This document shows, in pieces, positions 1-64,000 of a DNA stretch of 64,000 nucleotides. The DNA is from Pyruvatibacter sp. HU-CL02332. Its GTDB lineage: Bacteria; Pseudomonadota; Alphaproteobacteria; CGMCC-115125. The notes below the pieces were generated by a model. The model had not been told where the DNA came from. It did not search any database and saw only the letters and a list, made by a program, of their open reading frames with translations. Position 1 is the first letter of the stretch. Every line of letters starts with the position of its first letter. Where the stretch lies: contig NZ_BAABWK010000001.1 of the NCBI RefSeq assembly GCF_040362765.1, positions 1,837,501 through 1,901,500 on the forward strand. The letters are read 5' to 3'. Position numbers and translations under genes: made by a program.

Positions 1-1
1 G

Positions 2-1312
2 GATGATGCCACGCCCACTACCGAAATTGATTCCGGTTTTGAAGACATGTACCCGGAAGATGCGGGCTCTGATCGCTCCGGCACGGAAGCCGATGCGACA
101 CCAGCAGCCCTTGGCGGTTCCGACTGGTCATCATCCGCAGGCGGGTCTGGCGGTGGCGTTGGCGGCGACAGCGAGCTTGATCTTGAAAGTCGGCTGACCC
201 GCGACCTCACATTGCATGAACACCTGACCGAGCAACTGGACGTGGCAATCTTTGATCCTGCCAAGCGCATGATCGGACGTTTCTTGATCGATTGCGTGGA
301 TGACGCAGGCTATCTGCGCTTCGATGATCTCGAAGATGGCGTTGACGGCCTGGATGACATCGCTTCGCGCCTGGGGTCACCCCGCGAGGAGGTGGACGAA
401 GTCCTGACCGTGATGCGGGGCTTTGAGCCCACAGGCGTCATGGCGCGGTCGCTCAAGGAGTGCATGGCGCTTCAGCTTGCCGAGATGGATCATCTCGACC
501 CGGCCATGCAGTGTTTTTTGGACAATCTCGAACTGGTTGCGCGCCGTGACCTCAACCAGCTGTGCAAAGTATGTGGCGTTGATGAAGAAGACATCCGCGA
601 CATGATCGAAGAAGTGCGGTCTTTGGATCCGCGCCCGGGTCTGACCTTTGGCGGCGAGGCGGCAGCACCGGTGGTGCCTGATGTATTCGTCCGCTCCGCT
701 CAGGGTGGCGGCTGGACCGTTGAACTCAACACCGAGACATTGCCCCGCGTCCTCGTGAACCAGCAGTATTACGCAACGGTCTCAGGCGCGACCCAGAAGA
801 AAGACGACAAGCTCTACCTGTCGGACTGTCTGCAGAGCGCCAACTGGCTGGTAAAAAGCCTCGACCAGCGGGCGCGCACGATATTGAAGGTCAGCCGCGA
901 GATCGTCCGCCAGCAGGATGGTTTCTTTGCCCACGGCATTTCGCATCTGCGGCCACTCAATCTGAAGACCATTGCAGACGCCATCGAGATGCATGAGTCG
1001 ACGGTGAGTCGCGTGACCTCGAACAAGTTTATGGCGACCTCTCGCGGCGTGTTCGAGCTGAAGTATTTCTTCACATCTGCAATTTCTGCCACCGATGGCG
1101 GTGATGCGCATTCGGCTGAGGCTGTGCGCCATCGGATTCGCGAGCTGGTGGATGCAGAAAGCGCGGCAAAAATCCTGTCTGACGACAAGATTGTTGAGAT
1201 TCTCAAGCTCAGCGGCATTGATATTGCGCGGCGTACCGTGGCGAAATACCGCGAAGCCATGCACATTCCCTCATCGGTTGAACGTCGCCGGGCAAAACGT
1301 CTAAGTGCTTGA
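2..1312 (+). CDS. rpoN: RNA polymerase sigma-54 factor, C-terminal part (5' end outside window)
   Basis: Alternative sigma factor that directs RNA polymerase to -24/-12 promoters and needs an AAA+ activator. The frame is open from base 2, so the gene is cut by the window edge and about 436 residues are visible. An acidic, Gly/Ser-rich linker is followed by the core-binding domain and then the DNA-binding domain. The diagnostic RpoN box ARRTVAKYRE lies about 25 residues before the stop, followed by the basic end SSVERRRAKR. Next come hpf and ptsN, the usual alphaproteobacterial order, which supports the call. The N-terminal glutamine-rich activator-contact region is not in view. Confidence 0.97.
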   Translation, partial: DDATPTTEIDSGFEDMYPEDAGSDRSGTEADATPAALGGSDWSSSAGGSGGGVGGDSELDLESRLTRDLTLHEHLTEQLDVAIFDPAKRMIGRFLIDCVDDAGYLRFDDLEDGVDGLDDIASRLGSPREEVDEVLTVMRGFEPTGVMARSLKECMALQLAEMDHLDPAMQCFLDNLELVARRDLNQLCKVCGVDEEDIRDMIEEVRSLDPRPGLTFGGEAAAPVVPDVFVRSAQGGGWTVELNTETLPRVLVNQQYYATVSGATQKKDDKLYLSDCLQSANWLVKSLDQRARTILKVSREIVRQQDGFFAHGISHLRPLNLKTIADAIEMHESTVSRVTSNKFMATSRGVFELKYFFTSAISATDGGDAHSAEAVRHRIRELVDAESAAKILSDDKIVEILKLSGIDIARRTVAKYREAMHIPSSVERRRAKRLSA

Positions 1313-1368
1313 CAAATAAGGTTTGTTTGGTCTGGCTTTACCGTGATCCAAGGGCGTGAAACCGCGTG

Positions 1369-1397
1369 TTGACACCCCCAAGCGACCTCACTAGGGT
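1369..1397 (+). promoter_or_regulatory. Candidate sigma-70 promoter for hpf
   Basis: A perfect -35 hexamer TTGACA (1369-1374) is followed after 17 bases by TAGGGT (1392-1397) as a weaker -10. It would give a 5' leader of about 125 nt before hpf. This is motif matching only. The remaining rpoN-hpf gap shows no gene. Confidence 0.5.
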
Positions 1398-1528
1398 CCG
1401 GCGCTCGTACAGGAAAGTTGGCCTTTGAGAGGCGATTTTCGAGGAGAGGCGGGGAACCGCCGACGCGCTGCCGGCACACATGTTTGGTAGCTGCGCTTCA
1501 CAACACGACTTTTGATATTTGAGGCTCC

Positions 1529-2107
1529 ATGCAGGTTCAGGTTACCGGCAAGCATATCGATGTGGGGGACGCATTGCGGACCCACGTGACGGATCGTCTT
1601 GAGGCAGCCGCTGAGAAATATCTCGGCCGCGCCACCGACGCCCATGTGGTGTTTTCAAAAGAAGGCCACGAGTTTCAGGCTGATTGCACCGTGCGGCTTG
1701 GTCATGGCGTAGTGCTACAGACCAAGGATCGCGCGGGCGACATCTACGCGTCTTTTGATGGCGCTGCCGAAAAGATGGAAAAGCGCCTGCGCCGCCACAA
1801 GCGCCGGCTGAAGGACCACCACGCAGAAGGCCGCCAGGCACCGGAAGAAATTGAACTCCCCGCCCGCGTGCTGGCCGGTGAAGCGGAAGAACACGATGCG
1901 GCTGACGGGTCAGATGACCAGCCCATCATCATTGCTGAAACCACGACCAAACTTCAGCGTCTGTCAGTTGGTGAAGCTGTCATGCGCATGGATTTGGCCG
2001 ACGCGCCCTTCCTGCTGTTCAAGGCAGGCGAGGCGGGTGACGTGAACATGGTGTATCGCCGCGACGACGGGAACATCGGTTGGGTGGAACTCGGCAGCAA
2101 AGGCTGA
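1529..2107 (+). CDS. hpf: Ribosome hibernation promoting factor, long form
   Basis: Binds the 30S decoding region in stationary phase or starvation and, in its long form, promotes 100S ribosome dimers through its C-terminal domain. At 192 residues it is the long type. Residues 1-110 form the RaiA/HPF domain (starts MQVQVTGKHIDVGDAL, with a basic RLRRHKRRLK helix). An acidic linker leads to a C-terminal domain of about 60 residues (KLQRLSVGEAVMRMDL, then PFLLFKAG and VVYRR-like segments). It sits between rpoN and ptsN with its own candidate promoter. Confidence 0.95.
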   Translation: MQVQVTGKHIDVGDALRTHVTDRLEAAAEKYLGRATDAHVVFSKEGHEFQADCTVRLGHGVVLQTKDRAGDIYASFDGAAEKMEKRLRRHKRRLKDHHAEGRQAPEEIELPARVLAGEAEEHDAADGSDDQPIIIAETTTKLQRLSVGEAVMRMDLADAPFLLFKAGEAGDVNMVYRRDDGNIGWVELGSKG

Positions 2108-2169
2108 CCGGCACCTGTAACGCGCGCGGGTTCGACGCAATCGACCGTGCAGGATTTTGATTTTTTGCA

Positions 2170-2178
2170 TGCTATGAT
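2170..2178 (+). promoter_or_regulatory. Extended -10 element before ptsN
   Basis: TGC followed by TATGAT (2173-2178) is an extended -10 pattern 38 bases before the ptsN start. No good -35 is visible 17 bases upstream, which extended -10 promoters do not require. Motif evidence only. Confidence 0.35.
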
Positions 2179-2216
2179 GCCGGTTCGGCTGGGGGCATGC
2201 CATTCAGGGACGTGAC

Positions 2217-2681
2217 ATGGATCTTTCAGATCTTTTGGCGGCCGACCGTGTATTTGCAAGCCTGCATGCAGGCAGCAAAAAGCAGGTGCTTCAGGACCTG
2301 GCCGCACGCGCCAGCGAAGCCAGCGGTATTGATGCGCGAGTCATTTTCGACGCGTTGATTGAGCGCGAACGCCTGGGCTCAACCGGTGTCGGCCATGGCA
2401 TTGCCATTCCTCATGCCCGTCTGTCGGAGATGACGCAGCTTGAAGGCTTCTTCGCGCGTCTTGAAACATCCATCGAGTTTGATGCTGTCGACGACGAGCC
2501 GGTGGACCTGGTGTTCCTATTGCTCGTGCCTGAAGAATCCGGTGCTGACCATCTCAAGGCACTGGCCCGTATTTCGCGCCTGCTGCGCAACGAAGGCGTC
2601 ACCAATAGCCTGCGCAACGCCAGTTCTGCGGACGAAATCTACCAGACATTGACGCGCCCGGCTGAAAGCCACGCGGCCTAG
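2217..2681 (+). CDS. ptsN: PTS IIA-like nitrogen regulatory protein (EIIA-Ntr)
   Basis: Terminal phosphoacceptor of the nitrogen-related phosphotransferase system. It regulates potassium transport and nitrogen/carbon signalling by protein contacts rather than by sugar transport. The 154 residues match the family length. The phosphorylated histidine is H66 in GHGIAIPHARL, and the fold continues through EPVDLVFLLLVPE to the C-terminal helix. It lies third in the rpoN-hpf-ptsN cluster. No sugar permease is nearby. Confidence 0.96.
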   Translation: MDLSDLLAADRVFASLHAGSKKQVLQDLAARASEASGIDARVIFDALIERERLGSTGVGHGIAIPHARLSEMTQLEGFFARLETSIEFDAVDDEPVDLVFLLLVPEESGADHLKALARISRLLRNEGVTNSLRNASSADEIYQTLTRPAESHAA

Positions 2682-2715
2682 CAGGCCCTTCACCTGAAAC
2701 TCAATGATTGTGCGA

Positions 2716-2985
2716 CTAGTGGACGCTGACCGGGTCCAGGTCGTACTGACGTGCGCCGGCAAAAGCCGCATCGCGGTCATCAACGATGGCCATGCGTGTG
2801 CCATCAGCGGCGTGCACCGCAAAGAAGCGAGCATCAGTGGGGATGTCCGTTTCATCGCCCACAACATCGCGCACCGCATCCGGTCCAACTTCGCGGACAT
2901 AGACGGTCTTGGGTGCGCCGAAGGCGGCGAAATCCTGGCTGCTCATGGGCGCCAGCAAATCTACGAACCGTGTTTCATTATTCAT
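2716..2985 (-). CDS. DUF1150 family protein
   Basis: Small (89 aa) alphaproteobacterial protein of unknown function, commonly found beside a small heat-shock protein gene, as here. It starts MNNETRFVDLL after an AGGAG ribosome site 8 bases upstream, and carries the family-like segment ALRAV-type beta strands around VYVREV and FFAVHAADGTRMAIVDDRDAAF. The spacing of 29 bases behind hsp20 indicates co-transcription. A role in heat or protein stress is inferred from position only. Confidence 0.8.
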   Translation of the reverse strand: MNNETRFVDLLAPMSSQDFAAFGAPKTVYVREVGPDAVRDVVGDETDIPTDARFFAVHAADGTRMAIVDDRDAAFAGARQYDLDPVSVH

Positions 2986-3014
2986 CGTGTGTACTCCTAT
3001 ACGCCTGCCTCTGG

Positions 3015-3521
3015 TTAGACGGCAGTCTTTGCGGGCACTGATACTTCTTGTGCATTGATTTCTTTCGCGTCGCGGGCCCTGTCATCCGTGTTCGACGAAC
3101 CAATCTCGATCCGCCGAGCTGTCTGGCTGGGTTCCGGTTTAACGAGGTCGATGCTCAGCAATCCGTTTTCCAGATCCGCCGTCTCAACATCTAGGCCGTC
3201 AGCGAGAACAAACACCCGCACGAACTGCCGGGCAGCAATGCCGCGATGGAGGAAGGCGCGATCTTCGTCCTCGGTCTGCTTGCCCTTGATGATGAGTTCA
3301 TTGCCTTCAACGGTGACAGACAGCTCGTCGCGGGTGAACCCGGCGACAGCCAGCGTGATGCGGAAGTGATGCACACCACTTTCGCCCTCTACCGGAGAGG
3401 TCTGTTCGATGTTGAATGGTGGATAGCCTTCATTTGAAAGCCGTCCGACCCGGTCCAGAAGCTGCTCAAGCCCGTCAAAGCCCAACAACAGCGGATGGGT
3501 AAAAGAAGTAACCCGTGTCAT
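3015..3521 (-). CDS. Hsp20 family small heat-shock protein (IbpA-like)
   Basis: ATP-independent chaperone that holds unfolding proteins in oligomers. The 168 residues comprise an N-terminal arm (FTHPLLLGFDGLEQLLDRV), an alpha-crystallin domain at about residues 40-135 containing the signature ENGLLSIDL, and a C-terminal tail. Family tails usually carry an I-x-I motif, and RRIEIG fits it. It is followed by the DUF1150 gene. The ribosome site is weak (AGGGC), and the start codon sits just after a possible hairpin, so translation could be temperature controlled. Confidence 0.93.
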   Translation of the reverse strand: MTRVTSFTHPLLLGFDGLEQLLDRVGRLSNEGYPPFNIEQTSPVEGESGVHHFRITLAVAGFTRDELSVTVEGNELIIKGKQTEDEDRAFLHRGIAARQFVRVFVLADGLDVETADLENGLLSIDLVKPEPSQTARRIEIGSSNTDDRARDAKEINAQEVSVPAKTAV

Positions 3522-3526
3522 AGCCC

Positions 3527-3551
3527 AAAGCCCTCATACAAAAGCGGCTTT
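3527..3551 (-). promoter_or_regulatory. Possible RNA hairpin at the hsp20 start
   Basis: On the + strand AAAGCC (3527-3532) pairs with GGCTTT (3546-3551) over a 13-nt loop, ending five bases before the hsp20 ATG. In the transcript it would partly occlude the ribosome site. A ROSE-type thermometer is possible but the characteristic ROSE anti-SD motif is not evident. Confidence 0.25.
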
Positions 3552-3739
3552 TCTCAAGGGTCAGTCCGGTTTTTGGCCGCAAACCAACCCATCCGACCCC
3601 AGTATGGGCATCGGACACTTAATAAATGGGGCGCAAACCGTCCAAGATCAAGATGTTGGGCGGTTCACTGGATCTGAAGTCGTTTGCAAAACAGACTGCT
3701 TTGTTTGGCTGACTGGATGAGGTCGCATATAAGCAACGA

Positions 3740-4348
3740 ATGGCAAGTGAAAAGATCCCCGTCCGCAATGAAGAGCGCACCGAGCGGATGCGCGCACGGC
3801 TGCTGGATGCCACTCTTGATGTCATCCTCAAGGAAGGATGGGCCAAGGCCAGTACGCCCAAAATATGCAAACAGGCTGGCGTCTCGCGCGGTGCGCAGAC
3901 ACATCATTTTCCTACAAAGGCGTCTCTTCTGGCAGCCGCGCTGGATTGGCGCGCGGGCCAGTATGAGAAGAAGATTGTAGAGCGTTTGGCGGCCGGTGAG
4001 GGGCATGAAAGAACCCTCCGAGCGCTGCTCGACGGCATTTGGGAAGCGATGCTTGATGATCGCTTCATTCAAACCGGCATGGAGGCCATGGTCGCTGCAC
4101 GCACTGATCCCGAGTTGCGGGCGTTGCTGGCGCGACACGACACGGACGCTGTGCGGTCCATGCGTGACATGGCCGATGACATTGGTGCGGATCCGCTGAC
4201 TTTGGCCCGCGTAAAGGACGCTATTGAGCTCAGCGTCTACCTGTTTCGTGGCCTTGTGGTCCAGCGCGGCGTTCACGATGACCCGAAGTTTAGGCGCGAC
4301 CTTTATGACAAGTGGTGTGCACTTGTGGAGGACGCCCTGGCAGATTGA
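3740..4348 (+). CDS. TetR/AcrR family transcriptional regulator
   Basis: Probable one-domain repressor of 202 residues. The N-terminal helix-turn-helix spans about residues 17-60 (TRARLLDATLDVILKEGW, then ICKQAGVSRGAQTHHFPTKASLL); the rest is an all-helical ligand-binding domain with no sign of its effector. It ends exactly where the convergent serine hydrolase gene ends (TGATCA at 4346-4351 carries both stops). A TATAAG -10-like box sits just before the start. Its target is unknown; the SnoaL-hydrolase pair or the molybdopterin gene next door are candidates by position. Confidence 0.9.
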   Translation: MASEKIPVRNEERTERMRARLLDATLDVILKEGWAKASTPKICKQAGVSRGAQTHHFPTKASLLAAALDWRAGQYEKKIVERLAAGEGHERTLRALLDGIWEAMLDDRFIQTGMEAMVAARTDPELRALLARHDTDAVRSMRDMADDIGADPLTLARVKDAIELSVYLFRGLVVQRGVHDDPKFRRDLYDKWCALVEDALAD

Positions 4349-5503
4349 TCAGTCCAGTTGCGCGGCGACCGCACGCAGGAATTCGACAGTTTCCATCTCA
4401 CGATTGGCCGCTTCTTCAGGCGAGGTACCGTAAGCGCGGTTCGCCGACAGCTTGACGATCACGGCATCCCGTGACGGATCGACGAACACAAATTGGTTGT
4501 AGACCCCAATGGCTGAAAACTCTCCCCGATCTCCTGCGGGTACCCACCATTGATCACCATAGCCAAGAGGCAGGACGTGCCCACCAACGATCACGTTGCC
4601 AGCCTGCTGATGCTCGCCCGTCGGTGTTATTGAAGAGGTGACCCATTCCGCTGGCAGGATCTGATGATCACCAAACCGCCCATTGTTGCGGAACAGCTCG
4701 CCGATTTTTGCAAAGTCTCTGGCGGTCATGCACAAGCCTCCCAGCGCGAGTTCCCGGCCTGCTATATCCAGAAGCCAGTAGCTCGAGCGGGTCATGCCAA
4801 GAGGCACACAGAGTTTCTGCTGCATGTACTGAGCAATATCACGGCCGGTGGCGCATGCCAGCAGCATGCCGAGCGCCTGCGTATCGGCAGAATTATACTG
4901 ACACAGCGAACCGGGCGCGCGCTCGTGCTGCATGCCTGCAACGAAATCATCCAGAGTACTGGCGCCAGCCATTACCGCGCTTAGTTTGTGAACGTCCGCA
5001 TCCGGATCACTATAGTCCTCACTCCAGCGGGCACCGGAAGACATGGCCAGCACATGACGTATGGGCACGCCGTCATACGCAGAGCCGGTTAGCCGGGGAA
5101 CATAGTTGCTGATGGGATCATCGACAGACTGGATGAGGCCTTCATTAAAGGCGATGCCAACCAAAGCCGAGATGAAGCTTTTTGCCATTGACCATGAAAT
5201 CCAGGCCACGTCACGGCCGCCTGTGAGGTAGTAGTCTTCAAATCGCACTTCACCTTTGTGGAGGACCAGTAGAGCGCTGGTGTCTGTTTCGTTCATGAAC
5301 GCCGCTACGGAGCGCGACACGCCTTCAAATGTAAAACTCTCCGGCAGTTTTATTACAGGTCCGTCAGGCCATTCGACTGGGTTTTCAGCAGCTTCCATTT
5401 TGCGAGATGGAAACAGGTCCATCATCCGCTGGAAGTTTTCGTGCTGAGGTACACCTGTATAGAGGCCTAGGTCAGACCCTTGGGCTGAAGACGTATCCGA
5501 CAT
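4349..5503 (-). CDS. Serine hydrolase, class C beta-lactamase fold
   Basis: Esterase/amidase-type hydrolase of the beta-lactamase/penicillin-binding fold (384 aa), like EstB or 6-aminohexanoate-dimer hydrolase. The S-x-x-K motif is S105-M-A-K108 (WISWSMAKSF) and the Y-x-N-like motif is Y203-N-S. No signal peptide is visible, so it is probably cytoplasmic and unlikely to be an antibiotic resistance enzyme. An AAGGAAAA ribosome site precedes the start. It is the second gene after the SnoaL-like gene (26-base gap). Substrate unknown. Confidence 0.88.
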   Translation of the reverse strand: MSDTSSAQGSDLGLYTGVPQHENFQRMMDLFPSRKMEAAENPVEWPDGPVIKLPESFTFEGVSRSVAAFMNETDTSALLVLHKGEVRFEDYYLTGGRDVAWISWSMAKSFISALVGIAFNEGLIQSVDDPISNYVPRLTGSAYDGVPIRHVLAMSSGARWSEDYSDPDADVHKLSAVMAGASTLDDFVAGMQHERAPGSLCQYNSADTQALGMLLACATGRDIAQYMQQKLCVPLGMTRSSYWLLDIAGRELALGGLCMTARDFAKIGELFRNNGRFGDHQILPAEWVTSSITPTGEHQQAGNVIVGGHVLPLGYGDQWWVPAGDRGEFSAIGVYNQFVFVDPSRDAVIVKLSANRAYGTSPEEAANREMETVEFLRAVAAQLD

Positions 5504-5529
5504 GGGTTTTCCTTTGCCAGCGACCTACG

Positions 5530-5961
5530 CTAGGCGGCTTCGGTCTCTGCGGATGGGATCAGACCCAGCTGCGTGTACATGGTGAAAGTGTCACTCAGGC
5601 CTGTCTGTTTGACGATTTTGCCATCGCGTACTTCGCAGATCGTAATGTCGCGTGCGTCGACGGTTTTGTTTGTCGGCGGAATTCCAAACAATTCTCCTCG
5701 GTGTGTGCCTCGTACCCGCAGGCAGACGACAACCTTGTCGCCTTGCGCAATCAAGTCTTCCACCTCTTCGGTATAGTCCGGAAAGGCAGACCGCATCAGC
5801 GTGGCATAGGCTTTGACACCATCGACTCCGGACCCCCAGGCGTCGCCCATGGGATAGTCCGCTGTGTAGTCGTCCCCATAGAACTCGCCGACCCGGTCAA
5901 TTTCGAAGTCATTCCAGACTGTCTGACAGGCCTTTCGGACAATTTGTTCCGGCGTTTTCAT
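5530..5961 (-). CDS. SnoaL-like / nuclear transport factor 2-like protein
   Basis: Small 143-residue alpha+beta barrel protein of the SnoaL ester-cyclase/NTF2-like type. Features are the N-terminal helix EQIVRKACQTVWN, the segment FYGDDYTADYP, and the strand pair around VEDLIAQGDKVVVCLRVRGTH with the typical F-G-I-P-P turn. Members include cyclases, dehydratases and non-catalytic binders, so no reaction is assigned. It leads a two-gene operon with the serine hydrolase and diverges from the molybdopterin oxidoreductase at 6114. Confidence 0.8.
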   Translation of the reverse strand: MKTPEQIVRKACQTVWNDFEIDRVGEFYGDDYTADYPMGDAWGSGVDGVKAYATLMRSAFPDYTEEVEDLIAQGDKVVVCLRVRGTHRGELFGIPPTNKTVDARDITICEVRDGKIVKQTGLSDTFTMYTQLGLIPSAETEAA

Positions 5962-5981
5962 GATGCTGGGTCCCCTTTTAG

Positions 5982-5997
5982 TGTTTCAATAGAAACA
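5982..5997. promoter_or_regulatory. Operator-like inverted repeat, TGTTTC-N4-GAAACA
   Basis: Perfect 6-bp arms TGTTTC (5982-5987) and GAAACA (5992-5997) lie 20 bases upstream of the SnoaL-like start in the divergent interval to the molybdopterin gene. The arm length and spacing suit a dimeric repressor of TetR or related type; the TetR gene at 3740 is the nearest candidate. Confidence 0.45.
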
Positions 5998-6072
5998 GGC
6001 TGACCTGTTTGTTTATAGATGTCAACCAACTGCGGAGTGCGGTTTTCCTTTGGCGAAACGTATTTTTTGCCA

Positions 6073-6102
6073 TAGGGTTTTAAAAAGAAACGGACCCTTT
6101 GG
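6073..6102 (+). promoter_or_regulatory. Shared 30-bp upstream element, copy 1
   Basis: The segment from TAGGGTTTTAAA (6073) through GAAACGGACCCTTTGG (ends 6102) lies just upstream of the molybdopterin oxidoreductase start and overlaps its ribosome site. A closely similar segment occurs at 12851-12879. The ends AGGGT and ACCCT are inverted, suggesting a protein-binding site. Confidence 0.45.
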
Positions 6103-6113
6103 AGGCTAGGCAG

Positions 6114-8417
6114 ATGGCGGACGCGGCAAAAAGCGAGTGGATGAGCACGGCGTGCAACCTGTGTTACGCCAATTGCGGCATTCAGGTGCAGGTGGGCGGC
6201 GAAGGCGACCGTCACATCACGCGGGTGAAGGGCGACAAGAACCACCCGGCCTCACGCGGCTATACCTGCAACAAGGCCCTGCAGATTGACTATTACGTCA
6301 ACGGCAAGGACCGGCTCACAGCCCCCTTGCGCCGCCGCGAAGACGGCACCTTTGAAGAGATCGACTGGGACACAGCGATTTCAGAGGTCGCCACCAAGAT
6401 GGCGGCAATCCGCGACGAACACGGCGGCGACAAGATTTTCCGCTATGGCGGCGGTGGCCAGGGCAACCATCTCGGCGGCGCCTATTTCTCCAGCGTCCGC
6501 GCGGCGCTGGGCATGAAATATCAGACCAACGCCTTGGCGCAGGAAAAGACCGGCATGGCCTGGGTCATGGGGCGCATGTTCGGTGCAAATGTGCACGGTG
6601 AAGTGCATGACGCGCAGGCCGTTGTCATCATTGGTAAGAACCCGTGGCAGTCCAATGGCTATCAGCGGGCGCGCGTCATGATCCGCCAGATCGCCAAGGA
6701 CGAAAATCGTTCTCTCATCGTCATTGACCCTCGGCGCTCTGAGTCGGCTGAATTTGCTGACTATCATCTGGCTGTGAAACCGGGGCGCGACAGCTGGTGC
6801 CTGTCCGCCATGATTGCCCACATCATCCAGTCGGATCTGGTGCCGGAGGACTGGCACACGGACCACACCACAGGCCTCGATGCAGTCCGCGCGCGCTTTC
6901 AAGGCATTGATGTTGATGCGTATGCGGAATATGCCGGGATCGAGCCTGCCCTCCTCAAAGAAGCGGCTGAAGCGGTCGGCAAGGCAGAGACGGCTGCAAG
7001 TTATGAAGACATCGGTCTTCAGATGGCACCGCACTCAACACTCAATTCCTATCTGAACAATCTGCTGATGATGGTCACGGGCAATTTCGGCAAGCCCCAC
7101 ACCATGGCGCCGTTGACCCAGCTCGTCGGGCCGTTCTTTGGCTTTGATGACGTGGGTGAGGCGGACGACGAGGGGTATGAGCAGGACTACCGCAAGTCTC
7201 CTGTAACCGGCGCGCGCATCGTGTCGGGTCTGGTGCCCTGTAACACCGTGCCCGATGAAATTCTCACCGACCATCCCAATCGCTATCGCGCCATGTGGAT
7301 TGAGAGCGGCAACCCGGCCCACTCCATGGCGGACAGCACCAAGTGGCGCGAGGCATTGCGTGCGCTTGACCTGGTCGTGGTGATGGATGTGGCCATGACG
7401 GAAACCGCGCGTGAAGCAGACTATGTGCTGCCGTCGCCGAGCCAGTACGAAAAATGGGAAGCGACATTCTTCAACTTTGAGTTCCCAAAGAACGTGCATC
7501 ACTTGCGTCCGCCGGTTCTAAAGCCGATTGGCAATGTCCTGCCGGAACCCGAAATTCACGCCCGCATTGTGGATGCGCTGGGTGTTATTGATGCAGCTGA
7601 GCTGGCCCCCCTCAAAGACGCCGCCAAGAATGGCCTTGAGGCGTATTCCGCAGCCGCAATGGACTATCTGGGCGCCAATCCCGGCAGTTTCAAATATCTG
7701 AGCTACATTCTGTATCGCACCATGGGGGCAGCCTTGCCCGAAGGTGCAGAGGCCGCAGCACTCTATTGGGGCGCGACCCAGCGATACGCAATGGCAAACG
7801 AGAAATCACTGCGCCAGGCGGGCTTTGAGGGGGAAGGGCCGGAACTGGCGCTCAACCTGTTCAAGGCAATACTCAACGGTCACTCAGGCGTGGTGTTTGC
7901 GGAAGACAACATCGAGGACTCGTTTGAAAAGCTGCGCCACGCAGATAACCGCATCCATCTCAACGTCGCTGAAATGCTGGACGAAGTGGCCGGCCTGTCA
8001 GACATGCAGGACCTGGTTGAAGCTGGAGACGATTACGACTTTGTGCTGGCGGCCGGTGAGCGGCGCTCATACACGGCCAACACGATCATTCGTGATCCCG
8101 AGTGGCGCAAGAGCAACGACGCGATCTCTATGGCCGTGCATCCGGACGATGCCATTGGTGCCGGCATCAAGGACGGCGGCAAGGCAAAGGTCGTCACAGA
8201 AGCCGGTGAAGCCGAAGTGTTGGTGGCCTATGACGACCGCATGCGCGAAGGAACACTTTCGCTGCCAAACGGGCTTGGGCTCCTCTATCCCAATGCTCAG
8301 GGTAAGGATGAATTGCAAGGTGTGTCGGTCAACGAGCTGACGTCACTCGAGAACAAAGACAAGTTCTTCGGCACGCCACACCACAAGTTTGTACCCGCGA
8401 GGCTGGAAGCCATCTAG
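6114..8417 (+). CDS. Molybdopterin-dependent oxidoreductase (DMSO reductase family) 1
   Basis: Catalytic subunit of the MopB family (767 aa), carrying a bis-MGD cofactor and one 4Fe-4S cluster. The cluster site is C14-x2-C17-x3-C21 ... C52, with K54 two residues later as in electron-transferring members. No Tat signal is present, so it is cytoplasmic. The ATG at 6114 follows GGAGG (6101-6105) at ideal spacing, so the upstream TTG is not used. No iron-sulfur or membrane partner subunit is adjacent. Near residues 137-145 (ALAQEKTG), where a Cys often ligates Mo, no Cys is seen. Substrate unknown. Its stop overlaps that of the convergent DUF2855 gene. Confidence 0.92.
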   Translation: MADAAKSEWMSTACNLCYANCGIQVQVGGEGDRHITRVKGDKNHPASRGYTCNKALQIDYYVNGKDRLTAPLRRREDGTFEEIDWDTAISEVATKMAAIRDEHGGDKIFRYGGGGQGNHLGGAYFSSVRAALGMKYQTNALAQEKTGMAWVMGRMFGANVHGEVHDAQAVVIIGKNPWQSNGYQRARVMIRQIAKDENRSLIVIDPRRSESAEFADYHLAVKPGRDSWCLSAMIAHIIQSDLVPEDWHTDHTTGLDAVRARFQGIDVDAYAEYAGIEPALLKEAAEAVGKAETAASYEDIGLQMAPHSTLNSYLNNLLMMVTGNFGKPHTMAPLTQLVGPFFGFDDVGEADDEGYEQDYRKSPVTGARIVSGLVPCNTVPDEILTDHPNRYRAMWIESGNPAHSMADSTKWREALRALDLVVVMDVAMTETAREADYVLPSPSQYEKWEATFFNFEFPKNVHHLRPPVLKPIGNVLPEPEIHARIVDALGVIDAAELAPLKDAAKNGLEAYSAAAMDYLGANPGSFKYLSYILYRTMGAALPEGAEAAALYWGATQRYAMANEKSLRQAGFEGEGPELALNLFKAILNGHSGVVFAEDNIEDSFEKLRHADNRIHLNVAEMLDEVAGLSDMQDLVEAGDDYDFVLAAGERRSYTANTIIRDPEWRKSNDAISMAVHPDDAIGAGIKDGGKAKVVTEAGEAEVLVAYDDRMREGTLSLPNGLGLLYPNAQGKDELQGVSVNELTSLENKDKFFGTPHHKFVPARLEAI

Positions 8418-9484
8418 CCTGCCACTACAATATGTCCGTCCTTTGGCGACACACCCTTGAGCAGTGACGCATAGGTATCGCTCATGTCGGCAAAGGCGTG
8501 CATCTGGATATCAATCCAGTTTTTCGCCGCACCGTAAAATGCAGTCGAGCCTTCAACGATGCGCGCGTCATGTCCCGCAAGGCCATCGCGCTCGCGGTGC
8601 TCCACCATGTGGGTTGGCACAAAGAAGAAGTCCGGCGTTGGGCCGGGCAGCTCCGCCGCGTCGTCGCGTGGCGCATCCCAATGCGTTGCTCCAACGCCTG
8701 TGCTGTTTTTGAGGGCGTCGCCCAGATGCGTGTGAATGCGCGTCAGGACATCCCGGTTGCCGGACATGTCCACATAGACGCTCGGCTCGCTCTGGTTGAG
8801 CTTTTCAACTTCATCATAGGCAAGAACCGTATCGTAGATGCCAAGACCCTCTACAAAGGCCTTGTTGGAAGGAGACGTCAGACCAACAACCTTGATGCCC
8901 GGCCGCTTGCTGGCGAGATAGGCAAGCCCGTAGCCTGTCTTGCTGGATGCACTGCCGATGATCAGCGTGGAGGCGCCGAAGAAATCATTGGCCGCAAAGT
9001 GATCGTCCATATGCATTGAGGTGACAAACAGGATACGCAGGATGCACTGCAGATCATCCGTTTTGCCGTCAAAGCCGTTGGCAGGCGTCACCGCCAGATA
9101 TTCCTGATAGATCGCCGGCAGTTGTGCCCGATGGGCCGCCCCGTCACTGAACCCGCGCGATGACACATCCACCGGCGTCATCAGCACCTCGTTGGACATG
9201 GGCACATAGCCAAAGAACGTGTCGCCAACTTTGACGCCCGCATGAGCACTCTTGGTAACACGCGCGATGCCCCAGGCGGGGATACGGCCAAAGCCGTCAT
9301 CAGCTGGGAAAAAACTCCAATACCCCAGCATGTCCCCGGCCATGCCATAGGAGATGTTGTTGGCTGTCAGGGCAAAACGTTCGATCTCAAGCACGACCTC
9401 ACCTTCCGCTGGCTCCAGCGGTGCGGCGGGAGCAAGTTTTGCGTCGCGCAAATCAGCGCGGCTGACGACGAAGTTCTGGCTCAT
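8414..9484 (-). CDS. DUF2855 family protein
   Basis: Protein of 356 residues resembling medium-chain dehydrogenase/reductase (quinone oxidoreductase-like) folds: an N-terminal GroES-like part (ITANNISY-like segment LTANNISYGMAGDMLGYW) and a nucleotide-binding-like part containing LIIGSASSKTGYGLAYL. The catalytic zinc ligands of alcohol dehydrogenases are not evident. Function unproven; an NAD(P)H-dependent reductase is plausible. It is the third gene of a minus-strand group (GST, unknown protein, DUF2855), with AAGGAAAA as ribosome site. Its stop codon shares CTAG with the molybdopterin gene. Confidence 0.82.
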   Translation of the reverse strand: MSQNFVVSRADLRDAKLAPAAPLEPAEGEVVLEIERFALTANNISYGMAGDMLGYWSFFPADDGFGRIPAWGIARVTKSAHAGVKVGDTFFGYVPMSNEVLMTPVDVSSRGFSDGAAHRAQLPAIYQEYLAVTPANGFDGKTDDLQCILRILFVTSMHMDDHFAANDFFGASTLIIGSASSKTGYGLAYLASKRPGIKVVGLTSPSNKAFVEGLGIYDTVLAYDEVEKLNQSEPSVYVDMSGNRDVLTRIHTHLGDALKNSTGVGATHWDAPRDDAAELPGPTPDFFFVPTHMVEHRERDGLAGHDARIVEGSTAFYGAAKNWIDIQMHAFADMSDTYASLLKGVSPKDGHIVVAG

Positions 9485-9529
9485 TGGTTTTCCTTGCGAG
9501 TGGGTCGTGCGGGTTAGGGGTATTTGAGA

Positions 9530-10567
9530 TCACGTGATGTCTCGAATTGTCCACAACAGGCTATCGCCGTTATGGGTGACATCAACCTCCTTGCGAATGC
9601 GATAGGAACTAAGCGCGCCACGCCACAGCTCAATCCATGGTGCCAGTAACGCTTCGCGCGCGGCGTCATCAAGACCGCGCATAATGCGCAGCCCACTCTG
9701 GCGGAGTTTGGCCGTGGTTCGCGGGGACATCGGCTCAAGCACGCAGGTATCGCCCATGCCGGTGAACATGGTTGCGAGAAACTGCGCAGCGTCTGCAGCG
9801 TCGCCATCATGCCCGTCCACCATGGTCGCAAGTCGCTGATAGGTCTGCAGGCCGATCAGTCTGGCCGCGCGGGTGGAGAGGGCGCGTGCTTCCTCAGCAC
9901 CAATCACCGACACCAGCGCCAGCATACCATTGCGAATGTATTCCATGGCGTAGTTGCGGTTGGCCTTCGCAAGGCGTTCTTCTGACCATTGAGAGTCCGG
10001 CGGGACCGGCTGATCCTCGGCCTTGTAAGGCGGCGGCGTTTCGTCCGGTGCAAACTGAAGCCGCTCATCCTCCGTCAGGTCATGGTCGAATTCACGGAAA
10101 TAGCCGCACAACCCGAATTGCCCGGTCATGTCTTCAGACACGCACACAAATCCCAGACGCGGGTTACCAAGCGATATGCCGTTCTGGGCGTACCAGCCGC
10201 GCAGGAAGCCACGACTTGCTTCTACAGGAATGCCGCAGATGGCAGCGCCATCATACATCCAGCGTGGATAGCGGAAGCGCACCCAGGCCTTGGTATCGCT
10301 CTGCGCCATATACTCGACGCTGACCCCGCCCATGGAATTGGACAGCACGTGATACTTCGCGCTGGCGACCGCAGGGGGGAGGTCGGACAGGCCCAGTTTC
10401 TCAAAGCTGGAGAGAAACTTTTCCTCATGCTGTCGGCGAAACAGACGGAACATCCAGTCGCCAACAATGTCCGGCCCCTTGGTCGAGGCGACCATGAGCT
10501 GCAGCCCCAGAAAATACTGGTGGTGCATCACGGCCTGAGCCTCGATGGCCTTGTTTGGATCAGCCAT
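9530..10567 (-). CDS. Conserved hypothetical protein, 345 aa
   Basis: I do not recognise this family. The protein has no signal peptide or membrane segment. It is rich in aromatic residues in the middle (VRFRYPRWMYDGAAICGIP) and has several Cys (CGIP, GFVCVSED, GLCGYF), which may be structural or metal related. It starts MADPNKAIEAQAV after GAGGAC. It is the middle gene of the GST-unknown-DUF2855 group, with short gaps of 29 and 45 bases, so a shared catabolic or detoxifying task is inferred. Codon use matches its neighbours. Confidence 0.7.
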   Translation of the reverse strand: MADPNKAIEAQAVMHHQYFLGLQLMVASTKGPDIVGDWMFRLFRRQHEEKFLSSFEKLGLSDLPPAVASAKYHVLSNSMGGVSVEYMAQSDTKAWVRFRYPRWMYDGAAICGIPVEASRGFLRGWYAQNGISLGNPRLGFVCVSEDMTGQFGLCGYFREFDHDLTEDERLQFAPDETPPPYKAEDQPVPPDSQWSEERLAKANRNYAMEYIRNGMLALVSVIGAEEARALSTRAARLIGLQTYQRLATMVDGHDGDAADAAQFLATMFTGMGDTCVLEPMSPRTTAKLRQSGLRIMRGLDDAAREALLAPWIELWRGALSSYRIRKEVDVTHNGDSLLWTIRDIT

Positions 10568-10596
10568 GCGTGTCCTCGTGTGGCAAAGGCCGCCGC

Positions 10597-11208
10597 TTAT
10601 TGCTCGTTGATGGCTTTGTCGAAGGCCGGTCGTGCGGCAATGCGGGCCACATAGGCTTTGAGGTTGGGCATGTCATCCGTGACGCAACCCATACGATTGG
10701 CCATGAAGATGGAGTGGCCAAGCATGATGTCGGCGCCGGAGAAATTGCCGATGAGATACTCACGGCCTTCAAGCGCCTCTTCGACCGGTGCGAGAGATTT
10801 CGTCAGCAGACGTTGTGCCTGCCCCAGCACGGTCGCGTCCCTGCGGTCTTCCGGCAGGAGCAGCGTATGCACCACGATCGTGTTGATCGGGGGCATCACC
10901 ATACCTTCGCAATAGTGGAACCACTGAAGATATTCCGGGTACATGGCGTCCGCGACGGCAGGCTTCAGGCCGCCATTCTTGTGGCGCTCCAGAACGTACT
11001 CAACGATGGCGCCGGATTCGTAGATCGAGATGTCGCCATCATCGAGAACCGGGATGCGACCCAGCGGGTGGCGGGCGCGGTGTTCATCCGATTTCAGATC
11101 CTTGGGGTGAAAGGCCATCTTGTTGAGTTCATAGGGCAGCTCGAGTTCTTCCAGCAGCCACATGATGCGGCCGGCGCGGGAGTTGGGGGCAAAGTGAAGC
11201 GTAAGCAT
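10597..11208 (-). CDS. Glutathione S-transferase family protein
   Basis: Cytosolic GST of 203 residues, the usual length. The N-terminal thioredoxin-like domain begins MLTLHFAPNSRAGRIMWLLEE, with the activating Ser/Asn region at residues 9-11, and ends in the ES motif IYESGAIVEYVLE that binds the gamma-glutamyl part of glutathione. The C-terminal helical domain follows. The ATG at 11208 is preceded by AGGAAA, so the longer upstream reading is rejected. It heads the minus-strand operon with the unknown and DUF2855 genes and diverges from the SDR at 11322. Confidence 0.92.
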   Translation of the reverse strand: MLTLHFAPNSRAGRIMWLLEELELPYELNKMAFHPKDLKSDEHRARHPLGRIPVLDDGDISIYESGAIVEYVLERHKNGGLKPAVADAMYPEYLQWFHYCEGMVMPPINTIVVHTLLLPEDRRDATVLGQAQRLLTKSLAPVEEALEGREYLIGNFSGADIMLGHSIFMANRMGCVTDDMPNLKAYVARIAARPAFDKAINEQ

Positions 11209-11210
11209 GA

Positions 11211-11321
11211 GGCGTTTCCTGATCGTTTGTTGTTTCACCCAAAGTGTCACCCGCGCGCTTTTGTTGATCAAGGGGCGCAAGTGCCTATTGTGGAGGCGAA
11301 AAAACAAACACAGGAAACGTC
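11211..11321. repeat. Mirrored inverted repeat covering both divergent ribosome sites
   Basis: The segment 11211-11236 (GGCGTTTCCTG...TTTGTTGTTTC) is repeated inverted at 11298-11321 with about 20 of 24 positions matching and a 3-base insertion. Each copy contains the AGGAAACG ribosome site and an A-rich stretch of one divergent gene (GST left, SDR right). It could be a shared regulatory site or a duplicated leader. Confidence 0.45.
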
Positions 11322-12104
11322 ATGATCCCCTATCAGCCCTTGAACCGCTCCATCGCGGGCCGTACAGCCATTGTCACCGGCGCTGCCAGCGGTATGGGCC
11401 GCGCGACAGCCCATCTGTTTGCCCGCGAAGGGGCAAACGTCGCCGTCACAGACCTCAAGCAGGAGGCATGTGACGCCGTCGTGGCTGAGATCGAAGATGC
11501 GGGCTTCAAGACCGCCAAGGCATGGGAGCTGGATGTCGGTGATCCCGACGCCATCAAGCGTGTGGCCGCCGCAACGGCTGAGACTTTTGGCGGCATCGAC
11601 ATTGTGGTGAACAATGCAGGTCTCGCGCGCCCGGTGCCCCTTGGTGAAGATGGATACGACGACAGCTGGGATTTGAGCCTGAACGTGATGCTGACGTCGC
11701 ATCAACGCATGGTGCAGGCGGCCCTGCCGCATCTGCGCAAATCTGATGCGGCTCGCATCGTCAATGTCGCCTCGACGGAAGGGCTGGGCGCAACCTCCAT
11801 GAACTCAGCCTATGTCGCCGCCAAGACCGGCGTCATCGGCCTGACGCGCGCCATGGCGGTGGAGTTCGGCAAGGAAGGCATCACAGCCAACTGCATTTGT
11901 CCCGGCCCGATCATTACCGGCATCACGTCTGGCATCTCGGACGAGCACAAAGAGATTTTCTCCAAGCGCCGCACGGCCTTGCGCCGCTACGGCATTCCGG
12001 AGGAAGTCGCCAACATCACTTTGTCAGTTGTGCTGCCTGCAGCGAGTTACCTGACGGGCGTTGTCATTCCCGTCGACGGTGGCCTCACCATCCGCAACGC
12101 CTAG
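11322..12104 (+). CDS. Short-chain dehydrogenase/reductase (SDR) 1
   Basis: NAD(P)-dependent oxidoreductase of 260 residues. The cofactor motif is TGAASGMG (from residue 19), NNAG is present in VVNNAGLARP, and the catalytic pair is Y164-x3-K168 (YVAAKTG). The C-terminal end TGVVIPVDGG is typical of FabG-like SDRs. An acidic residue after strand 2 (VTDLKQ) suggests NAD preference. AGGAAACG provides the ribosome site. It is divergent from the GST and its stop overlaps the stop of the convergent enoyl-CoA hydratase gene in CTAG. Substrate not assignable. Confidence 0.92.
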   Translation: MIPYQPLNRSIAGRTAIVTGAASGMGRATAHLFAREGANVAVTDLKQEACDAVVAEIEDAGFKTAKAWELDVGDPDAIKRVAAATAETFGGIDIVVNNAGLARPVPLGEDGYDDSWDLSLNVMLTSHQRMVQAALPHLRKSDAARIVNVASTEGLGATSMNSAYVAAKTGVIGLTRAMAVEFGKEGITANCICPGPIITGITSGISDEHKEIFSKRRTALRRYGIPEEVANITLSVVLPAASYLTGVVIPVDGGLTIRNA

Positions 12105-12820
12105 CCGAACTGCTCTGCGTTCTTCAGCATGTGGGCGGCCCCATGGGGCAGGTTGAGGACGGAGTTTTCGCCAAACAGCCGTTGCTTCTGGTCGCCAAAT
12201 AATTCCCGGTTGGCGGCCAGGGAGGCGGATTGTTCCGCGATCTGTAGTGCGAGCGCTGGAATGTCTTCTAACGCTGCTGTGTGCTGAACAACCCCTGCGG
12301 CCTTGCCGTCGGGGCCACCCCAGCGGCGCGAGAACTGCACGGTTTCATAGAAGGCACTGCCGGACAGTTTGTGCCTGAACAGCGCCAGCTCTGCGGACGG
12401 GATGCGAAAGCCGATGGCCATTTCATTAGCGCACATGAAACCGCGATCCTCGCGCATGATGCGGATGTCGTGGCACAGGGCGACCATGAAGCCCGCGCCA
12501 AAGGCATGACCATTGATGGCGCAGATCGTGGGCACTGGCAGGGTGATGAAGCGGCCCATGAGGGCCATGAACTCGAGCCCGAACGCATCCGCGTCGCCGC
12601 CTTCCGGGTGGGCGGCGGGGTCCTGGCGCCACTCAAGATCAAGCCCGTTGGAAAAGAACTTTGTGTCGGTTGACCGCGTCACAAGTGCGGCCGGACCAGT
12701 GGACGCCTCCACCTCATCAAGTGCCTTGTCGATGTCGCGCACAAACGTCGTGTTCCAGCGGTTTTCGCCCGCATCCATGGTGAGGGTGAAAACGTCATTC
12801 TCGCGGGTAAGGGATATCAT
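12101..12820 (-). CDS. Enoyl-CoA hydratase/isomerase family protein
   Basis: Crotonase-fold protein (239 aa) most like delta3,delta2-enoyl-CoA isomerases, acting on unsaturated acyl-CoA. The first oxyanion segment is FFSNGLDLEW and the second is INGHAFGAGFMVALCHD; the region EMAIGFRIPSAELALFRHKL follows. The glutamates of classical hydratases are not both apparent, which favours an isomerase. ATG at 12820 has GGAG nine bases upstream and is preferred over the in-frame TTG/ATG at 12838/12835. It diverges from the M20 peptidase across an interval holding the shared 30-bp element. Confidence 0.88.
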   Translation of the reverse strand: MISLTRENDVFTLTMDAGENRWNTTFVRDIDKALDEVEASTGPAALVTRSTDTKFFSNGLDLEWRQDPAAHPEGGDADAFGLEFMALMGRFITLPVPTICAINGHAFGAGFMVALCHDIRIMREDRGFMCANEMAIGFRIPSAELALFRHKLSGSAFYETVQFSRRWGGPDGKAAGVVQHTAALEDIPALALQIAEQSASLAANRELFGDQKQRLFGENSVLNLPHGAAHMLKNAEQFG

Positions 12821-12850
12821 GTGCGTGGGCTCCATCAATAAACTGATGGG

Positions 12851-12879
12851 TAGGTTCTAAAGCAAAACGGACCCTGTGG
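12851..12879. promoter_or_regulatory. Shared 30-bp upstream element, copy 2
   Basis: TAGGTTCTAAAGC followed by AAAACGGACCCTGTGG matches the element at 6073-6102 at about 24 of 29 aligned positions with one single-base gap. It lies between the divergent enoyl-CoA hydratase and M20 genes, so it could act on either. Confidence 0.45.
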
Positions 12880-12965
12880 CCAAGGAGAGCGCCAAATTGG
12901 TTTTGTCCTGTCCGGTCAGTTGCTAGGGTGCCCGCCACTCGTTGCTGAAAATCGGAATAAAAACA

Positions 12966-14432
12966 ATGAAACGTGTTCTTCTTGGCGTGGTCGCCGTGCT
13001 TGTCTTGCTGGTGGCTGTGGTTCTCATCCGAACCTTCATGTACACCCCGCCCGCCCTGGAGCAACGCGAGATTGTCACTCACAGCCCTGACCGGGATGTG
13101 TTGGCGCAACGCCTGTCCCAAGCCTTGCAGTTCAAGACCATCTCACGGCAAGACCCGCAGCCAGGCGACCGTCAGGCATTCGATGCGTTCATCGCCTGGT
13201 TTGAACAGACCTACCCCGCAGCCCATGCGGCAATGGACCGGACGCTCATTGCAGAGCAAACCATCCTGATGAGGTGGGAAGGCAAGGACACCAGCGTCAA
13301 GCCGGTATTGCTGACGGCTCATTATGATGTGGTTCCAGTTATTCCCGGTACGGAAGATTTGTGGAAGCAGGACCCGTTCGCGGGCGTCATTGAAGACGGC
13401 TATGTATGGGGCCGCGGCGCACTCGACAATAAGGGCGGCGTCATTGCCATGATGGAAGCCGCAACGCTGCTGCTAGAGCGCGGGTTCCAGCCGGAACGCA
13501 CGGTCTATTTCAGCTTTGGTCACGACGAAGAGATCGGTGGCGGCACAGGTGCTGCCGGTGTGGTTGACTATCTGCAGGCAGAAGGTGTGCAGCTTGCGTG
13601 GTCTGTGGATGAAGGCTCCTTCGTGCTGGATGGCATCATCCCCGGGCTTGATCAGAAGGTCGCCATGATCAACGTGGCCGAGAAAGGCTATGTCACCCTT
13701 GATCTTGTCGCCACGGCGCAAGGCGGCCACTCCTCCATGCCGCCGCAGGAGTCAGCGGTGACGCTTCTGGCTGATGCGATCGTCAAGCTGAAGAACGCGC
13801 CGGTGCCCGGTGGCCTTGAAGGCATCAGCGGTGAAGCCTACGGCACGCTGGCGCGCCACATGCCCTTCACCCAGCGCATGGCCTTTGCCAATCAGTGGCT
13901 CTTTGGCGGCATGATCGAAGACATGCTGACGGGTCTGCCCGCGGGCAACGCCATGCTGCGGACAACAACAGCACCCACCATGCTCTCCGCCAGCATCAAG
14001 GAGAACGTGTTGCCCATCAACGCAATCGCGACGGTGAATTTCCGTTTGCATCCGCGCGATACAGTTGAGTCAGTGGTGGCGCATGTAGAGCAGGCAGTGG
14101 GGCCGGACATTGAAGTGCGCCGCCGTCCGCGCGGTGGCAACGCGTCGCCGGTTGCCAGCACGTCAGCTGAGGGGTTTGCCTCACTGGCCAGTGCCTCGCG
14201 CGATGTTCTTGGCGACGTTATCATTGCACCCGGTTTGACCGTCGCCGGCACGGACAGCAAGCACTACGTGAAGGTGGCCGACGATGCCTATCGCTTCAAT
14301 CCCTTCATAGTGGGGTCCGAGGACATCGTCACCATTCATGGCACCAATGAACGCATCTCCATCGACAATCTGGTGCTGGGCACGGACTATTTCACCCAGC
14401 TGCTCATAACCACAAAAGCGCCCGGCGAATAG
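12966..14432 (+). CDS. Membrane-anchored M20 family metallopeptidase (carboxypeptidase S / PM20D1-like)
   Basis: Zinc amidohydrolase of 488 residues. A single N-terminal membrane segment (residues 3-22, VLLGVVAVLVLLVAVVLI) anchors it to the inner membrane. Metal and catalytic residues are visible: H119-x-D121 in LTAHYDVVPV, D154 in WGRGALDNKGG, E188-E189 in HDEEIGG, and a late His in TIHGTNERI. The arrangement fits the carboxypeptidase S/PM20D1 subgroup, which cleaves peptides or N-acyl amino acids. The ATG at 12966 is chosen because the membrane helix starts at once after it. A hairpin terminator overlaps its stop. Confidence 0.92.
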   Translation: MKRVLLGVVAVLVLLVAVVLIRTFMYTPPALEQREIVTHSPDRDVLAQRLSQALQFKTISRQDPQPGDRQAFDAFIAWFEQTYPAAHAAMDRTLIAEQTILMRWEGKDTSVKPVLLTAHYDVVPVIPGTEDLWKQDPFAGVIEDGYVWGRGALDNKGGVIAMMEAATLLLERGFQPERTVYFSFGHDEEIGGGTGAAGVVDYLQAEGVQLAWSVDEGSFVLDGIIPGLDQKVAMINVAEKGYVTLDLVATAQGGHSSMPPQESAVTLLADAIVKLKNAPVPGGLEGISGEAYGTLARHMPFTQRMAFANQWLFGGMIEDMLTGLPAGNAMLRTTTAPTMLSASIKENVLPINAIATVNFRLHPRDTVESVVAHVEQAVGPDIEVRRRPRGGNASPVASTSAEGFASLASASRDVLGDVIIAPGLTVAGTDSKHYVKVADDAYRFNPFIVGSEDIVTIHGTNERISIDNLVLGTDYFTQLLITTKAPGE

Positions 14433-14445
14433 GCCGGACGCTTTT
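14414..14445 (+). terminator. Rho-independent terminator at the end of the M20 gene
   Basis: AAAAGCGCCCGGC (14414-14426) pairs with GCCGGACGCTTTT (14433-14445) with one mismatch and a 6-base loop; the T-run is short. The stem spans the stop codon. It may also serve the convergent minus-strand unit. Confidence 0.65.
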
Positions 14446-14471
14446 GCATTGAACATCGGTTGGAGGGACGG

Positions 14472-14708
14472 CTACGCGATCTCGCCGCGCTGATAGCGAT
14501 CCAGTTCGTCTGGATCAAACCCCTCGTCATTGTCGATGAGCGGGTCCCGCATGAAGTCATCTTCCGGCGCAACCGTTGTCGCGCGCACAATGAGCTTGCG
14601 GCACATCCTGTCGATGAAGGTCTGATTGCGCGAGCTGCGCGCCGCCATCCACATCATCAAACGGGCACTGCGTTCCTTCTTGCGGATATCCTTGTCGCTA
14701 AGGCTCAT
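14472..14708 (-). CDS. Small unknown protein coupled to molybdopterin oxidoreductase 2
   Basis: A 78-residue protein whose ATG overlaps the TGA stop of the oxidoreductase gene (ATGA, 14705-14708), indicating translational coupling. The N-terminal half is basic and helical (MSLSDKDIRKKERSARLMMW, MCRKL); the C-terminal half is acidic (DNDEGFDPDELDRYQRGE). No signal peptide, membrane segment or cysteine pair. I do not recognise a family. By position it may be an accessory subunit or maturation factor of the oxidoreductase; this is inference. Confidence 0.7.
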   Translation of the reverse strand: MSLSDKDIRKKERSARLMMWMAARSSRNQTFIDRMCRKLIVRATTVAPEDDFMRDPLIDNDEGFDPDELDRYQRGEIA

Positions 14709-16996
14709 TCTGCGGGCTCCATGACAGGACGTGTGACTTCGGCGGGTTTCGATGCAGGTGCCTCTGCCACAAGCGGCACGACCCGGCACGGGATGCCCTT
14801 GATGTGCGGGATGCCCTGTTCGCGGTCGAGGAAGTCCGCATCATCACGGCACAGCTGCGAGTCGCCGTAATCCAGGGCACCACTCAAATGGCCTGAGCCC
14901 TGCTGCATTTCCGGTTTCCACCACCCATGGGGTACGCGCACAAGGTCATCCGGCATCGCGTCCTTGATCGCCAGCTTGGCCTTGATCTTCCCCAGCTGGT
15001 TTTCAACGGTCACCCATTCGCCCTCGGTAACGCCTGCCGTTTTGGCGGTCTTTTCATTGAGATAGATTTCCGGCTCGGGATGGCGCGCACGCATCTCCGG
15101 GATGTGCCGGTGACCGGTCTGGAAGAACCCGTCTTCGCGGACGCCGGTGAACATCATCAGAGGGTAGTTTTCATCCTTGGGCGGGTCTTCGCGGAAGTAG
15201 GGCAGGGGATCAAAACCGAGGTCTTCCAGAATGGATGACTTGAGTTCCACCTTGCCGCTTGGTGTCGCAAAGCCGTTCTTTTCATAGGTACGGAAGGCGG
15301 GCTTTTTGAAGTGCACTTCCGTTTTGACAAGCTCGTCCCATGTCATGCCTGTTCGGGCGACGCGGTAGTCGTAAAAATCTTCCAGTGTGTCCCAGGGCAC
15401 AAGCTCGGAACGGTCGAGCGCGCCGGCAATACCTTTCCAGAACTCGAACGTGCTGCGGCATTCACCGGGAGGGTCCATGGCCTTTTCAGAGAAGCGCACA
15501 GTGGACATCCAGCCGAACATGTCGTGCAGCCACGGGCGCTCGAGCCAGCTATCCGCGGGCAGCACATAGTCTGCCAGTTGGGCAGAGGGCGTCATGAACT
15601 GCTCATGGGCGACGATGAGATCCTGATTCATCATCGCTTTTTCGATGAGCGGCATATTGGCGTAACTCAGCAGGGGGTTGTTGCCCAGGAAGAAGAACGC
15701 CTTCACCGGATAGTCGCCTTCGCCCGCCATCGCCTTGAACGTCTCGGACGGTGTGGCCATGTGGCAGCCCATCACGAGGTTGGCGTATTCCTGTCCATAG
15801 ACGCGCTTGGTTGGCTCGCGGAACGGGAGTTGGCCGCGATAGGTGAAGGCCGGGTGATCCTTGGAACCCAGCTGCTTCATCTTCTGCTCGTCCGAAAGCA
15901 CTTCGTGCATTTCAATTTCGGATTCATTGATGATGTCCGGGTTGAACCCCTGCAGCAGCTCACCGCCGGGCACATCTACATTGCCGCAGATTGACCGCAG
16001 AATGGTCTGTAGGCGAATGCCGGACGTGCTGTTGCGCTGCATGTCCGTGATTGGAGTCCAGGGAATGACCGCCGGACCGCTGGTGGCATAGACCCGGGCC
16101 GCTTCCGCAATCATTTCAGGATCACAGCCGGTCAGCTTCGCAACGCGCTCCAGCGGAAACTCGTCCACGCGCTTCTTCAGGTCTTCAAAGCCGATGGTCC
16201 AGTTCTTGACGAACTCCTTGTCATACAGCTCTTCGTCGATGATGACCTTGAGCCAGCCGAACATCATGGCCGCGTCACTGCCGACTTTGAGCGGCAGCCA
16301 GATGTCCGCGCGCTCAGCACTGGAGCTGCGGCGCGGATCCATGACGATGAGCTTCGCGCCTTTTGCCTGTGCGCCGCGGATGGAGTTGTAGAGCGGCGTC
16401 CAGCTGTGCCGGCGCGGGTTATGGCCCATCAGCACAATGCACTTGGTGTTGCCGAAATCGCCGAACGGGAACCACCCGTAGGTAAAGCGATTGACGGCCG
16501 CCGTGTTGCCTGCACACAGCGCCACGCCGCTGATCCAGTTGGGTGAGCCCACATGGTTCATGATGCGGCGGCCAAGGCCATGGTCTGTTGATGTGTTCCA
16601 CTGGCTCGTGGAGACGGCCCAGGCTTCCGGCCCGTGATCGGCGATGACCTTCTTGAGGCGTGTCCCGATATCACTGAGCGCGTCTTCCCATGACACCTGT
16701 TCCCATTCGCCCGAGCCACGTTCGCCGACGCGCTTCATGGGGTGTAGAATACGGTTGGGGTGCGCAAGACCCTTGGGGGCAATGATGCCCTTCATGCAGA
16801 TGTTGTCGCGGAAGATGGGGTTGTCTGACGAGCGCACCTTGGTGACCCGGCCCTTCTGCACTTCACCAACCACCGTGCAGGCGATGTCGCAGGCAGCGCA
16901 GATCAGTTTCTTTGTGGTTATGCCCTCTTTGACAGGCCGCTCTGTGTACTTTGCGTTGGCAATGTCTTCAGGGTTGAAGGGGGCTGCTGCTGGCAT
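14705..16996 (-). CDS. Molybdopterin-dependent oxidoreductase (DMSO reductase family) 2
   Basis: MopB catalytic subunit of 763 residues. The 4Fe-4S site is C33-x2-C36-x3-C40-x26-C67 followed by K69 (CMKG). A Cys in ALCAGNTAAVNRF, near residue 162, is at a position suited to ligate molybdenum. Strong family segments follow: IVLMGHNPRRHSW, LIVMDPRRSSSAERAD and, near the C-terminus, RVPHGWW. No Tat signal, so cytoplasmic. ATG at 16996 is preferred to the TTG at 17032 because GGAT lies upstream of it. It is followed by the coupled 78-aa protein, and diverges from an HxlR regulator across a palindrome. It is clearly different from the oxidoreductase at 6114. Substrate unknown. Confidence 0.92.
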   Translation of the reverse strand: MPAAAPFNPEDIANAKYTERPVKEGITTKKLICAACDIACTVVGEVQKGRVTKVRSSDNPIFRDNICMKGIIAPKGLAHPNRILHPMKRVGERGSGEWEQVSWEDALSDIGTRLKKVIADHGPEAWAVSTSQWNTSTDHGLGRRIMNHVGSPNWISGVALCAGNTAAVNRFTYGWFPFGDFGNTKCIVLMGHNPRRHSWTPLYNSIRGAQAKGAKLIVMDPRRSSSAERADIWLPLKVGSDAAMMFGWLKVIIDEELYDKEFVKNWTIGFEDLKKRVDEFPLERVAKLTGCDPEMIAEAARVYATSGPAVIPWTPITDMQRNSTSGIRLQTILRSICGNVDVPGGELLQGFNPDIINESEIEMHEVLSDEQKMKQLGSKDHPAFTYRGQLPFREPTKRVYGQEYANLVMGCHMATPSETFKAMAGEGDYPVKAFFFLGNNPLLSYANMPLIEKAMMNQDLIVAHEQFMTPSAQLADYVLPADSWLERPWLHDMFGWMSTVRFSEKAMDPPGECRSTFEFWKGIAGALDRSELVPWDTLEDFYDYRVARTGMTWDELVKTEVHFKKPAFRTYEKNGFATPSGKVELKSSILEDLGFDPLPYFREDPPKDENYPLMMFTGVREDGFFQTGHRHIPEMRARHPEPEIYLNEKTAKTAGVTEGEWVTVENQLGKIKAKLAIKDAMPDDLVRVPHGWWKPEMQQGSGHLSGALDYGDSQLCRDDADFLDREQGIPHIKGIPCRVVPLVAEAPASKPAEVTRPVMEPAE

Positions 16997-17043
16997 GATG
17001 ACGATCCAATGCTGTGACGGATGAGTCCACAATTTGGGTTAAG

Positions 17044-17064
17044 TTAGTCCAATAACTGGACTAA
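17044..17064. promoter_or_regulatory. Operator-like palindrome TTAGTCCA-N5-TGGACTAA
   Basis: Perfect 8-bp arms at 17044-17051 and 17057-17064 flank a 5-base centre, 48 bases before the molybdopterin oxidoreductase 2 start and 74 before the HxlR start. The same TAGTCCAA half-site recurs upstream of the MarR gene at 19931-19971. It is a likely regulator site for the divergent pair. Confidence 0.6.
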
Positions 17065-17137
17065 GTCGAGTCTTGATGCTATGCAGAAATTGAAAACATA
17101 ATTTGTGGCGCGCCCCCTGCGCGTCTGGAGACCGACA

Positions 17138-17632
17138 ATGAGATGGGAAGACCTCCCCGAGCAGCAATGTTCCATGGCCCGCACATCAGTTGTGCTCGGT
17201 GACCGGTGGACACTTGTCATTCTAAGTGATGTCTTTTTGGGCGTGCGCCGGTTCGATGATTTTCAAAAGCGCCTGGGCATTTCCCGCACCACTCTCGCAA
17301 ATCGCCTGAAACTGCTTGAGGAGCACGGCGTGCTTACCCAGCGCCAGTATCAGGACAAGCCACCACGATCTGAGTATCGCCTGACCGAAAAAGGCGTTGG
17401 CCTCTACCCCGCCATCATCGCGCTGCTGGACTGGGGTGACGAGCACTATTCAGACGCAGCAGGCCCGCCAATCCTGCGCCGTCACAAGACCTGCGGCCAT
17501 GATTTCCGCGGCGTCATGCATTGCAGCGAGTGCGGTGAGGCCGTCAGCCCGCGCGACGTCGAGGCGCGAAAGCGCGAGGCCGATGAACGCTTTCCGGAAG
17601 TCAAACGCGGGCCTTTTACATACGCATCGTGA
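17138..17632 (+). CDS. HxlR family winged-helix regulator with C-terminal Cys/His cluster
   Basis: Transcription factor of 164 residues. The winged helix spans about residues 10-95, with the family N-terminal Cys (C11 in QQCSMARTSVVLGDRWT) and recognition region LGISRTTLANRLKLLEEHGVL. After it comes an extra region with H116-x2-C119-x-H121 and C129-x2-C132, a possible small zinc ribbon not present in short HxlR proteins. ATG at 17138 follows GGAG by seven bases. It diverges from molybdopterin oxidoreductase 2, so regulation of that gene is likely; two SDR genes follow on the same strand. Confidence 0.9.
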   Translation: MRWEDLPEQQCSMARTSVVLGDRWTLVILSDVFLGVRRFDDFQKRLGISRTTLANRLKLLEEHGVLTQRQYQDKPPRSEYRLTEKGVGLYPAIIALLDWGDEHYSDAAGPPILRRHKTCGHDFRGVMHCSECGEAVSPRDVEARKREADERFPEVKRGPFTYAS

Positions 17633-17767
17633 CCTTGGCGTCCTGGGTCATCCAACGCCTTCCATTGTTTCAGCACTGATTCCCCTACGTCAGGCTTGAC
17701 GGGTTTGGCGGACTCTCGCCTGCGTGTCAGTCTTCCCGGCAAAACACGCTGTGGGAGGCGACTTGTT

Positions 17768-18604
17768 GTGACAAATCATGTGGAAAACAAGGTCATTGTG
17801 GTGACCGGCGCAGGTGGCGGCTTTGGCCGCCTGGTGGCGCAAAAGGCGTCGGCACTCGGCGCGAAGATCGTCTGTGCCGACATTGATGAAGCCGCGCTCG
17901 CTGAAACGGTGAAGCAGGTGACCGATGCAGGCGGTAGCGCCACCGGCATTACCACCAATGTGGCAGACCTCGAGCAGATGCGCGCCATGGCGAAGCACGC
18001 CGTGGACACATACGGCGCCATCGACGTGATGATCAACAATGCGGGTACTATGCCGCTGGCCTTTTTCGCTGATCATGCAGCGGCAGCTGAGCAATGGTCG
18101 CGCTGCATCGACGTCAACATCAAGGGCGTGCTCAACGGCGTGTCGGCTGTTTACGACCAGATGATGGCGCAGGGCCGTGGCCATGTGATCAACTTGTCGT
18201 CGATCTACGGCAATTTTCCTGTGCTTGGCTCCGGCGTCTATCAGGCCACCAAGACGGCAGTGAATTACCTGTCTGAATCTCTGCGCGTCGAAGCACAGGG
18301 CAAGATCAAGGTCACCATCATCAAGCCAACGGGCGTGCCAGGCACAGCCCTTGGGACGGGCGTCGTCAATCCTGACGCTGTCGTCGGCATTCTCGGCCAG
18401 AACGCGCTGAGCTATGGCGAGACCATGGGGCAATACGCTGAAGGCCAGTTGTCACCCGCGCAAGCTGACCCGGACAGTGCCGAATATGCGGTACTGGATC
18501 CCGGCTATATCGCTGATGCCATCGTGATGGTCATCGACCAGCCCTGGGGCGTGTCTCTGGGGGACGTCACCATCCGCGCCACGGGCGACGGCTACATACT
18601 CTAA
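17768..18604 (+). CDS. Short-chain dehydrogenase/reductase (SDR) 2
   Basis: NAD(P)-dependent oxidoreductase of 278 residues starting at GTG 17768, supported by GGGAGG nine bases upstream. The cofactor motif is TGAGGGFGR, the acidic residue ADIDEA suggests NAD, NNAG is present, the catalytic Ser lies in INLSSIYG, and Y-x3-K is YQATKTA. A C-terminal extension after residue 200 (VVNPDAVVGILGQNALSYGETMGQY region) is longer than in FabG. It is followed after 26 bases by SDR 3, so the two probably form one operon. Substrate unknown. Confidence 0.9.
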   Translation: MTNHVENKVIVVTGAGGGFGRLVAQKASALGAKIVCADIDEAALAETVKQVTDAGGSATGITTNVADLEQMRAMAKHAVDTYGAIDVMINNAGTMPLAFFADHAAAAEQWSRCIDVNIKGVLNGVSAVYDQMMAQGRGHVINLSSIYGNFPVLGSGVYQATKTAVNYLSESLRVEAQGKIKVTIIKPTGVPGTALGTGVVNPDAVVGILGQNALSYGETMGQYAEGQLSPAQADPDSAEYAVLDPGYIADAIVMVIDQPWGVSLGDVTIRATGDGYIL

Positions 18605-18630
18605 GAACACTCCGTACAGGGAACAAAATC

Positions 18631-19416
18631 ATGCAGATAGACAGCACAACAGCTGCCGTTGTGACCGGCGGCGCATCGGGATTGGGCAAGGCCAGCGCGC
18701 AGGCATTGGGTGATGCGGGCGTCAAGGTCGCGATCTTTGATCTTAACGAAGAGGCCGGTGAGGCCATGGCCAAATCCATTGGCGGCATCTTCTGCAAGGT
18801 CGATGTGACTGACGAGGAAAGCGTGGTTGCCGGATTTGAAAAAGCCCGCGCCGCCCATGGTCAGGAACGCATCTGTGTCCACTGCGCCATGACCTCAAAG
18901 GGCGGCAAGAAGACCGTCGGGCGCAACCGGGAAACCGGTGAGTTCATGCGTTTTCCAACCGAAGACTATGCCTACTCCATCAATGGCATTCTTGTGGCCA
19001 GCTATCGGGTGGCATCTCTGTCGGCCCTGGGCATGGCGTCGCTCGAGCCCAATGAAGATGGAGAACGCGGCGTCATCACGCTGACGGCGTCTGTTGCCGC
19101 ACAGGACGCGCAGATGGGCCAGGTCGGCTACGGCTCCGGCAAGGCTGGCGTGAATGGCCTGGTGTTGCCCATGGCCCGCGATATGATGGATCTGGGCATT
19201 CGCGTGAACTCGATCATGCCCGGCATCTTCGCCACACCACCCATGCAGGCCGCGCCGCCGAAAGTGTTGCAGGGCCTGTCAGCGTCAGTGCCGTTCCCAA
19301 AACGTCTGGGCAACCCGCCGGAGTTTGCCAGCTTCGTAATGGAGCTGGTCCGAAACACATACTTCAATGGACAGGCCATCCGCCTGGACGGCGGCATTCG
19401 CATGCCCCCGCGCTAG
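18631..19416 (+). CDS. SDR 3, 3-hydroxyacyl-CoA dehydrogenase type 2-like
   Basis: SDR of 261 residues closest in pattern to HSD17B10-type 3-hydroxyacyl-CoA dehydrogenases: TGGASGLG cofactor motif, FDLNEE acidic switch for NAD, long segment before the active site, TASVAAQDAQMGQVGYGSGKAG containing Ser and Y-x3-K, and the family end NGQAIRLDGGIRMPPR. Such enzymes oxidise 3-hydroxyacyl-CoA or hydroxysteroids. AGGGAA supplies the ribosome site. It is co-directional with SDR 2 and ends four bases before the convergent membrane-protein gene. Confidence 0.9.
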   Translation: MQIDSTTAAVVTGGASGLGKASAQALGDAGVKVAIFDLNEEAGEAMAKSIGGIFCKVDVTDEESVVAGFEKARAAHGQERICVHCAMTSKGGKKTVGRNRETGEFMRFPTEDYAYSINGILVASYRVASLSALGMASLEPNEDGERGVITLTASVAAQDAQMGQVGYGSGKAGVNGLVLPMARDMMDLGIRVNSIMPGIFATPPMQAAPPKVLQGLSASVPFPKRLGNPPEFASFVMELVRNTYFNGQAIRLDGGIRMPPR

Positions 19417-19420
19417 CGCC

Positions 19421-19885
19421 TTAGCCTGACGCCAGCAGGACAACAATTGCTGCGCCCGCGAGGGCAAACTGGGCAGCATCCATCAAGAAGATGAACCGCA
19501 TTGGGCCGGACAACACGGGCCAGTAGCGCTCGCCCTGTCGCTCGCCATTTCTCAGAATGGGTACGTTGCCCAGAAACTGAGAAAAGTGAGCCGCCGCAAT
19601 CGCGAGTAGCACAACGACCCGCTCAGTGGCAGACGTGAAGTGCGGACCGCCAGCAATGAGCAAGGCGAACAGACAAAGGCAGAGCAGCGCAAAGGCGCCG
19701 TTAAATCCACCCAGAAACCGAATGCCCGCTGCCATGGAGTCAAACACCGGTGATGACCGTGCCGAGCGCGGGACCATTACCTTCGCCGCTGCATATTGCT
19801 GGAAACCAAAATACCGCAGCGCTGCAGAGAACCAGAGCAGGCTGGCCAGAAGGGCTGTTCCGTAGATCAGATCAACAAACATCAT
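19421..19885 (-). CDS. Small integral membrane protein, four predicted helices
   Basis: Protein of 154 residues with four hydrophobic segments, near residues 3-25, 55-80, 88-108 and 132-152. No motif allows naming. It begins MMFVDLIYGTALLASLLWF behind GAGGT. It diverges from the MarR regulator across an 86-base interval packed with TAGTCCAA half-sites, so it is probably that regulator's target. Members of such small four-helix families are sometimes near SDR or oxidoreductase genes, but no function is known to me. Confidence 0.75.
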   Translation of the reverse strand: MMFVDLIYGTALLASLLWFSAALRYFGFQQYAAAKVMVPRSARSSPVFDSMAAGIRFLGGFNGAFALLCLCLFALLIAGGPHFTSATERVVVLLAIAAAHFSQFLGNVPILRNGERQGERYWPVLSGPMRFIFLMDAAQFALAGAAIVVLLASG

Positions 19886-19930
19886 TTACCTCGCCTGACC
19901 GCCTTGCAGCCAGCGCGCCTATCTGAAAAA

Positions 19931-19971
19931 TTAGTCCAAGTTTGGCTCATTAGTAATCCAAGGTTGGACTA
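19931..19971. promoter_or_regulatory. Tandem operator-like sites upstream of marR
   Basis: TTAGTCCAA at 19931-19939 and TTGGACTA at 19964-19971 are inverted; between them lie TTTGGCTCA and AATCCAA, giving two imperfect palindromes side by side. The last arm abuts the regulator's TTG start. The half-site equals that at 17044-17064. Autoregulation is likely. Confidence 0.55.
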
Positions 19972-20421
19972 TTGTCAAAAACAAAGCGTTCCGGCGGTGA
20001 CCCTCGTGTTTTCTTTCTCCTCCAGCAGGCCAATGCCTCCCTGTTTCGTGCAGCGGACGCCCTCATTCGCGAACGCGAGGGCATTTTGACAGCACATCAG
20101 GTGATCCTCTTCGCACTTGATGCTGACGATGGCCTCACAATGTCTGACCTTGCGACAAGGGTTGGTATGTCGCGAACACGACTGACCAATCTTCTAGACA
20201 CTCTGGAAGAAAAGAATCTTGTGCGCCGTGCCCAGTCTGAAGCGGACGGACGCGTATTCAATGTCATGATCGAAAAGTCAGGCCGCGACCTTATCGGGCG
20301 CAGCAGGTCGCAGGTCAGAGACATGAATGAGAAATTGCTGGAACCGTTTGACAAAGCCGAACGTGAAACAATCGGCGCATTCCTAACTCATGTTGTCAGA
20401 ACGTCGAAGTCGCTGGCCTAG
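19972..20421 (+). CDS. MarR family transcriptional regulator
   Basis: Winged-helix regulator of 149 residues. The DNA-binding part is GLTMSDLATRVGMSRTRLTNLLDTLEEKNLVRR followed by the wing AQSEADGRVFNVMIEKSG, flanked by the dimerisation helices of the family. The start is a TTG at 19972; no in-frame ATG lies upstream of the helix-turn-helix, and AGG at 19961 is the only ribosome-site candidate. It diverges from a membrane-protein gene and has operator-like repeats touching its start codon. Confidence 0.9.
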   Translation: MSKTKRSGGDPRVFFLLQQANASLFRAADALIREREGILTAHQVILFALDADDGLTMSDLATRVGMSRTRLTNLLDTLEEKNLVRRAQSEADGRVFNVMIEKSGRDLIGRSRSQVRDMNEKLLEPFDKAERETIGAFLTHVVRTSKSLA

Positions 20422-20438
20422 CGGTCCAGCGGGAATGC

Positions 20439-21011
20439 TTAGACCCGCTCCAGCGGCGCGTGCGGAACAGGTGGCAGCGAGACGTCGATGCTATCGCCGG
20501 GCCGAACAACGCCGCCGAGAACAACGACACCCATAACACCTGCTTTTCGGATGAGATGCCCGTCTGCGTTCTTGTAGGCAACGCGCTTGAGCAGTCCCGG
20601 CCGGAAGGCTTCGATCTGCTGGCAGGGGTTGCGCAGGCCGGTGAGGCTGACAAGGGCCGTTGCGCCGATCTTCAGCGTCGTGCCGGTTGGCAATGACAGA
20701 AGGTCGATGCCGCGCGTGGTGATGTTTTCGCCAAGGTCGCCGGCCTTGATGTCAAAGTCAGGCTGAAGCTCATCGAAAAGCTCCGCATGCATGAGATGCA
20801 CTTGTCTGAGATTAGGCTGGGTCGGGTCTGCTGCGACACGGGAGCGATGCCTGACCTGCGCGCCCTTGTGGCAGTCGCCGGCAACGCCCAGCCCGGCCAC
20901 AAGCTCTATCTCGTCTGCGGCCTGTTTGCTGAAGGCATGGTCCAGACTGATATGGACGCCAAGGACGCTGGCTGGTGCGGTCATGGTCATGATGGCGATT
21001 TGATCGCACAT
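20439..21011 (-). CDS. MOSC domain-containing protein
   Basis: Protein of up to 190 residues with the MOSC fold found at the C-terminus of molybdenum cofactor sulfurases and in YiiM-like Moco-dependent hydroxylaminopurine reductases. The conserved Cys, C130 in TGLRNPCQQIE, is the usual Moco-binding position. Other family segments are GDLGENITTRGIDL and GVMGVVVLGG. Three starts are possible (21011, 20990, 20984); none has a strong ribosome site. It may form a one-subunit molybdoenzyme, which is notable near two molybdopterin oxidoreductase genes, though those use a different cofactor form. Confidence 0.88.
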   Translation of the reverse strand: MCDQIAIMTMTAPASVLGVHISLDHAFSKQAADEIELVAGLGVAGDCHKGAQVRHRSRVAADPTQPNLRQVHLMHAELFDELQPDFDIKAGDLGENITTRGIDLLSLPTGTTLKIGATALVSLTGLRNPCQQIEAFRPGLLKRVAYKNADGHLIRKAGVMGVVVLGGVVRPGDSIDVSLPPVPHAPLERV

Positions 21012-21037
21012 GGAGTGACGCGCCGCAAATCAGATCA

Positions 21038-21082
21038 GCCATGCGCAGCACCGAAAGATCTAACTCTCGTGCTGCGCATGGC
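21038..21082. terminator. Perfect 14-bp stem between DUF1254 and MOSC genes
   Basis: GCCATGCGCAGCAC (21038-21051) pairs perfectly with GTGCTGCGCATGGC (21069-21082) around a 17-base loop, just after the DUF1254 stop and 27 bases before the MOSC start. It lacks a following T-run, so a processing or regulatory hairpin is as likely as a terminator. Confidence 0.45.
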
Positions 21083-21088
21083 CTGTTT

Positions 21089-22504
21089 CTAGGAAGAGGT
21101 GTCGCGGGTCAGTGGGGGAGGCGTCCAGTCGCCGCCCAGCACATCGTCACCCGGCCAGTAGATGCGTAGCAGGGTCTTGAAGTTGCCTTTGGGTGTTGGC
21201 ACCCAGTTGGCTCCATCTTCCGGCGCTGCGCGTGACAGAACAATATCGACACTGCCCTCTTCATTGGTCACAGGTTTGTGCTGGCTGCCCAGGGAGTACC
21301 GGTTGTGCTCATTGGCTTCCAGATATCCCTCCTGGTCATACAAAGTGACCGACCAGAAGGCGGATGTGGGCGGCAGATCGTCAGCTTCAAAGTGAAGTCG
21401 ATAAATGCTGTTGCCATTGAGCGGCTCACCATCAGCATCAAGCTGCGACACGGCGTAGACCGCATCTTCCACGAGATTGGCGCCAAGGCCCCACATGGCC
21501 CAGTAAGCACGACGTCCATAGTCGGTGCCCCAGGTTCCCATGCGCTCCACATTGAAGATCCATGAGCCGTCCTGCTTGGTGCCTTCATAGAACGCTTTGA
21601 CATAGGCCGCCTGTTTGGCGGCAGCGCCGCTGGCCAGGGTTTCCTGTACCTGCGGGTCCAGATCTTCAAACGAGATGTCGGCATCTGGTGTCATGCCGAT
21701 GGAGGCAAGCAGAGCAACCATGTCTGCATCATCAGCCGGTGAAGCATTGTCGGCCCAGACATCCAGAAAACCATCGAAGTAGGCGTTCGCCGGCATCCTC
21801 AGAGAATAGGGAATGGGCTTGCCGACTTTGGTGGCCTCATAGGCGGGAACATAATCGGCAAACGGATCATCGCCACCCTGAGCCTGTGCATATGTCATCA
21901 GCACATAGGCATCTTGCAGCTTGCCGACGGCTGCTGCGTCCTGCGGGGAGTCCGCCTGAATACGGCCCGTGATCCAGACCATGTTGGTGGGGCTGACGAC
22001 TTTCTCATATCCCTCCGGCACGTCACCGCTCCAGGCCTGGTTCACCAGAAAGTATTTCTGGGCATCCTGACCTGTGGTGCGTGAGCCAATGCTCTTGAAC
22101 GTATTGGTCCAGGCATCGATGAGCGGCATCACATAGTAGCGATCCCCCATGTCCGGAATTTCAAACACAACCGGACCCTTGCTGAGGTCAACCCAGCCCA
22201 CGCTGTAAAGCGTATTGCGGTTGCCCAGAACCACGGCACGGTTCTGAGGCTGAGCAAGACGTTTGAAGTGGATGAAGTGATTGGGAACAGACCGTTCGCG
22301 GAATGGCACCGTGAACATCACGTCCTGGCTCTTCTTCATCACCACCAAAGGGTAGGCGTAGTCAAAGATGGTCTCAGCCTGTGCCTGGGTCAAAGGCTGC
22401 GACGTCGCAGGTGGCTCGGTTGCCTGTGCGGCGGGCGCTGCCAGGAAGCTGACCAGAAGCAGACGCGTTGCGTGGCCGGTAAGCCGTTGGCGAAAAGTGC
22501 GCAT
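21089..22504 (-). CDS. Secreted DUF1254/DUF1214 family protein
   Basis: Exported protein of 471 residues. The signal peptide is residues 1-28 (basic start, LLLVSFLAAPAAQA, cleavage after AQA). The DUF1254 domain begins near AETIFDYAYPLVVMKKSQDVMF and includes RNTLYSVGWVDLSKGPVVFEIP; the DUF1214 part at the C-terminus has FWSVTLYDQEGYL and NRYSLGSQ. Family function is unknown. It begins three bases after the stop of the fatty acid hydroxylase gene, so the two are one operon under the divergent Crp/Fnr regulator. Confidence 0.92.
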   Translation of the reverse strand: MRTFRQRLTGHATRLLLVSFLAAPAAQATEPPATSQPLTQAQAETIFDYAYPLVVMKKSQDVMFTVPFRERSVPNHFIHFKRLAQPQNRAVVLGNRNTLYSVGWVDLSKGPVVFEIPDMGDRYYVMPLIDAWTNTFKSIGSRTTGQDAQKYFLVNQAWSGDVPEGYEKVVSPTNMVWITGRIQADSPQDAAAVGKLQDAYVLMTYAQAQGGDDPFADYVPAYEATKVGKPIPYSLRMPANAYFDGFLDVWADNASPADDADMVALLASIGMTPDADISFEDLDPQVQETLASGAAAKQAAYVKAFYEGTKQDGSWIFNVERMGTWGTDYGRRAYWAMWGLGANLVEDAVYAVSQLDADGEPLNGNSIYRLHFEADDLPPTSAFWSVTLYDQEGYLEANEHNRYSLGSQHKPVTNEEGSVDIVLSRAAPEDGANWVPTPKGNFKTLLRIYWPGDDVLGGDWTPPPLTRDTSS

Positions 22505-22507
22505 GGT

Positions 22508-23347
22508 CTAGTTCTCCACCACAGGTGTTGAGGTTACAGGCACCGGGGAAGGCGTGGTGCTGATGATGGGCCACAGCAGCTGTTCTGCGATGCTTGTGTC
22601 CGGCAGGTTTTCGACGCCGATTTCTTCCGGGTACTGACGGGTGATCTTGGCAGTGCCGAACAGCACGTCCCAGAAGAACAGCAGATTGCCGAAATTACCC
22701 TTGTAGTTGGTGACACCATCCGCGGCGTGTTTGCCGTGGTGGGCGCTGTGCGTGGCAGGTGTGGAGATGGTCCGCTCGACCACCCACATGACAGGCGACA
22801 GCCAGCTGATCTTGTAGAGCGGGGCATCCCAGCGAACGTCGGAGTGAGCGCCATAAATGACCGTCATCTTGATGACGATGTACACCGCATAGACCCAGCC
22901 GCCGCCCATGAAGATGAGCGCGCCGGAGAGCCACAGACCCGGCATCAGCAGGTAGTAGAAGAGATTGTTCCGGTACACGATGCGGATCGACATGTATGGC
23001 GCATTGTGGTGCGGCCGATGCAGCTTGTAGAGCGCAGGCACCGAGTGAGACAGCCGGTGCCACCAGTACTGGGTCATGTCGTCAAAGACGATGAACAGCG
23101 CGAAAACAGCCAGAAACGGCCAGTCCTTGAGAACACCTGCCGCATCCGGCGCGATGAAAGCTGCCACCACGGCGCCGCCTGCCAGCACAAATGGCTGGGT
23201 AAAGGCGGACAGCACACCCGTGGACACGATCTCCACGATCGCGTCACCACGATTTTGTCCCGGCTTCTTGAAGAAGCTGGTGAAAAGGATTTCGAGAAGC
23301 ACAAATCCGATAAGCACTGCGAAGATAACGGCGATTTCCGGCTGCAT
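22508..23347 (-). CDS. Fatty acid hydroxylase / sterol desaturase family membrane protein
   Basis: Integral membrane di-iron oxygenase (279 aa). The histidine boxes are visible: HRLSH, LHRPHH, and THSAHHGKH near the C-terminus, embedded among four or more hydrophobic helices. The ATG at 23347 is preceded by GGGAGA with six bases spacing, which rules out the longer reading from 23413. It forms an operon with the secreted DUF1254 protein and is divergent from a Crp/Fnr regulator. Family members hydroxylate or desaturate sterols, carotenoids or lipids; the substrate here is unknown. Confidence 0.92.
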   Translation of the reverse strand: MQPEIAVIFAVLIGFVLLEILFTSFFKKPGQNRGDAIVEIVSTGVLSAFTQPFVLAGGAVVAAFIAPDAAGVLKDWPFLAVFALFIVFDDMTQYWWHRLSHSVPALYKLHRPHHNAPYMSIRIVYRNNLFYYLLMPGLWLSGALIFMGGGWVYAVYIVIKMTVIYGAHSDVRWDAPLYKISWLSPVMWVVERTISTPATHSAHHGKHAADGVTNYKGNFGNLLFFWDVLFGTAKITRQYPEEIGVENLPDTSIAEQLLWPIISTTPSPVPVTSTPVVEN

Positions 23348-23410
23348 GGCGGGTCTCCCTAGCCTGGTTCTTGTGACCTTGACCCATTGGGTAGCACCGG
23401 CGATTGCCAA

Positions 23411-23434
23411 CAAATGTTAAGTATTTTACATTTG
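23411..23434. promoter_or_regulatory. Crp/Fnr-type operator, CAAATGT-N10-ACATTTG
   Basis: Perfect 7-bp arms at 23411-23417 and 23428-23434; the inner part reads TGTTA-N6-TTACA, the same layout as the TGTGA-N6-TCACA site of Crp. It lies seven bases before the Crp/Fnr gene start and 64 before the hydroxylase start, so autoregulation and control of the divergent operon are likely. Confidence 0.6.
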
Positions 23435-23441
23435 AAAAATC

Positions 23442-24131
23442 ATGCGCGACCTCCTGCAGTTCAACACCCGCCCGTTCATGGACATGCTGACGCCGGCCAT
23501 CGCTGATCGCGTGCGGGCCGAGGCGACAATTTCCAGATTTACCAACGGACAGTTGATCCAAAGCCGCGGTGACACGAGGGCAGGCCTCTCCATCATCAAA
23601 TCCGGTGCCGGACAGATGGGCGTCTTTGGCGAAGACGGTACATTCGTGATGATGTCGGTATTGGGGCCCGGTCAGACTTTCGGTGAAGTCACTTTGTTCA
23701 CGGACATTCCCCGCACGCAGGATTTCGTCGCCATTGGCCCGACAGAAATCTATCAGCTGCCCGCCGCTCGTTTCCGGGCCCTGTGTGAGGATGAGCCGGG
23801 TCTGCTTGAAACCCTGCTGTCCATCACGCTGGCCCGCTCGCACTTTCTGCTGGACGTCCTGGATTCAATCCGCCGCCTGCCTCTGCGCGAGCGGGTGGCA
23901 AAGACCTTGTATTCAATGGACCTGACAGCGGGCCAGCACGGACATATCCAATGCCGACAGGAGGATCTCGCCGACATGATCGGCATCTCCCGCGTCTCCC
24001 TCAGCAAGGCGCTGAAAGACCTCACGGCACTCGGCCTCATCAAGCTGGGCTATGGCAGCATTTCTTTCCCGGACGTCGAGAAATTCCGCGACTGGGTCGC
24101 GCGTCACTGCAACGTGGCGATTGTCTCGTAG
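23442..24131 (+). CDS. Crp/Fnr family transcriptional regulator
   Basis: Regulator of 229 residues. The cyclic-nucleotide-binding-type domain covers about residues 10-125 (GQLIQSRGDTRAGLSIIKSG, VLGPGQTFGEVTLF), then a dimer helix and a C-terminal helix-turn-helix (CRQEDLADMIGISRVSLSKALKDLTALGLI). The N-terminal Cys cluster of Fnr is absent, so it is not an iron-sulfur oxygen sensor. The phosphate-binding Arg-Ser pair of Crp is also not clear. No strong ribosome site precedes the ATG. It is divergent from the hydroxylase operon with a matching palindrome between. Confidence 0.92.
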   Translation: MRDLLQFNTRPFMDMLTPAIADRVRAEATISRFTNGQLIQSRGDTRAGLSIIKSGAGQMGVFGEDGTFVMMSVLGPGQTFGEVTLFTDIPRTQDFVAIGPTEIYQLPAARFRALCEDEPGLLETLLSITLARSHFLLDVLDSIRRLPLRERVAKTLYSMDLTAGQHGHIQCRQEDLADMIGISRVSLSKALKDLTALGLIKLGYGSISFPDVEKFRDWVARHCNVAIVS

Positions 24132-24222
24132 TGTCAAAGAGGCATCTCATGTAAGAGCCGAATTGGAAGCGCGTGCCCGTTCTCGCGCCACTTCATCAGG
24201 CCCTGGGTTCCGCCGGTGGTCC

Positions 24223-24903
24223 CTATCTGGATATCGCGTCCATCAGGATAAAAAAGAGCGGTACGGGTGCCACAGCCAGCGCAACGCTGACAACAAACTG
24301 TCGAAACGGCATCAGTCGACCAAGACCGACAGTGAGCGCGATCCCGCCACCACCGCCTAGGACGACATTGCCGGGAGTATTGATCAAAACAGCAAGGGTC
24401 AGGCCGCGGAAAGCCATGGCCCGCGCGATCCAGTGTGACAGTCCAAACCGCCAGCCGACACGGCTGCGGCAGCTTCCGCCCACCTTGGGGGTGTTGCCAT
24501 AGGCAACAAGGGCCTCAGCAGCGTGTGCAAGGCCCATTCGCCGCAGGAACGCACCTGCGGCCGAGTCCGGTATCTGCCTCCCAACAAAGAAAGACAGGCA
24601 TAGGGCCGCCACGGTTGACAGGTACACGGGGGCCGCCAGATCAGCGCCGAAGAAGACCAGCAGCATCAGCCCAATTTCGGCACCAGGCACGAACGGGCAC
24701 GCCAGAAGTGCCACGTAGATCAAAAGGATCGAGATGAGAAGGGGTAGCGCAAGTCCATCGCGCGCCAGACCCGGAAAATCCAGGGCAGATGCCACATGGC
24801 CGGCCAGCCCTTGTCCGCCAACGGCCAGAGCAAAGCACACAGCGCCAGCAAGCAGGGCAATCTTGACGTTGCCAGCGGTCAGCGTTTCAGTCAGACGGCT
24901 CAT
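24223..24903 (-). CDS. Integral membrane protein, possibly VTT/DedA-like
   Basis: Protein of 226 residues with about six hydrophobic segments. Segments CPFVPGAEIGLMLLVFFG, SFFVGRQIPD and NTPGNVVLGGGGGIAL recall the Pro/Gly-rich re-entrant loops of the TVP38/DedA (VTT) family of lipid flippases, but the match is loose. The ATG at 24903 overlaps the TGA of the upstream DUF2306 gene (ATGA), so translation is coupled; the longer reading from 25167 is rejected. It ends facing the Crp/Fnr gene. Confidence 0.7.
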   Translation of the reverse strand: MSRLTETLTAGNVKIALLAGAVCFALAVGGQGLAGHVASALDFPGLARDGLALPLLISILLIYVALLACPFVPGAEIGLMLLVFFGADLAAPVYLSTVAALCLSFFVGRQIPDSAAGAFLRRMGLAHAAEALVAYGNTPKVGGSCRSRVGWRFGLSHWIARAMAFRGLTLAVLINTPGNVVLGGGGGIALTVGLGRLMPFRQFVVSVALAVAPVPLFFILMDAISR

Positions 24904-25550
24904 GCGTGCACCGGACGGAAGGTGCGTGCTGTGCGGATAAGAAATTCTGCGAGCAGCAGATTCAACGCCCATGCGAGGACCATCATGACGTCGCGCGCGG
25001 GTCCCACAAGATCTGTCCCAACAACTATTGCCCAGCCGATACCAAGAACAGTCTGGGTGGAAGCGCCCTGACCAATCGCATAGGCGCGAAGCATGGCCGC
25101 GCTGTGCCCACTCACATTGCGTGACCTGACTGCGATAACGGCCCAGATGATCAGGCCGACCATCCACACGCTGAGAAAAATGCGGGTCCAGTAGAGCAGC
25201 AGACCCTGAAGTTCAGCAGGGAACATGAAGGCATGAGTCATCCAAAGTCCGGTGGCGGCGCTGACGCATCCAGCCGCAGCAACCACCCGGCCCGCCACGC
25301 GATGTATCTCTGGATGGTGCCGCCGCACGCTTGGCACGAATTGCAACGCCCCCACGAGGCAGAACACAAAACTGCTCAATATGTGCAGCACGACTGGCAG
25401 GGGTGCAGCGAGGGCGCGCGGGTTGTCCGGCATGATGGCCAGCAAGCCAGCCAGATCAGCGATGCGCACCAGACCGCCAAATGTCGGTACAAAGGAATAG
25501 ACAAGAATAAAGGCAAGCAGGGTCCATTCGCGTGTGGTGATGGTCTTCAT
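24900..25550 (-). CDS. DUF2306 family membrane protein
   Basis: Integral membrane protein of 216 residues with six or so helices. Histidines in helices and loops are typical of the family: VLHILSSFVFCLVGALQFVP, RRHHPEIHRVAGR, THAFMFP, and GHSAAMLRAYA. The pattern suggests a haem- or quinone-related membrane protein, though this is not established. It leads a two-gene minus-strand unit with the VTT-like gene (4-base overlap) and is divergent from the LysR regulator. Confidence 0.85.
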   Translation of the reverse strand: MKTITTREWTLLAFILVYSFVPTFGGLVRIADLAGLLAIMPDNPRALAAPLPVVLHILSSFVFCLVGALQFVPSVRRHHPEIHRVAGRVVAAAGCVSAATGLWMTHAFMFPAELQGLLLYWTRIFLSVWMVGLIIWAVIAVRSRNVSGHSAAMLRAYAIGQGASTQTVLGIGWAIVVGTDLVGPARDVMMVLAWALNLLLAEFLIRTARTFRPVHA

Positions 25551-25604
25551 GGCGCTCTCGAGTCATGGCGTGTTTACAGGTGGAGAGCGGTATATCCATG
25601 CGCA

Positions 25605-25632
25605 GACAAATGTTGCATTGCCGAAATTTGTC
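25605..25632. promoter_or_regulatory. Inverted repeat GACAAAT-N14-ATTTGTC in the lysR divergent interval
   Basis: Perfect 7-bp arms at 25605-25611 and 25626-25632 lie 20 bases before the LysR start. It is suitable as a LysR-type autoregulatory site for the DUF2306/LysR divergent pair. Confidence 0.45.
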
Positions 25633-25652
25633 CATCTGCTATACGCCAGTAT

Positions 25653-26555
25653 ATGAACTGGCAGGCAATATCCTTCGATTGGAACCAGATACGGGCTTTT
25701 CTGGCGACCGCCGAAGAGGGCTCCTTCAGTGGTGCTGCACGGGCCCTGAAAACCACGCAGCCCACAATCGGTCGGCAGATCTCCGCCCTTGAGGACACGC
25801 TGGGGGTCACGCTCGTCGAACGCAGTGTGCGGGGGCTAACCCTCACGGAGGCGGGCCGCGACCTGATGGACCATGTCAGGGCCATGGGCGAGGCGGCGAC
25901 GCTGATATCCATGGCGGCAGACGGCCAGTCGCAGCAGGTGACCGGCGATGTGACCATTACCGCGACGGATCTGCTTGGCGTGACCATCATGCCCGAGCTT
26001 CTCATGCCACTACGCGATATCGCTCCGGGGATCAGGATCCGTATTGCCGCGTCCAGTGACATCCAGAACCTGACGAAGCGGGATGCGGACATCGCAGTAC
26101 GGCACGTTCGACCTGACCAGCCCGACCTGATTGCCCGCCATGTAGGTGACTTTCGAGCAACGCTTTATGCATCAAGCGCCTATCTCGATAGAGCGGGGCG
26201 CCCAACCTCGCTGCGGGATGTGGCTGAGCACACCTTTGTCAGTGCTCTTGAAACCGACGCGATGCTGGCAACGCTGCGCGATCAGGGGTTGCCGTTCCAA
26301 GCAGAAAACTTTGTGATGGCAAGTGACAGCGGTGCGGTTGTTTGGGAGATGGTGAAAGCAGGCTATGGCATGTCCATGCTCCCAGAAACTATGTGCGACC
26401 CCGAGCCGGGGATTGAGAAGGTATTCCCGACCCTGACCCCAATCGTGTTTCCAGTCTGGTTGGTGACGCACCGTGAACTCCGCACGAACCGGCGTATCAG
26501 GGTTGTGTTCGATTTGCTTGCCCGCGGACTGGCGGCGAGGCTGCTGGTGTCCTGA
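25653..26555 (+). CDS. LysR family transcriptional regulator
   Basis: Regulator of 300 residues. The N-terminal winged helix is SFDWNQIRAFLATAEEGSFSGAARALKTTQPTIGRQISALEDTLGV (residues about 6-51), followed by the periplasmic-binding-like effector domain. A reading open far upstream (from 25233) overlaps the divergent gene and is not protein-like, so ATG 25653 is chosen, although no ribosome site precedes it. It diverges from the DUF2306 gene, its likely target, and converges with the CmcJ-type gene. Confidence 0.93.
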   Translation: MNWQAISFDWNQIRAFLATAEEGSFSGAARALKTTQPTIGRQISALEDTLGVTLVERSVRGLTLTEAGRDLMDHVRAMGEAATLISMAADGQSQQVTGDVTITATDLLGVTIMPELLMPLRDIAPGIRIRIAASSDIQNLTKRDADIAVRHVRPDQPDLIARHVGDFRATLYASSAYLDRAGRPTSLRDVAEHTFVSALETDAMLATLRDQGLPFQAENFVMASDSGAVVWEMVKAGYGMSMLPETMCDPEPGIEKVFPTLTPIVFPVWLVTHRELRTNRRIRVVFDLLARGLAARLLVS

Positions 26556-26585
26556 GGCTGGATGTCATTTTAGTCAGTATACGGT

Positions 26586-27578
26586 TTAAGTATCGTAAAT
26601 CACGATGCAGCGGACCTCGATGCTCCAGCGGTCCGGCGCGTCGGCGGCGGTATCATCATCATGAAACGCCGTGTGGAAACTGAACGTGCATGGGGCGTCC
26701 GGATCGCTGCCGTCACCGGACTGTCCTTTGGTTTGTGCCAGCGGCCCGGCTGAATCCCATTGCTTGATGAGCAGCGCTTCATCTCGGGTCATCTGCGGGA
26801 AGTAGTACATGCGGTGGGCGTCAGACGCCTTGGCAAAATAGTTCTCGCCGATGCGGTCCTCGTAGTGGATTTCAAACACCACCAGATCATCCGGTGCCAC
26901 CGTCTGGCTGTCGCACAGGGCCAGCGGGTGTGTCGCCACGGGCTCTGCCAGAATATTGCGCCAGACATTTATGATGGCAAACCGACCGCCGGGGGCGATC
27001 GCCTTTTCAACGTCGGCGTCTGACAGCAGGGTCTCACCGGATTTGAGCACGTCGCGCAATGTGTCATTGATGCCGGGGGTCTGACCCAGCTGCCTGAGAC
27101 GGTCCGGCGCGGAGGTCAGTGTGTAGTCGCCGTGAATAATGTGCGCAGGCTCCTGCACGTTCTGCCCACCGACGACAGCCTTGCCGCCTTTGTGCCCACC
27201 GGCAGAGCGCACATTGTGATCAAAGGCCAAAGCCCGGGCGCCCGTGGCGGAGCGCACGATCTCCTCACACTCCGCATAGTAGCGGGTGAGCACATCGCGA
27301 TGATCCATGAAGTCCAGATCAGGCGTCGCCAGAGGGCGGTCCAGCAGTTCAAAGCCATTGCGCTCACAAGTGAACGTACCGGGATTGGCAAAGCGGGCGT
27401 TGTGGACGGTGAGCATATGCTTGTCGACATCAACTCCGGTTGAACTTGCCGTATTGCCGTCCGTGGCACGCTGCATGAGTACCTTGCCGTTGCGGTAAAG
27501 CGATGACTCGGCAGTGGGCTTCAGATAATTGAAGCGGCCACGCGTCGTCGGCGCAGGCTCATATGCGTGCTGGCTCAT
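26586..27578 (-). CDS. CmcJ/NvfI family oxidoreductase
   Basis: Protein of 330 residues resembling the CmcJ/NvfI/AsaB family found in fungal and bacterial specialised metabolism. The signature H149-G-D151-Y-T (AHIIHGDYT) is present, with IINVWRNIL matching the family N-x-W-R-P region and the end MTRDEALLIKQWDS. Some members act in Fe/2-oxoglutarate-like ring rearrangements; others have no known reaction. AGGAG precedes ATG 27578, so the longer reading is rejected. It is the last gene of the SDR-HCCA isomerase-CmcJ operon. Confidence 0.85.
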   Translation of the reverse strand: MSQHAYEPAPTTRGRFNYLKPTAESSLYRNGKVLMQRATDGNTASSTGVDVDKHMLTVHNARFANPGTFTCERNGFELLDRPLATPDLDFMDHRDVLTRYYAECEEIVRSATGARALAFDHNVRSAGGHKGGKAVVGGQNVQEPAHIIHGDYTLTSAPDRLRQLGQTPGINDTLRDVLKSGETLLSDADVEKAIAPGGRFAIINVWRNILAEPVATHPLALCDSQTVAPDDLVVFEIHYEDRIGENYFAKASDAHRMYYFPQMTRDEALLIKQWDSAGPLAQTKGQSGDGSDPDAPCTFSFHTAFHDDDTAADAPDRWSIEVRCIVIYDT

Positions 27579-27621
27579 CTGCTGTGCTCCTGTCCATGGG
27601 CCTAATCTCGGGGGCGCTAAG

Positions 27622-28227
27622 TTACGACGCCATGATTTCCTCTTCCATCTGGCCGAGGCGTTCCTTGCCGAAGAACATCTCGTTGCCGACATAGAAGGTG
27701 GGAATGCCGAAGCAGCCACGGTCCACTGCGGCAGACGTATTGTCCACAAGCTTTTGCTTCACGGTCGGGTCTTGTGTCCGTGCCAGCAGATCTGCGCCAT
27801 CAAAACCGGCCTTGGTCATCACTTCCGCGTAGACCTCCGGGTCATCCATTTTGAGGCCCTCTTCCCACATATGAGCGACGCCTGCATCGACATAGTCCAT
27901 GAGCCGGCCATCCGTATCAGCTGCAATGGCGCCGCGCATCAGCAGCAGTGTGTTGACAGGGAAGTGGGGGTTCATGGCGAACTTGGAGAGATTGTGCTTC
28001 TTGATAAAGCGCTGCATCTCCAGAGCGTCATAATCCAGTTTTCCCTTGATGCCATTGAACGCCATCATTGGCGCCTGGTTGCCGGTCGCCTTGAAGATGC
28101 CGCCCAGCAGGCACGGGATGTAGTTGAATGTTGCACCTGTTCGCGCGGCAATCTCCGGCAGCACCTTGTGGCACAGATAGGCATTCGGGCTGGCGAAATC
28201 GAAAATGAAATCTACGGTTTTGGTCAT
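27622..28227 (-). CDS. DsbA-like 2-hydroxychromene-2-carboxylate isomerase family protein
   Basis: Thioredoxin-fold glutathione-dependent isomerase (201 aa). The active-site start FDFASPNAYL has Ser in the place of the catalytic Cys of DsbA, as in HCCA isomerases of naphthalene catabolism. The C-terminal GCFGIPTFYVGNEMFFGKERLGQ is the kappa-GST/HCCA signature. No signal peptide, so cytoplasmic. It sits 12 bases behind the SDR and 43 before the CmcJ-type gene. A role in aromatic or thioester breakdown is inferred. Confidence 0.92.
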   Translation of the reverse strand: MTKTVDFIFDFASPNAYLCHKVLPEIAARTGATFNYIPCLLGGIFKATGNQAPMMAFNGIKGKLDYDALEMQRFIKKHNLSKFAMNPHFPVNTLLLMRGAIAADTDGRLMDYVDAGVAHMWEEGLKMDDPEVYAEVMTKAGFDGADLLARTQDPTVKQKLVDNTSAAVDRGCFGIPTFYVGNEMFFGKERLGQMEEEIMAS

Positions 28228-28239
28228 CTGTTCTTGTCC

Positions 28240-28974
28240 TTACCAGGTTTCTTTCCACGGACGCATATCCAGCTCATGGGTCCATGCGGTGCGTTCCTGT
28301 TTGTGCAGCATCACATAGTTCTGGGCGATGTGGTCAGGGTTGAGAATGGCATCTTCGTCGCGCAGCTGGTCCACATTGGGAAACTGCTCGCGGATAAAAT
28401 TCGAGTCGATGGCACCATCGAGGATGGTGTGGGCCACATGGATGTTCTTGGGTCCCAGCTCCCGGGCCATGCTCTGGGCGAGGGCGCGAAGAGCATGTTT
28501 GGCACCTGCAAAGGCTGAAAGCGTCTCGCGCCCCCGGAAGCTTGCGGTCGCGCCTGTAAAAATGATTGTCCCGCGTTCGCGCTCCATCATGCGTTTGGCG
28601 ACTTCGCGCCCCATCAGGAAACCGGCAAAACAGGCCATCTCCCACACCTTGCGGTATACCCGCGCAGTGGTGTCAGCAATCGGGAAGCGCACATTTGCAC
28701 CGATGTTGAAGACGGCAACCTCAATCGGGCCGACGTCCTTTTCGATGCGATCAACAAGGGCAACCATCTGGTCTTCGTCGCGGGCATCGGCAGGCATGGC
28801 AATGGCTTCATGCCCTTCGTCGCGGATGCTTTGTGCCAGTGCCTCAAGCGCCTCCGCATGACGATCACGACGCACCACGCAGGAGACCATACCTTCGCGG
28901 GCAAACGCCCGGGCAATGGCGCTGCCGGTGTCGTCTCCGGCACCTATTACGAGACAGGATTGCTTGTCGGCCAT
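28240..28974 (-). CDS. SDR family protein with Phe in place of the catalytic Tyr
   Basis: SDR-fold protein of 244 residues. The dinucleotide motif is degenerate (GAGDDTGSAIAR) and the usual Y-x3-K reads F155-x3-K159 (AFAGAKHAL), so the catalytic hydroxyl is missing. Other segments (IFTGATASFRG, ARELGPKNIHVAH) are typical of a subfamily where Phe is recurrent. It may bind a cofactor without standard reduction, or use another residue. ATG 28974 follows AGAGGAAA. It leads the SDR-HCCA-CmcJ operon, divergent from HxlR 2. Confidence 0.88.
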   Translation of the reverse strand: MADKQSCLVIGAGDDTGSAIARAFAREGMVSCVVRRDRHAEALEALAQSIRDEGHEAIAMPADARDEDQMVALVDRIEKDVGPIEVAVFNIGANVRFPIADTTARVYRKVWEMACFAGFLMGREVAKRMMERERGTIIFTGATASFRGRETLSAFAGAKHALRALAQSMARELGPKNIHVAHTILDGAIDSNFIREQFPNVDQLRDEDAILNPDHIAQNYVMLHKQERTAWTHELDMRPWKETW

Positions 28975-29026
28975 GTCGTTTCCTCTCGCCTGCTGAGGGG
29001 CGCAGGTCATTTGGTTGTTTTTCCAT

Positions 29027-29056
29027 ACTAAATATGCTTAGTTGCAAATAACAACT
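29027..29056. promoter_or_regulatory. Operator-like repeats between SDR and HxlR 2
   Basis: ACTAA-N6-TTAGT (29027-29042) is followed directly by AGTTG-N7-CAACT (29040-29056). Both are perfect 5-bp arm palindromes and overlap by three bases. They lie centrally in the divergent interval, so control by the HxlR protein is likely. Confidence 0.5.
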
Positions 29057-29097
29057 CTTTTCTGCGAGACAAGTGTTTCCAAGATCTGGAAAATCCG

Positions 29098-29592
29098 ATG
29101 ACCCACAAACACACTCACACCTGCGCCATTGCCGGCATGTTGAATATCTTTGGTGATCACTGGACTTGGCTCGTCGTGCGCGAAGCGTTTTACGGCGCGA
29201 CGCGGTTCAAGGATTTTCAGCGCAACACCGGCATTTCAAGGAACCTTCTGGCCGACCGCCTGTCAGTGCTGGTGGATGAAGGTATTTTCAAGAAGATCGA
29301 CATCGGCACGCAGGGCACGCGCTTTGCCTATGAACTGACCGACAAGGGCCAGTCGCTTCAGCCTGTTCTGGCGGCCATGACCCTGTGGGGTAATGAGCAC
29401 GTCTTTGGTGCGGGCAACGAGCCTGTTGTGATGGTGGATCAAAAGACCGGCCAGCGCGTAGAATCCCTGCAACCGGTCAACGCCAGGGGACGAAAAGTCC
29501 TGCCAGAAAATGTCGTCGCGATGCCCGGGCCGGGGGCCAGCAAGGCGACGATACGCAGGCTTGAAGAAGCAGCCGCACTGGATGGCAGCTGA
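29098..29592 (+). CDS. HxlR family winged-helix regulator 2
   Basis: Regulator of 164 residues. It has the conserved N-terminal Cys (C9 in HTCAIAGMLNIFGDHWTWLVVREAF), recognition helix GISRNLLADRLSVLVDEGIF and wing. The C-terminal 60 residues (VVMVDQKTGQRVESLQP onward) are not Cys-rich, unlike the HxlR protein at 17138. It diverges from the SDR-HCCA-CmcJ operon across two small palindromes, so it probably regulates it. Thiol or quinone sensing via the Cys is known for some family members and is only a possibility here. Confidence 0.9.
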   Translation: MTHKHTHTCAIAGMLNIFGDHWTWLVVREAFYGATRFKDFQRNTGISRNLLADRLSVLVDEGIFKKIDIGTQGTRFAYELTDKGQSLQPVLAAMTLWGNEHVFGAGNEPVVMVDQKTGQRVESLQPVNARGRKVLPENVVAMPGPGASKATIRRLEEAAALDGS

Positions 29593-29645
29593 TCGCCAGG
29601 AGTGTGTCGGCCCGGCGCAGGACGCCGGACCGACAGACAGAGTGC

Positions 29646-29990
29646 TTAGCGGACGACAACGTCCAGATTGCTGTCGACAACGAAGATCGCGTCGCAATAT
29701 CCCAGATTGTTTTCCAGCACCCAGACATGACCCTGATACGTCATCTGAACAAAACGGGCGCCTGCTGCGATTGTTTTGTAGAATTTCCGTTTGCCCTGTT
29801 GGTCAATCCAATACAAGTCCGTGGTTCTGTTGGTTGGCGTGTTCACCACCACAAGCTGCCGCGCATTGCTGGAACTTGAGGACTTGAGGCCCGCTGTGTT
29901 GCAAAGGGGTGCAGCAGCTGCCGGCACGGTGATGGCCGCTGATGCAGCAAGGAGACCTGCGAGCACAAGCGCGCGTTTGAGAATAGCCAT
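29646..29990 (-). CDS. Small secreted protein with VHL-beta-like domain
   Basis: Protein of 114 residues with a signal peptide (residues 1-27, cleavage near AAA-APLC). The mature part resembles the beta domain of the von Hippel-Lindau protein: VVVNTPTNR, LYWIDQQGKRKFYKTIAAG, and TYQGHVWVLEN align with the pVHL N-R, W-x-x-F-D-G, Y-x-x-L-x-x-G and Y-x-G-H-x-W positions. Two cysteines (C30, C99) could form a disulfide. Bacterial VHL-beta proteins exist but their role is unknown. ATG 29990 follows GGAAGAA. It is convergent with HxlR 2 and separate from the TetR gene by 143 bases. Confidence 0.75.
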   Translation of the reverse strand: MAILKRALVLAGLLAASAAITVPAAAAPLCNTAGLKSSSSSNARQLVVVNTPTNRTTDLYWIDQQGKRKFYKTIAAGARFVQMTYQGHVWVLENNLGYCDAIFVVDSNLDVVVR

Positions 29991-30133
29991 TGAGTTTCTT
30001 CCATTTTTGATTCTGCCAAACCGGCAATTTGATACCAAACCACTTCGGCCGCATCAGGTCACGCTGCAATTTGTGGGTGTGCTGATATTTTTTGCTACCA
30101 GCTTGCAAGGCCCATTGCGCGCGGGAATTTCCG

Positions 30134-30742
30134 CTAGTTCTGGGCGCCGCGTAGATGCTGTTTCAGCACGGTCAACAGCATATCGGCATAGCTGAACAAA
30201 ACGTCAGTATTCGGAGCAGTACGCGCATAAGACCAAAGGCCCTGAACCGAAATTGTGGTGAAACCGGCAAGAGCCGAGATCTCATCGTCACTGAGCAGGC
30301 GATGAGACGCATTCTCATGATTGAACACTTTGGTGAAGCCGGCCGTCAGACGTCTGTTATGTGCTTCAAGCCTCTCTCGGGTCTCCGTGTCGTCTGGATC
30401 AAGCTGCGCGAGGGTGTTCGCGACCAGGCAGCCAAGGATTGGTTGATCTGAGTCCGCCACAGAGCGGAGCTGCATCTCTATGTAATTTCGGATGTCTTCC
30501 AGCCCGGCACCATCCGCCTCCACCCGCCCGAACGCAGGTGTGACATACAGCTCCTGGTAGCGATCCAGGCAGGCGTGGAACAGCGCCTGCTTACCTGAAA
30601 AATCACTGTAGATGCTGCCGCGACTGACCCCCGTCTCGCGCACGAGATCGCCCATGGAAATGACGTGATAGCCGGTCTTCCAGAACTGGGTGAGGGCACT
30701 GTCGACCAGGGTGGTGCGCGAATGGGACTTGGCTCGGGGCAT
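30134..30742 (-). CDS. TetR/AcrR family regulator of the haloalkane dehalogenase
   Basis: Regulator of 202 residues. The helix-turn-helix is [43 protein letters not shown] (about residues 13-55), followed by a helical effector domain. ATG 30742 starts [12 protein letters not shown]; the longer reading would include the operator. It is divergent from the dehalogenase gene at 30816 with a 28-bp near-palindrome between, so it most likely represses both. The effector could be a halogenated compound or product; that is inference. Confidence 0.9.
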
Positions 30743-30750
30743 GTTATCTG

Positions 30751-30778
30751 TTGTAGTGGAACGATCATTCCAATACAA
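30751..30778. promoter_or_regulatory. 28-bp near-perfect palindrome, TetR operator
   Basis: Outer arms TTGTA (30751-30755) and TACAA (30774-30778), inner arms TGGAA (30757-30761) and TTCCA (30768-30772), centre GATC. Only two symmetric positions mismatch. It starts nine bases before the tetR start and 38 before the dehalogenase start, so it would block both. Confidence 0.75.
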
Positions 30779-30815
30779 CCACTTCTGTCTTCACTCAGGT
30801 TCAAGGGATCACATC

Positions 30816-31694
30816 ATGGCCGACAGCTTTCGCGACAAAAAGAAATTTCAGACCGTTCATGGCAAGCAGATGGCCTATATCGAAGAGGGCGAGGGCGATC
30901 CCATCGTCTTCCTCCATGGCAATCCCACATCGTCCTATCTGTGGCGCAACATCATGCCGTATCTCGCGGGCAAGGGCCGCCTGATTGCGCCTGATCTCAT
31001 CGGCATGGGTGATTCAGAGAAACTCGATGATAGCGGTCCTGACCGCTACACCTATGTGGAGCATCGCAAATATCTGTTTGCCCTGCTGGAACAGCTGGGC
31101 GTGACAAGCAATGTCACCCTGGTGATCCACGACTGGGGCTCCGGTCTTGGGTTTCACTGGGCGCATACCCATCCGACCGCCGTCAAAGGCATTGCTTTCA
31201 TGGAGGCCATTGTCGCGCCGATTCCCAAATGGGATCAGTTTCCCGAAGGCGCGCGCGAGATTTTCCAGGGCTTCAGGTCACCGGCCGGTGAAGAAATGGT
31301 GCTGGAGCAAAACATGTTCGTGGAGGGCGTCCTCCCAACCTCGATACTGCGTACCATGACAGATGAAGAAATGGACGAGTATCGTCGCCCCTTCGCTGAG
31401 GCCGGTGAGGGCCGTCGCCCGACGCTCACATGGCCGCGCCAGATCCCCATCGAAGGTGAGCCTGCAGACGTGGTTGAAATCGTCACCAGCTATGGCGCAT
31501 GGCTGGCGGATACACAGATCCCGAAGCTGTTTGTGAATGCGGAACCCGGAGCACTGATTGCCGGACCTGTCCGTGATCTGGTTCGGACATGGCCAAACCT
31601 CACCGAAGTCACAGTCGCCGGGTCACATTTCATCCAGGAAGATTCACCAGATGAAATCGGCAAGGCAGTCGCCGACTGGCACGCAAAACTCTAG
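30816..31694 (+). CDS. dhaA: Haloalkane dehalogenase, LinB-like (HLD-II)
   Basis: Alpha/beta hydrolase (292 aa) that hydrolyses carbon-halogen bonds to alcohol and halide. All catalytic positions of subfamily HLD-II are present: nucleophile D106 with the halide-binding W107 ([10 protein letters not shown]), second halide residue N36 ([10 protein letters not shown]), acid E130 (AFMEAI) and base H271 ([14 protein letters not shown]). The cap region [11 protein letters not shown] and [11 protein letters not shown] match LinB closely. No signal peptide. ATG 30816 has AAGGGA upstream. It is divergent from a TetR gene with a long palindrome between, and followed by a strong hairpin. Confidence 0.95.
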
Positions 31695-31707
31695 GTCATA
31701 CCCTTTT

Positions 31708-31768
31708 GACTGCTGTGGATTTCCTGAGCAGATTGGTCCCGTAGCCCCTGCTCAGGAAACCGTCAGTC
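31708..31768 (+). terminator. Hairpin after the haloalkane dehalogenase
   Basis: TTTCCTGAGCAG (31720-31731) pairs perfectly with CTGCTCAGGAAA (31748-31759); outer arms GACTG (31708-31712) and CAGTC (31764-31768) extend it. It begins 14 bases after the stop. No T-run follows directly, so termination would be partly Rho dependent or the structure may protect the 3' end. Confidence 0.5.
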
Positions 31769-31791
31769 GCCTGCTGCGTTTGTCACCATCT

Positions 31792-31815
31792 GGACAATTT
31801 TTGGGCAATTTGTCC
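31792..31815. promoter_or_regulatory. Inverted repeat GGACAA-N12-TTGTCC before the Anbu operon
   Basis: Perfect 6-bp arms at 31792-31797 and 31810-31815 with an inner direct repeat CAATTT, 44 bases before the first gene of the operon. Possible operator; no adjacent regulator gene. Confidence 0.35.
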
Positions 31816-31858
31816 CGGATCTGTTTGCCGGCTGCTCACTTTGCTTGACAGCTGCCTA

Positions 31859-33310
31859 ATGTCAGCGCACGACAATATGATGCAGCCGACCCATGAGCAG
31901 ATCGCCTTCTTCAACGAAACAGGTGATGGCGCGGATACCCGCCCACCCTACAAGGAACTGCTGGCGTGGATTGAGGCGCAGGGCCCGGACGCCCTTTCTC
32001 AAAAAAATCGCGAAGCGGAAATGTTGTTCCGCAAGATCGGCATTACCTTTGCCGTCTATGGCGACGGGGGAAGCTCGGAAAGACTCATTCCGTTCGACAT
32101 CGTCCCCCGCATTTTTACGGCATCCGAGTGGGGCTTGCTGAGTCAGGGCGTCAAGCAGCGCGCCCGCGCCCTCAACATGTTCCTCAAGGATGTGTATCAC
32201 CGCGGCGACATCATCCGCGCCGGGATAATTCCAAGCGACCTCGTCTATCTCAATGAATCCTACGAGCCTGCCGTGGTCGGCATCACGCCGCCGCGCAGCG
32301 TCTACAGCCATATCGTCGGTACCGACATAGTGCGCGTCGGCGCAAATGAGTTCTACGTGCTGGAGGACAATTGCCGCACGCCATCCGGCGTCTCCTACAT
32401 GCTGGAGAACCGTGAAATCATGATGCGGATGTTCCCGGACCTCTTCGCAGGTCGGCGCATCATGCCGGTGGACGACTATCCAACCCTTCTCCACAAGACC
32501 CTGTCATCCGTCGCCCCGCACAAATGCGACAATGACCCCGTCATCGTGGTTTTGTCGCCCGGTTCCTTCAACAGTGCCTATTACGAGCACTCCTTTCTGG
32601 CAGATCAGATGGGCGTGGATCTTGTGGAGGGCAAAGATTTGTACGTAGACGGAGAATTCGTCTACATGCGCACGACACAGGGCCCGCGGAAGGTCGACGT
32701 CATCTACCGCCGCCTCGATGACCCCTATCTTGACCCTTTGTGCTTCCGCCCGGATTCGCTTCTTGGTGTGCCTGGTCTGATGAATGTGTATCGGTCTGGC
32801 GGCGTGTCCATCTGCAGCGCACCCGGTGCGGGGATAGCGGACGACAAGGCCATCTACATCTATGTGCCGGAAATGATCCGCTTTTATCTGGGTGAGGAGC
32901 CGATCCTCAAGAATGTGCCCACATGGAAATGCGGTGATCCCGGCGAATGCGCCTATGTGATCGAGAACATCAAGGATCTTGTGGTCAAGGAGGTTCACGG
33001 GTCCGGCGGGTATGGCATGTTGATTGGCCCCCGTGCGACGTCTGTTGAGATCGAAGCCTATATCGCGCGCATAAGAGCCAAGCCGAGCGACTTCATCGCA
33101 CAACCAACGCTCGCTCTTTCAACCTGTCCAACTTTTGTTGATCAGGAGATTGCCCCGCGGCATGTGGACTTCAGGCCGTTCTGTCTGGTGGGAAAGGGGA
33201 TCCATCTGCCAGCAGGCGGCCTCACCCGTGTGGCGCTCAACAAGGGGTCGCTGGTGGTCAACTCCAGCCAGGGTGGTGGTGTCAAAGACACCTGGATACT
33301 GGCGGATTGA
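31859..33310 (+). CDS. Circularly permuted ATP-grasp protein (COG2308 type)
   Basis: Protein of 483 residues in the circularly permuted type 2 ATP-grasp group, thought to form amide or peptide bonds using ATP. Segments seen include VYLNESYEPAVVGI, EDNCRTPSGVSYMLENR, IVVLSPGSFNSAYYEH, VKEVHGSGGYGMLIGP and FRPFCLVGKGIHLPAGGLTRVA, characteristic of the family. The ATG at 31859 is chosen; other in-frame ATGs at 31877 and 31880 are possible, as none has a clear ribosome site. It is first of the four-gene cluster with alpha-E, transglutaminase and Anbu proteins. Confidence 0.92.
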   Translation: MSAHDNMMQPTHEQIAFFNETGDGADTRPPYKELLAWIEAQGPDALSQKNREAEMLFRKIGITFAVYGDGGSSERLIPFDIVPRIFTASEWGLLSQGVKQRARALNMFLKDVYHRGDIIRAGIIPSDLVYLNESYEPAVVGITPPRSVYSHIVGTDIVRVGANEFYVLEDNCRTPSGVSYMLENREIMMRMFPDLFAGRRIMPVDDYPTLLHKTLSSVAPHKCDNDPVIVVLSPGSFNSAYYEHSFLADQMGVDLVEGKDLYVDGEFVYMRTTQGPRKVDVIYRRLDDPYLDPLCFRPDSLLGVPGLMNVYRSGGVSICSAPGAGIADDKAIYIYVPEMIRFYLGEEPILKNVPTWKCGDPGECAYVIENIKDLVVKEVHGSGGYGMLIGPRATSVEIEAYIARIRAKPSDFIAQPTLALSTCPTFVDQEIAPRHVDFRPFCLVGKGIHLPAGGLTRVALNKGSLVVNSSQGGGVKDTWILAD

Positions 33311-33322
33311 TCGGGTGATGAC

Positions 33323-34273
33323 ATGCTAAGCCGCACCGCTGAAAACATATTCTGGATTGCCCGGCTCACAGAGCGCGCCGAGAACATGGCGCGCATGCTG
33401 GAGATGGGATACCGCATGGCGATGATGCCGGCCTCAGGCGCGGGGCACCGCAATGAGTGGCGCTCAATCATTGCCGCCGCCGGACGCAAGGCCGACTTTG
33501 AAGCCAATTATGATGCCACCAATCAGCGCATGGTGTGTGACTACCTGATCTTTGACGAAGACAATCCATCCAGCATTCTCAATTGCGTGCGCACGGCGCG
33601 GGAGAACGCGCGTGCCATCCGCACCGCATTGACGACCGAGATGTGGGTTGCTCTCAACGAGACCTGGATTGAACTGCGCGATATGAGCCCTGCGCAGATG
33701 GCTGCCGGCGGCCTGCCAACTTTTCTCGACTGGATGAAGGGGCGCACGGCGCAGTTCCGCGGCGCCACCGATTCATCCATGCTGCGAAACGATGGATATG
33801 ACTTCCTGAGGATAGGGTCATTTGTTGAGCGTGCTGACAACACGGCACGTCTGCTTGATGTGAAATACTATGTGCTGCTCCCGGAGTCAGAAAGCGTCGG
33901 CGGGGGCATCGATAACTATCAATGGACGACGGTGCTGCGCGCGCTTTCCTCGCACCGCGCCTTCCACCACATCTACCGGTCCGACTACACGCCCTGGAGC
34001 ATTGCGGACTTCCTCATTCTCAATCGGCAGTGCCCCCGGTCGCTGCTGTATTGCCACAGTCAGCTCGGTGAACACCTGACCCAATTGTCACGTCGCTATG
34101 GCACACGCTCGCAAAGCCTCAGCCGCACCAACATTCTCATCGCCCGGTTGGCCGACAGCACCGCCGACGACATCTTCGAGGTGGGCCTGCATGAGTTTCT
34201 GACAGACTTCATTCGTCAGAACTCGGAGCTGTCAGAGAGCCTTGCCGCTGATTTCCATTTTGGGTGGAGCTAG
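33323..34273 (+). CDS. Alpha-E domain protein (COG2307)
   Basis: All-helical protein of 316 residues, the usual partner of the permuted ATP-grasp protein. It begins MLSRTAENIFWIARLTERAENMARMLE, the family N-terminus, and includes RTARENARAIRTALTTEMW and FLRIGSFVERADNTARLLDVKYY, the two repeated R-x2-N-A/D-N helical units. Its biochemical role is unknown; it may present or bind the peptide substrate. Gaps of 12 and 3 bases to its neighbours indicate one transcript. Confidence 0.93.
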   Translation: MLSRTAENIFWIARLTERAENMARMLEMGYRMAMMPASGAGHRNEWRSIIAAAGRKADFEANYDATNQRMVCDYLIFDEDNPSSILNCVRTARENARAIRTALTTEMWVALNETWIELRDMSPAQMAAGGLPTFLDWMKGRTAQFRGATDSSMLRNDGYDFLRIGSFVERADNTARLLDVKYYVLLPESESVGGGIDNYQWTTVLRALSSHRAFHHIYRSDYTPWSIADFLILNRQCPRSLLYCHSQLGEHLTQLSRRYGTRSQSLSRTNILIARLADSTADDIFEVGLHEFLTDFIRQNSELSESLAADFHFGWS

Positions 34274-34276
34274 CGC

Positions 34277-35113
34277 ATGCGCCTCAACATAGAACACCGC
34301 ACCCGCTACACCTACTCCGAGCCCGTGCGCTTTGTGGTGCAAAGCCTGAAGCTCACGCCCAGTCGTCATGAAGGACAGCAACCACTTGTCTGGTCCGTGT
34401 CCGCCGAAGGCTGCAAGATTGGCGGCGCTTTCAAGGATGGCTATGGCGATGAAGTGTTGACGCTCACATGCCCTGAGCCGCGCGCCGAAGTAGATGTGCT
34501 GGTCAAGGGCGAGGTCATTACCCACGATACTGCCGGTGTGCTGCGCGGCCACGCAGAGCAGATCAAACCACGCGCCTTTTTGCGGACCACGGACCTGACC
34601 ACCCCCGACAGTAGAATCCGTGATCTGGCCCTCAGCGTGGCGGGGCAGCAGAACGCGACGAATGACGGGCAGCCCGGCACTCTTGATCTTGCCCATGCGC
34701 TGGTTGATGCCATTGCTGATGCGATTGCCTACGTGCCCGGCACGACCCATGCACGAACCACAGCAGCTGAAGCTCTTGAAGCCGGTGAGGGCGTCTGTCA
34801 GGACCACGCCCATGTGATGATTTCGGCCGCGCGGATACTTGGTCTTCCCGCGCGCTATGTCAGCGGATACCTGTTTACGGATGCCAGCGGTGCTACCCAT
34901 GAGGCCGCCCATGGCTGGGCCGAGGTCTCGCTTGATGGCCTTGGCTGGGTAGGGTTTGACATTTCCAACCGCTGTTCCCCGACGGATGGCTACATCCGCT
35001 TGGGATCAGGCCTTGATGCACATGATGCAGCGCCGATAAAAGGGGTGCATACCGGCGTTGCGGATGAGGAGATGAGCGTCTCCCTCACTGTGCAGGAAGC
35101 CCAGCAGCAGTAA
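34277..35113 (+). CDS. Transglutaminase-like cysteine peptidase
   Basis: Papain-like fold protein of 278 residues with an N-terminal beta domain (MRLNIEHRTRYTYSEPVRFV) and a transglutaminase core. The catalytic triad is visible: C174 (GEGVCQDHAHV), H212 (AAHGWAEV) and D228 (GWVGFDISN). In bacteria such proteins usually act as peptidases. No signal peptide. It is third in the ATP-grasp/alpha-E/transglutaminase/Anbu operon and probably processes the peptide or modification made by the ATP-grasp enzyme; this is inference. Confidence 0.94.
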   Translation: MRLNIEHRTRYTYSEPVRFVVQSLKLTPSRHEGQQPLVWSVSAEGCKIGGAFKDGYGDEVLTLTCPEPRAEVDVLVKGEVITHDTAGVLRGHAEQIKPRAFLRTTDLTTPDSRIRDLALSVAGQQNATNDGQPGTLDLAHALVDAIADAIAYVPGTTHARTTAAEALEAGEGVCQDHAHVMISAARILGLPARYVSGYLFTDASGATHEAAHGWAEVSLDGLGWVGFDISNRCSPTDGYIRLGSGLDAHDAAPIKGVHTGVADEEMSVSLTVQEAQQQ

Positions 35114-35143
35114 AGTCCAGCGGGCTTTGGAGGAAACCGAATC

Positions 35144-35893
35144 ATGACATATTGCGTCGGCCTGATGGTCAATCAGGGCCTCGTATTTCTGTCTGACACC
35201 CGCACCAATGCGGGCATCGACAACATCGCCCGCTTCCGAAAGATGTTCACGTGGGAAGTCCCCGGCGAGCGCACTCTGGTACTTATGACGGCAGGCAACC
35301 TGGCGACCTCGCAGGCCGTGGTCAGTATGCTGGAAGAAGGCATTGAAGCCGGTACGTCAGAAGAGGCTGCAGAAATGCTTGGCGACGATGCTTTGCCTTC
35401 TCTGCTCAAGGCTCCCAATATGTTCCGCAGCGCTGAAATTGTCGGGCAGGCGATGGTGGCGGTGCAGAAGCGGTTCCGAAAATCTCTTGACCAGATGAAT
35501 GAATCCGGTGGCTCCACCATGATCCTTGGTGGCCAGCGCAAAGGCGGCACACCGAGGCTGTTTTTGATCTATCCAGAAGGCAACTGCATTGAGGCGACGG
35601 AGGACACCCCGTTTTTGCAGATTGGCGAACACAAATACGGCAAACCTATCCTGGACCGGGTGATCGCCGGCGACACGCCGTTGGAAGATGCGCGTAAGGC
35701 AGCTTTGCTGTCGATGGACTCAACCCTCCGCAGTAATCTGTCTGTCGGTATGCCGCTCGACCTGGCGGTGCTGCCAACAGATACCTACGCGCTGTCCGAG
35801 CGCCGCCGTATCGAGGCTGATGACGACGCGTTTCATGCGTTGAGTGAAACATGGTCAGCCGCTCTGAAAGATGCGTTTTACGGGATTGATTGA
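35144..35893 (+). CDS. Anbu, proteasome-type peptidase (HslV-like)
   Basis: Ancestral beta-subunit homologue of the 20S proteasome (249 aa). It begins MTYCVGLMVNQGLVFLSDTR, so removal of Met would expose an N-terminal Thr as nucleophile, and has the beta-subunit Asp (SDTRTNAG) and Lys (FRKMFTW) positions. Anbu proteins assemble into helical or open-ring particles; the peptidase activity has been hard to show. GGAGGA precedes the start. It is last in its operon, with a hairpin after the stop. Confidence 0.95.
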   Translation: MTYCVGLMVNQGLVFLSDTRTNAGIDNIARFRKMFTWEVPGERTLVLMTAGNLATSQAVVSMLEEGIEAGTSEEAAEMLGDDALPSLLKAPNMFRSAEIVGQAMVAVQKRFRKSLDQMNESGGSTMILGGQRKGGTPRLFLIYPEGNCIEATEDTPFLQIGEHKYGKPILDRVIAGDTPLEDARKAALLSMDSTLRSNLSVGMPLDLAVLPTDTYALSERRRIEADDDAFHALSETWSAALKDAFYGID

Positions 35894-35904
35894 GGAGACG
35901 GTGA

Positions 35905-35943
35905 CGTTTCCCCAGGGCAACGATCCTTACTGTTGCTGAAACG
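35905..35943. terminator. Bidirectional hairpin between Anbu and GST-like genes
   Basis: CGTTTC (35905-35910) pairs with GAAACG (35938-35943) and inside it GCAAC (35917-35921) with GTTGC (35932-35936). It lies between two convergent genes. No T-run, so the assignment is moderate. Confidence 0.4.
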
Positions 35944-35951
35944 CCCGCCGG

Positions 35952-37118
35952 TTATGCGCCCCAGACTTCAAGATGGTTCTTGCGCTCAACGCGGCGGCTG
36001 GTGCGCAGGTTTAGCAACGTGTCCAGACCGGTTTCCTTGAACAGGCTGCCAATGGCTGCCTGAGCATCTGCGTCACATCCAGCGACATGATCGGTCAGCC
36101 GCTGCAGCAGATAGAACCGATAGGGCATGACCACTGTCTTCAGTGGGATACCGCGCCACTCGAATTCAACGGTGCCGATCGCCCTTGTTGCAGGGTTATC
36201 AAGGCCATTGGTCCCTGGCTCGATGTCGGGCCGCGCTGCGAGCCAGTCATTGGCGTGGGCCACATGGGCGGTTATTTCGGACAGATACTCATCCCTGACA
36301 TAGCGCATGAGGTGCTTGAGCGTCTCCGGCACGTCATCATCCGCGCACATGTCATTCTGCGTGTGGGTGATGTTGTGATCATGCAGCGCCTCGGGCGCAT
36401 TCATCTGCTCCGTCCAGCGAAACACACGTGGTGCGATCTCTTTCATGAGAGTCGTCGGATATGGATCTCGACCCAGATGGGCGAAGAGCGGGTTGAACAA
36501 CCCGTAGTCACCAACCGTCGGACGCCCACCAAGCAGATAATGGTGCTCTGCCAGATGCGCATCAAACCTTGCGAGAAAGTCCGCATAGGTCTCTTCGATC
36601 TTGGCATATGTTTCCGGCACAACCCCAAATGCTGTTGCCGCGCTACGCATACGACCGCTCGCATAGTCGAATGTCGCTTTTTGCTGCGCCGGGTCCTTTG
36701 AAGACGGCAACACATCGGAAAAGACATTGGCCTGCAGAAAGGCCAGATTATGTTCATCAAAATTCCAGCGGTAGTGCATTGCGGGGCGCAGCAGCCCCTC
36801 GCCACCGAACAGCTCAAACAGATAGGAGATCGCCTGCATGACCGGGCCGGGTGGAAGAATGGATGCCTTGCGTTCCGGGCTTTGCTCAAAGTGATCCAGA
36901 ATGTCCGTGCCATCCTGCAGCACTGTACCGTCCGGGGTTACCACAACCGGAATGATGAAGCGCCCGACCTTGGGAACAACGTCGGCAGTGAAACTCGGAT
37001 CACCCGCCCGGACCTCAGTGAAGGGAATGCCCTGCTTGCGCAGATAGGCCCTTACCTTGCCGGTGTAGAGCGACCCGGCAATTCCATACAGCGTGTGTGT
37101 TCCGTCAACCATCAACAT
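35952..37118 (-). CDS. GST-like protein with long C-terminal extension
   Basis: Protein of 388 residues, well above the usual 200-230 of GSTs. The N-terminal thioredoxin-like domain (YGIAGSLYTGKVRAYLRKQGIPF, then FIIPVVVTPDGTVLQDGTDILDHFE) is followed by a helical GST domain (YLLGGRPTVGDYGLFNPLFAHLG). About 130 further residues at the end (DEYLSEITAHVAHANDWL onward) are of unknown fold. The substrate is unknown. It is monocistronic, and its promoter region shares a motif with that of the sulfatase gene. Confidence 0.85.
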   Translation of the reverse strand: MLMVDGTHTLYGIAGSLYTGKVRAYLRKQGIPFTEVRAGDPSFTADVVPKVGRFIIPVVVTPDGTVLQDGTDILDHFEQSPERKASILPPGPVMQAISYLFELFGGEGLLRPAMHYRWNFDEHNLAFLQANVFSDVLPSSKDPAQQKATFDYASGRMRSAATAFGVVPETYAKIEETYADFLARFDAHLAEHHYLLGGRPTVGDYGLFNPLFAHLGRDPYPTTLMKEIAPRVFRWTEQMNAPEALHDHNITHTQNDMCADDDVPETLKHLMRYVRDEYLSEITAHVAHANDWLAARPDIEPGTNGLDNPATRAIGTVEFEWRGIPLKTVVMPYRFYLLQRLTDHVAGCDADAQAAIGSLFKETGLDTLLNLRTSRRVERKNHLEVWGA

Positions 37119-37150
37119 CCGTCTCCCAAATTTGCGACGGGGAATATGGC

Positions 37151-37168
37151 ATTGAGAGTGTCAATAAT
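37151..37168 (-). promoter_or_regulatory. Shared promoter motif, GST-like gene
   Basis: On the + strand ATTGA-GAGTG-TCAAT then AAT (37151-37168); on the minus strand this reads ATTATTGACA..., containing TTGACA as a -35. The same TGAGA...TCAATAAT pattern lies before the sulfatase gene at 39701-39720, in the same orientation and similar distance. Confidence 0.4.
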
Positions 37169-37192
37169 CTAGGGGCGAGCAGTCAGCCTGAT

Positions 37193-37927
37193 TTACTCCG
37201 GCGCGCCAACCTCGTGGCGCCACAAAATTGTGTTGTCCGCCTTGATGTCATCCGTCCAGATGAGTGACGCGGACGGCACCCAGTCGATGTCGTTGTACCC
37301 AAACCGCGCACCGATTTCCTCGGCGGTATATTCGGTGGCATTGACCCAATCGGCATCGTCAAAGCGCGCCGCTGTCCAGCCATCAGGCGCGTCTGCTGCG
37401 TAGAACGCGCAGTCAGTAAGCGGCTGTGTAGATTTTTCGCAGTCCGGATTAAGCGGCGCCCGGTGAATAACCAGGCCGCGCCAATTACGGGAGGTGGCGG
37501 CAACCACCTTGCCGCTTTCAGCTTCAGTCACCTGCGCAATGAAACCACCGTCACCGATCTGCTGAAAGAACGTGAAACTTGCACTCACCGGGAACAGACC
37601 AAAGAACGAGCCGATATACTCAAGCCCGCTGTCATTCTCGATGTAGTCGCGCGTCACAACGGAGAGGGTGAGCGGGTAGGCAGCGCGGAAGGTGAATGTG
37701 TCTGAGTTGAACGAGCGGATCTCTGTCACCGGCGTGCTGTCCTCTCCAACGAGGTCCCCATTGACGTAAAACTCAAACCAGTTGTCCGCCCAGACCGACA
37801 CGGTGAACTCGCGTTCACTCCCGGGTTCGGATGCGGCGGCGGGAAGGCCGGTGCCAAAGGCCAGCGCAAATGTTGCCATGACAAGTATGGCAGCGCGTTG
37901 AAAGACAGGTGGGAGCATCATGTTCAT
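37193..37927 (-). CDS. Secreted protein of unknown function, sulfatase partner
   Basis: Exported protein of 244 residues with a signal peptide at residues 1-32 (AAILVMATFALAFGTGLPAAAS). The mature protein is beta-rich and aromatic (FTVSVWADNWFEFYVNGDLVGED, WTAARFDDADW), which resembles the carbohydrate-binding or galactose-binding jelly-roll style, but I cannot name a family. Two Cys (PDCEK, TDCAF) could pair. It starts six bases after the sulfatase stop, so they are co-transcribed and both exported, suggesting joint work on an extracellular sulfated substrate. Confidence 0.75.
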   Translation of the reverse strand: MNMMLPPVFQRAAILVMATFALAFGTGLPAAASEPGSEREFTVSVWADNWFEFYVNGDLVGEDSTPVTEIRSFNSDTFTFRAAYPLTLSVVTRDYIENDSGLEYIGSFFGLFPVSASFTFFQQIGDGGFIAQVTEAESGKVVAATSRNWRGLVIHRAPLNPDCEKSTQPLTDCAFYAADAPDGWTAARFDDADWVNATEYTAEEIGARFGYNDIDWVPSASLIWTDDIKADNTILWRHEVGAPE

Positions 37928-37933
37928 TGCTGT

Positions 37934-39676
37934 CTAGCCTTTCCAAAGGAAGCTGGGGCCGGGCAGGTCACGCCCATCGTCTGGGCCAACCTCAGCGTCA
38001 ATGAGGGCGTTCAGTTTTGCGTTGAGCGCCAGAATCAGCTCGTCGGGCACTTCGCCGGTCGTGGCCAGATTGACGGTCTCGCCGGGATCAGTCTCAAGGT
38101 CAAACAGCTCCAGGTCATTGCGTGCCGTGAGCTCCTCGAGCGTCTCCGGCCGATGGTGCTCGCGCGGTGAAAAGTATCGCGCAAACTTGTACCTGTCAGT
38201 GACGAGGCCACGCATGAACCCGCGTGCGCTGAAGTCGGGTAGCAAGCCCGCGTTGGCCGGTGCTCCGGCAAATGGAATGCCCGCATCTGTTGCCATCCCC
38301 TGAAACGCGCCGCGTGCGAACTCTGCATCCAGATGGTGGCTAACACTGTATGTCACAAGCGCGCCACTGCCTGACCGGCTCCGCTGAGTGGTCTGTGTTG
38401 TCAGATCTTCGGACATATCCAGGCCCCGAATTGCTGCATACCGGTCCCGGACAGTTTTCTGGTCCATGCCCACAAGACCCAACATCGTCGGTGTGAAGTC
38501 CACAGCCGACACAATACCAGAATTGCTTCGCGCAGTTTTTGCATCCGGATGCATCACAACAAAGGGGACACCAATATTTTCCCGATACATCCATGGGCCC
38601 TTCTGACGCAGGCCATGCACGCCCCCCATCTCGCCATGATCGGACACCAGGACAACGATTGTATTGTCCGCCTGGCCGGTCGCGGTAAGAGCATCAAGCA
38701 CGGTGCCCAGATGTTGATCCACGTCGCGGATGCAGTTGTTGTAGTAGCTGCTGAACCTGATCCATGCCTCTGAATTGTCGTGCGGCATGGTCCCATAGAA
38801 ATGGTCCATATAGGTGTCATAATTGGCCTGCGCCGGCACCTGTCCCGCATAGTTTGAGGGCCTGAAATTGCGTGGCAGGTCGGCGGTGTGGTCCATTGCG
38901 TAGATCGGGTCGTCCGGCTCCGGACGAACCGGGCCAGGAACTGCATTTTGAACCCGTGTCTGGGCCTGATTGCCCGTCGCGTCGAGATACATGATGTCAT
39001 GTGGATTGACGAAGCTGACGGTCAGCGCCCAGGGCTGGTCCAATGTTGTCGCTGTCGTCGACAGCCACTTGGCGGCATCCCCCGCAATACGGCCGTCATA
39101 CTTCCAGCCGGCATGATCGTCGATGATCTCCGGTCCCCAGCCGTAATCCGCATACCCATAGGCCTCCAGCGCATGCTTGCGCTCCGCCGTGTCACCCCAG
39201 GCCATGTCCTTGGGCAGTTCGTGCAGATGCCACTTACCCTTGTATGCCGTGTAGAAGCCTGCATCGCGCAGCATATGCCCAAGCGTCGGGATTGCCGGGT
39301 TAAGCGGCCGCCCTATGAGCGGCACATTCGTATTGTCCTGCACATGGGTGTGCTGCACATGCTGTCCGGTCCAGAAGACCGACCGTGACGGCGTGCACAG
39401 CGGGGTTGTGACGCTCAGGTTGGTGAAGGACGTGCCCTGATCGGCGATGCGGTAGTGGTTCGGCAAATCAAGGTCGGCGGGCAGGGTATCCCACACACGT
39501 TCCTGATCGACCATGACGATCAGCAGGTTCATGTCCTTGCGCGCATCGGGCAGCGGCGCATCAGCAGCCACGCCTCGGCTTGCTGTCGGCTCCCGCCGCC
39601 CGAAAGTGAGGCCTAAACCCGCCGCTCCCAGTGCAGCAGCACCGCCAATCACACCACGTCTCGAAAGCTTTGCCAT
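37934..39676 (-). CDS. Tat-exported type I sulfatase
   Basis: Formylglycine-dependent sulfatase of 580 residues. A twin-arginine signal (LSRRGVIGGAAALGAAG) precedes a soluble alkaline-phosphatase-like fold. The residue converted to formylglycine is C94 in C-T-P-S-R (C-x-P-x-R), followed by the family GKWHLH segment with catalytic Lys and His. A C-terminal subdomain follows near LFDLETDPGETVNLA. The Cys-type sulfatase needs the maturase FGE or an anaerobic counterpart elsewhere. It heads an operon with the secreted 244-aa protein and has operator-like repeats upstream. Substrate unknown. Confidence 0.93.
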   Translation of the reverse strand: MAKLSRRGVIGGAAALGAAGLGLTFGRREPTASRGVAADAPLPDARKDMNLLIVMVDQERVWDTLPADLDLPNHYRIADQGTSFTNLSVTTPLCTPSRSVFWTGQHVQHTHVQDNTNVPLIGRPLNPAIPTLGHMLRDAGFYTAYKGKWHLHELPKDMAWGDTAERKHALEAYGYADYGWGPEIIDDHAGWKYDGRIAGDAAKWLSTTATTLDQPWALTVSFVNPHDIMYLDATGNQAQTRVQNAVPGPVRPEPDDPIYAMDHTADLPRNFRPSNYAGQVPAQANYDTYMDHFYGTMPHDNSEAWIRFSSYYNNCIRDVDQHLGTVLDALTATGQADNTIVVLVSDHGEMGGVHGLRQKGPWMYRENIGVPFVVMHPDAKTARSNSGIVSAVDFTPTMLGLVGMDQKTVRDRYAAIRGLDMSEDLTTQTTQRSRSGSGALVTYSVSHHLDAEFARGAFQGMATDAGIPFAGAPANAGLLPDFSARGFMRGLVTDRYKFARYFSPREHHRPETLEELTARNDLELFDLETDPGETVNLATTGEVPDELILALNAKLNALIDAEVGPDDGRDLPGPSFLWKG

Positions 39677-39700
39677 CGTCCACCCCAGCCGCAGATCATA

Positions 39701-39736
39701 AATGAGAATACTCTCAATAATGAGAATTACCTCATT
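39701..39736 (-). promoter_or_regulatory. Two tandem operator-like repeats and -10 box before the sulfatase
   Basis: TGAGA-N4-TCTCA (39703-39716) is followed by AATGAG-N6-CTCATT (39719-39736). On the minus strand TATGAT appears just downstream of them as a -10. The repeats would overlap the promoter, so repression is likely. No regulator gene is adjacent. Confidence 0.5.
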
Positions 39737-39934
39737 TGTAAATGGCCATACTTATTGGTGCGTCCGTGATGGAGGCAGAACGCAGGAACATCTCTGGAGA
39801 GCAGGCTGTGCCGTTCGTCTTTTTCACCTGAACATAGGCTGGCGTTGCAAATACAAGGTCCATGAGCCAGCGTCCGGGTCCGACGACAGCCTCTGGATCA
39901 ACAAATCGATGTATTCAGGACGGTATTGGAGAAA

Positions 39935-40010
<76 letters not shown>

Positions 40011-40018
40011 GAAAACCA

Positions 40019-40024
40019 TTTATA
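40019..40024 (-). promoter_or_regulatory. -10 box of the tRNA-Ala gene
   Basis: TATAAA on the minus strand ends eight bases before the tRNA 5' end. A good -35 is not apparent; GGACAA about 20 bases further up is a weak candidate. The rest of the interval to 40215 holds no gene, only the hairpin described below. Confidence 0.4.
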
Positions 40025-40122
40025 GGCGCCGTTCTCAGGCGCGTGCCGTTGTCCGGCACCTGAAGGTAGCACGTGGGGGTGCGACCTTGTCTTTCTGCGG
40101 ACCTGATCAGGCTTGCGAAAGA

Positions 40123-40148
40123 GGCGGGACATTACTCGGCGTCCCGCC
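40123..40148 (-). terminator. Terminator-like hairpin after the FYDLN-acid gene
   Basis: GGCGGGAC (40123-40130) pairs perfectly with GTCCCGCC (40141-40148) over a 10-base loop. On the minus strand it is followed by CTCTTTCGC, a poor U-run. It would end the FYDLN-acid transcript. Confidence 0.4.
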
Positions 40149-40215
40149 CCATATCAAGCGCAGATTGGCAACGGCCGTAAAGACCGGTCGCCGGACCCCT
40201 TGAGGGCGCACGACC

Positions 40216-40692
40216 TTAGTCGTCGTCGCCCTTGCCGGTGGGGATCACGTCGGACAGATCATCGTCCTCATCGTCATCATCATCGGAGAGGAAGGTGTCG
40301 TCGTCTTCATCTTCTTCGAGTTCGGCATCGATTTCAGCGTCGCCGAGATCAGGCAGATCGTCGTCGTCGTCATCATCGTCGTCATCTTCATCGAGGCCCG
40401 GCTTGCGCTTGCGCGTTGTGGCTTTCTCGCCGGACGCCACTTCATCGAGGCTCTGCGTGCCGTCGTCCTCAATCTCGTCCTCGTCGTCTTCGGCCTCGGC
40501 TTCTTCTTCCTCAGGCTTTTCAGCCTCTGCAGCCTGGGCCTTCGCCTTGGCACCGCGACGCGGCTTGGGCGGCGCAGCCTGCGGCCACTCGTGTTCGCAT
40601 TTTGGACAATGGATGGGATCTTTTTTGAAGTCGTAGAACTTTGCTCCGCATTCCGGGCAAATCTGCTTCGTTCCCCATTCGGGCTTTGGCAC
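40216..40692 (-). CDS. TIGR02300 family (FYDLN acid) protein
   Basis: Alphaproteobacterial protein of 158 residues. The N-terminal zinc-ribbon (CPECGAKFYDF, CPKC) contains the FYDLN-like FYDFK motif; the rest is a very acidic region with runs of Asp and Glu and a short KPRRGAKAKAQAA segment. Function is unknown. Family proteins begin near the KPE-GTK element, and the GTG at 40692 has AGAGG at seven bases spacing, while the TTG at 40698 has none, so GTG is chosen. It lies between tRNA-Ala and aroA, the family's typical place. Confidence 0.92.
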   Translation of the reverse strand: MPKPEWGTKQICPECGAKFYDFKKDPIHCPKCEHEWPQAAPPKPRRGAKAKAQAAEAEKPEEEEAEAEDDEDEIEDDGTQSLDEVASGEKATTRKRKPGLDEDDDDDDDDDDLPDLGDAEIDAELEEDEDDDTFLSDDDDDEDDDLSDVIPTGKGDDD

Positions 40693-40870
40693 GGGCAAGC
40701 CTCTTTCAGCGTATGTTCGTTGCGCAGCAGGTTGTTCCGCTACATGTAGGTTTTCCCATTGCCACGATCATTCCGGACTGTCAAAAGAGAAATGCGTGAG
40801 GGGGCGAAATCTTGCACGATTAAGCCCAAACGCGCGTTCCTGTAGGCATTTTTGACGCACCGGCGACCAT

Positions 40871-42241
40871 ATGACCGCTTCTTCTTCGCACGGCCATTCT
40901 TCTACCCAAGCCATGCCCTGGCGTGCCGTACCCACAGGCGCCCTCAAGGGCGATGTGCGTGTGCCGGGTGACAAATCCATGTCACACCGCTCCTTGTTGC
41001 TGGGGGCATTGACCGTTGGCCGCACCACAGTGTCCGGCCTGCTGGAAAGCGACGACGTGCTGGCCACTGCCGGGGCGGTCAATGCCATGGGCGCCCAGGC
41101 AGTGGACAAGGGCGACGGCAACTGGGAGATCGACGGTGTCGGTATCGGGGGTCTCGCAGAACCACAACAGGCGCTCGACTTTGGCAATGCGGGCACCGGC
41201 AGCCGCTTGATGATGGGCGTCGTGGCCGGTCACCCGATAACGGCAACCTTTATTGGCGACGCCAGCCTGTCGCGCCGGCCCATGCGCCGCATCACGGACC
41301 CACTCAGCCTTATGGGGGCAACCTTTGCCGGTCCGCAGGGCGGCACACTGCCCATCACAGTGACGGGCGCCCGACCACCCCTGCCGATCACCTATACATT
41401 GCCGGTGGCATCCGCACAGGTGAAGTCCGCTGTCCTTCTGGCCGGATTGTCCGCACCCGGACAAACGACTGTGCTGGAACCAGTGCGCACCCGCGACCAT
41501 ACAGAGAACATGCTGCGCGCCTTCGGGTGCGACGTGGCGGTGGAAGAGGGGCCGCACGGCATCCATGCGGTGCGCGTCACTGGCGAATGCGAACTGACCC
41601 CAACCCATGTGGATGTACCTGCTGACCCGTCGTCGGCAGCTTTCCCGCTGGTGGCAGCCTTGTTGATCGATGGATCTGACGTGGTCGCCCGCGACGTAAT
41701 GGTGAACCCGTTGCGCGCAGGCCTGTTCACAACGCTCAAGGAAATGGGCGCTGACATCACATTTGAAAATGAACGCGAAAGCGGGGGTGAGCCCGTAGCC
41801 GACATCCGCGCACGCTTCAGCGCACTTGAAGGTGTTGAAGTGCCGCCGGAACGCGCCGCGTCGATGATCGATGAATATCCGGTGCTGGCGGTGGCGGCTG
41901 CCTTTGCCACTGGCAAAACCGTGATGCGCGGGCTTGAAGAACTGCGCGTCAAGGAAAGCGACCGCATTTCCGCAACCGTGGCCATGCTTGAAGCCTGTGG
42001 GGCGCAGGTGGAGGAGCTGGAAGACGGCATGATCGTCACCGGCATAGGCGGCGCCATTCCCGGCGGTGGCCATGTGCTCACGGGCCTTGATCACCGCATT
42101 GCCATGTCAGGCCTTGTCGCGGGTCTGGCGGCCAAGTCCGCTGTGACCATTGATGATGCGGCGATGATCGCCACCAGCTTTCCGGCCTTCCGCGACCTGA
42201 TGGTCGGGCTGGGCGCGCAGATATCGCCCACCAACAACTAG
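40871..42241 (+). CDS. aroA: 3-phosphoshikimate 1-carboxyvinyltransferase (EPSP synthase)
   Basis: Sixth step of the shikimate pathway: transfers enolpyruvyl from PEP to shikimate-3-phosphate (456 aa). Substrate-binding motifs are [39 protein letters not shown] and [11 protein letters not shown]. The SAQVK element is that of class II enzymes, such as Agrobacterium CP4, but the key position before Thr is Gly (NAGT), not the Ala of the glyphosate-tolerant forms, so tolerance should not be assumed. The start ATG has no strong ribosome site. cmk follows after 11 bases. Confidence 0.96.
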
Positions 42242-42252
42242 AGTATCTTCCA

Positions 42253-42891
42253 ATGAGCGCACTTGTGATTGCCATTGATGGCCCCGCCGCAGCCGGCAAG
42301 GGGACCATTGCCAAGGAACTCGCGCACCAGCTGGCGCTGGCCTATCTCGACACGGGCTCTCTATACAGAGCGGTGGCGCATGCCGTGATCCTGGCAGGTG
42401 GCGATCCGGCGGACGATGCAGACGCTGCCAGGGCGGCTGAAACACTTGATATTGAAGCCATCGATCAGACCGCCATCCGCACCCGCGAAGTGGGGACTGC
42501 AGCTTCGCTTGTGGCGGCCAAGCCGCAGGTGCGCGCCCAGCTGCTGGAAACCCAGCGCCGTATCGCCAAAAACCCGCCGGCAGGCAAGGGCGGTGTCGTG
42601 ATGGACGGGCGGGACATCGGCACGGTCGTGTGCCCCGATGCAGACGTAAAACTCTATGTCACAGCTACCGATGACGCCCGTGCGCACCGGCGGTGGCTGG
42701 AACTGGTCAAGTCGGACCCTGATCTGACCCAGGCTCAGGTGCTGGCGGACCTCACCGAACGTGACCGCCGGGACAGCGAAAGAGCCACCTCGCCCTTGGT
42801 GCAGGCTGAGGATGCAACCTTGCTCGACACCACCAATTTGAGTATAGAAGCGGCGATCCAAGCGGCGCTCGATATTGTCGGGCGGCGATAG
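42253..42891 (+). CDS. cmk: Cytidylate kinase
   Basis: Phosphorylates CMP and dCMP with ATP (212 aa). The P-loop is IDGPAAAGKGTIAKELA at the N-terminus; the substrate region YLDTGSLYRAVA and the DGRDIGTVVCPDADVKLYVTA segment are diagnostic, with the lid Arg region ERDRRDSERATSPL. It follows aroA and precedes rpsA, a conserved bacterial order. Confidence 0.97.
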   Translation: MSALVIAIDGPAAAGKGTIAKELAHQLALAYLDTGSLYRAVAHAVILAGGDPADDADAARAAETLDIEAIDQTAIRTREVGTAASLVAAKPQVRAQLLETQRRIAKNPPAGKGGVVMDGRDIGTVVCPDADVKLYVTATDDARAHRRWLELVKSDPDLTQAQVLADLTERDRRDSERATSPLVQAEDATLLDTTNLSIEAAIQAALDIVGRR

Positions 42892-43124
42892 TCACGTTTC
42901 TTAAGGGAGTTGCTCTTAACTAACCGCTGTCTGACGCCACTCATCATATTGCCGTCGCAAGGTGTGAAAGACCCCGAAAAACGGGAGATTTCGCGCCTTT
43001 TTTCATGGGCGCAAGCCTCTGGATGATGGGTCACGCAACGATCAAAAAAGCCGCAATCAAGCGGAAGACCGCCGGAGACAACCGAGCGGCCCGAAAACAT
43101 ACAATGCTACTGGAGCAACCATTT
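42892..43124 (+). other. cmk-rpsA intergenic leader region
   Basis: About 230 bases without a convincing gene. It contains short inverted pieces: TTAAG near 42900 against CTCTTAA, CCCG-AAAAA-CGGG near 42975, and GCGCC/GGCGC across a T-run near 42990-43015. An in-frame extension from 43005 is possible, but the ribosome site GGAG at 43112 marks the later start. Structured rpsA leaders are often used for S1 autoregulation, so this may be one. Confidence 0.4.
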
Positions 43125-44834
43125 ATGTCTCAAACTGCGGCCGATCCCGGCCTTAACCCGACGACCGACGATTTTGAAGCCCTCCTGATGGAGAGCCTCG
43201 AGACCACCCACATGACGGAAGGCTATGTCGTCAAAGGCACCGTCACTGCCATCGAAAACGACATGGCAATCGTGGATGTGGGTCTCAAGACAGAAGGCCG
43301 TGTGCCTCTGAAGGAATTTGCAGCCCCCGGCCAGGACCATGGTCTGACCGTCGGTGGTGAAGTGGAGGTCTATCTCGAGCGCGTGGAAAACGCGATGGGT
43401 GAAGCCGTCCTCTCCCGCGACAAGGCCCGTCGCGAAGAAGCCTGGGAGCTTCTCGAAAAGGCTTTCGAAAAGAACGAACGTGTCGACGGCCACATCTTTG
43501 GTCGCGTCAAAGGCGGCTTTACGGTGGATCTGGGCGGCGCTGTCGCCTTCCTGCCGGGCAGCCAGGTCGATATCCGCCCTGTGCGCGATATCACACCGCT
43601 CCTCAACATCACTCAGCCCTTCCAGGTGCTGAAGATGGACCGCCGCCGCGGCAACATCGTGGTGTCCCGCCGTGCCGTGCTTGAAGAAACACGCGCAGTA
43701 CAGCGTGCGGAACTCGTCGAGAACCTCACCGAAGGTCAGGTCCTCGAAGGCGTGGTCAAGAACATCACCGATTACGGTGCATTCGTGGATCTGGGCGGCG
43801 TCGATGGCCTCCTGCACGTCACGGACATTGCATGGCGTCGTGTGAACCACCCAACAGACGTTCTGTCCATCGGCCAGACGGTCAACGTGCAGGTCATCAA
43901 GGTCAACCAGGAAACCCAGCGTATTTCGCTTGGCATGAAGCAGCTTGAGGCTGATCCCTGGGATGGCGTTGCTGCCAAATACCCTGTTGATCTCAAGATC
44001 AAGGGCCGCGTGACCAACATCACTGATTACGGCGCATTCGTTGAGCTGGAGCCAGGTGTTGAAGGTCTTGTCCATGTCTCTGAAATGAGCTGGACGAAGA
44101 AGAACGTGCATCCAGGCAAGATCGTTTCCACGTCTCAGGAAGTGGAAGTGATGGTGCTGGAAGTCGACCCTGTGAAGCGTCGCATCTCGCTCGGTCTCAA
44201 GCAGTGCCTCGACAACCCATGGTCATCCTTCCTGGTCAACTTCCCGCAGGGCACCGAAGTTGAAGGCGAGATCAAGAACATCACCGAATTCGGTCTGTTC
44301 GTTGGCCTCGACGGCGACGTGGACGGCATGGTCCACCTCTCCGACCTCGACTGGAACCGGTCCGGCGAAGAAGCCATTGCCGACTACAACAAGGGCGACA
44401 TGGTGAAAGCCACCGTTCTTGACGTGGATCCGGACAAGGAACGCATCTCCCTTGGCATCAAGCAGCTGGGCGGCGATCCCTTCGAAAGCGTTGGCGACAT
44501 TCGCCGCGGTGAAGTCATCACCGTGACGGTCACCAATGTGGAAGAAAACGGTCTTGAAGTGACAGTGGGTGAAGAGCAGTTCACCTCCTACATCCGTCGC
44601 TCCGAACTGAGCCGTGATCGCGCTGACCAGCGTCCTGATCGCTACAATGTTGGCGACAAGATCGATGCCCGCGTAACCCAGATCGACAAGGCCTCGCGCC
44701 GCGTGTCCCTGTCGATCAAGGCGAAGGAAATCGCTGAAGAGAAGGAAGCCGTCGAACAGTATGGCTCAACCGATAGCGGCGCATCCCTCGGCGACATTCT
44801 GGGTGCAGCCCTCAAGGGCAAGGACGACGAATAG
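43125..44834 (+). CDS. rpsA: 30S ribosomal protein S1
   Basis: RNA-binding protein of 569 residues that helps the 30S subunit bind mRNA. Six S1 (OB-fold) repeats are evident through recurrent segments such as VVKNITDYGAFVDLGGVDGLLHVTD, RVTNITDYGAFVELEPGVEGLVHVSE and IKNITEFGLFVGLDGDVDGMVHLSD. Start ATG 43125 follows GGAG nine bases upstream; the in-frame leader from 43005 is unlike S1 proteins. A perfect terminator lies after the stop. Confidence 0.96.
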   Translation: MSQTAADPGLNPTTDDFEALLMESLETTHMTEGYVVKGTVTAIENDMAIVDVGLKTEGRVPLKEFAAPGQDHGLTVGGEVEVYLERVENAMGEAVLSRDKARREEAWELLEKAFEKNERVDGHIFGRVKGGFTVDLGGAVAFLPGSQVDIRPVRDITPLLNITQPFQVLKMDRRRGNIVVSRRAVLEETRAVQRAELVENLTEGQVLEGVVKNITDYGAFVDLGGVDGLLHVTDIAWRRVNHPTDVLSIGQTVNVQVIKVNQETQRISLGMKQLEADPWDGVAAKYPVDLKIKGRVTNITDYGAFVELEPGVEGLVHVSEMSWTKKNVHPGKIVSTSQEVEVMVLEVDPVKRRISLGLKQCLDNPWSSFLVNFPQGTEVEGEIKNITEFGLFVGLDGDVDGMVHLSDLDWNRSGEEAIADYNKGDMVKATVLDVDPDKERISLGIKQLGGDPFESVGDIRRGEVITVTVTNVEENGLEVTVGEEQFTSYIRRSELSRDRADQRPDRYNVGDKIDARVTQIDKASRRVSLSIKAKEIAEEKEAVEQYGSTDSGASLGDILGAALKGKDDE

Positions 44835-44890
44835 TCGTTTCGCATAAAGAGTGACGTTTCGCTGACAACGCGAAGCTGACAGAAAACAAT

Positions 44891-44923
44891 AAAAGGCGGC
44901 AGGGAATGACCCTGCCGCCTTTT
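44891..44923 (+). terminator. Rho-independent terminator of rpsA
   Basis: AAAAGGCGGCAGGG (44891-44904) pairs perfectly with CCCTGCCGCCTTTT (44910-44923), 5-base loop, with the T-run continuing in the stem end. The rest of the 309-base interval 44835-45143 shows no gene; a TTGACG at 45086 is a possible -35 for ihfB but no good -10 follows at standard spacing. Confidence 0.85.
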
Positions 44924-45143
44924 GCATTTCAAGCAGCAGAACTACGCATTTTCGCGCCAATTGGCGGTTTTGCGCCCGGTAGTCAGATCGTGCGTCAAAA
45001 TGACACTGTGTCAGTAATCCCTGTCCGTGAAAGGCCCGTGGTTGATAAGTCTTTGAAAATGCTCGCCTTGTTGCGCTCACGCAACTTGACGCCCCCTGCC
45101 TCCTCGGGCATCGTTATGGCTTGGCACTAGGGACAAGGGCCGG

Positions 45144-45527
45144 ATGATTAAGTCAGAACTCGTACAGCGGTTGGCGCAAGCCAATCCGCATCTGTATCAA
45201 CGCGACGTTGAGCGTATCGTTGGCACAATCTTTGAGGAGATTGCGCAGGCGCTGGCCAATGGCGACCGTGTGGAACTGCGTGGCTTCGGCGCGTTTTCCG
45301 TCAAGACACGCCCGGCACGGACCGGCCGCAACCCGCGCACCGGTGAGCCGGTGGAAGTGGAAGCGAAGTCCGTACCGTTCTTCAAGACCGGCAAGGAATT
45401 GCGCGAACGGCTCAACCGCCGCCCGCTGGGCTCCGATGCTGCACTGACAGAACAGCCATCAGAAGCCGGTGAGCCGGACAATGATGATGTGCAGGACCTG
45501 GCCCCCAATCTGGCCGCCGGCGAATAG
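45144..45527 (+). CDS. ihfB: Integration host factor subunit beta, with acidic C-terminal tail
   Basis: DNA-bending protein; with the alpha subunit it forms IHF, acting at sigma-54 promoters, replication origins and recombination sites. The first 93 residues are a complete IHF/HU fold ([55 protein letters not shown]). The intercalating Pro is in the GRNPRTG arm. Length is 127, about 30 residues above the norm, because of an acidic tail ([10 protein letters not shown]). It follows rpsA as usual; AAGGG six bases upstream is the ribosome site. Confidence 0.95.
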
Positions 45528-45589
45528 CCTTCCCGCTTCTTGAAACTGAACATCGCGTCAGCATCGGCTGGCAGTGGTTCAATGCGCGT

Positions 45590-45609
45590 GGCTGGGGTAA
45601 CATCCAGCC
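45590..45609 (+). terminator. Weak terminator-like hairpin after ihfB
   Basis: GGCTGG (45590-45595) pairs with CCAGCC (45604-45609), 8-base loop, followed by TTGTTC. Short stem and poor T-run, so a weak call. Confidence 0.3.
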
Positions 45610-45647
45610 TTGTTCACAAGACAAACTGTTTGAAAGTGATCTGGTAA

Positions 45648-46034
45648 GTGACGTTGAAGACCTGGTTCATTCTCCTTCCCTGCGTACTCGTTGGCGTTGT
45701 GCTGACCCTGGCCAATATGGTGCCGGTACAGTTCAGCCTTGATCCCTTCTCATCAACCCGCCCGGCGCTTGCATTCACCGTGCCGCTGATCGTGGTCATC
45801 ATGGGTGCCTTTCTGGCCGGACTTCTGGCCGGTGGCCTTGGGGCATGGGTTGGACAGGGGGGACACCGCAAGGGCGAACGTCAGGCCAAACGTGAATTGA
45901 AGCGCGTGCAAAAGCAGCAGGGCGCTGCCAACTCCAACAGTGCTGTCGAAGCAGGCACGGCACTGGCTCTGGCCAGCGAGACCGCGCCAGCGCTGACAAG
46001 TCAGACCGCAAATGCGTCTCGTCACGGCGGCTGA
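45648..46034 (+). CDS. lapA: LapA-domain (DUF1049) inner membrane protein
   Basis: Small membrane protein (128 aa) with two hydrophobic helices (residues 5-24 and 43-68) and a cytosolic basic coiled segment (HRKGERQAKRELKRVQKQQ), as in LapA, which with LapB controls LpxC degradation and lipopolysaccharide level in enterobacteria. Start is GTG 45648 or TTG 45654; neither has a good ribosome site. An Ala/Ser-rich tail follows. Its 3' end overlaps the ornithine cyclodeaminase gene by 23 bases. The rpsA-ihfB-lapA order is conserved. Confidence 0.85.
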   Translation: MTLKTWFILLPCVLVGVVLTLANMVPVQFSLDPFSSTRPALAFTVPLIVVIMGAFLAGLLAGGLGAWVGQGGHRKGERQAKRELKRVQKQQGAANSNSAVEAGTALALASETAPALTSQTANASRHGG

Positions 46035-46992
46035 AATAAATCAGGCCCTAGACGTCCGCTCCTTGATGGAGCGGCTGCGCTCGGCCTTTCGTGACGACAT
46101 CGCCAACCCGGCGCGTACTCTCCACCACATTGAATCAAGCCTTGGTCCCGGTGAGCCCGGTGCTGGCGATCTGATGGTCATGCCCGCATGGGTGCGCGGC
46201 ACGGCACGCTCCGGCGACATGAGCGGGCGGCGCGGCTATATCGGCGTCAAAATTCAATCGGTTTTTCCTGACAATCGCACCAAGGGCCTGCCGTCGCTCA
46301 CAGGTGTGTATGTGCTGATGTCCGGCCGCACGGGTGAGCCGCTGGGCCTGCTGGACGCACCCACTTTGACCGCGTGGCGCACAGCGGCAACGTCGGCGCT
46401 GGCGTCCACATATCTCGCCCGCCAGGATGCCGAGCGGTTGTTGGTCGTCGGCAGCGGCGCGCTGGTGCCCCACCTCATCAAGGCCCATGCGGAAGCGCGT
46501 CCCATCTGCAATGTGCTGATCTGGAACCGGACGGAAGCAACAGCACAGAAACTCGCCAAGCGCCTGAGCCGCCCCGACATGAAAGTCGCCGCCACAACGG
46601 ACCTTGAAGGCGCTGTACGCGGCGCAGACATCATCTGCACCGCCACCGGGAGCACCCAGCCGTTGATCAGGGGGGATTGGTTACAGCCCGGCGTGCATCT
46701 GGACTGCGTTGGCGGCTACCGCCCGGACATGCGCGAGGTGGACGACGGGGTTATGTCGCGCGCCCGCATCTTTGTGGATACCCGCGAAGGCGCCATGAGC
46801 GAGGCGGGCGACATCATGACCCCCCTTGAGAGTGGCGCCATCACGGTGGAAGACATCACCGCCGACCTGCATGACCTGGCGCGCGGCGAGCGGGCCGGGC
46901 GGCGCTATCACGATCAGATCACGCTGTTTAAGTCCGTGGGCGTGGCGCTGGAAGACCTGGCGGCTGCAACGCTGGCGTTTGAGCGCACGTAA
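46012..46992 (+). CDS. Ornithine cyclodeaminase / mu-crystallin family protein
   Basis: NAD(P)-dependent protein of 326 residues in the family of ornithine cyclodeaminase, alanine dehydrogenase AlaDH-Af and pyrroline-2-carboxylate reductase. Segments include YIGVKIQSVFPDN, GEPLGLLDAPTLTAWRTAATSALA, the Rossmann segment LLVVGSGALVPHLIKAH and ICTATGSTQPLIRGDWLQPG, and the end LFKSVGVALEDLAAA. Substrate is uncertain. It overlaps lapA by 23 bases and is the first gene of a block placed between lapA and pyrF. Confidence 0.92.
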   Translation: MRLVTAAEINQALDVRSLMERLRSAFRDDIANPARTLHHIESSLGPGEPGAGDLMVMPAWVRGTARSGDMSGRRGYIGVKIQSVFPDNRTKGLPSLTGVYVLMSGRTGEPLGLLDAPTLTAWRTAATSALASTYLARQDAERLLVVGSGALVPHLIKAHAEARPICNVLIWNRTEATAQKLAKRLSRPDMKVAATTDLEGAVRGADIICTATGSTQPLIRGDWLQPGVHLDCVGGYRPDMREVDDGVMSRARIFVDTREGAMSEAGDIMTPLESGAITVEDITADLHDLARGERAGRRYHDQITLFKSVGVALEDLAAATLAFERT

Positions 46993-47111
46993 AACCCAAA
47001 ATACAAAGCCTGACTCCGTGCTTTTCCCACGTTATGCTTTTCGCGACAGGCTGACGACTGGCGCAAAATGACCAGCGCAGCCGGAGGAAACTGATGAGGG
47101 GAGGCGGGCCA

Positions 47112-47978
47112 ATGAGCAACGCCATTACGATTGATCGGCTGACGCCGACCATTGGCGCGGAGATTTCCGGCGTCGATATGAGCAAGCCGCTGGGCAATGA
47201 GACCTTTGCCGCCGTCCATGATGCGCTGATGGCCCATGGGGTCATCTTCTTCCGTGACCAGGACATCACGCCGGCGCAGCACAAGGACTTTGCCAGCAAG
47301 TTTGGTCACCTGCAGGTGCACCCGTTCGCGCCCAATCACAGCGAAGAGCACCCTGAGATCATCGTCATCGAGCATGGTCCAAAGCGGAAACCGGACCTCA
47401 ACAACTGGCACACAGATGTGACCTTCATGCAGGAGCCTCCGCTGGGCTCCGTACTGCATGCCAAGATCATGCCGGAGACCGGTGGCGACACCATGTGGGC
47501 CAGCATGTATGCCGCCTATGAGGCCCTGTCAGACCGTATGCAGCGCATGCTGGGCGAACTGACCGCAGTGCATGACTATGAGCACGTGTTTGGCAAGAGT
47601 GGCCGTCTATATCGCAACCAGGCTGACGGCAAGATGCAGTCCGAACGCGAAAAACATCCGCCTGCGGAGCATCCCGTCATCCGCACGCACCCGGTCACAG
47701 GCCGACAGGGCATTTTTGTGAACTCAAGCTTCACCACCCACATCAAGGATATGAAGCAGAAGGAAAGCGATGCGTTGCTGGCCTTCCTGCATGATCATGT
47801 GAAGCAGGCTGAATTTCAGTGCCGCTTCCGCTGGCAGAAAAACTCCGTTGCCTTCTGGGACAACCGCTGCACGCAGCACTATGCCATTGCCGACTATTTC
47901 CCCGAGCACAGGCAGATGCACCGCGTCACCATTGATGGCGATCGGCCCCAGTATCAACCAGAGCATCGTCCCAACTAA
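47112..47978 (+). CDS. TauD/TfdA family Fe(II)/2-oxoglutarate dioxygenase
   Basis: Alpha-ketoglutarate-dependent dioxygenase of 288 residues. The iron ligands H-x-D are in NNWHTDVTF, the distal His in RQMHRVTIDGDRP, with the 2-oxoglutarate-binding Arg just after. The N-terminus MSNAITIDRLTPTIGAEISGVDM is typical. ATG 47112 has GGAGG seven bases upstream, so the ATG at 47094 is not used. Family members attack sulfonates, aryloxyacetates or amino acid derivatives. It is followed by a MAPEG gene. Confidence 0.94.
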   Translation: MSNAITIDRLTPTIGAEISGVDMSKPLGNETFAAVHDALMAHGVIFFRDQDITPAQHKDFASKFGHLQVHPFAPNHSEEHPEIIVIEHGPKRKPDLNNWHTDVTFMQEPPLGSVLHAKIMPETGGDTMWASMYAAYEALSDRMQRMLGELTAVHDYEHVFGKSGRLYRNQADGKMQSEREKHPPAEHPVIRTHPVTGRQGIFVNSSFTTHIKDMKQKESDALLAFLHDHVKQAEFQCRFRWQKNSVAFWDNRCTQHYAIADYFPEHRQMHRVTIDGDRPQYQPEHRPN

Positions 47979-48005
47979 CTCCCCCACCCAAGAAGAGGAA
48001 AGATC

Positions 48006-48461
48006 ATGGAAGATCTGATCAACAGCGTCACGACCGCAGCGACGTACTCAAATGATTTGCTGGCGGCACTTTATGTCATGGCTGCCTGGACGGCAGTCAC
48101 CTGGATACTCATGACATTTGTGCGCCTTGGTGCCATGAACGCTGCCGGCCTCACGCCGGATGATGCCAAGCACACCGATGCGTTGAATGTGCTGCCAGCC
48201 CGCCCACGTCAGATGGCGGACAACTACAACCATCTGTTTGAAGTCCCGGTGATCTTCTACGCGGTGGTGCTGGCCATTCTGGTCAGTGGCCGTGCGGATG
48301 AAATCCACATGTATTGCGCCTGGGGCTTTGTGGCCACGCGCATCGTGCACTCCTTGTGGCAGTGGACAAACAATGGCGTTGGCGTCCGCTTCCCGATCTT
48401 CTCCCTGGGCTGGATCCTGCTCATGGTCATGATCGTGCGTGAACTGCTGGCTGTGCTTTAG
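48006..48461 (+). CDS. MAPEG family membrane protein
   Basis: Membrane protein of 151 residues with four helices, in the family of microsomal glutathione transferases and related eicosanoid proteins. The signature is DNYNHLFEVPVIFYAV (N-x2-E-x-P-x-F). GAGGAAAG precedes the start. Bacterial members are often of unknown substrate. It sits 27 bases after the dioxygenase and 108 before the hydrolase-monooxygenase fusion, from which it is separated by a strong hairpin. Confidence 0.9.
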   Translation: MEDLINSVTTAATYSNDLLAALYVMAAWTAVTWILMTFVRLGAMNAAGLTPDDAKHTDALNVLPARPRQMADNYNHLFEVPVIFYAVVLAILVSGRADEIHMYCAWGFVATRIVHSLWQWTNNGVGVRFPIFSLGWILLMVMIVRELLAVL

Positions 48462-48500
48462 TCAGCGGCTCCGCGAAACGAACAAGAGTAGCCCGATATC

Positions 48501-48537
48501 TCCGGAGTTGCTGGTGGCTGGCACCTGCAACTCCGGA
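48501..48537. terminator. Long hairpin between MAPEG and fusion genes
   Basis: TCCGGAGTTGC (48501-48511) pairs perfectly with GCAACTCCGGA (48527-48537); inside, GGTG pairs with CACC after a T-T mismatch, leaving loop GCTGG. It starts 39 bases after the MAPEG stop. No T-run follows; a terminator, attenuator or processing site. Confidence 0.5.
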
Positions 48538-48569
48538 AGCCGGGAAAGTACCAAAGAGGAAACGTCATC

Positions 48570-51095
48570 ATGAAACTGGATCTCGCAAGCACCGCCTTTC
48601 TGGCGCAACTGGCATCGTTGGGTGCGCCCGGGTTTCATGAGATGGAGCCGGAAGAGGCGCGTCTCGCCGGTGGCCAGATATCCGAATCCTTTCCGCCGGG
48701 CCCTGACATGGCATCGGTGCGTGATGAGACCATTACAGGCTCAGACGGTGTGGGGTTCCGGTTGCGTGTTCTTTCACCAACCAAGAGCCCTCGTGCAGCA
48801 ATCGTTTTCTACCATGGTGGCGGCTGGGTACTGGGCGACATAGATCAGTACGACACCCTGGGCCGCCAACTTGCCAAACGCACAGGCGCAGCCGTCATCC
48901 TCGTCGATTATCGCAAGGCGCCTGAGCACCGTTACCCGGCGGCCGCCCATGATGCCTATGACGCGCTGACATGGGTCGACGCCAACATTACGTTCATCGC
49001 TGGAAAGCGCGTGCCGATCATTGTGGCAGGCGACAGTGCTGGCGGTAATCTCGCCGCGGTGGTTGCACAGCGGGCAAAGGCAGAGAACGGGCCGGACATC
49101 TCGCTGCAGCTTCTTGTCTATCCCGTCACCGATGGGGCGATGAACACGCCTGGCTATGCCAATCCCGACAATCAGTTGCTGCTGAATACGCCGCTGATGG
49201 AATGGTTCTGGGATCATTACGCGCCGAACAAAGAAGACCGGGAGGAGCCCGGCGCTTCGCCCGCGCGTGCCAAAGATCTGTCCGGCCTGCCGCCGGCACT
49301 TGTCGTGACCGCAGAATATGACGTGCTGCGCGACGAAGCTGAAGCGTATGGCGAAGCGATGCAGGCGGCGGGTGTTCCGGTCACGATCAAACGCTTTGAT
49401 CGGCAGATGCACAATTTCTTCGCCATGCCCGGCCTGTTGCCAGCCGCCGCGACAGCGCTGGAATATGTCGGCCAGCAGATTGACCGGCATCTGGCCACAT
49501 CCAGCGAGGTTGATGCGGTGATCGTCGGCGCTGGTTTTGCCGGCATGTATCAGCTTCACAAGCTGCGCCAGCAGGGCCTGTCGACGCGCGTGATTGAGCG
49601 GGCCGATGATGTCGGTGGCACATGGTACTGGAACCGCTATCCCGGTGCGCGGGTAGATATTGAAAGCATGGCGTACTCGTTCTCGTTCGATGAAGAACTG
49701 GAACAGGAGTGGACGTGGAAAGAGAAATACTCGCCCCAGCCTGAAATTCTCTCATACGCGCAACATGTGGCTGACCGGTTTGATCTGCGCCGCGACATCA
49801 CGTTTGAAACCAGCGTCACGCGCGCGCTCTACAATGAAGATACAGCGCGCTGGAATGTCTACACTGACACAGGCGAGGTGATCTCTGCGCAGTATCTGAT
49901 CATGGCGACCGGGTGCCTGTCTGCAATCAAGACACCGGATATTCCCGGCGCCGATACGTTTACCGGCGAGACATACATCACCGGCCTCTGGCCCCATGAG
50001 GGTGTCGATTTTTCCGGCAAGAAAGTTGCCGTCATCGGCACAGGCTCATCCGCCATTCAGGCCATTCCGCACATTGCCGAGCAGGCAGACCAGCTAACGG
50101 TTCACCAGCGCACGCCGGCCTATTCCATGCCGGCGTTCAATCGCCCGCTGGAAGAGACCGAAATTCAGAAGATGAAGACCACCTATCGGGATTATCGCGA
50201 AGCCCAGCGCAACCATCTGGCGGGTATTCCGTATCCGGAGCGTAACCTGATGCCGGCCGCTGCCGAGGGCGACAATGAACGCAAGGCCCGTCTGGAAACC
50301 GCATGGGAGTCCGGCATCCTCACCGCGCTCACGTCGTCATATATGGATGTTCTCTCCAACCAGGACGCCAATGATCTGGTCTCCGAGTTTGTGCGCGACA
50401 AAATTCGCGCCCGTGTGAAAGACCCTGAAACGGCTGAAACGCTGGCTCCCAAGACCTATCCGCTGGGTACCAAGCGCCCCTGTCTCGATACCAATTATTA
50501 TGAGACTTACAATCGCGACAATGTGCGGCTTGTTGATTTGCATAAGACTCCCATTGAGGAGATCACACCAACGGGTGTGCGCACGACCAGTGGGGAAGAC
50601 AGCTATGATGCGATTGTCTTTGCCACCGGCTTTGATGCCATGACGGGCGCGCTGGAGCGCATCGATATTCGTGGGGTCGACGGCATGGCCCTGAAGGATA
50701 AATGGGCCGACGGGCCACACACCTATCTGGGGCTGAGTGTGGCGGGCTTCCCGAACCTGTTCACGATCACCGGCCCATCCAGCCCGTCCGTGCTCAGCAA
50801 TATGATCGTGTCGATTGAGCAGCATGTTGACTGGATCAGCGATTGTATCGCGTGGATGAGGGACAAGGGTCACACCACCATCGAGCCGACCGAAAAGGCC
50901 GAGACCGAATGGGCGATCCACAATGAGCAGGCTGCCAATCTGACGCTCTTTCCCCAGGCCAATTCCTGGTACATCGGCGCAAATGTCCCCGGCAAACCGC
51001 GCACTTTCATGGCTTATATCGGCGGCGTGGATGTTTACCGTCACATTTGTGATGCCATAGCTTCAGATAACTATCAGGGGTTTGAGACGGCATAG
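48570..51095 (+). CDS. Alpha/beta hydrolase fused to Baeyer-Villiger-type flavin monooxygenase
   Basis: Two-domain protein of 841 residues. Residues 1-310 form a hormone-sensitive-lipase-type esterase: oxyanion HGGGWVLGD near residue 82, nucleophile S156 in GDSAGGN, Asp in YDVLRDEAEAYG and His in RQMHNFFAMPG. Residues 314-841 are a class B flavoprotein monooxygenase: FAD motif VIVGAGFAGMYQLHKLRQQG, NADPH motif VAVIGTGSSAIQAIP. The Baeyer-Villiger fingerprint F-x-G-x3-H-x3-W-P reads FTGETYITGLWP (F464 to P475), with Ile in place of His. A Baeyer-Villiger oxidation followed by ester hydrolysis in one protein is the natural model. Confidence 0.92.
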   Translation: MKLDLASTAFLAQLASLGAPGFHEMEPEEARLAGGQISESFPPGPDMASVRDETITGSDGVGFRLRVLSPTKSPRAAIVFYHGGGWVLGDIDQYDTLGRQLAKRTGAAVILVDYRKAPEHRYPAAAHDAYDALTWVDANITFIAGKRVPIIVAGDSAGGNLAAVVAQRAKAENGPDISLQLLVYPVTDGAMNTPGYANPDNQLLLNTPLMEWFWDHYAPNKEDREEPGASPARAKDLSGLPPALVVTAEYDVLRDEAEAYGEAMQAAGVPVTIKRFDRQMHNFFAMPGLLPAAATALEYVGQQIDRHLATSSEVDAVIVGAGFAGMYQLHKLRQQGLSTRVIERADDVGGTWYWNRYPGARVDIESMAYSFSFDEELEQEWTWKEKYSPQPEILSYAQHVADRFDLRRDITFETSVTRALYNEDTARWNVYTDTGEVISAQYLIMATGCLSAIKTPDIPGADTFTGETYITGLWPHEGVDFSGKKVAVIGTGSSAIQAIPHIAEQADQLTVHQRTPAYSMPAFNRPLEETEIQKMKTTYRDYREAQRNHLAGIPYPERNLMPAAAEGDNERKARLETAWESGILTALTSSYMDVLSNQDANDLVSEFVRDKIRARVKDPETAETLAPKTYPLGTKRPCLDTNYYETYNRDNVRLVDLHKTPIEEITPTGVRTTSGEDSYDAIVFATGFDAMTGALERIDIRGVDGMALKDKWADGPHTYLGLSVAGFPNLFTITGPSSPSVLSNMIVSIEQHVDWISDCIAWMRDKGHTTIEPTEKAETEWAIHNEQAANLTLFPQANSWYIGANVPGKPRTFMAYIGGVDVYRHICDAIASDNYQGFETA

Positions 51096-51168
51096 GGTCA
51101 GTCAAGGGTGTGATCCTTCGGACCGGCGCGCACGTAAGAGTGGTATGCCTGTTTTGGGAGAACACACA

Positions 51169-51942
51169 GTGTCAGATAGCCGCCGCCAGATACTCGTCAT
51201 CGCCACTGCCATCGCGCAGTCGGTTGCGCCTGCCATGCCCGCCCTTGGCATCGGCATAAGTGTCGGGGCACGCGACGGTGCAGCGTCGCCGCTGGAAGTG
51301 CCTGCGGGCTACGCCTTTTCCATCTGGGGCGTGATCTTCCTTCTCGGACTCATCTACGCGGTGATGCAGGCATTGCCGTCTGCGAAGGATAATTCCCTTT
51401 ATCGCGACATCGGCACAAAGGCCTGGATGCTGTTCGGGCTTTCCACCGCGTGGATGGTCGTGGCCCAGCTCAACGGGCCCAATGTGATTCTCGCTGTCAT
51501 CATTGTGGTGATGCTCGTCATCGCCATCCGCATCATCGTGACAGCGCGGGATGATCGCGGCGACACGGGACGCCTGATCATCATACCCCTGTTCGGGCTC
51601 TATGCAGGCTGGCTGACCCTGGCGACGGCGCTCAATATCTCCGGCGTTTTGCGGGACTTTGATGTCGCACCATTTGGCCTGCCGGACTGGCAATATGCGT
51701 CCGGCGTGCTGCTGGCGGCAACTCTGGTTGCGATTCCCGTGCTGCGGCGCCTGCGTAGTCTGATCTGGTATGCCGCAGCGGCCATCTGGGGTCTGGTCGC
51801 CGTCATCGTCAAGGATCTGCCCATGGGCCCGCCGGACGGGTATGTGGGCGTGGTGGCAGGCGGCATCGTCCTTGTCCTGCTGTTCATTGTGGCCAGCTAT
51901 GGCCGCACCAAGAACCGCGAGCCCGATTATCCGTTTGTATAG
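51169..51942 (+). CDS. TspO/MBR-like (tryptophan-rich sensory) membrane protein
   Basis: Integral membrane protein of 257 residues with seven to eight helices. The segment PAGYAFSIWGVIFLLGLIYAVMQ followed by WMLFGLSTAWMVVAQ and GLYAGWLTLATALNI resembles the TspO/MBR (peripheral benzodiazepine receptor) family, which bind porphyrins or sterols, but this is longer than the usual 160 residues. The GTG at 51169 is chosen for GGGAG eight bases upstream. It is the last accessory gene before pyrF. Confidence 0.72.
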   Translation: MSDSRRQILVIATAIAQSVAPAMPALGIGISVGARDGAASPLEVPAGYAFSIWGVIFLLGLIYAVMQALPSAKDNSLYRDIGTKAWMLFGLSTAWMVVAQLNGPNVILAVIIVVMLVIAIRIIVTARDDRGDTGRLIIIPLFGLYAGWLTLATALNISGVLRDFDVAPFGLPDWQYASGVLLAATLVAIPVLRRLRSLIWYAAAAIWGLVAVIVKDLPMGPPDGYVGVVAGGIVLVLLFIVASYGRTKNREPDYPFV

Positions 51943-52026
51943 GCGGCCACTTTGCAGGCCGCGCTGCATAGCAGCCCTTCAGCGAGAGATTGGGACCGTG
52001 CCACCTGTGCTGCTATAAACCGGCCC

Positions 52027-52734
52027 ATGAGCACATTTGAAAATCCAGTCTTCTGCGCCCTCGACACACCCTCACCGGACAAGGCGGCAAAGCTCGCCCG
52101 CGACGTGGGCGCTGCTGTTGGCGGCCTCAAGCTCGGTCTTGAGTTCTTCATGGCGGCCGGGCCGCAGGGCTTTGCCCAGGTGGCCAGGGAAGGTCGTCCG
52201 ATCTTCCTTGATCTCAAGCTGCACGACATTCCCAACACGGTGGCAGGCGCGGTGCGCTCGCTGCTGCCGCTAAAGCCGGCCATCCTCAATGTGCATGCGC
52301 AAGGCGGCCTCGCCATGATGAAGGCGGCAAAGGCTGCGGCGGACGAAGCGCCGGAGGGCGGACGCCCCGTCATGATCGGCGTCACCATGATGACCAGCCT
52401 TGATCAGTCCGATCTCGAACGGCAGGGCAACCGTCTGACCACCACAGACTATGTGCGCCGACTTGCCGAACAGACCGCAGAAGCAGGCCTTGAAGGCGTT
52501 GTGTGTTCTGCGCTCGAGATTGAAACACTGCGTGCCGATCTTGGCCCGGACTTCAAGCTCATTGTGCCGGGCATTCGTCCTGCAGGCGCTGACATTGGCG
52601 ACCAGAAGCGGGTGATGACGCCTACCGAGGCGCGCGATCTGGGGGCGGACATTCTGGTGATCGGCCGCCCGATTACCGCAGCGGATGATGCCGGCGCTGC
52701 AGCCCGCGCCATCGCTGCTGATCTGGGGCTCTAG
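52027..52734 (+). CDS. pyrF: Orotidine 5'-phosphate decarboxylase
   Basis: Last step of UMP synthesis (235 aa, TIM barrel). The catalytic Lys-Asp set is in IFLDLKLHDIPNTV (D-x-K-x2-D), with the 5'-phosphate site in IVPGIRP and ILVIGRPIT. The ATG at 52027 begins MSTFENPVFCALD; a longer reading has no support. It runs directly into trpF (4-base gap). Confidence 0.96.
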   Translation: MSTFENPVFCALDTPSPDKAAKLARDVGAAVGGLKLGLEFFMAAGPQGFAQVAREGRPIFLDLKLHDIPNTVAGAVRSLLPLKPAILNVHAQGGLAMMKAAKAAADEAPEGGRPVMIGVTMMTSLDQSDLERQGNRLTTTDYVRRLAEQTAEAGLEGVVCSALEIETLRADLGPDFKLIVPGIRPAGADIGDQKRVMTPTEARDLGADILVIGRPITAADDAGAAARAIAADLGL

Positions 52735-52738
52735 GCAG

Positions 52739-53386
52739 ATGTCATCGCTCACCATCAAGATCTGCGGATTGACGACACCCGAGGCGGTGGAAGCGGTGAA
52801 TGATATTGAAGCGGACATGGCCGGCCTCAACTTCTTTGAAAAAAGCCCCCGTTATGTGACGCCGCAGCGCGCCTGTGACCTGGCATCGGCCCTCAAGCCG
52901 TCGGTCCAGTCGGTCGCGCTAGTGGTGGATGCCCATGACGATGAACTGGACACGATCGTGGCTGGTGCGTCGCCGAATATCATTCAGGTGCATGGGCGCG
53001 AGACGCCGGAACGCGTGGCGCAGATCAAGGCCCGCTTCGGTCTGCCGGTCATCAAGGTGCTGGCAGTCAAAGGCGCTGAAGACATTGAAAAAGCCCGTCT
53101 TTACGAAGACGCCGCCGACTGGTTGCTGTTTGACGCCAAACCCCCTAAATCACTCGCTAACGCCTTGCCCGGCGGCAATGGTCTGGTCTTTGACTGGCGC
53201 CTGCTGACGGGGTTCACGAGCCGGTGCCCGTGGATGCTCTCAGGCGGCCTGAATGCAGACAATGTGGCTGAGGCCATCCGGATTTCCGGGGCCAAGGCGA
53301 TTGATGTCGCATCCGGCGTCGAGAGCGCGCCAGGCGTTAAGGATCCCCAGCGGATCAAGGATTTTGCGGCTGCAGCCCGCGCGTAA
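52739..53386 (+). CDS. trpF: Phosphoribosylanthranilate isomerase
   Basis: Third step of tryptophan synthesis (215 aa, TIM barrel). The N-terminal IKICGLTTPEAVEAV has the catalytic Cys, and DAK (LLFDAKPP), LSGGLN and DVASGVESAPGVKD are diagnostic. It begins four bases after pyrF. Its last codons and stop are part of a 30-bp tandem repeat that extends towards trpB. Confidence 0.97.
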   Translation: MSSLTIKICGLTTPEAVEAVNDIEADMAGLNFFEKSPRYVTPQRACDLASALKPSVQSVALVVDAHDDELDTIVAGASPNIIQVHGRETPERVAQIKARFGLPVIKVLAVKGAEDIEKARLYEDAADWLLFDAKPPKSLANALPGGNGLVFDWRLLTGFTSRCPWMLSGGLNADNVAEAIRISGAKAIDVASGVESAPGVKDPQRIKDFAAAARA

Positions 53387-53453
53387 GCGTGGCGCGGTCA
53401 AAGTGCCCGCGCATGAGCGCGGCGCGGCCAGAAGCTCCGCGCGCTAGCGGTGG
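53378..53453 (+). repeat. 30-bp tandem repeat covering the trpF stop
   Basis: Units begin at 53378, 53408 and 53438 with CGCGC followed by three variable bases, AGCG and GGCGCGG. The first unit contains the TAA of trpF, the second repeats it as TGA in the same frame, the third is partial. It suggests tandem duplication of the 3' end of trpF. Confidence 0.6.
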
Positions 53454-53469
53454 ATGAAAGGAATTTGCC

Positions 53470-54705
53470 GTGAGCGGATCAGACTCACCTGCGGAGACAC
53501 CCAACTCGTTCAAGACGGGTCCCGATGAGCAGGGCCATTTTGGTCTTTATGGCGGACGCTTTGTGGCCGAAACCCTGATGCCGAATGTGCTGGCGCTGGA
53601 CAAGGCCTACCGCGCCGCCAAAAAGGACCCGACCTTTGATGCGGAGCTGGTAGATTTCCAGCAGCACTACACCGGCCGTCCAAGCCCGCTTTATTTTGCA
53701 GAGCGTCTGACGGAACATCTGGGCGGCGCAAAAATCTACTTCAAGCGCGATGAGCTGAACCACACCGGCAGCCACAAGATCAACAATTGCCTTGGACAGA
53801 TCCTGCTTGCCAAGCGCATGGGCAAGACCCGCATCATTGCCGAAACCGGAGCCGGTCAGCACGGCGTGGCAACAGCCACTGTCGCCGCCCGCTTTGGCCT
53901 TCCGTGTACGGTCTATATGGGCGCGACGGATATTGAGCGTCAGGCGCCCAATGTGTTCCGCATGAAGCTGCTGGGCGCTGAGGTCATTCCCGTGACATCC
54001 GGCACTGGCACCCTCAAGGACGCCATGAACGAAGCCCTGCGCGACTGGGTGACGAATGTGGAAGACACGTTCTACATCATCGGCACAGTGGCAGGCCCGC
54101 ATCCCTATCCTGAACTCGTGCGCGACTTCCAGTCGATCATCGGCAAGGAAGTTCGTGCCCAGATGATGGAGCGCGAAGGGCGCCTACCGGATTCGCTCAT
54201 TGCCTGCATCGGTGGTGGCTCCAATGCCATGGGGCTGTTCTATGAGTTTCTGGATGAGCCGGATGTGGACATTTACGGCGTGGAAGCCGCCGGCCATGGG
54301 CTTGATAAGCCCGGCGAACACGCAGCGTCCCTGACCGGCGGATCGCCCGGCGTGCTGCATGGCAACCGCACCTATCTGTTGCAGGACGATGATGGCCAGA
54401 TCATTGAAGGCCATTCAATCTCTGCGGGTCTGGACTATCCCGGCATCGGCCCGGAGCATTCCTGGCTCAAGGATTCAGGTCGCGTGACCTATCTGTCCAC
54501 AACCGACAACGAGGCGCTTGAGGCGTTTCAGCTGTGCACCCGGCTTGAAGGCATCATACCCGCCCTTGAGCCATCGCACGCGCTGGCGCGGGTGACGGAA
54601 CTCGCACCCACACTGCCCAAGGACCATTTGATGGTGATGAATCTGTGTGGCCGTGGCGACAAGGACGTGTTCGCTGTCGCTGGATATCTGGGCGTGGAGC
54701 TTTAG
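53470..54705 (+). CDS. trpB: Tryptophan synthase subunit beta
   Basis: PLP enzyme joining indole and serine (411 aa). The PLP lysine is K103 in [13 protein letters not shown], then [16 protein letters not shown], the phosphate-binding glycine loop [10 protein letters not shown], and the C-terminal LSGRGDKD-like end ([10 protein letters not shown]). GTG 53470 follows AAGGA. trpA follows two bases after the stop. Confidence 0.98.
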
Positions 54706-54707
54706 TC

Positions 54708-55532
54708 ATGACTCATACCCGTATCGACACACGCTTTGCCGAACTCAAGGCGCAGGGCAAGAAGGCCTTCGTCGGCTATGTCACCGCCGGTGATCCCGAT
54801 GCTGAAACCTCTTTGAAGATCGTCAAGGGTCTGCCCGGTGCAGGCGTTGACATCATCGAGCTTGGCATGCCGTTCTCAGATCCCATGGCCGATGGTCCAG
54901 CCATTCAGGCCGGTGGTCTGCGGGCGCTCAATGCGGGCGCCACCATGATCAAGACGCTGGAGCTGGTGCGGGCGTTTCGCGCCGACGATGACACAACGCC
55001 CATCGTGCTGATGGGCTACTACAACCCGATCTACATTTACGGCGTCGACAAGTTCCTGGCAGATGCCAAGGCAGCAGGCGTGGATGGCCTCATCGTGGTT
55101 GATCTGCCGCCGGAAGAAGATGAAGAGCTGTGCATTCCAGCCACCAAGGCGGGCGTGAACTTCATTCGACTGGCCACACCGACAACGGACGCCGAGCGTC
55201 TGCCTGCGGTGCTCGCGAACACATCTGGCTTTGTCTATTACGTGTCGATCACCGGCATTACCGGGTCTGCATCAGCGCAGGTTGAGAAGGTTGCGTCTGC
55301 CGTGACCGGTATCACCGGATCAACGGACCTGCCGGTTGTAGTGGGCTTTGGCATCAAGTCGCCGGAGCAGGCCCGTGATATGGCAGGTGTTGCGGACGGC
55401 GCGGTGGTGGGCTCGGCCTTTGTGGACTGCATTGCATCCACTCTGGACGCCGATGGGCGCCCCACGGATGAGACGGTACCCAAAATTCTGGCATTGGCGG
55501 CGGAACTGGCCGCAGGCGCCCACGCAGCGTAG
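54708..55532 (+). CDS. trpA: Tryptophan synthase subunit alpha
   Basis: Cleaves indole-3-glycerol phosphate to indole (274 aa, TIM barrel). Catalytic Glu and Asp lie in [17 protein letters not shown]; the later [10 protein letters not shown] and [10 protein letters not shown] segments are standard. ATG 54708 comes two bases after the trpB stop, so translation is coupled. accD follows after 86 bases. Confidence 0.98.
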
Positions 55533-55618
55533 ACTGTTCAACAGCATGATTTGGCCTGATTTTGCCGCCATAAACGGCAGAAGACGGGCACACAGAGAAC
55601 TGACCTGAGGAAAACGAC

Positions 55619-56560
55619 ATGAGCTGGCTTGAAAATGTGGTGCGACCCAAAATCCGCACCTTCCTTTCGGCAAAGCGCGATACGCCGGACAACCTCTGGC
55701 ACAAGTGCAAGAATTGCGGCGAGATGATTTTCCATCGCGACCTGCAGGAAAACCTCCATGTCTGCACCAATTGCGGCCATCACGGACGTCTGCGCGCCAA
55801 GGCCCGTCTGGACAATCTGTTTGATGGCGGCGCTTGGGAAAAAATCGACAACCCGCAAGTGCCCGCCGACCCGCTCAAGTTTCGCGATCAGCGCAAATAC
55901 ACCGATCGCCTGAAAGAAGCACGCACAAAGACCGGCGAAGAAGACGCGATGACCATCGCGCTGGGCACGATCAGCGGGCAGAACGCGGTCGTTCTGGTTC
56001 AGGATTTTGCCTTCATGGGCGGGTCACTGGGCATGGCTGCTGGTGAGAGCATTGTGAAAGCAGCCGAGCTTGCTGTTGAACGTCGCGCGCCGCTCATTCT
56101 GTTTGCCGCTGCCGGTGGCGCGCGCATGCAGGAGGGCATTCTCTCTCTCATGCAGATGCCGCGCTCGACGGTTGCCGTGCAGATGGTGCGCGAAGCAGGC
56201 CTGCCTTACATCGTGGTCATGACCGACCCGACAACCGGCGGCGTGACCGCGTCCTACGCTATGCTTGGCGACGTACACATTGCAGAGCCCGGCGCGCTCA
56301 TCGGCTTTGCCGGTCCGCGCGTGATTGAACAGACCATCCGCGAAAAACTGCCCGAAGGCTTCCAGCGTGCTGAATATCTGCTGGAGCACGGCATGGTGGA
56401 CATGGTGGTGAAGCGTGGCGACATGCGCGACACGCTGGCAAAACTGATCTCCCTGCTGATGATCGAACCCGCCACAGCCCCATCTGGCCAGGCGATGCCT
56501 CAGGGCACAGCTCCTGTTCCATACGAGGCAGGCGCTGCAACCGCTGCCGGCGCTGAATAG
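55619..56560 (+). CDS. accD: Acetyl-CoA carboxylase carboxyltransferase subunit beta
   Basis: Part of the malonyl-CoA-forming complex (313 aa). The zinc ribbon is C30-x2-C33-x15-C49-x2-C52 ([20 protein letters not shown]), followed by the crotonase-like carboxyltransferase fold with [17 protein letters not shown] and [29 protein letters not shown] is the ribosome site. A proline/alanine-rich tail ends the protein. folC follows in four bases. Confidence 0.98.
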
Positions 56561-56564
56561 CAAC

Positions 56565-57884
56565 GTGTCGGCGAAGACTCTTCCCCAGCGCCAGTCAAGC
56601 GATGCCATCCTTGATCGGCTGACGGGGCTGCATCCCAAGCTCATTGACCTGTCTTTGGGCCGTCTTGAGCGGCTGCTCGGGGCTCTGGGCAATCCACATC
56701 TGCACATTCCGCCGGTCATTCATGTGGCCGGGACCAATGGCAAAGGCTCGGTCGTCGCCTATCTGCGCGCGATGTTTGAAGCGCAGGGACTGCGGGTGCA
56801 CACCTATACGTCCCCGCATCTCGTCAAATTCCACGAACGCATTCGTGTGCCAGACCCAACCGGTAAAAGTGCGCCAGTCTCCGAAGATGAATTGATCCGT
56901 CTTCTGAGCGATTGCGAAGCGGCCAATGATGGCGGCGACATCACATTTTTCGAGATCACGACGGCGGCAGCCTTTCTGGCGTTCTCCCGCATACCGGCAG
57001 ATGTCACATTGCTGGAAGTCGGGTTGGGTGGGCGTTTTGACGCCACGAACGTCATCGAGAAACCCCGGGCCTGCGTCATCACGCCTGTGTCGCTCGATCA
57101 TCAAAGTTTTCTCGGCGACACAGTGGGCGAGATCGCCGGCGAGAAAGCGGGCATTCTCAAGAACGGCGTGCCTGCCATTATTGCCCCGCAGGTGGATGAA
57201 GCCCTTGAAGTGATTGAGGGTGAGGCCGCAAAGCTGGAAGTACCGCTGGCGCGTTTTGGCCAGGAATTCACAGCCTTTGAAGAACATGGGAGGCTGGTGT
57301 TTCAGGACACAACGGGTCTGTTGGACCTGCCTTTGCCCGGCCTGCGCGGACGCCACCAGATCGCCAATGCCGCAACCGCCGTTGCCGCAGCGCGCGCCTT
57401 TGGCGGGTTGGACGAAACAGCAATAGGCAATGGCCTGAAACAGGTTGAGTGGCCCGCGCGCATGCAGCGTCTGTCGTCGGGCGCCCTAGCGGACAAGGTA
57501 CCCGGTGCCGAATTGTGGCTGGATGGCGGGCACAACCCGGCCGCATCAAGAGCCATTGCGGAAACGCTGGCAGACCTTGAAGACAAGAACCCGCGCCCCC
57601 TCGTGCTGATCAGCGGCATGATGGACTCAAAAGACACAGGCGGCTTCTTCGAGGCCTTTGATGGTTTGGCGTCGACGGTGCTGACGGTGGGTATTCCCGG
57701 TCAGACAAATGGCCGCCCGGCGGATGACGTGGCACAGATGGCGCGGGACGCGGGCCTTGAAGCTGTCTCCATGCCGGATATCGAGACCGCTCTTGAGCGA
57801 GCATCTGTAGTCTCGCCGCCGCCACGGATTGTGATCTGCGGATCGCTCTATCTGGCTGGCGAAGTGCTGGCGCGGAACACCTAG
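56565..57884 (+). CDS. folC: Dihydrofolate / folylpolyglutamate synthase
   Basis: Adds glutamate to dihydropteroate and folates (439 aa). P-loop HVAGTNGKGSVVAYLR, TSPHLVKFHERI, ITFFEITTAAAFLAF, LGGRFDATNV and LDGGHNPAA are diagnostic Mur-ligase-type motifs. The start is GTG 56565, four bases after accD, without a strong ribosome site, so coupling to accD is likely. Confidence 0.97.
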   Translation: MSAKTLPQRQSSDAILDRLTGLHPKLIDLSLGRLERLLGALGNPHLHIPPVIHVAGTNGKGSVVAYLRAMFEAQGLRVHTYTSPHLVKFHERIRVPDPTGKSAPVSEDELIRLLSDCEAANDGGDITFFEITTAAAFLAFSRIPADVTLLEVGLGGRFDATNVIEKPRACVITPVSLDHQSFLGDTVGEIAGEKAGILKNGVPAIIAPQVDEALEVIEGEAAKLEVPLARFGQEFTAFEEHGRLVFQDTTGLLDLPLPGLRGRHQIANAATAVAAARAFGGLDETAIGNGLKQVEWPARMQRLSSGALADKVPGAELWLDGGHNPAASRAIAETLADLEDKNPRPLVLISGMMDSKDTGGFFEAFDGLASTVLTVGIPGQTNGRPADDVAQMARDAGLEAVSMPDIETALERASVVSPPPRIVICGSLYLAGEVLARNT

Positions 57885-58030
57885 ATACACCCGTATCCCC
57901 GGACTTGAGTGATCTCTTTGACCTTCCGGCTTGACCGGAGGGCGGGGTCCACTCTCGTTCGCTATGGTCTGAAACATCTGCGAGTAGGCTCCGGGTCGAG
58001 CCCGGAGACACGGGAGGCGTGGCGTGAAAA

Positions 58031-58067
58031 ACAAAAAAGGGCCACCGCAATTATGCGGTGGCCCTTT
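58031..58067 (-). terminator. Rho-independent terminator of the wax ester synthase gene
   Basis: AAAGGGCCACCGCA (58036-58049) pairs perfectly with TGCGGTGGCCCTTT (58054-58067), loop ATTA. On the minus strand it is followed by TTTTTTGTTTTT, a strong U-run, 23 bases after the stop codon. It may also stop folC transcripts. The rest of 57885-58090 shows no gene. Confidence 0.9.
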
Positions 58068-58090
58068 GTCTGTCGATGTGTGTCTAAGGC

Positions 58091-59818
58091 TTATTCAGCA
58101 GCCTGGATCGACACGACCTTGTCTTCGCTCAGCAAGTCGCCCTGTGCTTCTTCCGTTGCCGCTGCTGGTTTCTTGGCAGCCGCCTTGGCCTTTGCCTTGG
58201 ACGTAGTCTTGCGCTTGGTTTTGGTTTTGGTTTTCGCCTTGGCCTTTGTTTTGGCCTTCGGTGAAGCCTTGGCCTTGGAAACGGTCGTGCCGTCCCGCTC
58301 GCTCAGGCTTGCGTCAGACTGATGTGCTGGAACCGCAGAGCGTGACAGGGAGGCCCGCTTCTTCGGTGCTGCCTTCATGGCCTTCTTGAAGGCAGGGGAA
58401 GCGGCGCGCTTCTTGGCAGCGGCCATCAGCTCATCGAAGCTTTCCTGGATGCAGTCCGCAAAGAAGCTTGGATCCGGGATCATCTCGCGGCATGAGGTGA
58501 TCGAAATCGTGATCTGACCGCCATAGCTGAATACCGGCATGATGAGACCCATGCCATCCAGGATCGGGCCTGTACCAAACTGCGTAACCAGACGTGCGCC
58601 GGTCATGTAGAGCGGCACATTGGGGCCCGGCACATTGGTGATGACGCAGTTCATCGGCAGCTTCATCCGGTTGGCGAGGCCAAGACCGGTGTAGAGCCGT
58701 GCAGCCATACCCGCCGTGGTGGACGGAATAAACTGGGTGTAGTCCGTCATCGTCTTGGCGCCGACGGCGTTGGTCAGTTCCTTGGAGTTGGTGGTGTGTT
58801 CAAACACCGCCTCAAGGCGCTTCATCGGTTCTTCAATGTCGGTACCGATGGCCACCGTCATGGCGGACACCTGGTTGCCCGCAGATTTCTGCTTGTCCGG
58901 CGAGCGGACAGAAATTGGCGTCATGGCGACCAGTGAATCGCCGGGAAGCTCTTCCTTGTCCGACAGATATTTCCGCAGCGCACCGCCGCAGACCGTCAGC
59001 ACCACGTCGTTGATGGTCGCGCCGGGGACCGTCGTGCGGATGAACTTCAGATCATCAATGGCAAAGCTGCGGCCATCAAACACGCGGTGTGGCGACACGC
59101 AGCCATTGAAGCGTGTGCGCGGCACAGGGCCAGATGACTTGAGATCGCCTGTCGACATCTTGAGGCCGGCGCGGGCCAGAGCAGGCACCGAGCGCGCAAC
59201 CACATTGGCAAGGCGGAAGGGCTGAACAGCCGTGTGACCAGCGGTGCGGGCCAGGAGTTCCATCGCCAGCGGTTCACGCTCGGGCACCCATGGCTCCTTG
59301 GGAGGTTCAGGTTTCGCATCCGGCTTCAGGTCATGGATCGCGGCAACCATTTCAGCGCCGGACACACCGTCAATAATGGCGTGGTGAACCTTTGACAGGA
59401 TGGCGAAGGATCCCTTGGGGATGCCTTCCACATTGTCGAGGCCTTCAATCACATACATTTCCCAGAGCGGGCGGTTGGTATCCAGCGCGCGGGAGTGAAG
59501 GCGCGATGCCTGAATGCACAGCTGGCGCCAGTCACCGGGGTGCGGCAGCGCGATGTGGCGCACGTGGAACTCAACGTCAAAGTCCGGATCCTCAAACCAG
59601 TAGGGATGATCCAGATTGGCCGGCACGAATGCCAGACGCTGACGGAAGGCGCGGGACATATGCAGGCGCGCTTCGTAGTTCTTCAGAATTTCCTTGAAAC
59701 CAAGCACGCCGCCTTCGACGGTTGACTGGTCATAAATCGCCACTGAGCCGATATGCATGGGCGCATTCTTCGTTTCAAAATACAGAAACGAGGCGTCCAT
59801 TCCGCTGAGCTGTTCCAT
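58091..59818 (-). CDS. Wax ester synthase / diacylglycerol acyltransferase (WS/DGAT) with basic tail
   Basis: Esterifies fatty alcohol or diacylglycerol with acyl-CoA to make storage lipid (575 aa). The catalytic motif is H145-H146-x3-D150-G151 (VHHAIIDG). N-terminal MSGMDASFLYFET-like start (MEQLSGMDASFLYFET), PLWEMYVIEGL and the C-terminal NVPGPNVPLYMTGARL are family segments. About 70 residues after position 490 form an Ala/Lys/Thr repeat (KAKTKAKAKTKTKTK) resembling histone H1 tails; this is unusual for the family. GGGGAG precedes ATG 59818. Confidence 0.94.
   Translation of the reverse strand: MEQLSGMDASFLYFETKNAPMHIGSVAIYDQSTVEGGVLGFKEILKNYEARLHMSRAFRQRLAFVPANLDHPYWFEDPDFDVEFHVRHIALPHPGDWRQLCIQASRLHSRALDTNRPLWEMYVIEGLDNVEGIPKGSFAILSKVHHAIIDGVSGAEMVAAIHDLKPDAKPEPPKEPWVPEREPLAMELLARTAGHTAVQPFRLANVVARSVPALARAGLKMSTGDLKSSGPVPRTRFNGCVSPHRVFDGRSFAIDDLKFIRTTVPGATINDVVLTVCGGALRKYLSDKEELPGDSLVAMTPISVRSPDKQKSAGNQVSAMTVAIGTDIEEPMKRLEAVFEHTTNSKELTNAVGAKTMTDYTQFIPSTTAGMAARLYTGLGLANRMKLPMNCVITNVPGPNVPLYMTGARLVTQFGTGPILDGMGLIMPVFSYGGQITISITSCREMIPDPSFFADCIQESFDELMAAAKKRAASPAFKKAMKAAPKKRASLSRSAVPAHQSDASLSERDGTTVSKAKASPKAKTKAKAKTKTKTKRKTTSKAKAKAAAKKPAAATEEAQGDLLSEDKVVSIQAAE
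58150..58290 (-). repeat. Low-complexity GCCTTGG/TTGGTTT repeat coding the Lys/Ala tail
   Basis: The + strand shows repeated TTGGCC, GGCCTTTG and TTTTGG hexamers here, encoding the basic tail of the wax ester synthase. Such tracts expand and contract by slippage. Confidence 0.7.
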
Positions 59819-60165
59819 CGAGCGTACTCCCCATAATTTTGTTGGGATAACTTCACCACACTAAGGCGGCGGGGCAAAGCGCTGATACGCAGGCGCGGTG
59901 CAGATTGGCACTTTTGAGGGAAATAAAAAGACGCAACGCTTACAACGTGCTAGCGCCTCGATCATGACTGACCAAAAAGTCCCTCAGTTGTGCGGGATAT
60001 AGACCGCATGCGGACTTTCAAGCAAGTTAACCGTGCCATGCATTTTTGCACTGCAGCATCGAGGGTCTTGTTTCACTCAGGAACCCGCACAAACAAAACC
60101 GGCGGCCCAGAGGACCGCCGGTTGCAGACAATCTGTCAGTCTGAGGTTTCGTCAGACGTCGAGTG
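59819..60165. other. Intergenic region between WS/DGAT and trxA
   Basis: About 350 bases without a credible gene. It holds the wax ester synthase promoter region (ribosome site GGGGAG at the left end) and the trxA terminator at 60097-60123. No protein-like reading was seen; the remaining bases show nothing recognisable. Confidence 0.6.
60097..60123 (-). terminator. Rho-independent terminator of trxA
   Basis: AACCGGCGG (60097-60105) pairs with CCGCCGGTT (60115-60123) through a GC-rich stem with one mismatch near the loop. On the minus strand it is followed by TTTTGTTTG, 43 bases after the trxA stop. Confidence 0.75.
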
Positions 60166-60486
60166 CTAGATCGACTCTTCGATCCACTCTGAAATCTTGC
60201 TCTTGGGCAGGGCACCAACCTTGGTCGCTGCAACCTGACCGTCCTTGAAGATCATCAGGGTCGGGATACCGCGCACGCCGTATTTTGTCGGCACGTTGGG
60301 GTTCTCGTCGATGTTGATCTTGGCAATGGTCAGCTTTTCGCCGAGCTCGCCGGCAATCTCTTCAAGAGCCGGTCCGATCTGCTTACAGGGGCCGCACCAT
60401 TCAGCCCAGAAGTCCACAAGGACGGGGCCGGACGCGTCAATCACATCGCCTTCAAAACTGTCGTCAGTCACTTTGGTTGTAGACAT
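60166..60486 (-). CDS. trxA: Thioredoxin
   Basis: Cytosolic disulfide reductant of 106 residues. The redox site is W30-C31-G-P-C34 in [10 protein letters not shown], the cis-Pro is in [11 protein letters not shown], and the length is standard. ATG 60486 has AGGAG seven bases upstream. It follows addA on the minus strand with 183 bases between, so it may have its own promoter. Confidence 0.97.
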
Positions 60487-60669
60487 GCGACGTCTCCTAA
60501 TACTCATGGGACCGTACACGGGGGTGTGCAGATATCCCGAAATGGAAAGGCAGGTTGCGGCTCACCTTGCTACTCACAGCGTGAATCGCGTCCCGCCAAA
60601 TTGCTGTTGATCAGAATGTAGGAATGGCCCCCATGAGGGTCAAGTACAGTCTCGGCAGTGTGATAATGA

Positions 60670-63600
60670 CTAATTCACACTGTTTCCACGTTGATCTAGC
60701 GCAATGCCGGGCAATTCCATGAGTCTGGGGCCGTCGGTCCACACCAGAGCACACGCAACAGACCGGCCCGGATAGGCCGCCTGCACAAGGGAACGGTAGG
60801 CGGCCATCTGATCCAGATAGACCGCCGCCACATCTTCAACGCGCTCCGGCGGTGGTCGGTTTGTCTTGTAATCCGCAATCAGAATGCGGTCATCGGTCAC
60901 AACCAGCCGGTCGATCTGACCCGACAACGGCACCTGCTTGCCGTTCCACATGACCCGGCCTGCCAGCGAAACCTCCGCCCGGCTGTTGGGCCCGAACAGA
61001 TCCGCAAATTGCGGGTCATCCAGAATGGCCAGCACTTCAGCCGCAATGTCGCCCTGTGTCGCCTCATCAAACTGTCCGGCAGCGGCGCGGGACAGATAAC
61101 CCAGCGCCAGTGCTTCGCGGTCGTTGGAGGATTGTTCCGGCAAATGTTGCAACAAGGTGTGCACCAGCCGACCCCGTGCAAACCGTTGCGCCGGGTTGAC
61201 GCCATCAGCCGCCAAGGGCGAGAGCGCCGGCGGATCACTGAACGCACCCGCTTCCCCTGACGCATCTTCTGCATCAGGCATCATGGACGGTGCCAGCGGA
61301 CCAAGGGGGACCTGCTCCACGGGTGCTGGTTGTGTGGCCCAGGAGGGAAGCGTGATTGCATCGGCGACGGCATGGCTTTGCTTGTCCGGCACGGCCTCCA
61401 CAAGCTGCTCGCTCTCCAGCCGCCAGACAGTGCCGGTGCCATCGGCAAACTCTTCTTCCAGTTCTTCTGCATCGGGCTTGAGCGCATCCGCCGCGCGCAC
61501 ATACCAGCTCGTGTCATTCATGCCCCGGGACCCATGGGCGGCGGCGATGTAGAGCCGGTCCATGGCACGGGTCATGGCCACATACAGCAGGCGGCGATAT
61601 TCCTCATCCTCACGCGCCTCGCGCGCGGCGCGTGCTGCGAGCGACAGCTCGTCTGCATCGGTCTTGCGCGGGCTGTAGGTTACCAGCCCGTCGTCGCGGG
61701 TATCCTTGTGCGCAATGAGCGAGGCACGTCCCGGCGTGCCGCCTGCCTGCACCGTGTCGGGCAGGATCACGACGTTGGCTTCCAGACCCTTGGCCCCGTG
61801 CACGGTCATGATGCGCACCTGATTGCCGCCCTGGTCCAGGTCGCGCTTGATCTCTGTGTCGCCCGCATCCATCCACGCGACAAAACCCTGCAGGGACGGC
61901 GTATTGGAGGCCTCGTAGCTGAGCGTCTGATTGAGAAACTCGTCGATGGGGTCATGCACATCCATGCCCAGCCGCGCCACCAGCCTGTCCCGACCGCCAT
62001 CAGCCCCCAGCACGCGCGTAAAAAATTCGTGGGGCCGCAGGATGCCGGTCCGGGCGCGGACCTCCGACAGATAGGCGAGGGCCTCGGGCGCGCCATCCAC
62101 CATGTCGGCCCGCTCTTCCAGCGCCTTCCACAGGCTGATGGTTTTTTCCTTTGAGGCGCGCGCATGGGCAAGGTCAAACAGACCTTCCTCGCTGATGGCG
62201 CACAGGGGACTGCGCAACACGGTCGCAAGCGTCAGATCATCGTCCGGCAACAGCGCAAAGCGCGCCAGGGCCATCAGATCCATGACGGCAATGTGGTCCC
62301 CCAGTACCAGCCGGTCCACACCGGCCACGGGAATGTTGGATGTCTTGAGCTGGCGGATCAGCTCATCCACGAAGGCGCCGCGTTTGCGCACAAGAATGAG
62401 CACATCCCCCGGCTCCATGGCCCGGTCGCGCTGCGGCAGAATCTCCTTGCCGATCCAGTCTTTCAGCTTGCCGACAATCCGCGTTGCAAGCTTGGCTTCC
62501 TTGCTGCGTCCGCTGACCGCATCCAGCGGGGCGTCCCACAATTCCTGTTCGTCGATTTCGTCCGGGGTCACCGGCGACCAGAGTTCCACCAGCCCCGCAC
62601 GCCCGGTCCACACGCTTTCATGGTGGATCGCCTCGTCACCGGCAACGACGCCCGCGCGCATCGGCTCAGGCGCAAACGTCTTGTCGACACCGGACAAGAT
62701 CTGGTCTGCCGTCCGCCAGGAGACGGTGAGATCAATGTCATGCCATGTCTGGGTTGCCGCACCTGCCATGGACCGGAACGCAGCCCGACGGGCGGAAAAC
62801 TCCTGCGGGTCTGCCCCCTGAAACGAGAAGATCGACTGCTTCTCATCACCCACGGCAAACAGCGTGCGCACGGCACCGGGGCCGCGCCCATCCTGATCCG
62901 GCGCGAAGTCCCGCGCGCCATCGCCTGCAAAAAACTCGGTCACCAGCGCTGCAATGACTTTCCATTGCTGCGGGCTCGTGTCCTGCGCTTCGTCCACCAG
63001 AATATGATCGAGGCCCATGTCCAGTTTGTAGAGCACCCACTGGGTGCCCTCGCGGCTGTGCAGCAGAGACACAGTGCGGGTGATGAGGTCGTCATAATCC
63101 AATAGACCGCGACGTGTCTTCTCGGCCTCATAGGCGTCGAGCACTGCATAGCCGACCCGCAGGATGGCACCGGTCAGAACGGCGGTCTGGGCTGCCCGCA
63201 GCTTCGCGGTGAGGGCTGCCAGTGCGGCCTGCTGATCTTCCATCCATTGCAGGATATCTGGATGGGCCGCAGCCAGATCCTTTGTCATCAGGCTCGCCCG
63301 TGGCTCACCTGCCTGGGTCAGGAAGATGCCCGGGTAGTGTTCCTCAAAACCCTCCGGTGTCATGTCCGCCAGCAAGGCGGCAAGGGCGGTTGCCTTGGTC
63401 GCATCCGTTTTTTTGCCCGACGCCAGTGCAGATTGCGCGCCCCGTATCTGAGCGGGGTCGAGCTCCGCGAGGGCCTCCGCCATCAAGTCGTGAGTGGTCG
63501 CCCCCGGCGGCACACCCAGAGCATCGGCGACCGCGCGTTCAGCAGCGTCCAGGCCTTGCGCCTGTTCAACGTAACGCCGGATGCGGTGGCGCATGCCCGT

Positions 63601-64000
63601 GACTTCGCCCAGCAGCATTTCAAACGCTGCTTCGTCGGCCTCGCCAACAAGTTTGACGACCGCATGGGCAAGAGGCGTCTCCGGCTCGTCGATGCTGGCC
63701 TGAAGAACGTCATCGCGCGCCTGCGCCAGAAGCTCCGCAGACTGACGGTCGTCGGCAAGAGAAAAATGCGGGCTGACACCGGCTTCAAGCGGGAAGCGGC
63801 CCAAAAGGCTTTCGCAGAAGGCATGGATGGTTTGAATCTTGAGGCCGCCGGGTGTCTCAAGGGCGCTGGCAAACAGACGCCGCGCCTTGGCGATTTCATC
63901 TGCCTCAAGATGCCGCCCTTCAAGCTGGAACAATGCCTCTTCAAGCTTGTCCTCGGCCATGGTGGACCATTGGCCCAGCCGGTCATAGAGCTTGGTCTGC
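60670..64000 (-). CDS. addA: Double-strand break repair helicase-nuclease AddA (N-terminus outside window)
   Basis: Large subunit of AddAB, which processes DNA ends for RecA-dependent repair; the alphaproteobacterial substitute for RecBCD. About 1110 residues are visible and the frame is open to base 64000, so the N-terminal Walker A is off the window. UvrD-type motifs: IHAFCESLLGRFPLEA (Ia), ILVDEAQDTSPQQWKV (II), VGDEKQSIFSFQGADP (III), WRT (IV), MTVHGAKGLEANVVILPD (V), YVAMTRAMDRLYIA (VI). The C-terminal PD-(D/E)XK nuclease has IADYKTNRPP. trxA follows downstream. Confidence 0.97.
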   Translation of the reverse strand, partial: QTKLYDRLGQWSTMAEDKLEEALFQLEGRHLEADEIAKARRLFASALETPGGLKIQTIHAFCESLLGRFPLEAGVSPHFSLADDRQSAELLAQARDDVLQASIDEPETPLAHAVVKLVGEADEAAFEMLLGEVTGMRHRIRRYVEQAQGLDAAERAVADALGVPPGATTHDLMAEALAELDPAQIRGAQSALASGKKTDATKATALAALLADMTPEGFEEHYPGIFLTQAGEPRASLMTKDLAAAHPDILQWMEDQQAALAALTAKLRAAQTAVLTGAILRVGYAVLDAYEAEKTRRGLLDYDDLITRTVSLLHSREGTQWVLYKLDMGLDHILVDEAQDTSPQQWKVIAALVTEFFAGDGARDFAPDQDGRGPGAVRTLFAVGDEKQSIFSFQGADPQEFSARRAAFRSMAGAATQTWHDIDLTVSWRTADQILSGVDKTFAPEPMRAGVVAGDEAIHHESVWTGRAGLVELWSPVTPDEIDEQELWDAPLDAVSGRSKEAKLATRIVGKLKDWIGKEILPQRDRAMEPGDVLILVRKRGAFVDELIRQLKTSNIPVAGVDRLVLGDHIAVMDLMALARFALLPDDDLTLATVLRSPLCAISEEGLFDLAHARASKEKTISLWKALEERADMVDGAPEALAYLSEVRARTGILRPHEFFTRVLGADGGRDRLVARLGMDVHDPIDEFLNQTLSYEASNTPSLQGFVAWMDAGDTEIKRDLDQGGNQVRIMTVHGAKGLEANVVILPDTVQAGGTPGRASLIAHKDTRDDGLVTYSPRKTDADELSLAARAAREAREDEEYRRLLYVAMTRAMDRLYIAAAHGSRGMNDTSWYVRAADALKPDAEELEEEFADGTGTVWRLESEQLVEAVPDKQSHAVADAITLPSWATQPAPVEQVPLGPLAPSMMPDAEDASGEAGAFSDPPALSPLAADGVNPAQRFARGRLVHTLLQHLPEQSSNDREALALGYLSRAAAGQFDEATQGDIAAEVLAILDDPQFADLFGPNSRAEVSLAGRVMWNGKQVPLSGQIDRLVVTDDRILIADYKTNRPPPERVEDVAAVYLDQMAAYRSLVQAAYPGRSVACALVWTDGPRLMELPGIALDQRGNSVN

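Follow-up and report, generated by a model that had tools for sequence, protein, structure and literature searches.

Every esterase-fused homologue examined, including a Pyruvatibacter protein, lacks the fingerprint histidine of Baeyer-Villiger monooxygenases

The window analyzed here (i.e., the whole 64,000-nucleotide stretch of the Pyruvatibacter sp. HU-CL02332 genome) carries a single gene that joins an esterase to a domain resembling type I Baeyer-Villiger monooxygenases (BVMOs) (Table 1); it is flanked by a MAPEG gene and a TspO-like gene. The start codon of this fusion gene is conserved in relatives. The corresponding location in a congener holds a copy with 97% identity, whose likely ribosome-binding site is kept though the DNA farther upstream differs. 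In the genus, four genomes were searched; two of them have the fusion gene, and the other two have the MAPEG and TspO-like genes side by side (the interval corresponding to 48462-51198 of the window). The fusion gene is thus either wholly present or wholly missing at this site, a pattern that fits gain as well as loss.

Analysis of the neighbors of 7 loci with the esterase-BVMO order and 11 loci with the BVMO-esterase order showed that no partner gene recurs except among close relatives and in a few scattered families, and the window gene has no pathway neighbors that would name a ketone. This context fits an enzyme that works without a partner gene, and it gives no hint as to the substrate. 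In addition, a perfect 10-bp inverted repeat (CCGGAGTTGC...GCAACTCCGG, 48502-48536) lies in the stretch that separates the MAPEG gene from the fusion gene, with 0 such repeats expected in shuffles and a fold z of -2.5; it is possibly an operator or a transcription stop. Since the congener differs in this upstream region, we did not count this candidate operator as part of the locus. A promoter scan returned three matches against 1.5 expected, and none of them is directly upstream of the fusion gene.

Table 1. Positions of the fusion gene and of its domains, motifs, and key residues in the window.
Feature	Position	Strand	Basis and conservation
Esterase-BVMO fusion gene	48570..51095 (stop codon included)	+	841 aa; one open frame and its translation
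Likely ribosome-binding site AGAGGAA (predicted)	48555..48561	+	Sequence; 8 nt before ATG
Esterase domain, residues 1-305	48570..49484	+	Pfam Abhydrolase_3, LipP1, PDB relatives
Oxyanion-hole motif HGGG, residues 82-85	48813..48824	+	11/11 esterase-BVMO, 41/42 BVMO-esterase (exception cut by contig end)
GDSAG, residues 154-158, presumed nucleophile Ser156	49029..49043	+	11/11 esterase-BVMO
Asp251, presumed triad Asp	49320..49322	+	Kept in 11/11 and 41/42 (one cut)
His281, presumed triad His	49410..49412	+	Kept in 11/11 and 40/42 (two cut)
Type I BVMO-like domain, residues 311-841	49500..51092	+	PAMO alignment
First BVMO motif GGTWYWNRYPGARVD, residues 349-363	49614..49658	+	PAMO alignment; Asp363 = PAMO Asp66
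Second BVMO motif (fingerprint) FTGETYITGLWP, residues 464-475	49959..49994	+	
Codon ATC, Ile470	49977..49979	+	PAMO alignment, ungapped around motif; faces His173
Second Rossmann motif GTGSSA, residues 490-495	50037..50054	+	
Lys635-Arg636 (PAMO Lys336-Arg337)	50472..50477	+	PAMO alignment; kept in 53/53 fused proteins

Domain searches revealed a match of Pfam Abhydrolase_3 to residues 78-284 (E 8.9e-72; 241.7 bits against a cut-off of 25). The LipP1-type hormone-sensitive lipase family of NCBIfam (NF058653) matches residues 9-303 with 330.6 bits, just under its 350-bit equivalog cut-off; the window esterase differs from that family in being fused to a BVMO. The Pfam flavin-monooxygenase models begin near residue 315, and phenylacetone monooxygenase (PAMO, 1w4x) is the top relative in the PDB, aligning with residues 304-838 (E 1.3e-190, 638.7 bits). 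The junction between the two domains is almost linker-free, as the match ends lie -2 to 5 residues apart in the 11 proteins with the esterase-BVMO order. The sequence-only reading had placed an HSL-type esterase and a flavin monooxygenase in one protein at this locus, and both its domain content and its end points proved exact.

The esterase contains HGGG, GxSxG, Asp, and His in the expected order (i.e., the hallmarks of HSL-type, or Abhydrolase_3, serine esterases), and by analogy with the family these residues (HGGG, Ser156, Asp251, and His281) would form the oxyanion hole and the catalytic triad. All four are present in every fused protein whose sequence extends that far, as judged from a realignment that superseded pairwise alignments, which were short or shifted and left the triad His unscored in 6 of 37 BVMO-esterase proteins. 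The nucleophile motif is GDSAG in the esterase-BVMO proteins and GWSAG (39), GYSAG (1), or GESAG (1) in the BVMO-esterase proteins, 41 of 42 of which keep the Ser, the remaining one being cut off. A side observation concerns an esterase ORF located beside a BVMO (L074:5458-6954), in which GDGAG stands where the nucleophile Ser is expected; this partner is apparently inactive, or else the sequence may contain an assembly error.

In the BVMO-like domain, the first BVMO motif, GGTWYWNRYPGARVD, agrees with the pattern [AG]GxWxxxx[FY]P[GM]xxxD given in the accessible text of PMC4498894, and its scored residues (349, 350, 352, 357-359, and 363) are kept in all 53 fused proteins described below. Both Rossmann motifs, GxGxx[GA], are also intact (G320, G322, and G325; G490, G492, and A495), and D363, R636, K635, R514, and T515, which correspond to Asp66, Arg337, Lys336, Arg217, and Thr218 of PAMO, are kept in 53/53 fused proteins. 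Of these, we take Asp66 and Arg337 to be the catalytic residues of PAMO. Their equivalents in TmCHMO (D59 and R329) are named as catalytic in the accessible text of PMC9044951. The window protein thus shares with PAMO the Rossmann motifs, the first BVMO motif, and these five residues, but differs from it in having Ile instead of His173 and an esterase preceding the domain in the chain. The esterase has a dN/dS of 0.036 against the congener and the BVMO domain one of 0.033, and the values against a more distant homologue (L001), for which synonymous sites are near saturation, are 0.063 and 0.051, respectively. Both domains are under purifying selection, and given the kept residues and the low dN/dS in both, neither is decaying.

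The fingerprint of the window protein reads FTGETYITGLWPHE. Its F464, G466, W474, and P475 are intact, and it departs from the pattern FxGxxxHxxxW[PD] at one position, where Ile470 takes the place of His173 of PAMO (the name H173 for this residue is also used in PMC3762062). This His-to-Ile change had been recognized in the sequence-only reading, and it is not a sequencing slip because the congener has the same codon and all 53 fused homologues likewise lack His. Three further relatives encoded in the same 3.45 Mb genome (L082, L085, and L086) keep His here. Since one tested hallmark (i.e., the fingerprint His) fails, we refer to the domain as type I BVMO-like, and it most likely works as a type I BVMO does.

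With regard to homologues, we classed 386 distinct BVMO domains that came from a contig scan (the best 80 of 239 relatives), from whole-genome searches, and from further matches that were fetched. The genome searches scored the best 2, 4, or 5 candidates per genome at E 1e-150 or 1e-130, and the samples overlap. Identical domains were collapsed, and BVMO matches that covered <380 positions or fell short of either end of the central region were excluded, as were L385 and L387, truncated fragments of the window gene and of its congener. One protein (L157) that is cut by the contig end within the esterase was assigned to the BVMO-esterase order by hand, and another (L036) is cut before the triad His. 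Among the matches listed in a plasmid search, those with both domains were two annotated genes or unannotated (H1), and they enter no count.

An esterase is encoded in the same frame as 53 of the 386 domains, and none of the 53 has the fingerprint His; the residues at the position equivalent to 470 are Phe (28), Val (11), Ile (3), Tyr (3), Gln (2), Ser (2), Leu (2), Asn (1), and Thr (1). Among the unfused homologues, 285 of 333 have His and 48 lack it. When only domains with at least 55% identity to the window protein are considered, His occurs in 0 of 37 fused and 88 of 95 unfused ones. A plain Fisher test of fusion against His gives 3e-37, a value that ignores descent and is not evidence of repeated events. 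The comparison with other fused homologues had been proposed as a check in the sequence-only reading; what that reading missed is that absence of His extends to all fused homologues examined, whichever the domain order, and is not peculiar to one gene. An adjacent esterase ORF (i.e., a stop-to-stop ORF on the same strand within 400 nt) accompanies 47 of the 333 unfused homologues, 40 of which have His and 7 of which do not. Three unfused actinobacterial BVMOs with such a neighbor (L408, L413, and L417) have Phe at the fingerprint (F.GEVYFTAAWPRE); they represent His loss without fusion and go against a strict fusion rule.

The fused set comprises 11 proteins with the esterase-BVMO order and 42 with the BVMO-esterase order, the latter having ~12-36 residues between the domains (37 measured). 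In a tree of 56 BVMO domains inferred without the motif columns, which included 18 of the 32 BVMO-first rows known at that stage, each of the two fusion groups forms a clade (support 100/100), and unfused actinobacterial proteins that carry His group with the esterase-first clade (97/94 and 100/97). Constraining the two groups together cost 25.9 log units, with a borderline AU p of 0.0396. As the two large fused clades stand apart, surrounded by unfused relatives that mostly have His, each of them probably lost the residue on its own, at the strength that this borderline value allows. A third BVMO-esterase fusion (L176:1096-3813) is 45% identical, has a GESAG esterase and Thr at the fingerprint, and was seen as one distinct gene; in a quick tree of 377 rows, from which nine rows with <41% identity were excluded, it lies on a long, unstable branch, and its ancestor is already inferred to be non-His. 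Within the sister group of the BVMO-esterase clade, L151:1264-4080 is an unfused BVMO ORF with an esterase ORF 22 nt downstream and Gln at the fingerprint (FKGAWFQTQKFPKE), and it is possibly an intermediate in which His was lost before fusion.

Some insight into the role of this position comes from earlier work, as described in the accessible part of PMC3762062. There, a role in the conformational change between the FAD and NADPH sites was proposed for the motif His, and its mutation lowered the efficiency of CHMO and inactivated HAPMO. The same source describes BVMOAf1 of Aspergillus fumigatus, which naturally has Gln at the motif His and is active, NADPH-specific, and selective, with a modest kcat of ~0.5 per s. 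Like the window protein, BVMOAf1 is a BVMO domain in a natural longer chain whose fingerprint His is replaced; it differs in being fungal, in having Gln rather than Ile, and in carrying a C-terminal putative polynucleotide synthase that was removed before the assay (PMC3762062). We regard it as the best precedent, and by analogy it would point to altered or slower handling of the catalytic cycle rather than to lost chemistry. In the literature searched, we found no proven BVMO with Ile at this position, a relative that would count against the sequence-only reading, the nearest being this Gln enzyme.

How the association of fusion with His loss arose can be read in more than one way. It may reflect coincidence and shared descent, with two or three fusions having fallen where the position had drifted, and we give this only a little less than an even chance. 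Only two fusion origins are well supported, apart from the isolated L176, and the independent-pairs test rests on 2 pairs (p 0.5), while a joint fused clade is rejected only at p 0.04. In the 377-row tree, ~18% of the unfused branch length is non-His and ~17 losses are inferred in unfused lineages, and therefore His loss is not confined to fusions; indeed, the 48 unfused homologues without His include the 7 with an adjacent esterase as well as L151. Against coincidence, the change away from His in each of the two large clades maps to the same branch as the fusion itself, with no reversal among the 53 proteins. Of 157 sites that reach at least 85% conservation in the 324 unfused domains, residue 470 alone is lost in both clades. 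(An earlier site comparison, in which the unfused rows were pre-split by His, yielded 181 sites, with 470 and 583 lost in both, and was superseded by this unsplit version.) At the 18% rate, two non-His origins would have a chance of ~0.03 and three of ~0.006, by rough arithmetic that ignores tree uncertainty. With only two or three fusion origins and 48 unfused homologues also lacking His, fusion is no more than a candidate cause of the loss.

If the association is functional, fusion at either end might make His dispensable or unwanted, the esterase would take over or alter the control of the FAD-NADPH movement, independent fusions would converge on losing the residue that defines the family, and ester release would be coupled to hydrolysis; we hold this only tentatively and consider it rather doubtful. 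An unlikely, more specific possibility is that the esterase docks on the hinge of the FAD and NADPH domains and replaces the role of His, thereby coupling oxygenation to hydrolysis mechanically. Loss of His in both domain orders is consistent with docking, as is the hydrophobic or aromatic nature (F, V, I, L, or Y) of the replacement in 47 of 53 proteins, which would befit a packing contact. However, F, Y, L, or V is also frequent among the unfused homologues that lack His (28 of 48), and Gln, the residue found in the unfused BVMOAf1 (PMC3762062), accounts for 2 of the six polar replacements. An AlphaFold model computed from 8 fused sequences was too poor to use (mean pLDDT 56.7, pTM 0.47), and for this reason no claim here rests on it. 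Finally, the oxygenase domain may have left Baeyer-Villiger chemistry altogether and become an S/N-oxygenase, an NADPH oxidase, or another flavoenzyme, with the esterase serving an unrelated or preceding step. The missing motif His, which defines the family, and the impaired or inactive CHMO and HAPMO mutants (PMC3762062) favor such a change; the equivalents of PAMO Asp66 and Arg337 kept in 53/53 fused proteins, PAMO being the closest solved relative, and the lactones made by the His-to-Gln enzyme BVMOAf1 (PMC3762062) speak against it, and we consider it improbable.

We propose that the window protein is probably a self-contained, two-step ketone-degrading enzyme in one chain, with Baeyer-Villiger activity retained and the control of its FAD and NADPH domains relaxed or re-tuned. 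The C-terminal BVMO-like domain, with FAD, NADPH, and O2, would insert an oxygen beside the ketone carbonyl to give an ester, and the N-terminal HSL-type serine esterase would hydrolyze that ester to an acid and an alcohol. Ile in place of His would most likely reflect relaxed or re-tuned control of the movement between the FAD and NADPH domains. We infer both activities, their order, the substrate, and the role of the missing His. A working ketone-to-acid-plus-alcohol enzyme, and not new chemistry, would be expected because the catalytic residues are kept, both domains are under purifying selection, and the fungal Gln BVMO is active; a weak or non-Baeyer-Villiger enzyme is possible because mutation of His lowered the efficiency of CHMO and inactivated HAPMO (PMC3762062). 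The route from ketone through ester to acid and alcohol had been suggested from the domain pairing, and the 47 unfused homologues with an adjacent same-strand esterase ORF agree with it. The further suggestion that Ile implies a different oxidation chemistry is not supported as it stands, given that the catalytic and NADPH-binding equivalents are kept in 53/53 fused proteins and that the Gln BVMO is active (PMC3762062), while altered NADPH coupling in the window protein is possible.

The same order of reactions, from ketone to ester to hydrolysis, is known for separate enzymes, as judged from the accessible parts of the respective papers: SadD with SadA/SadB (PMC12753306), a BVMO and an esterase in Thalassolituus (PMC6304351), and the BVMO-hydrolase pairs of Sphingobium AntQ-1, including a BVMO with an epsilon-lactone hydrolase (PMC9836352). 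SadD with SadA/SadB and the AntQ-1 pair catalyze the same two reactions in order, but as two proteins (PMC12753306, PMC9836352), and the BVMO of AntQ-1, unlike the window protein, is described as having the canonical motif with His (PMC9836352). In the open-access literature, as far as its text was accessible, we found neither a description of a natural esterase-BVMO fusion nor a link between fusion and His loss, though either might appear in the reviews by Leisch and Riebel or in the domain-architecture supplement of PMC4498894.

Deviations from the motif as such are already known, namely BVMOAf1 and, by citation, some rhodococcal BVMOs (PMC3762062); the BVMO motif can be degenerate (PMC9044951), and minor motif differences are mentioned (PMC5408260), in each case in the accessible text. 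The new points are the association of His loss with fusion and the blind spot of surveys that require His. According to their accessible text, the surveys in PMC4498894, PMC9044951, and PMC6058054 retained only sequences with the His motif, and the 53 fused enzymes lack this His despite having their other key residues intact; therefore, a one-chain catalyst that converts a ketone to an acid plus an alcohol may have been filtered out. The two opposite fusion orders also provide a natural experiment on the role of the fingerprint His.
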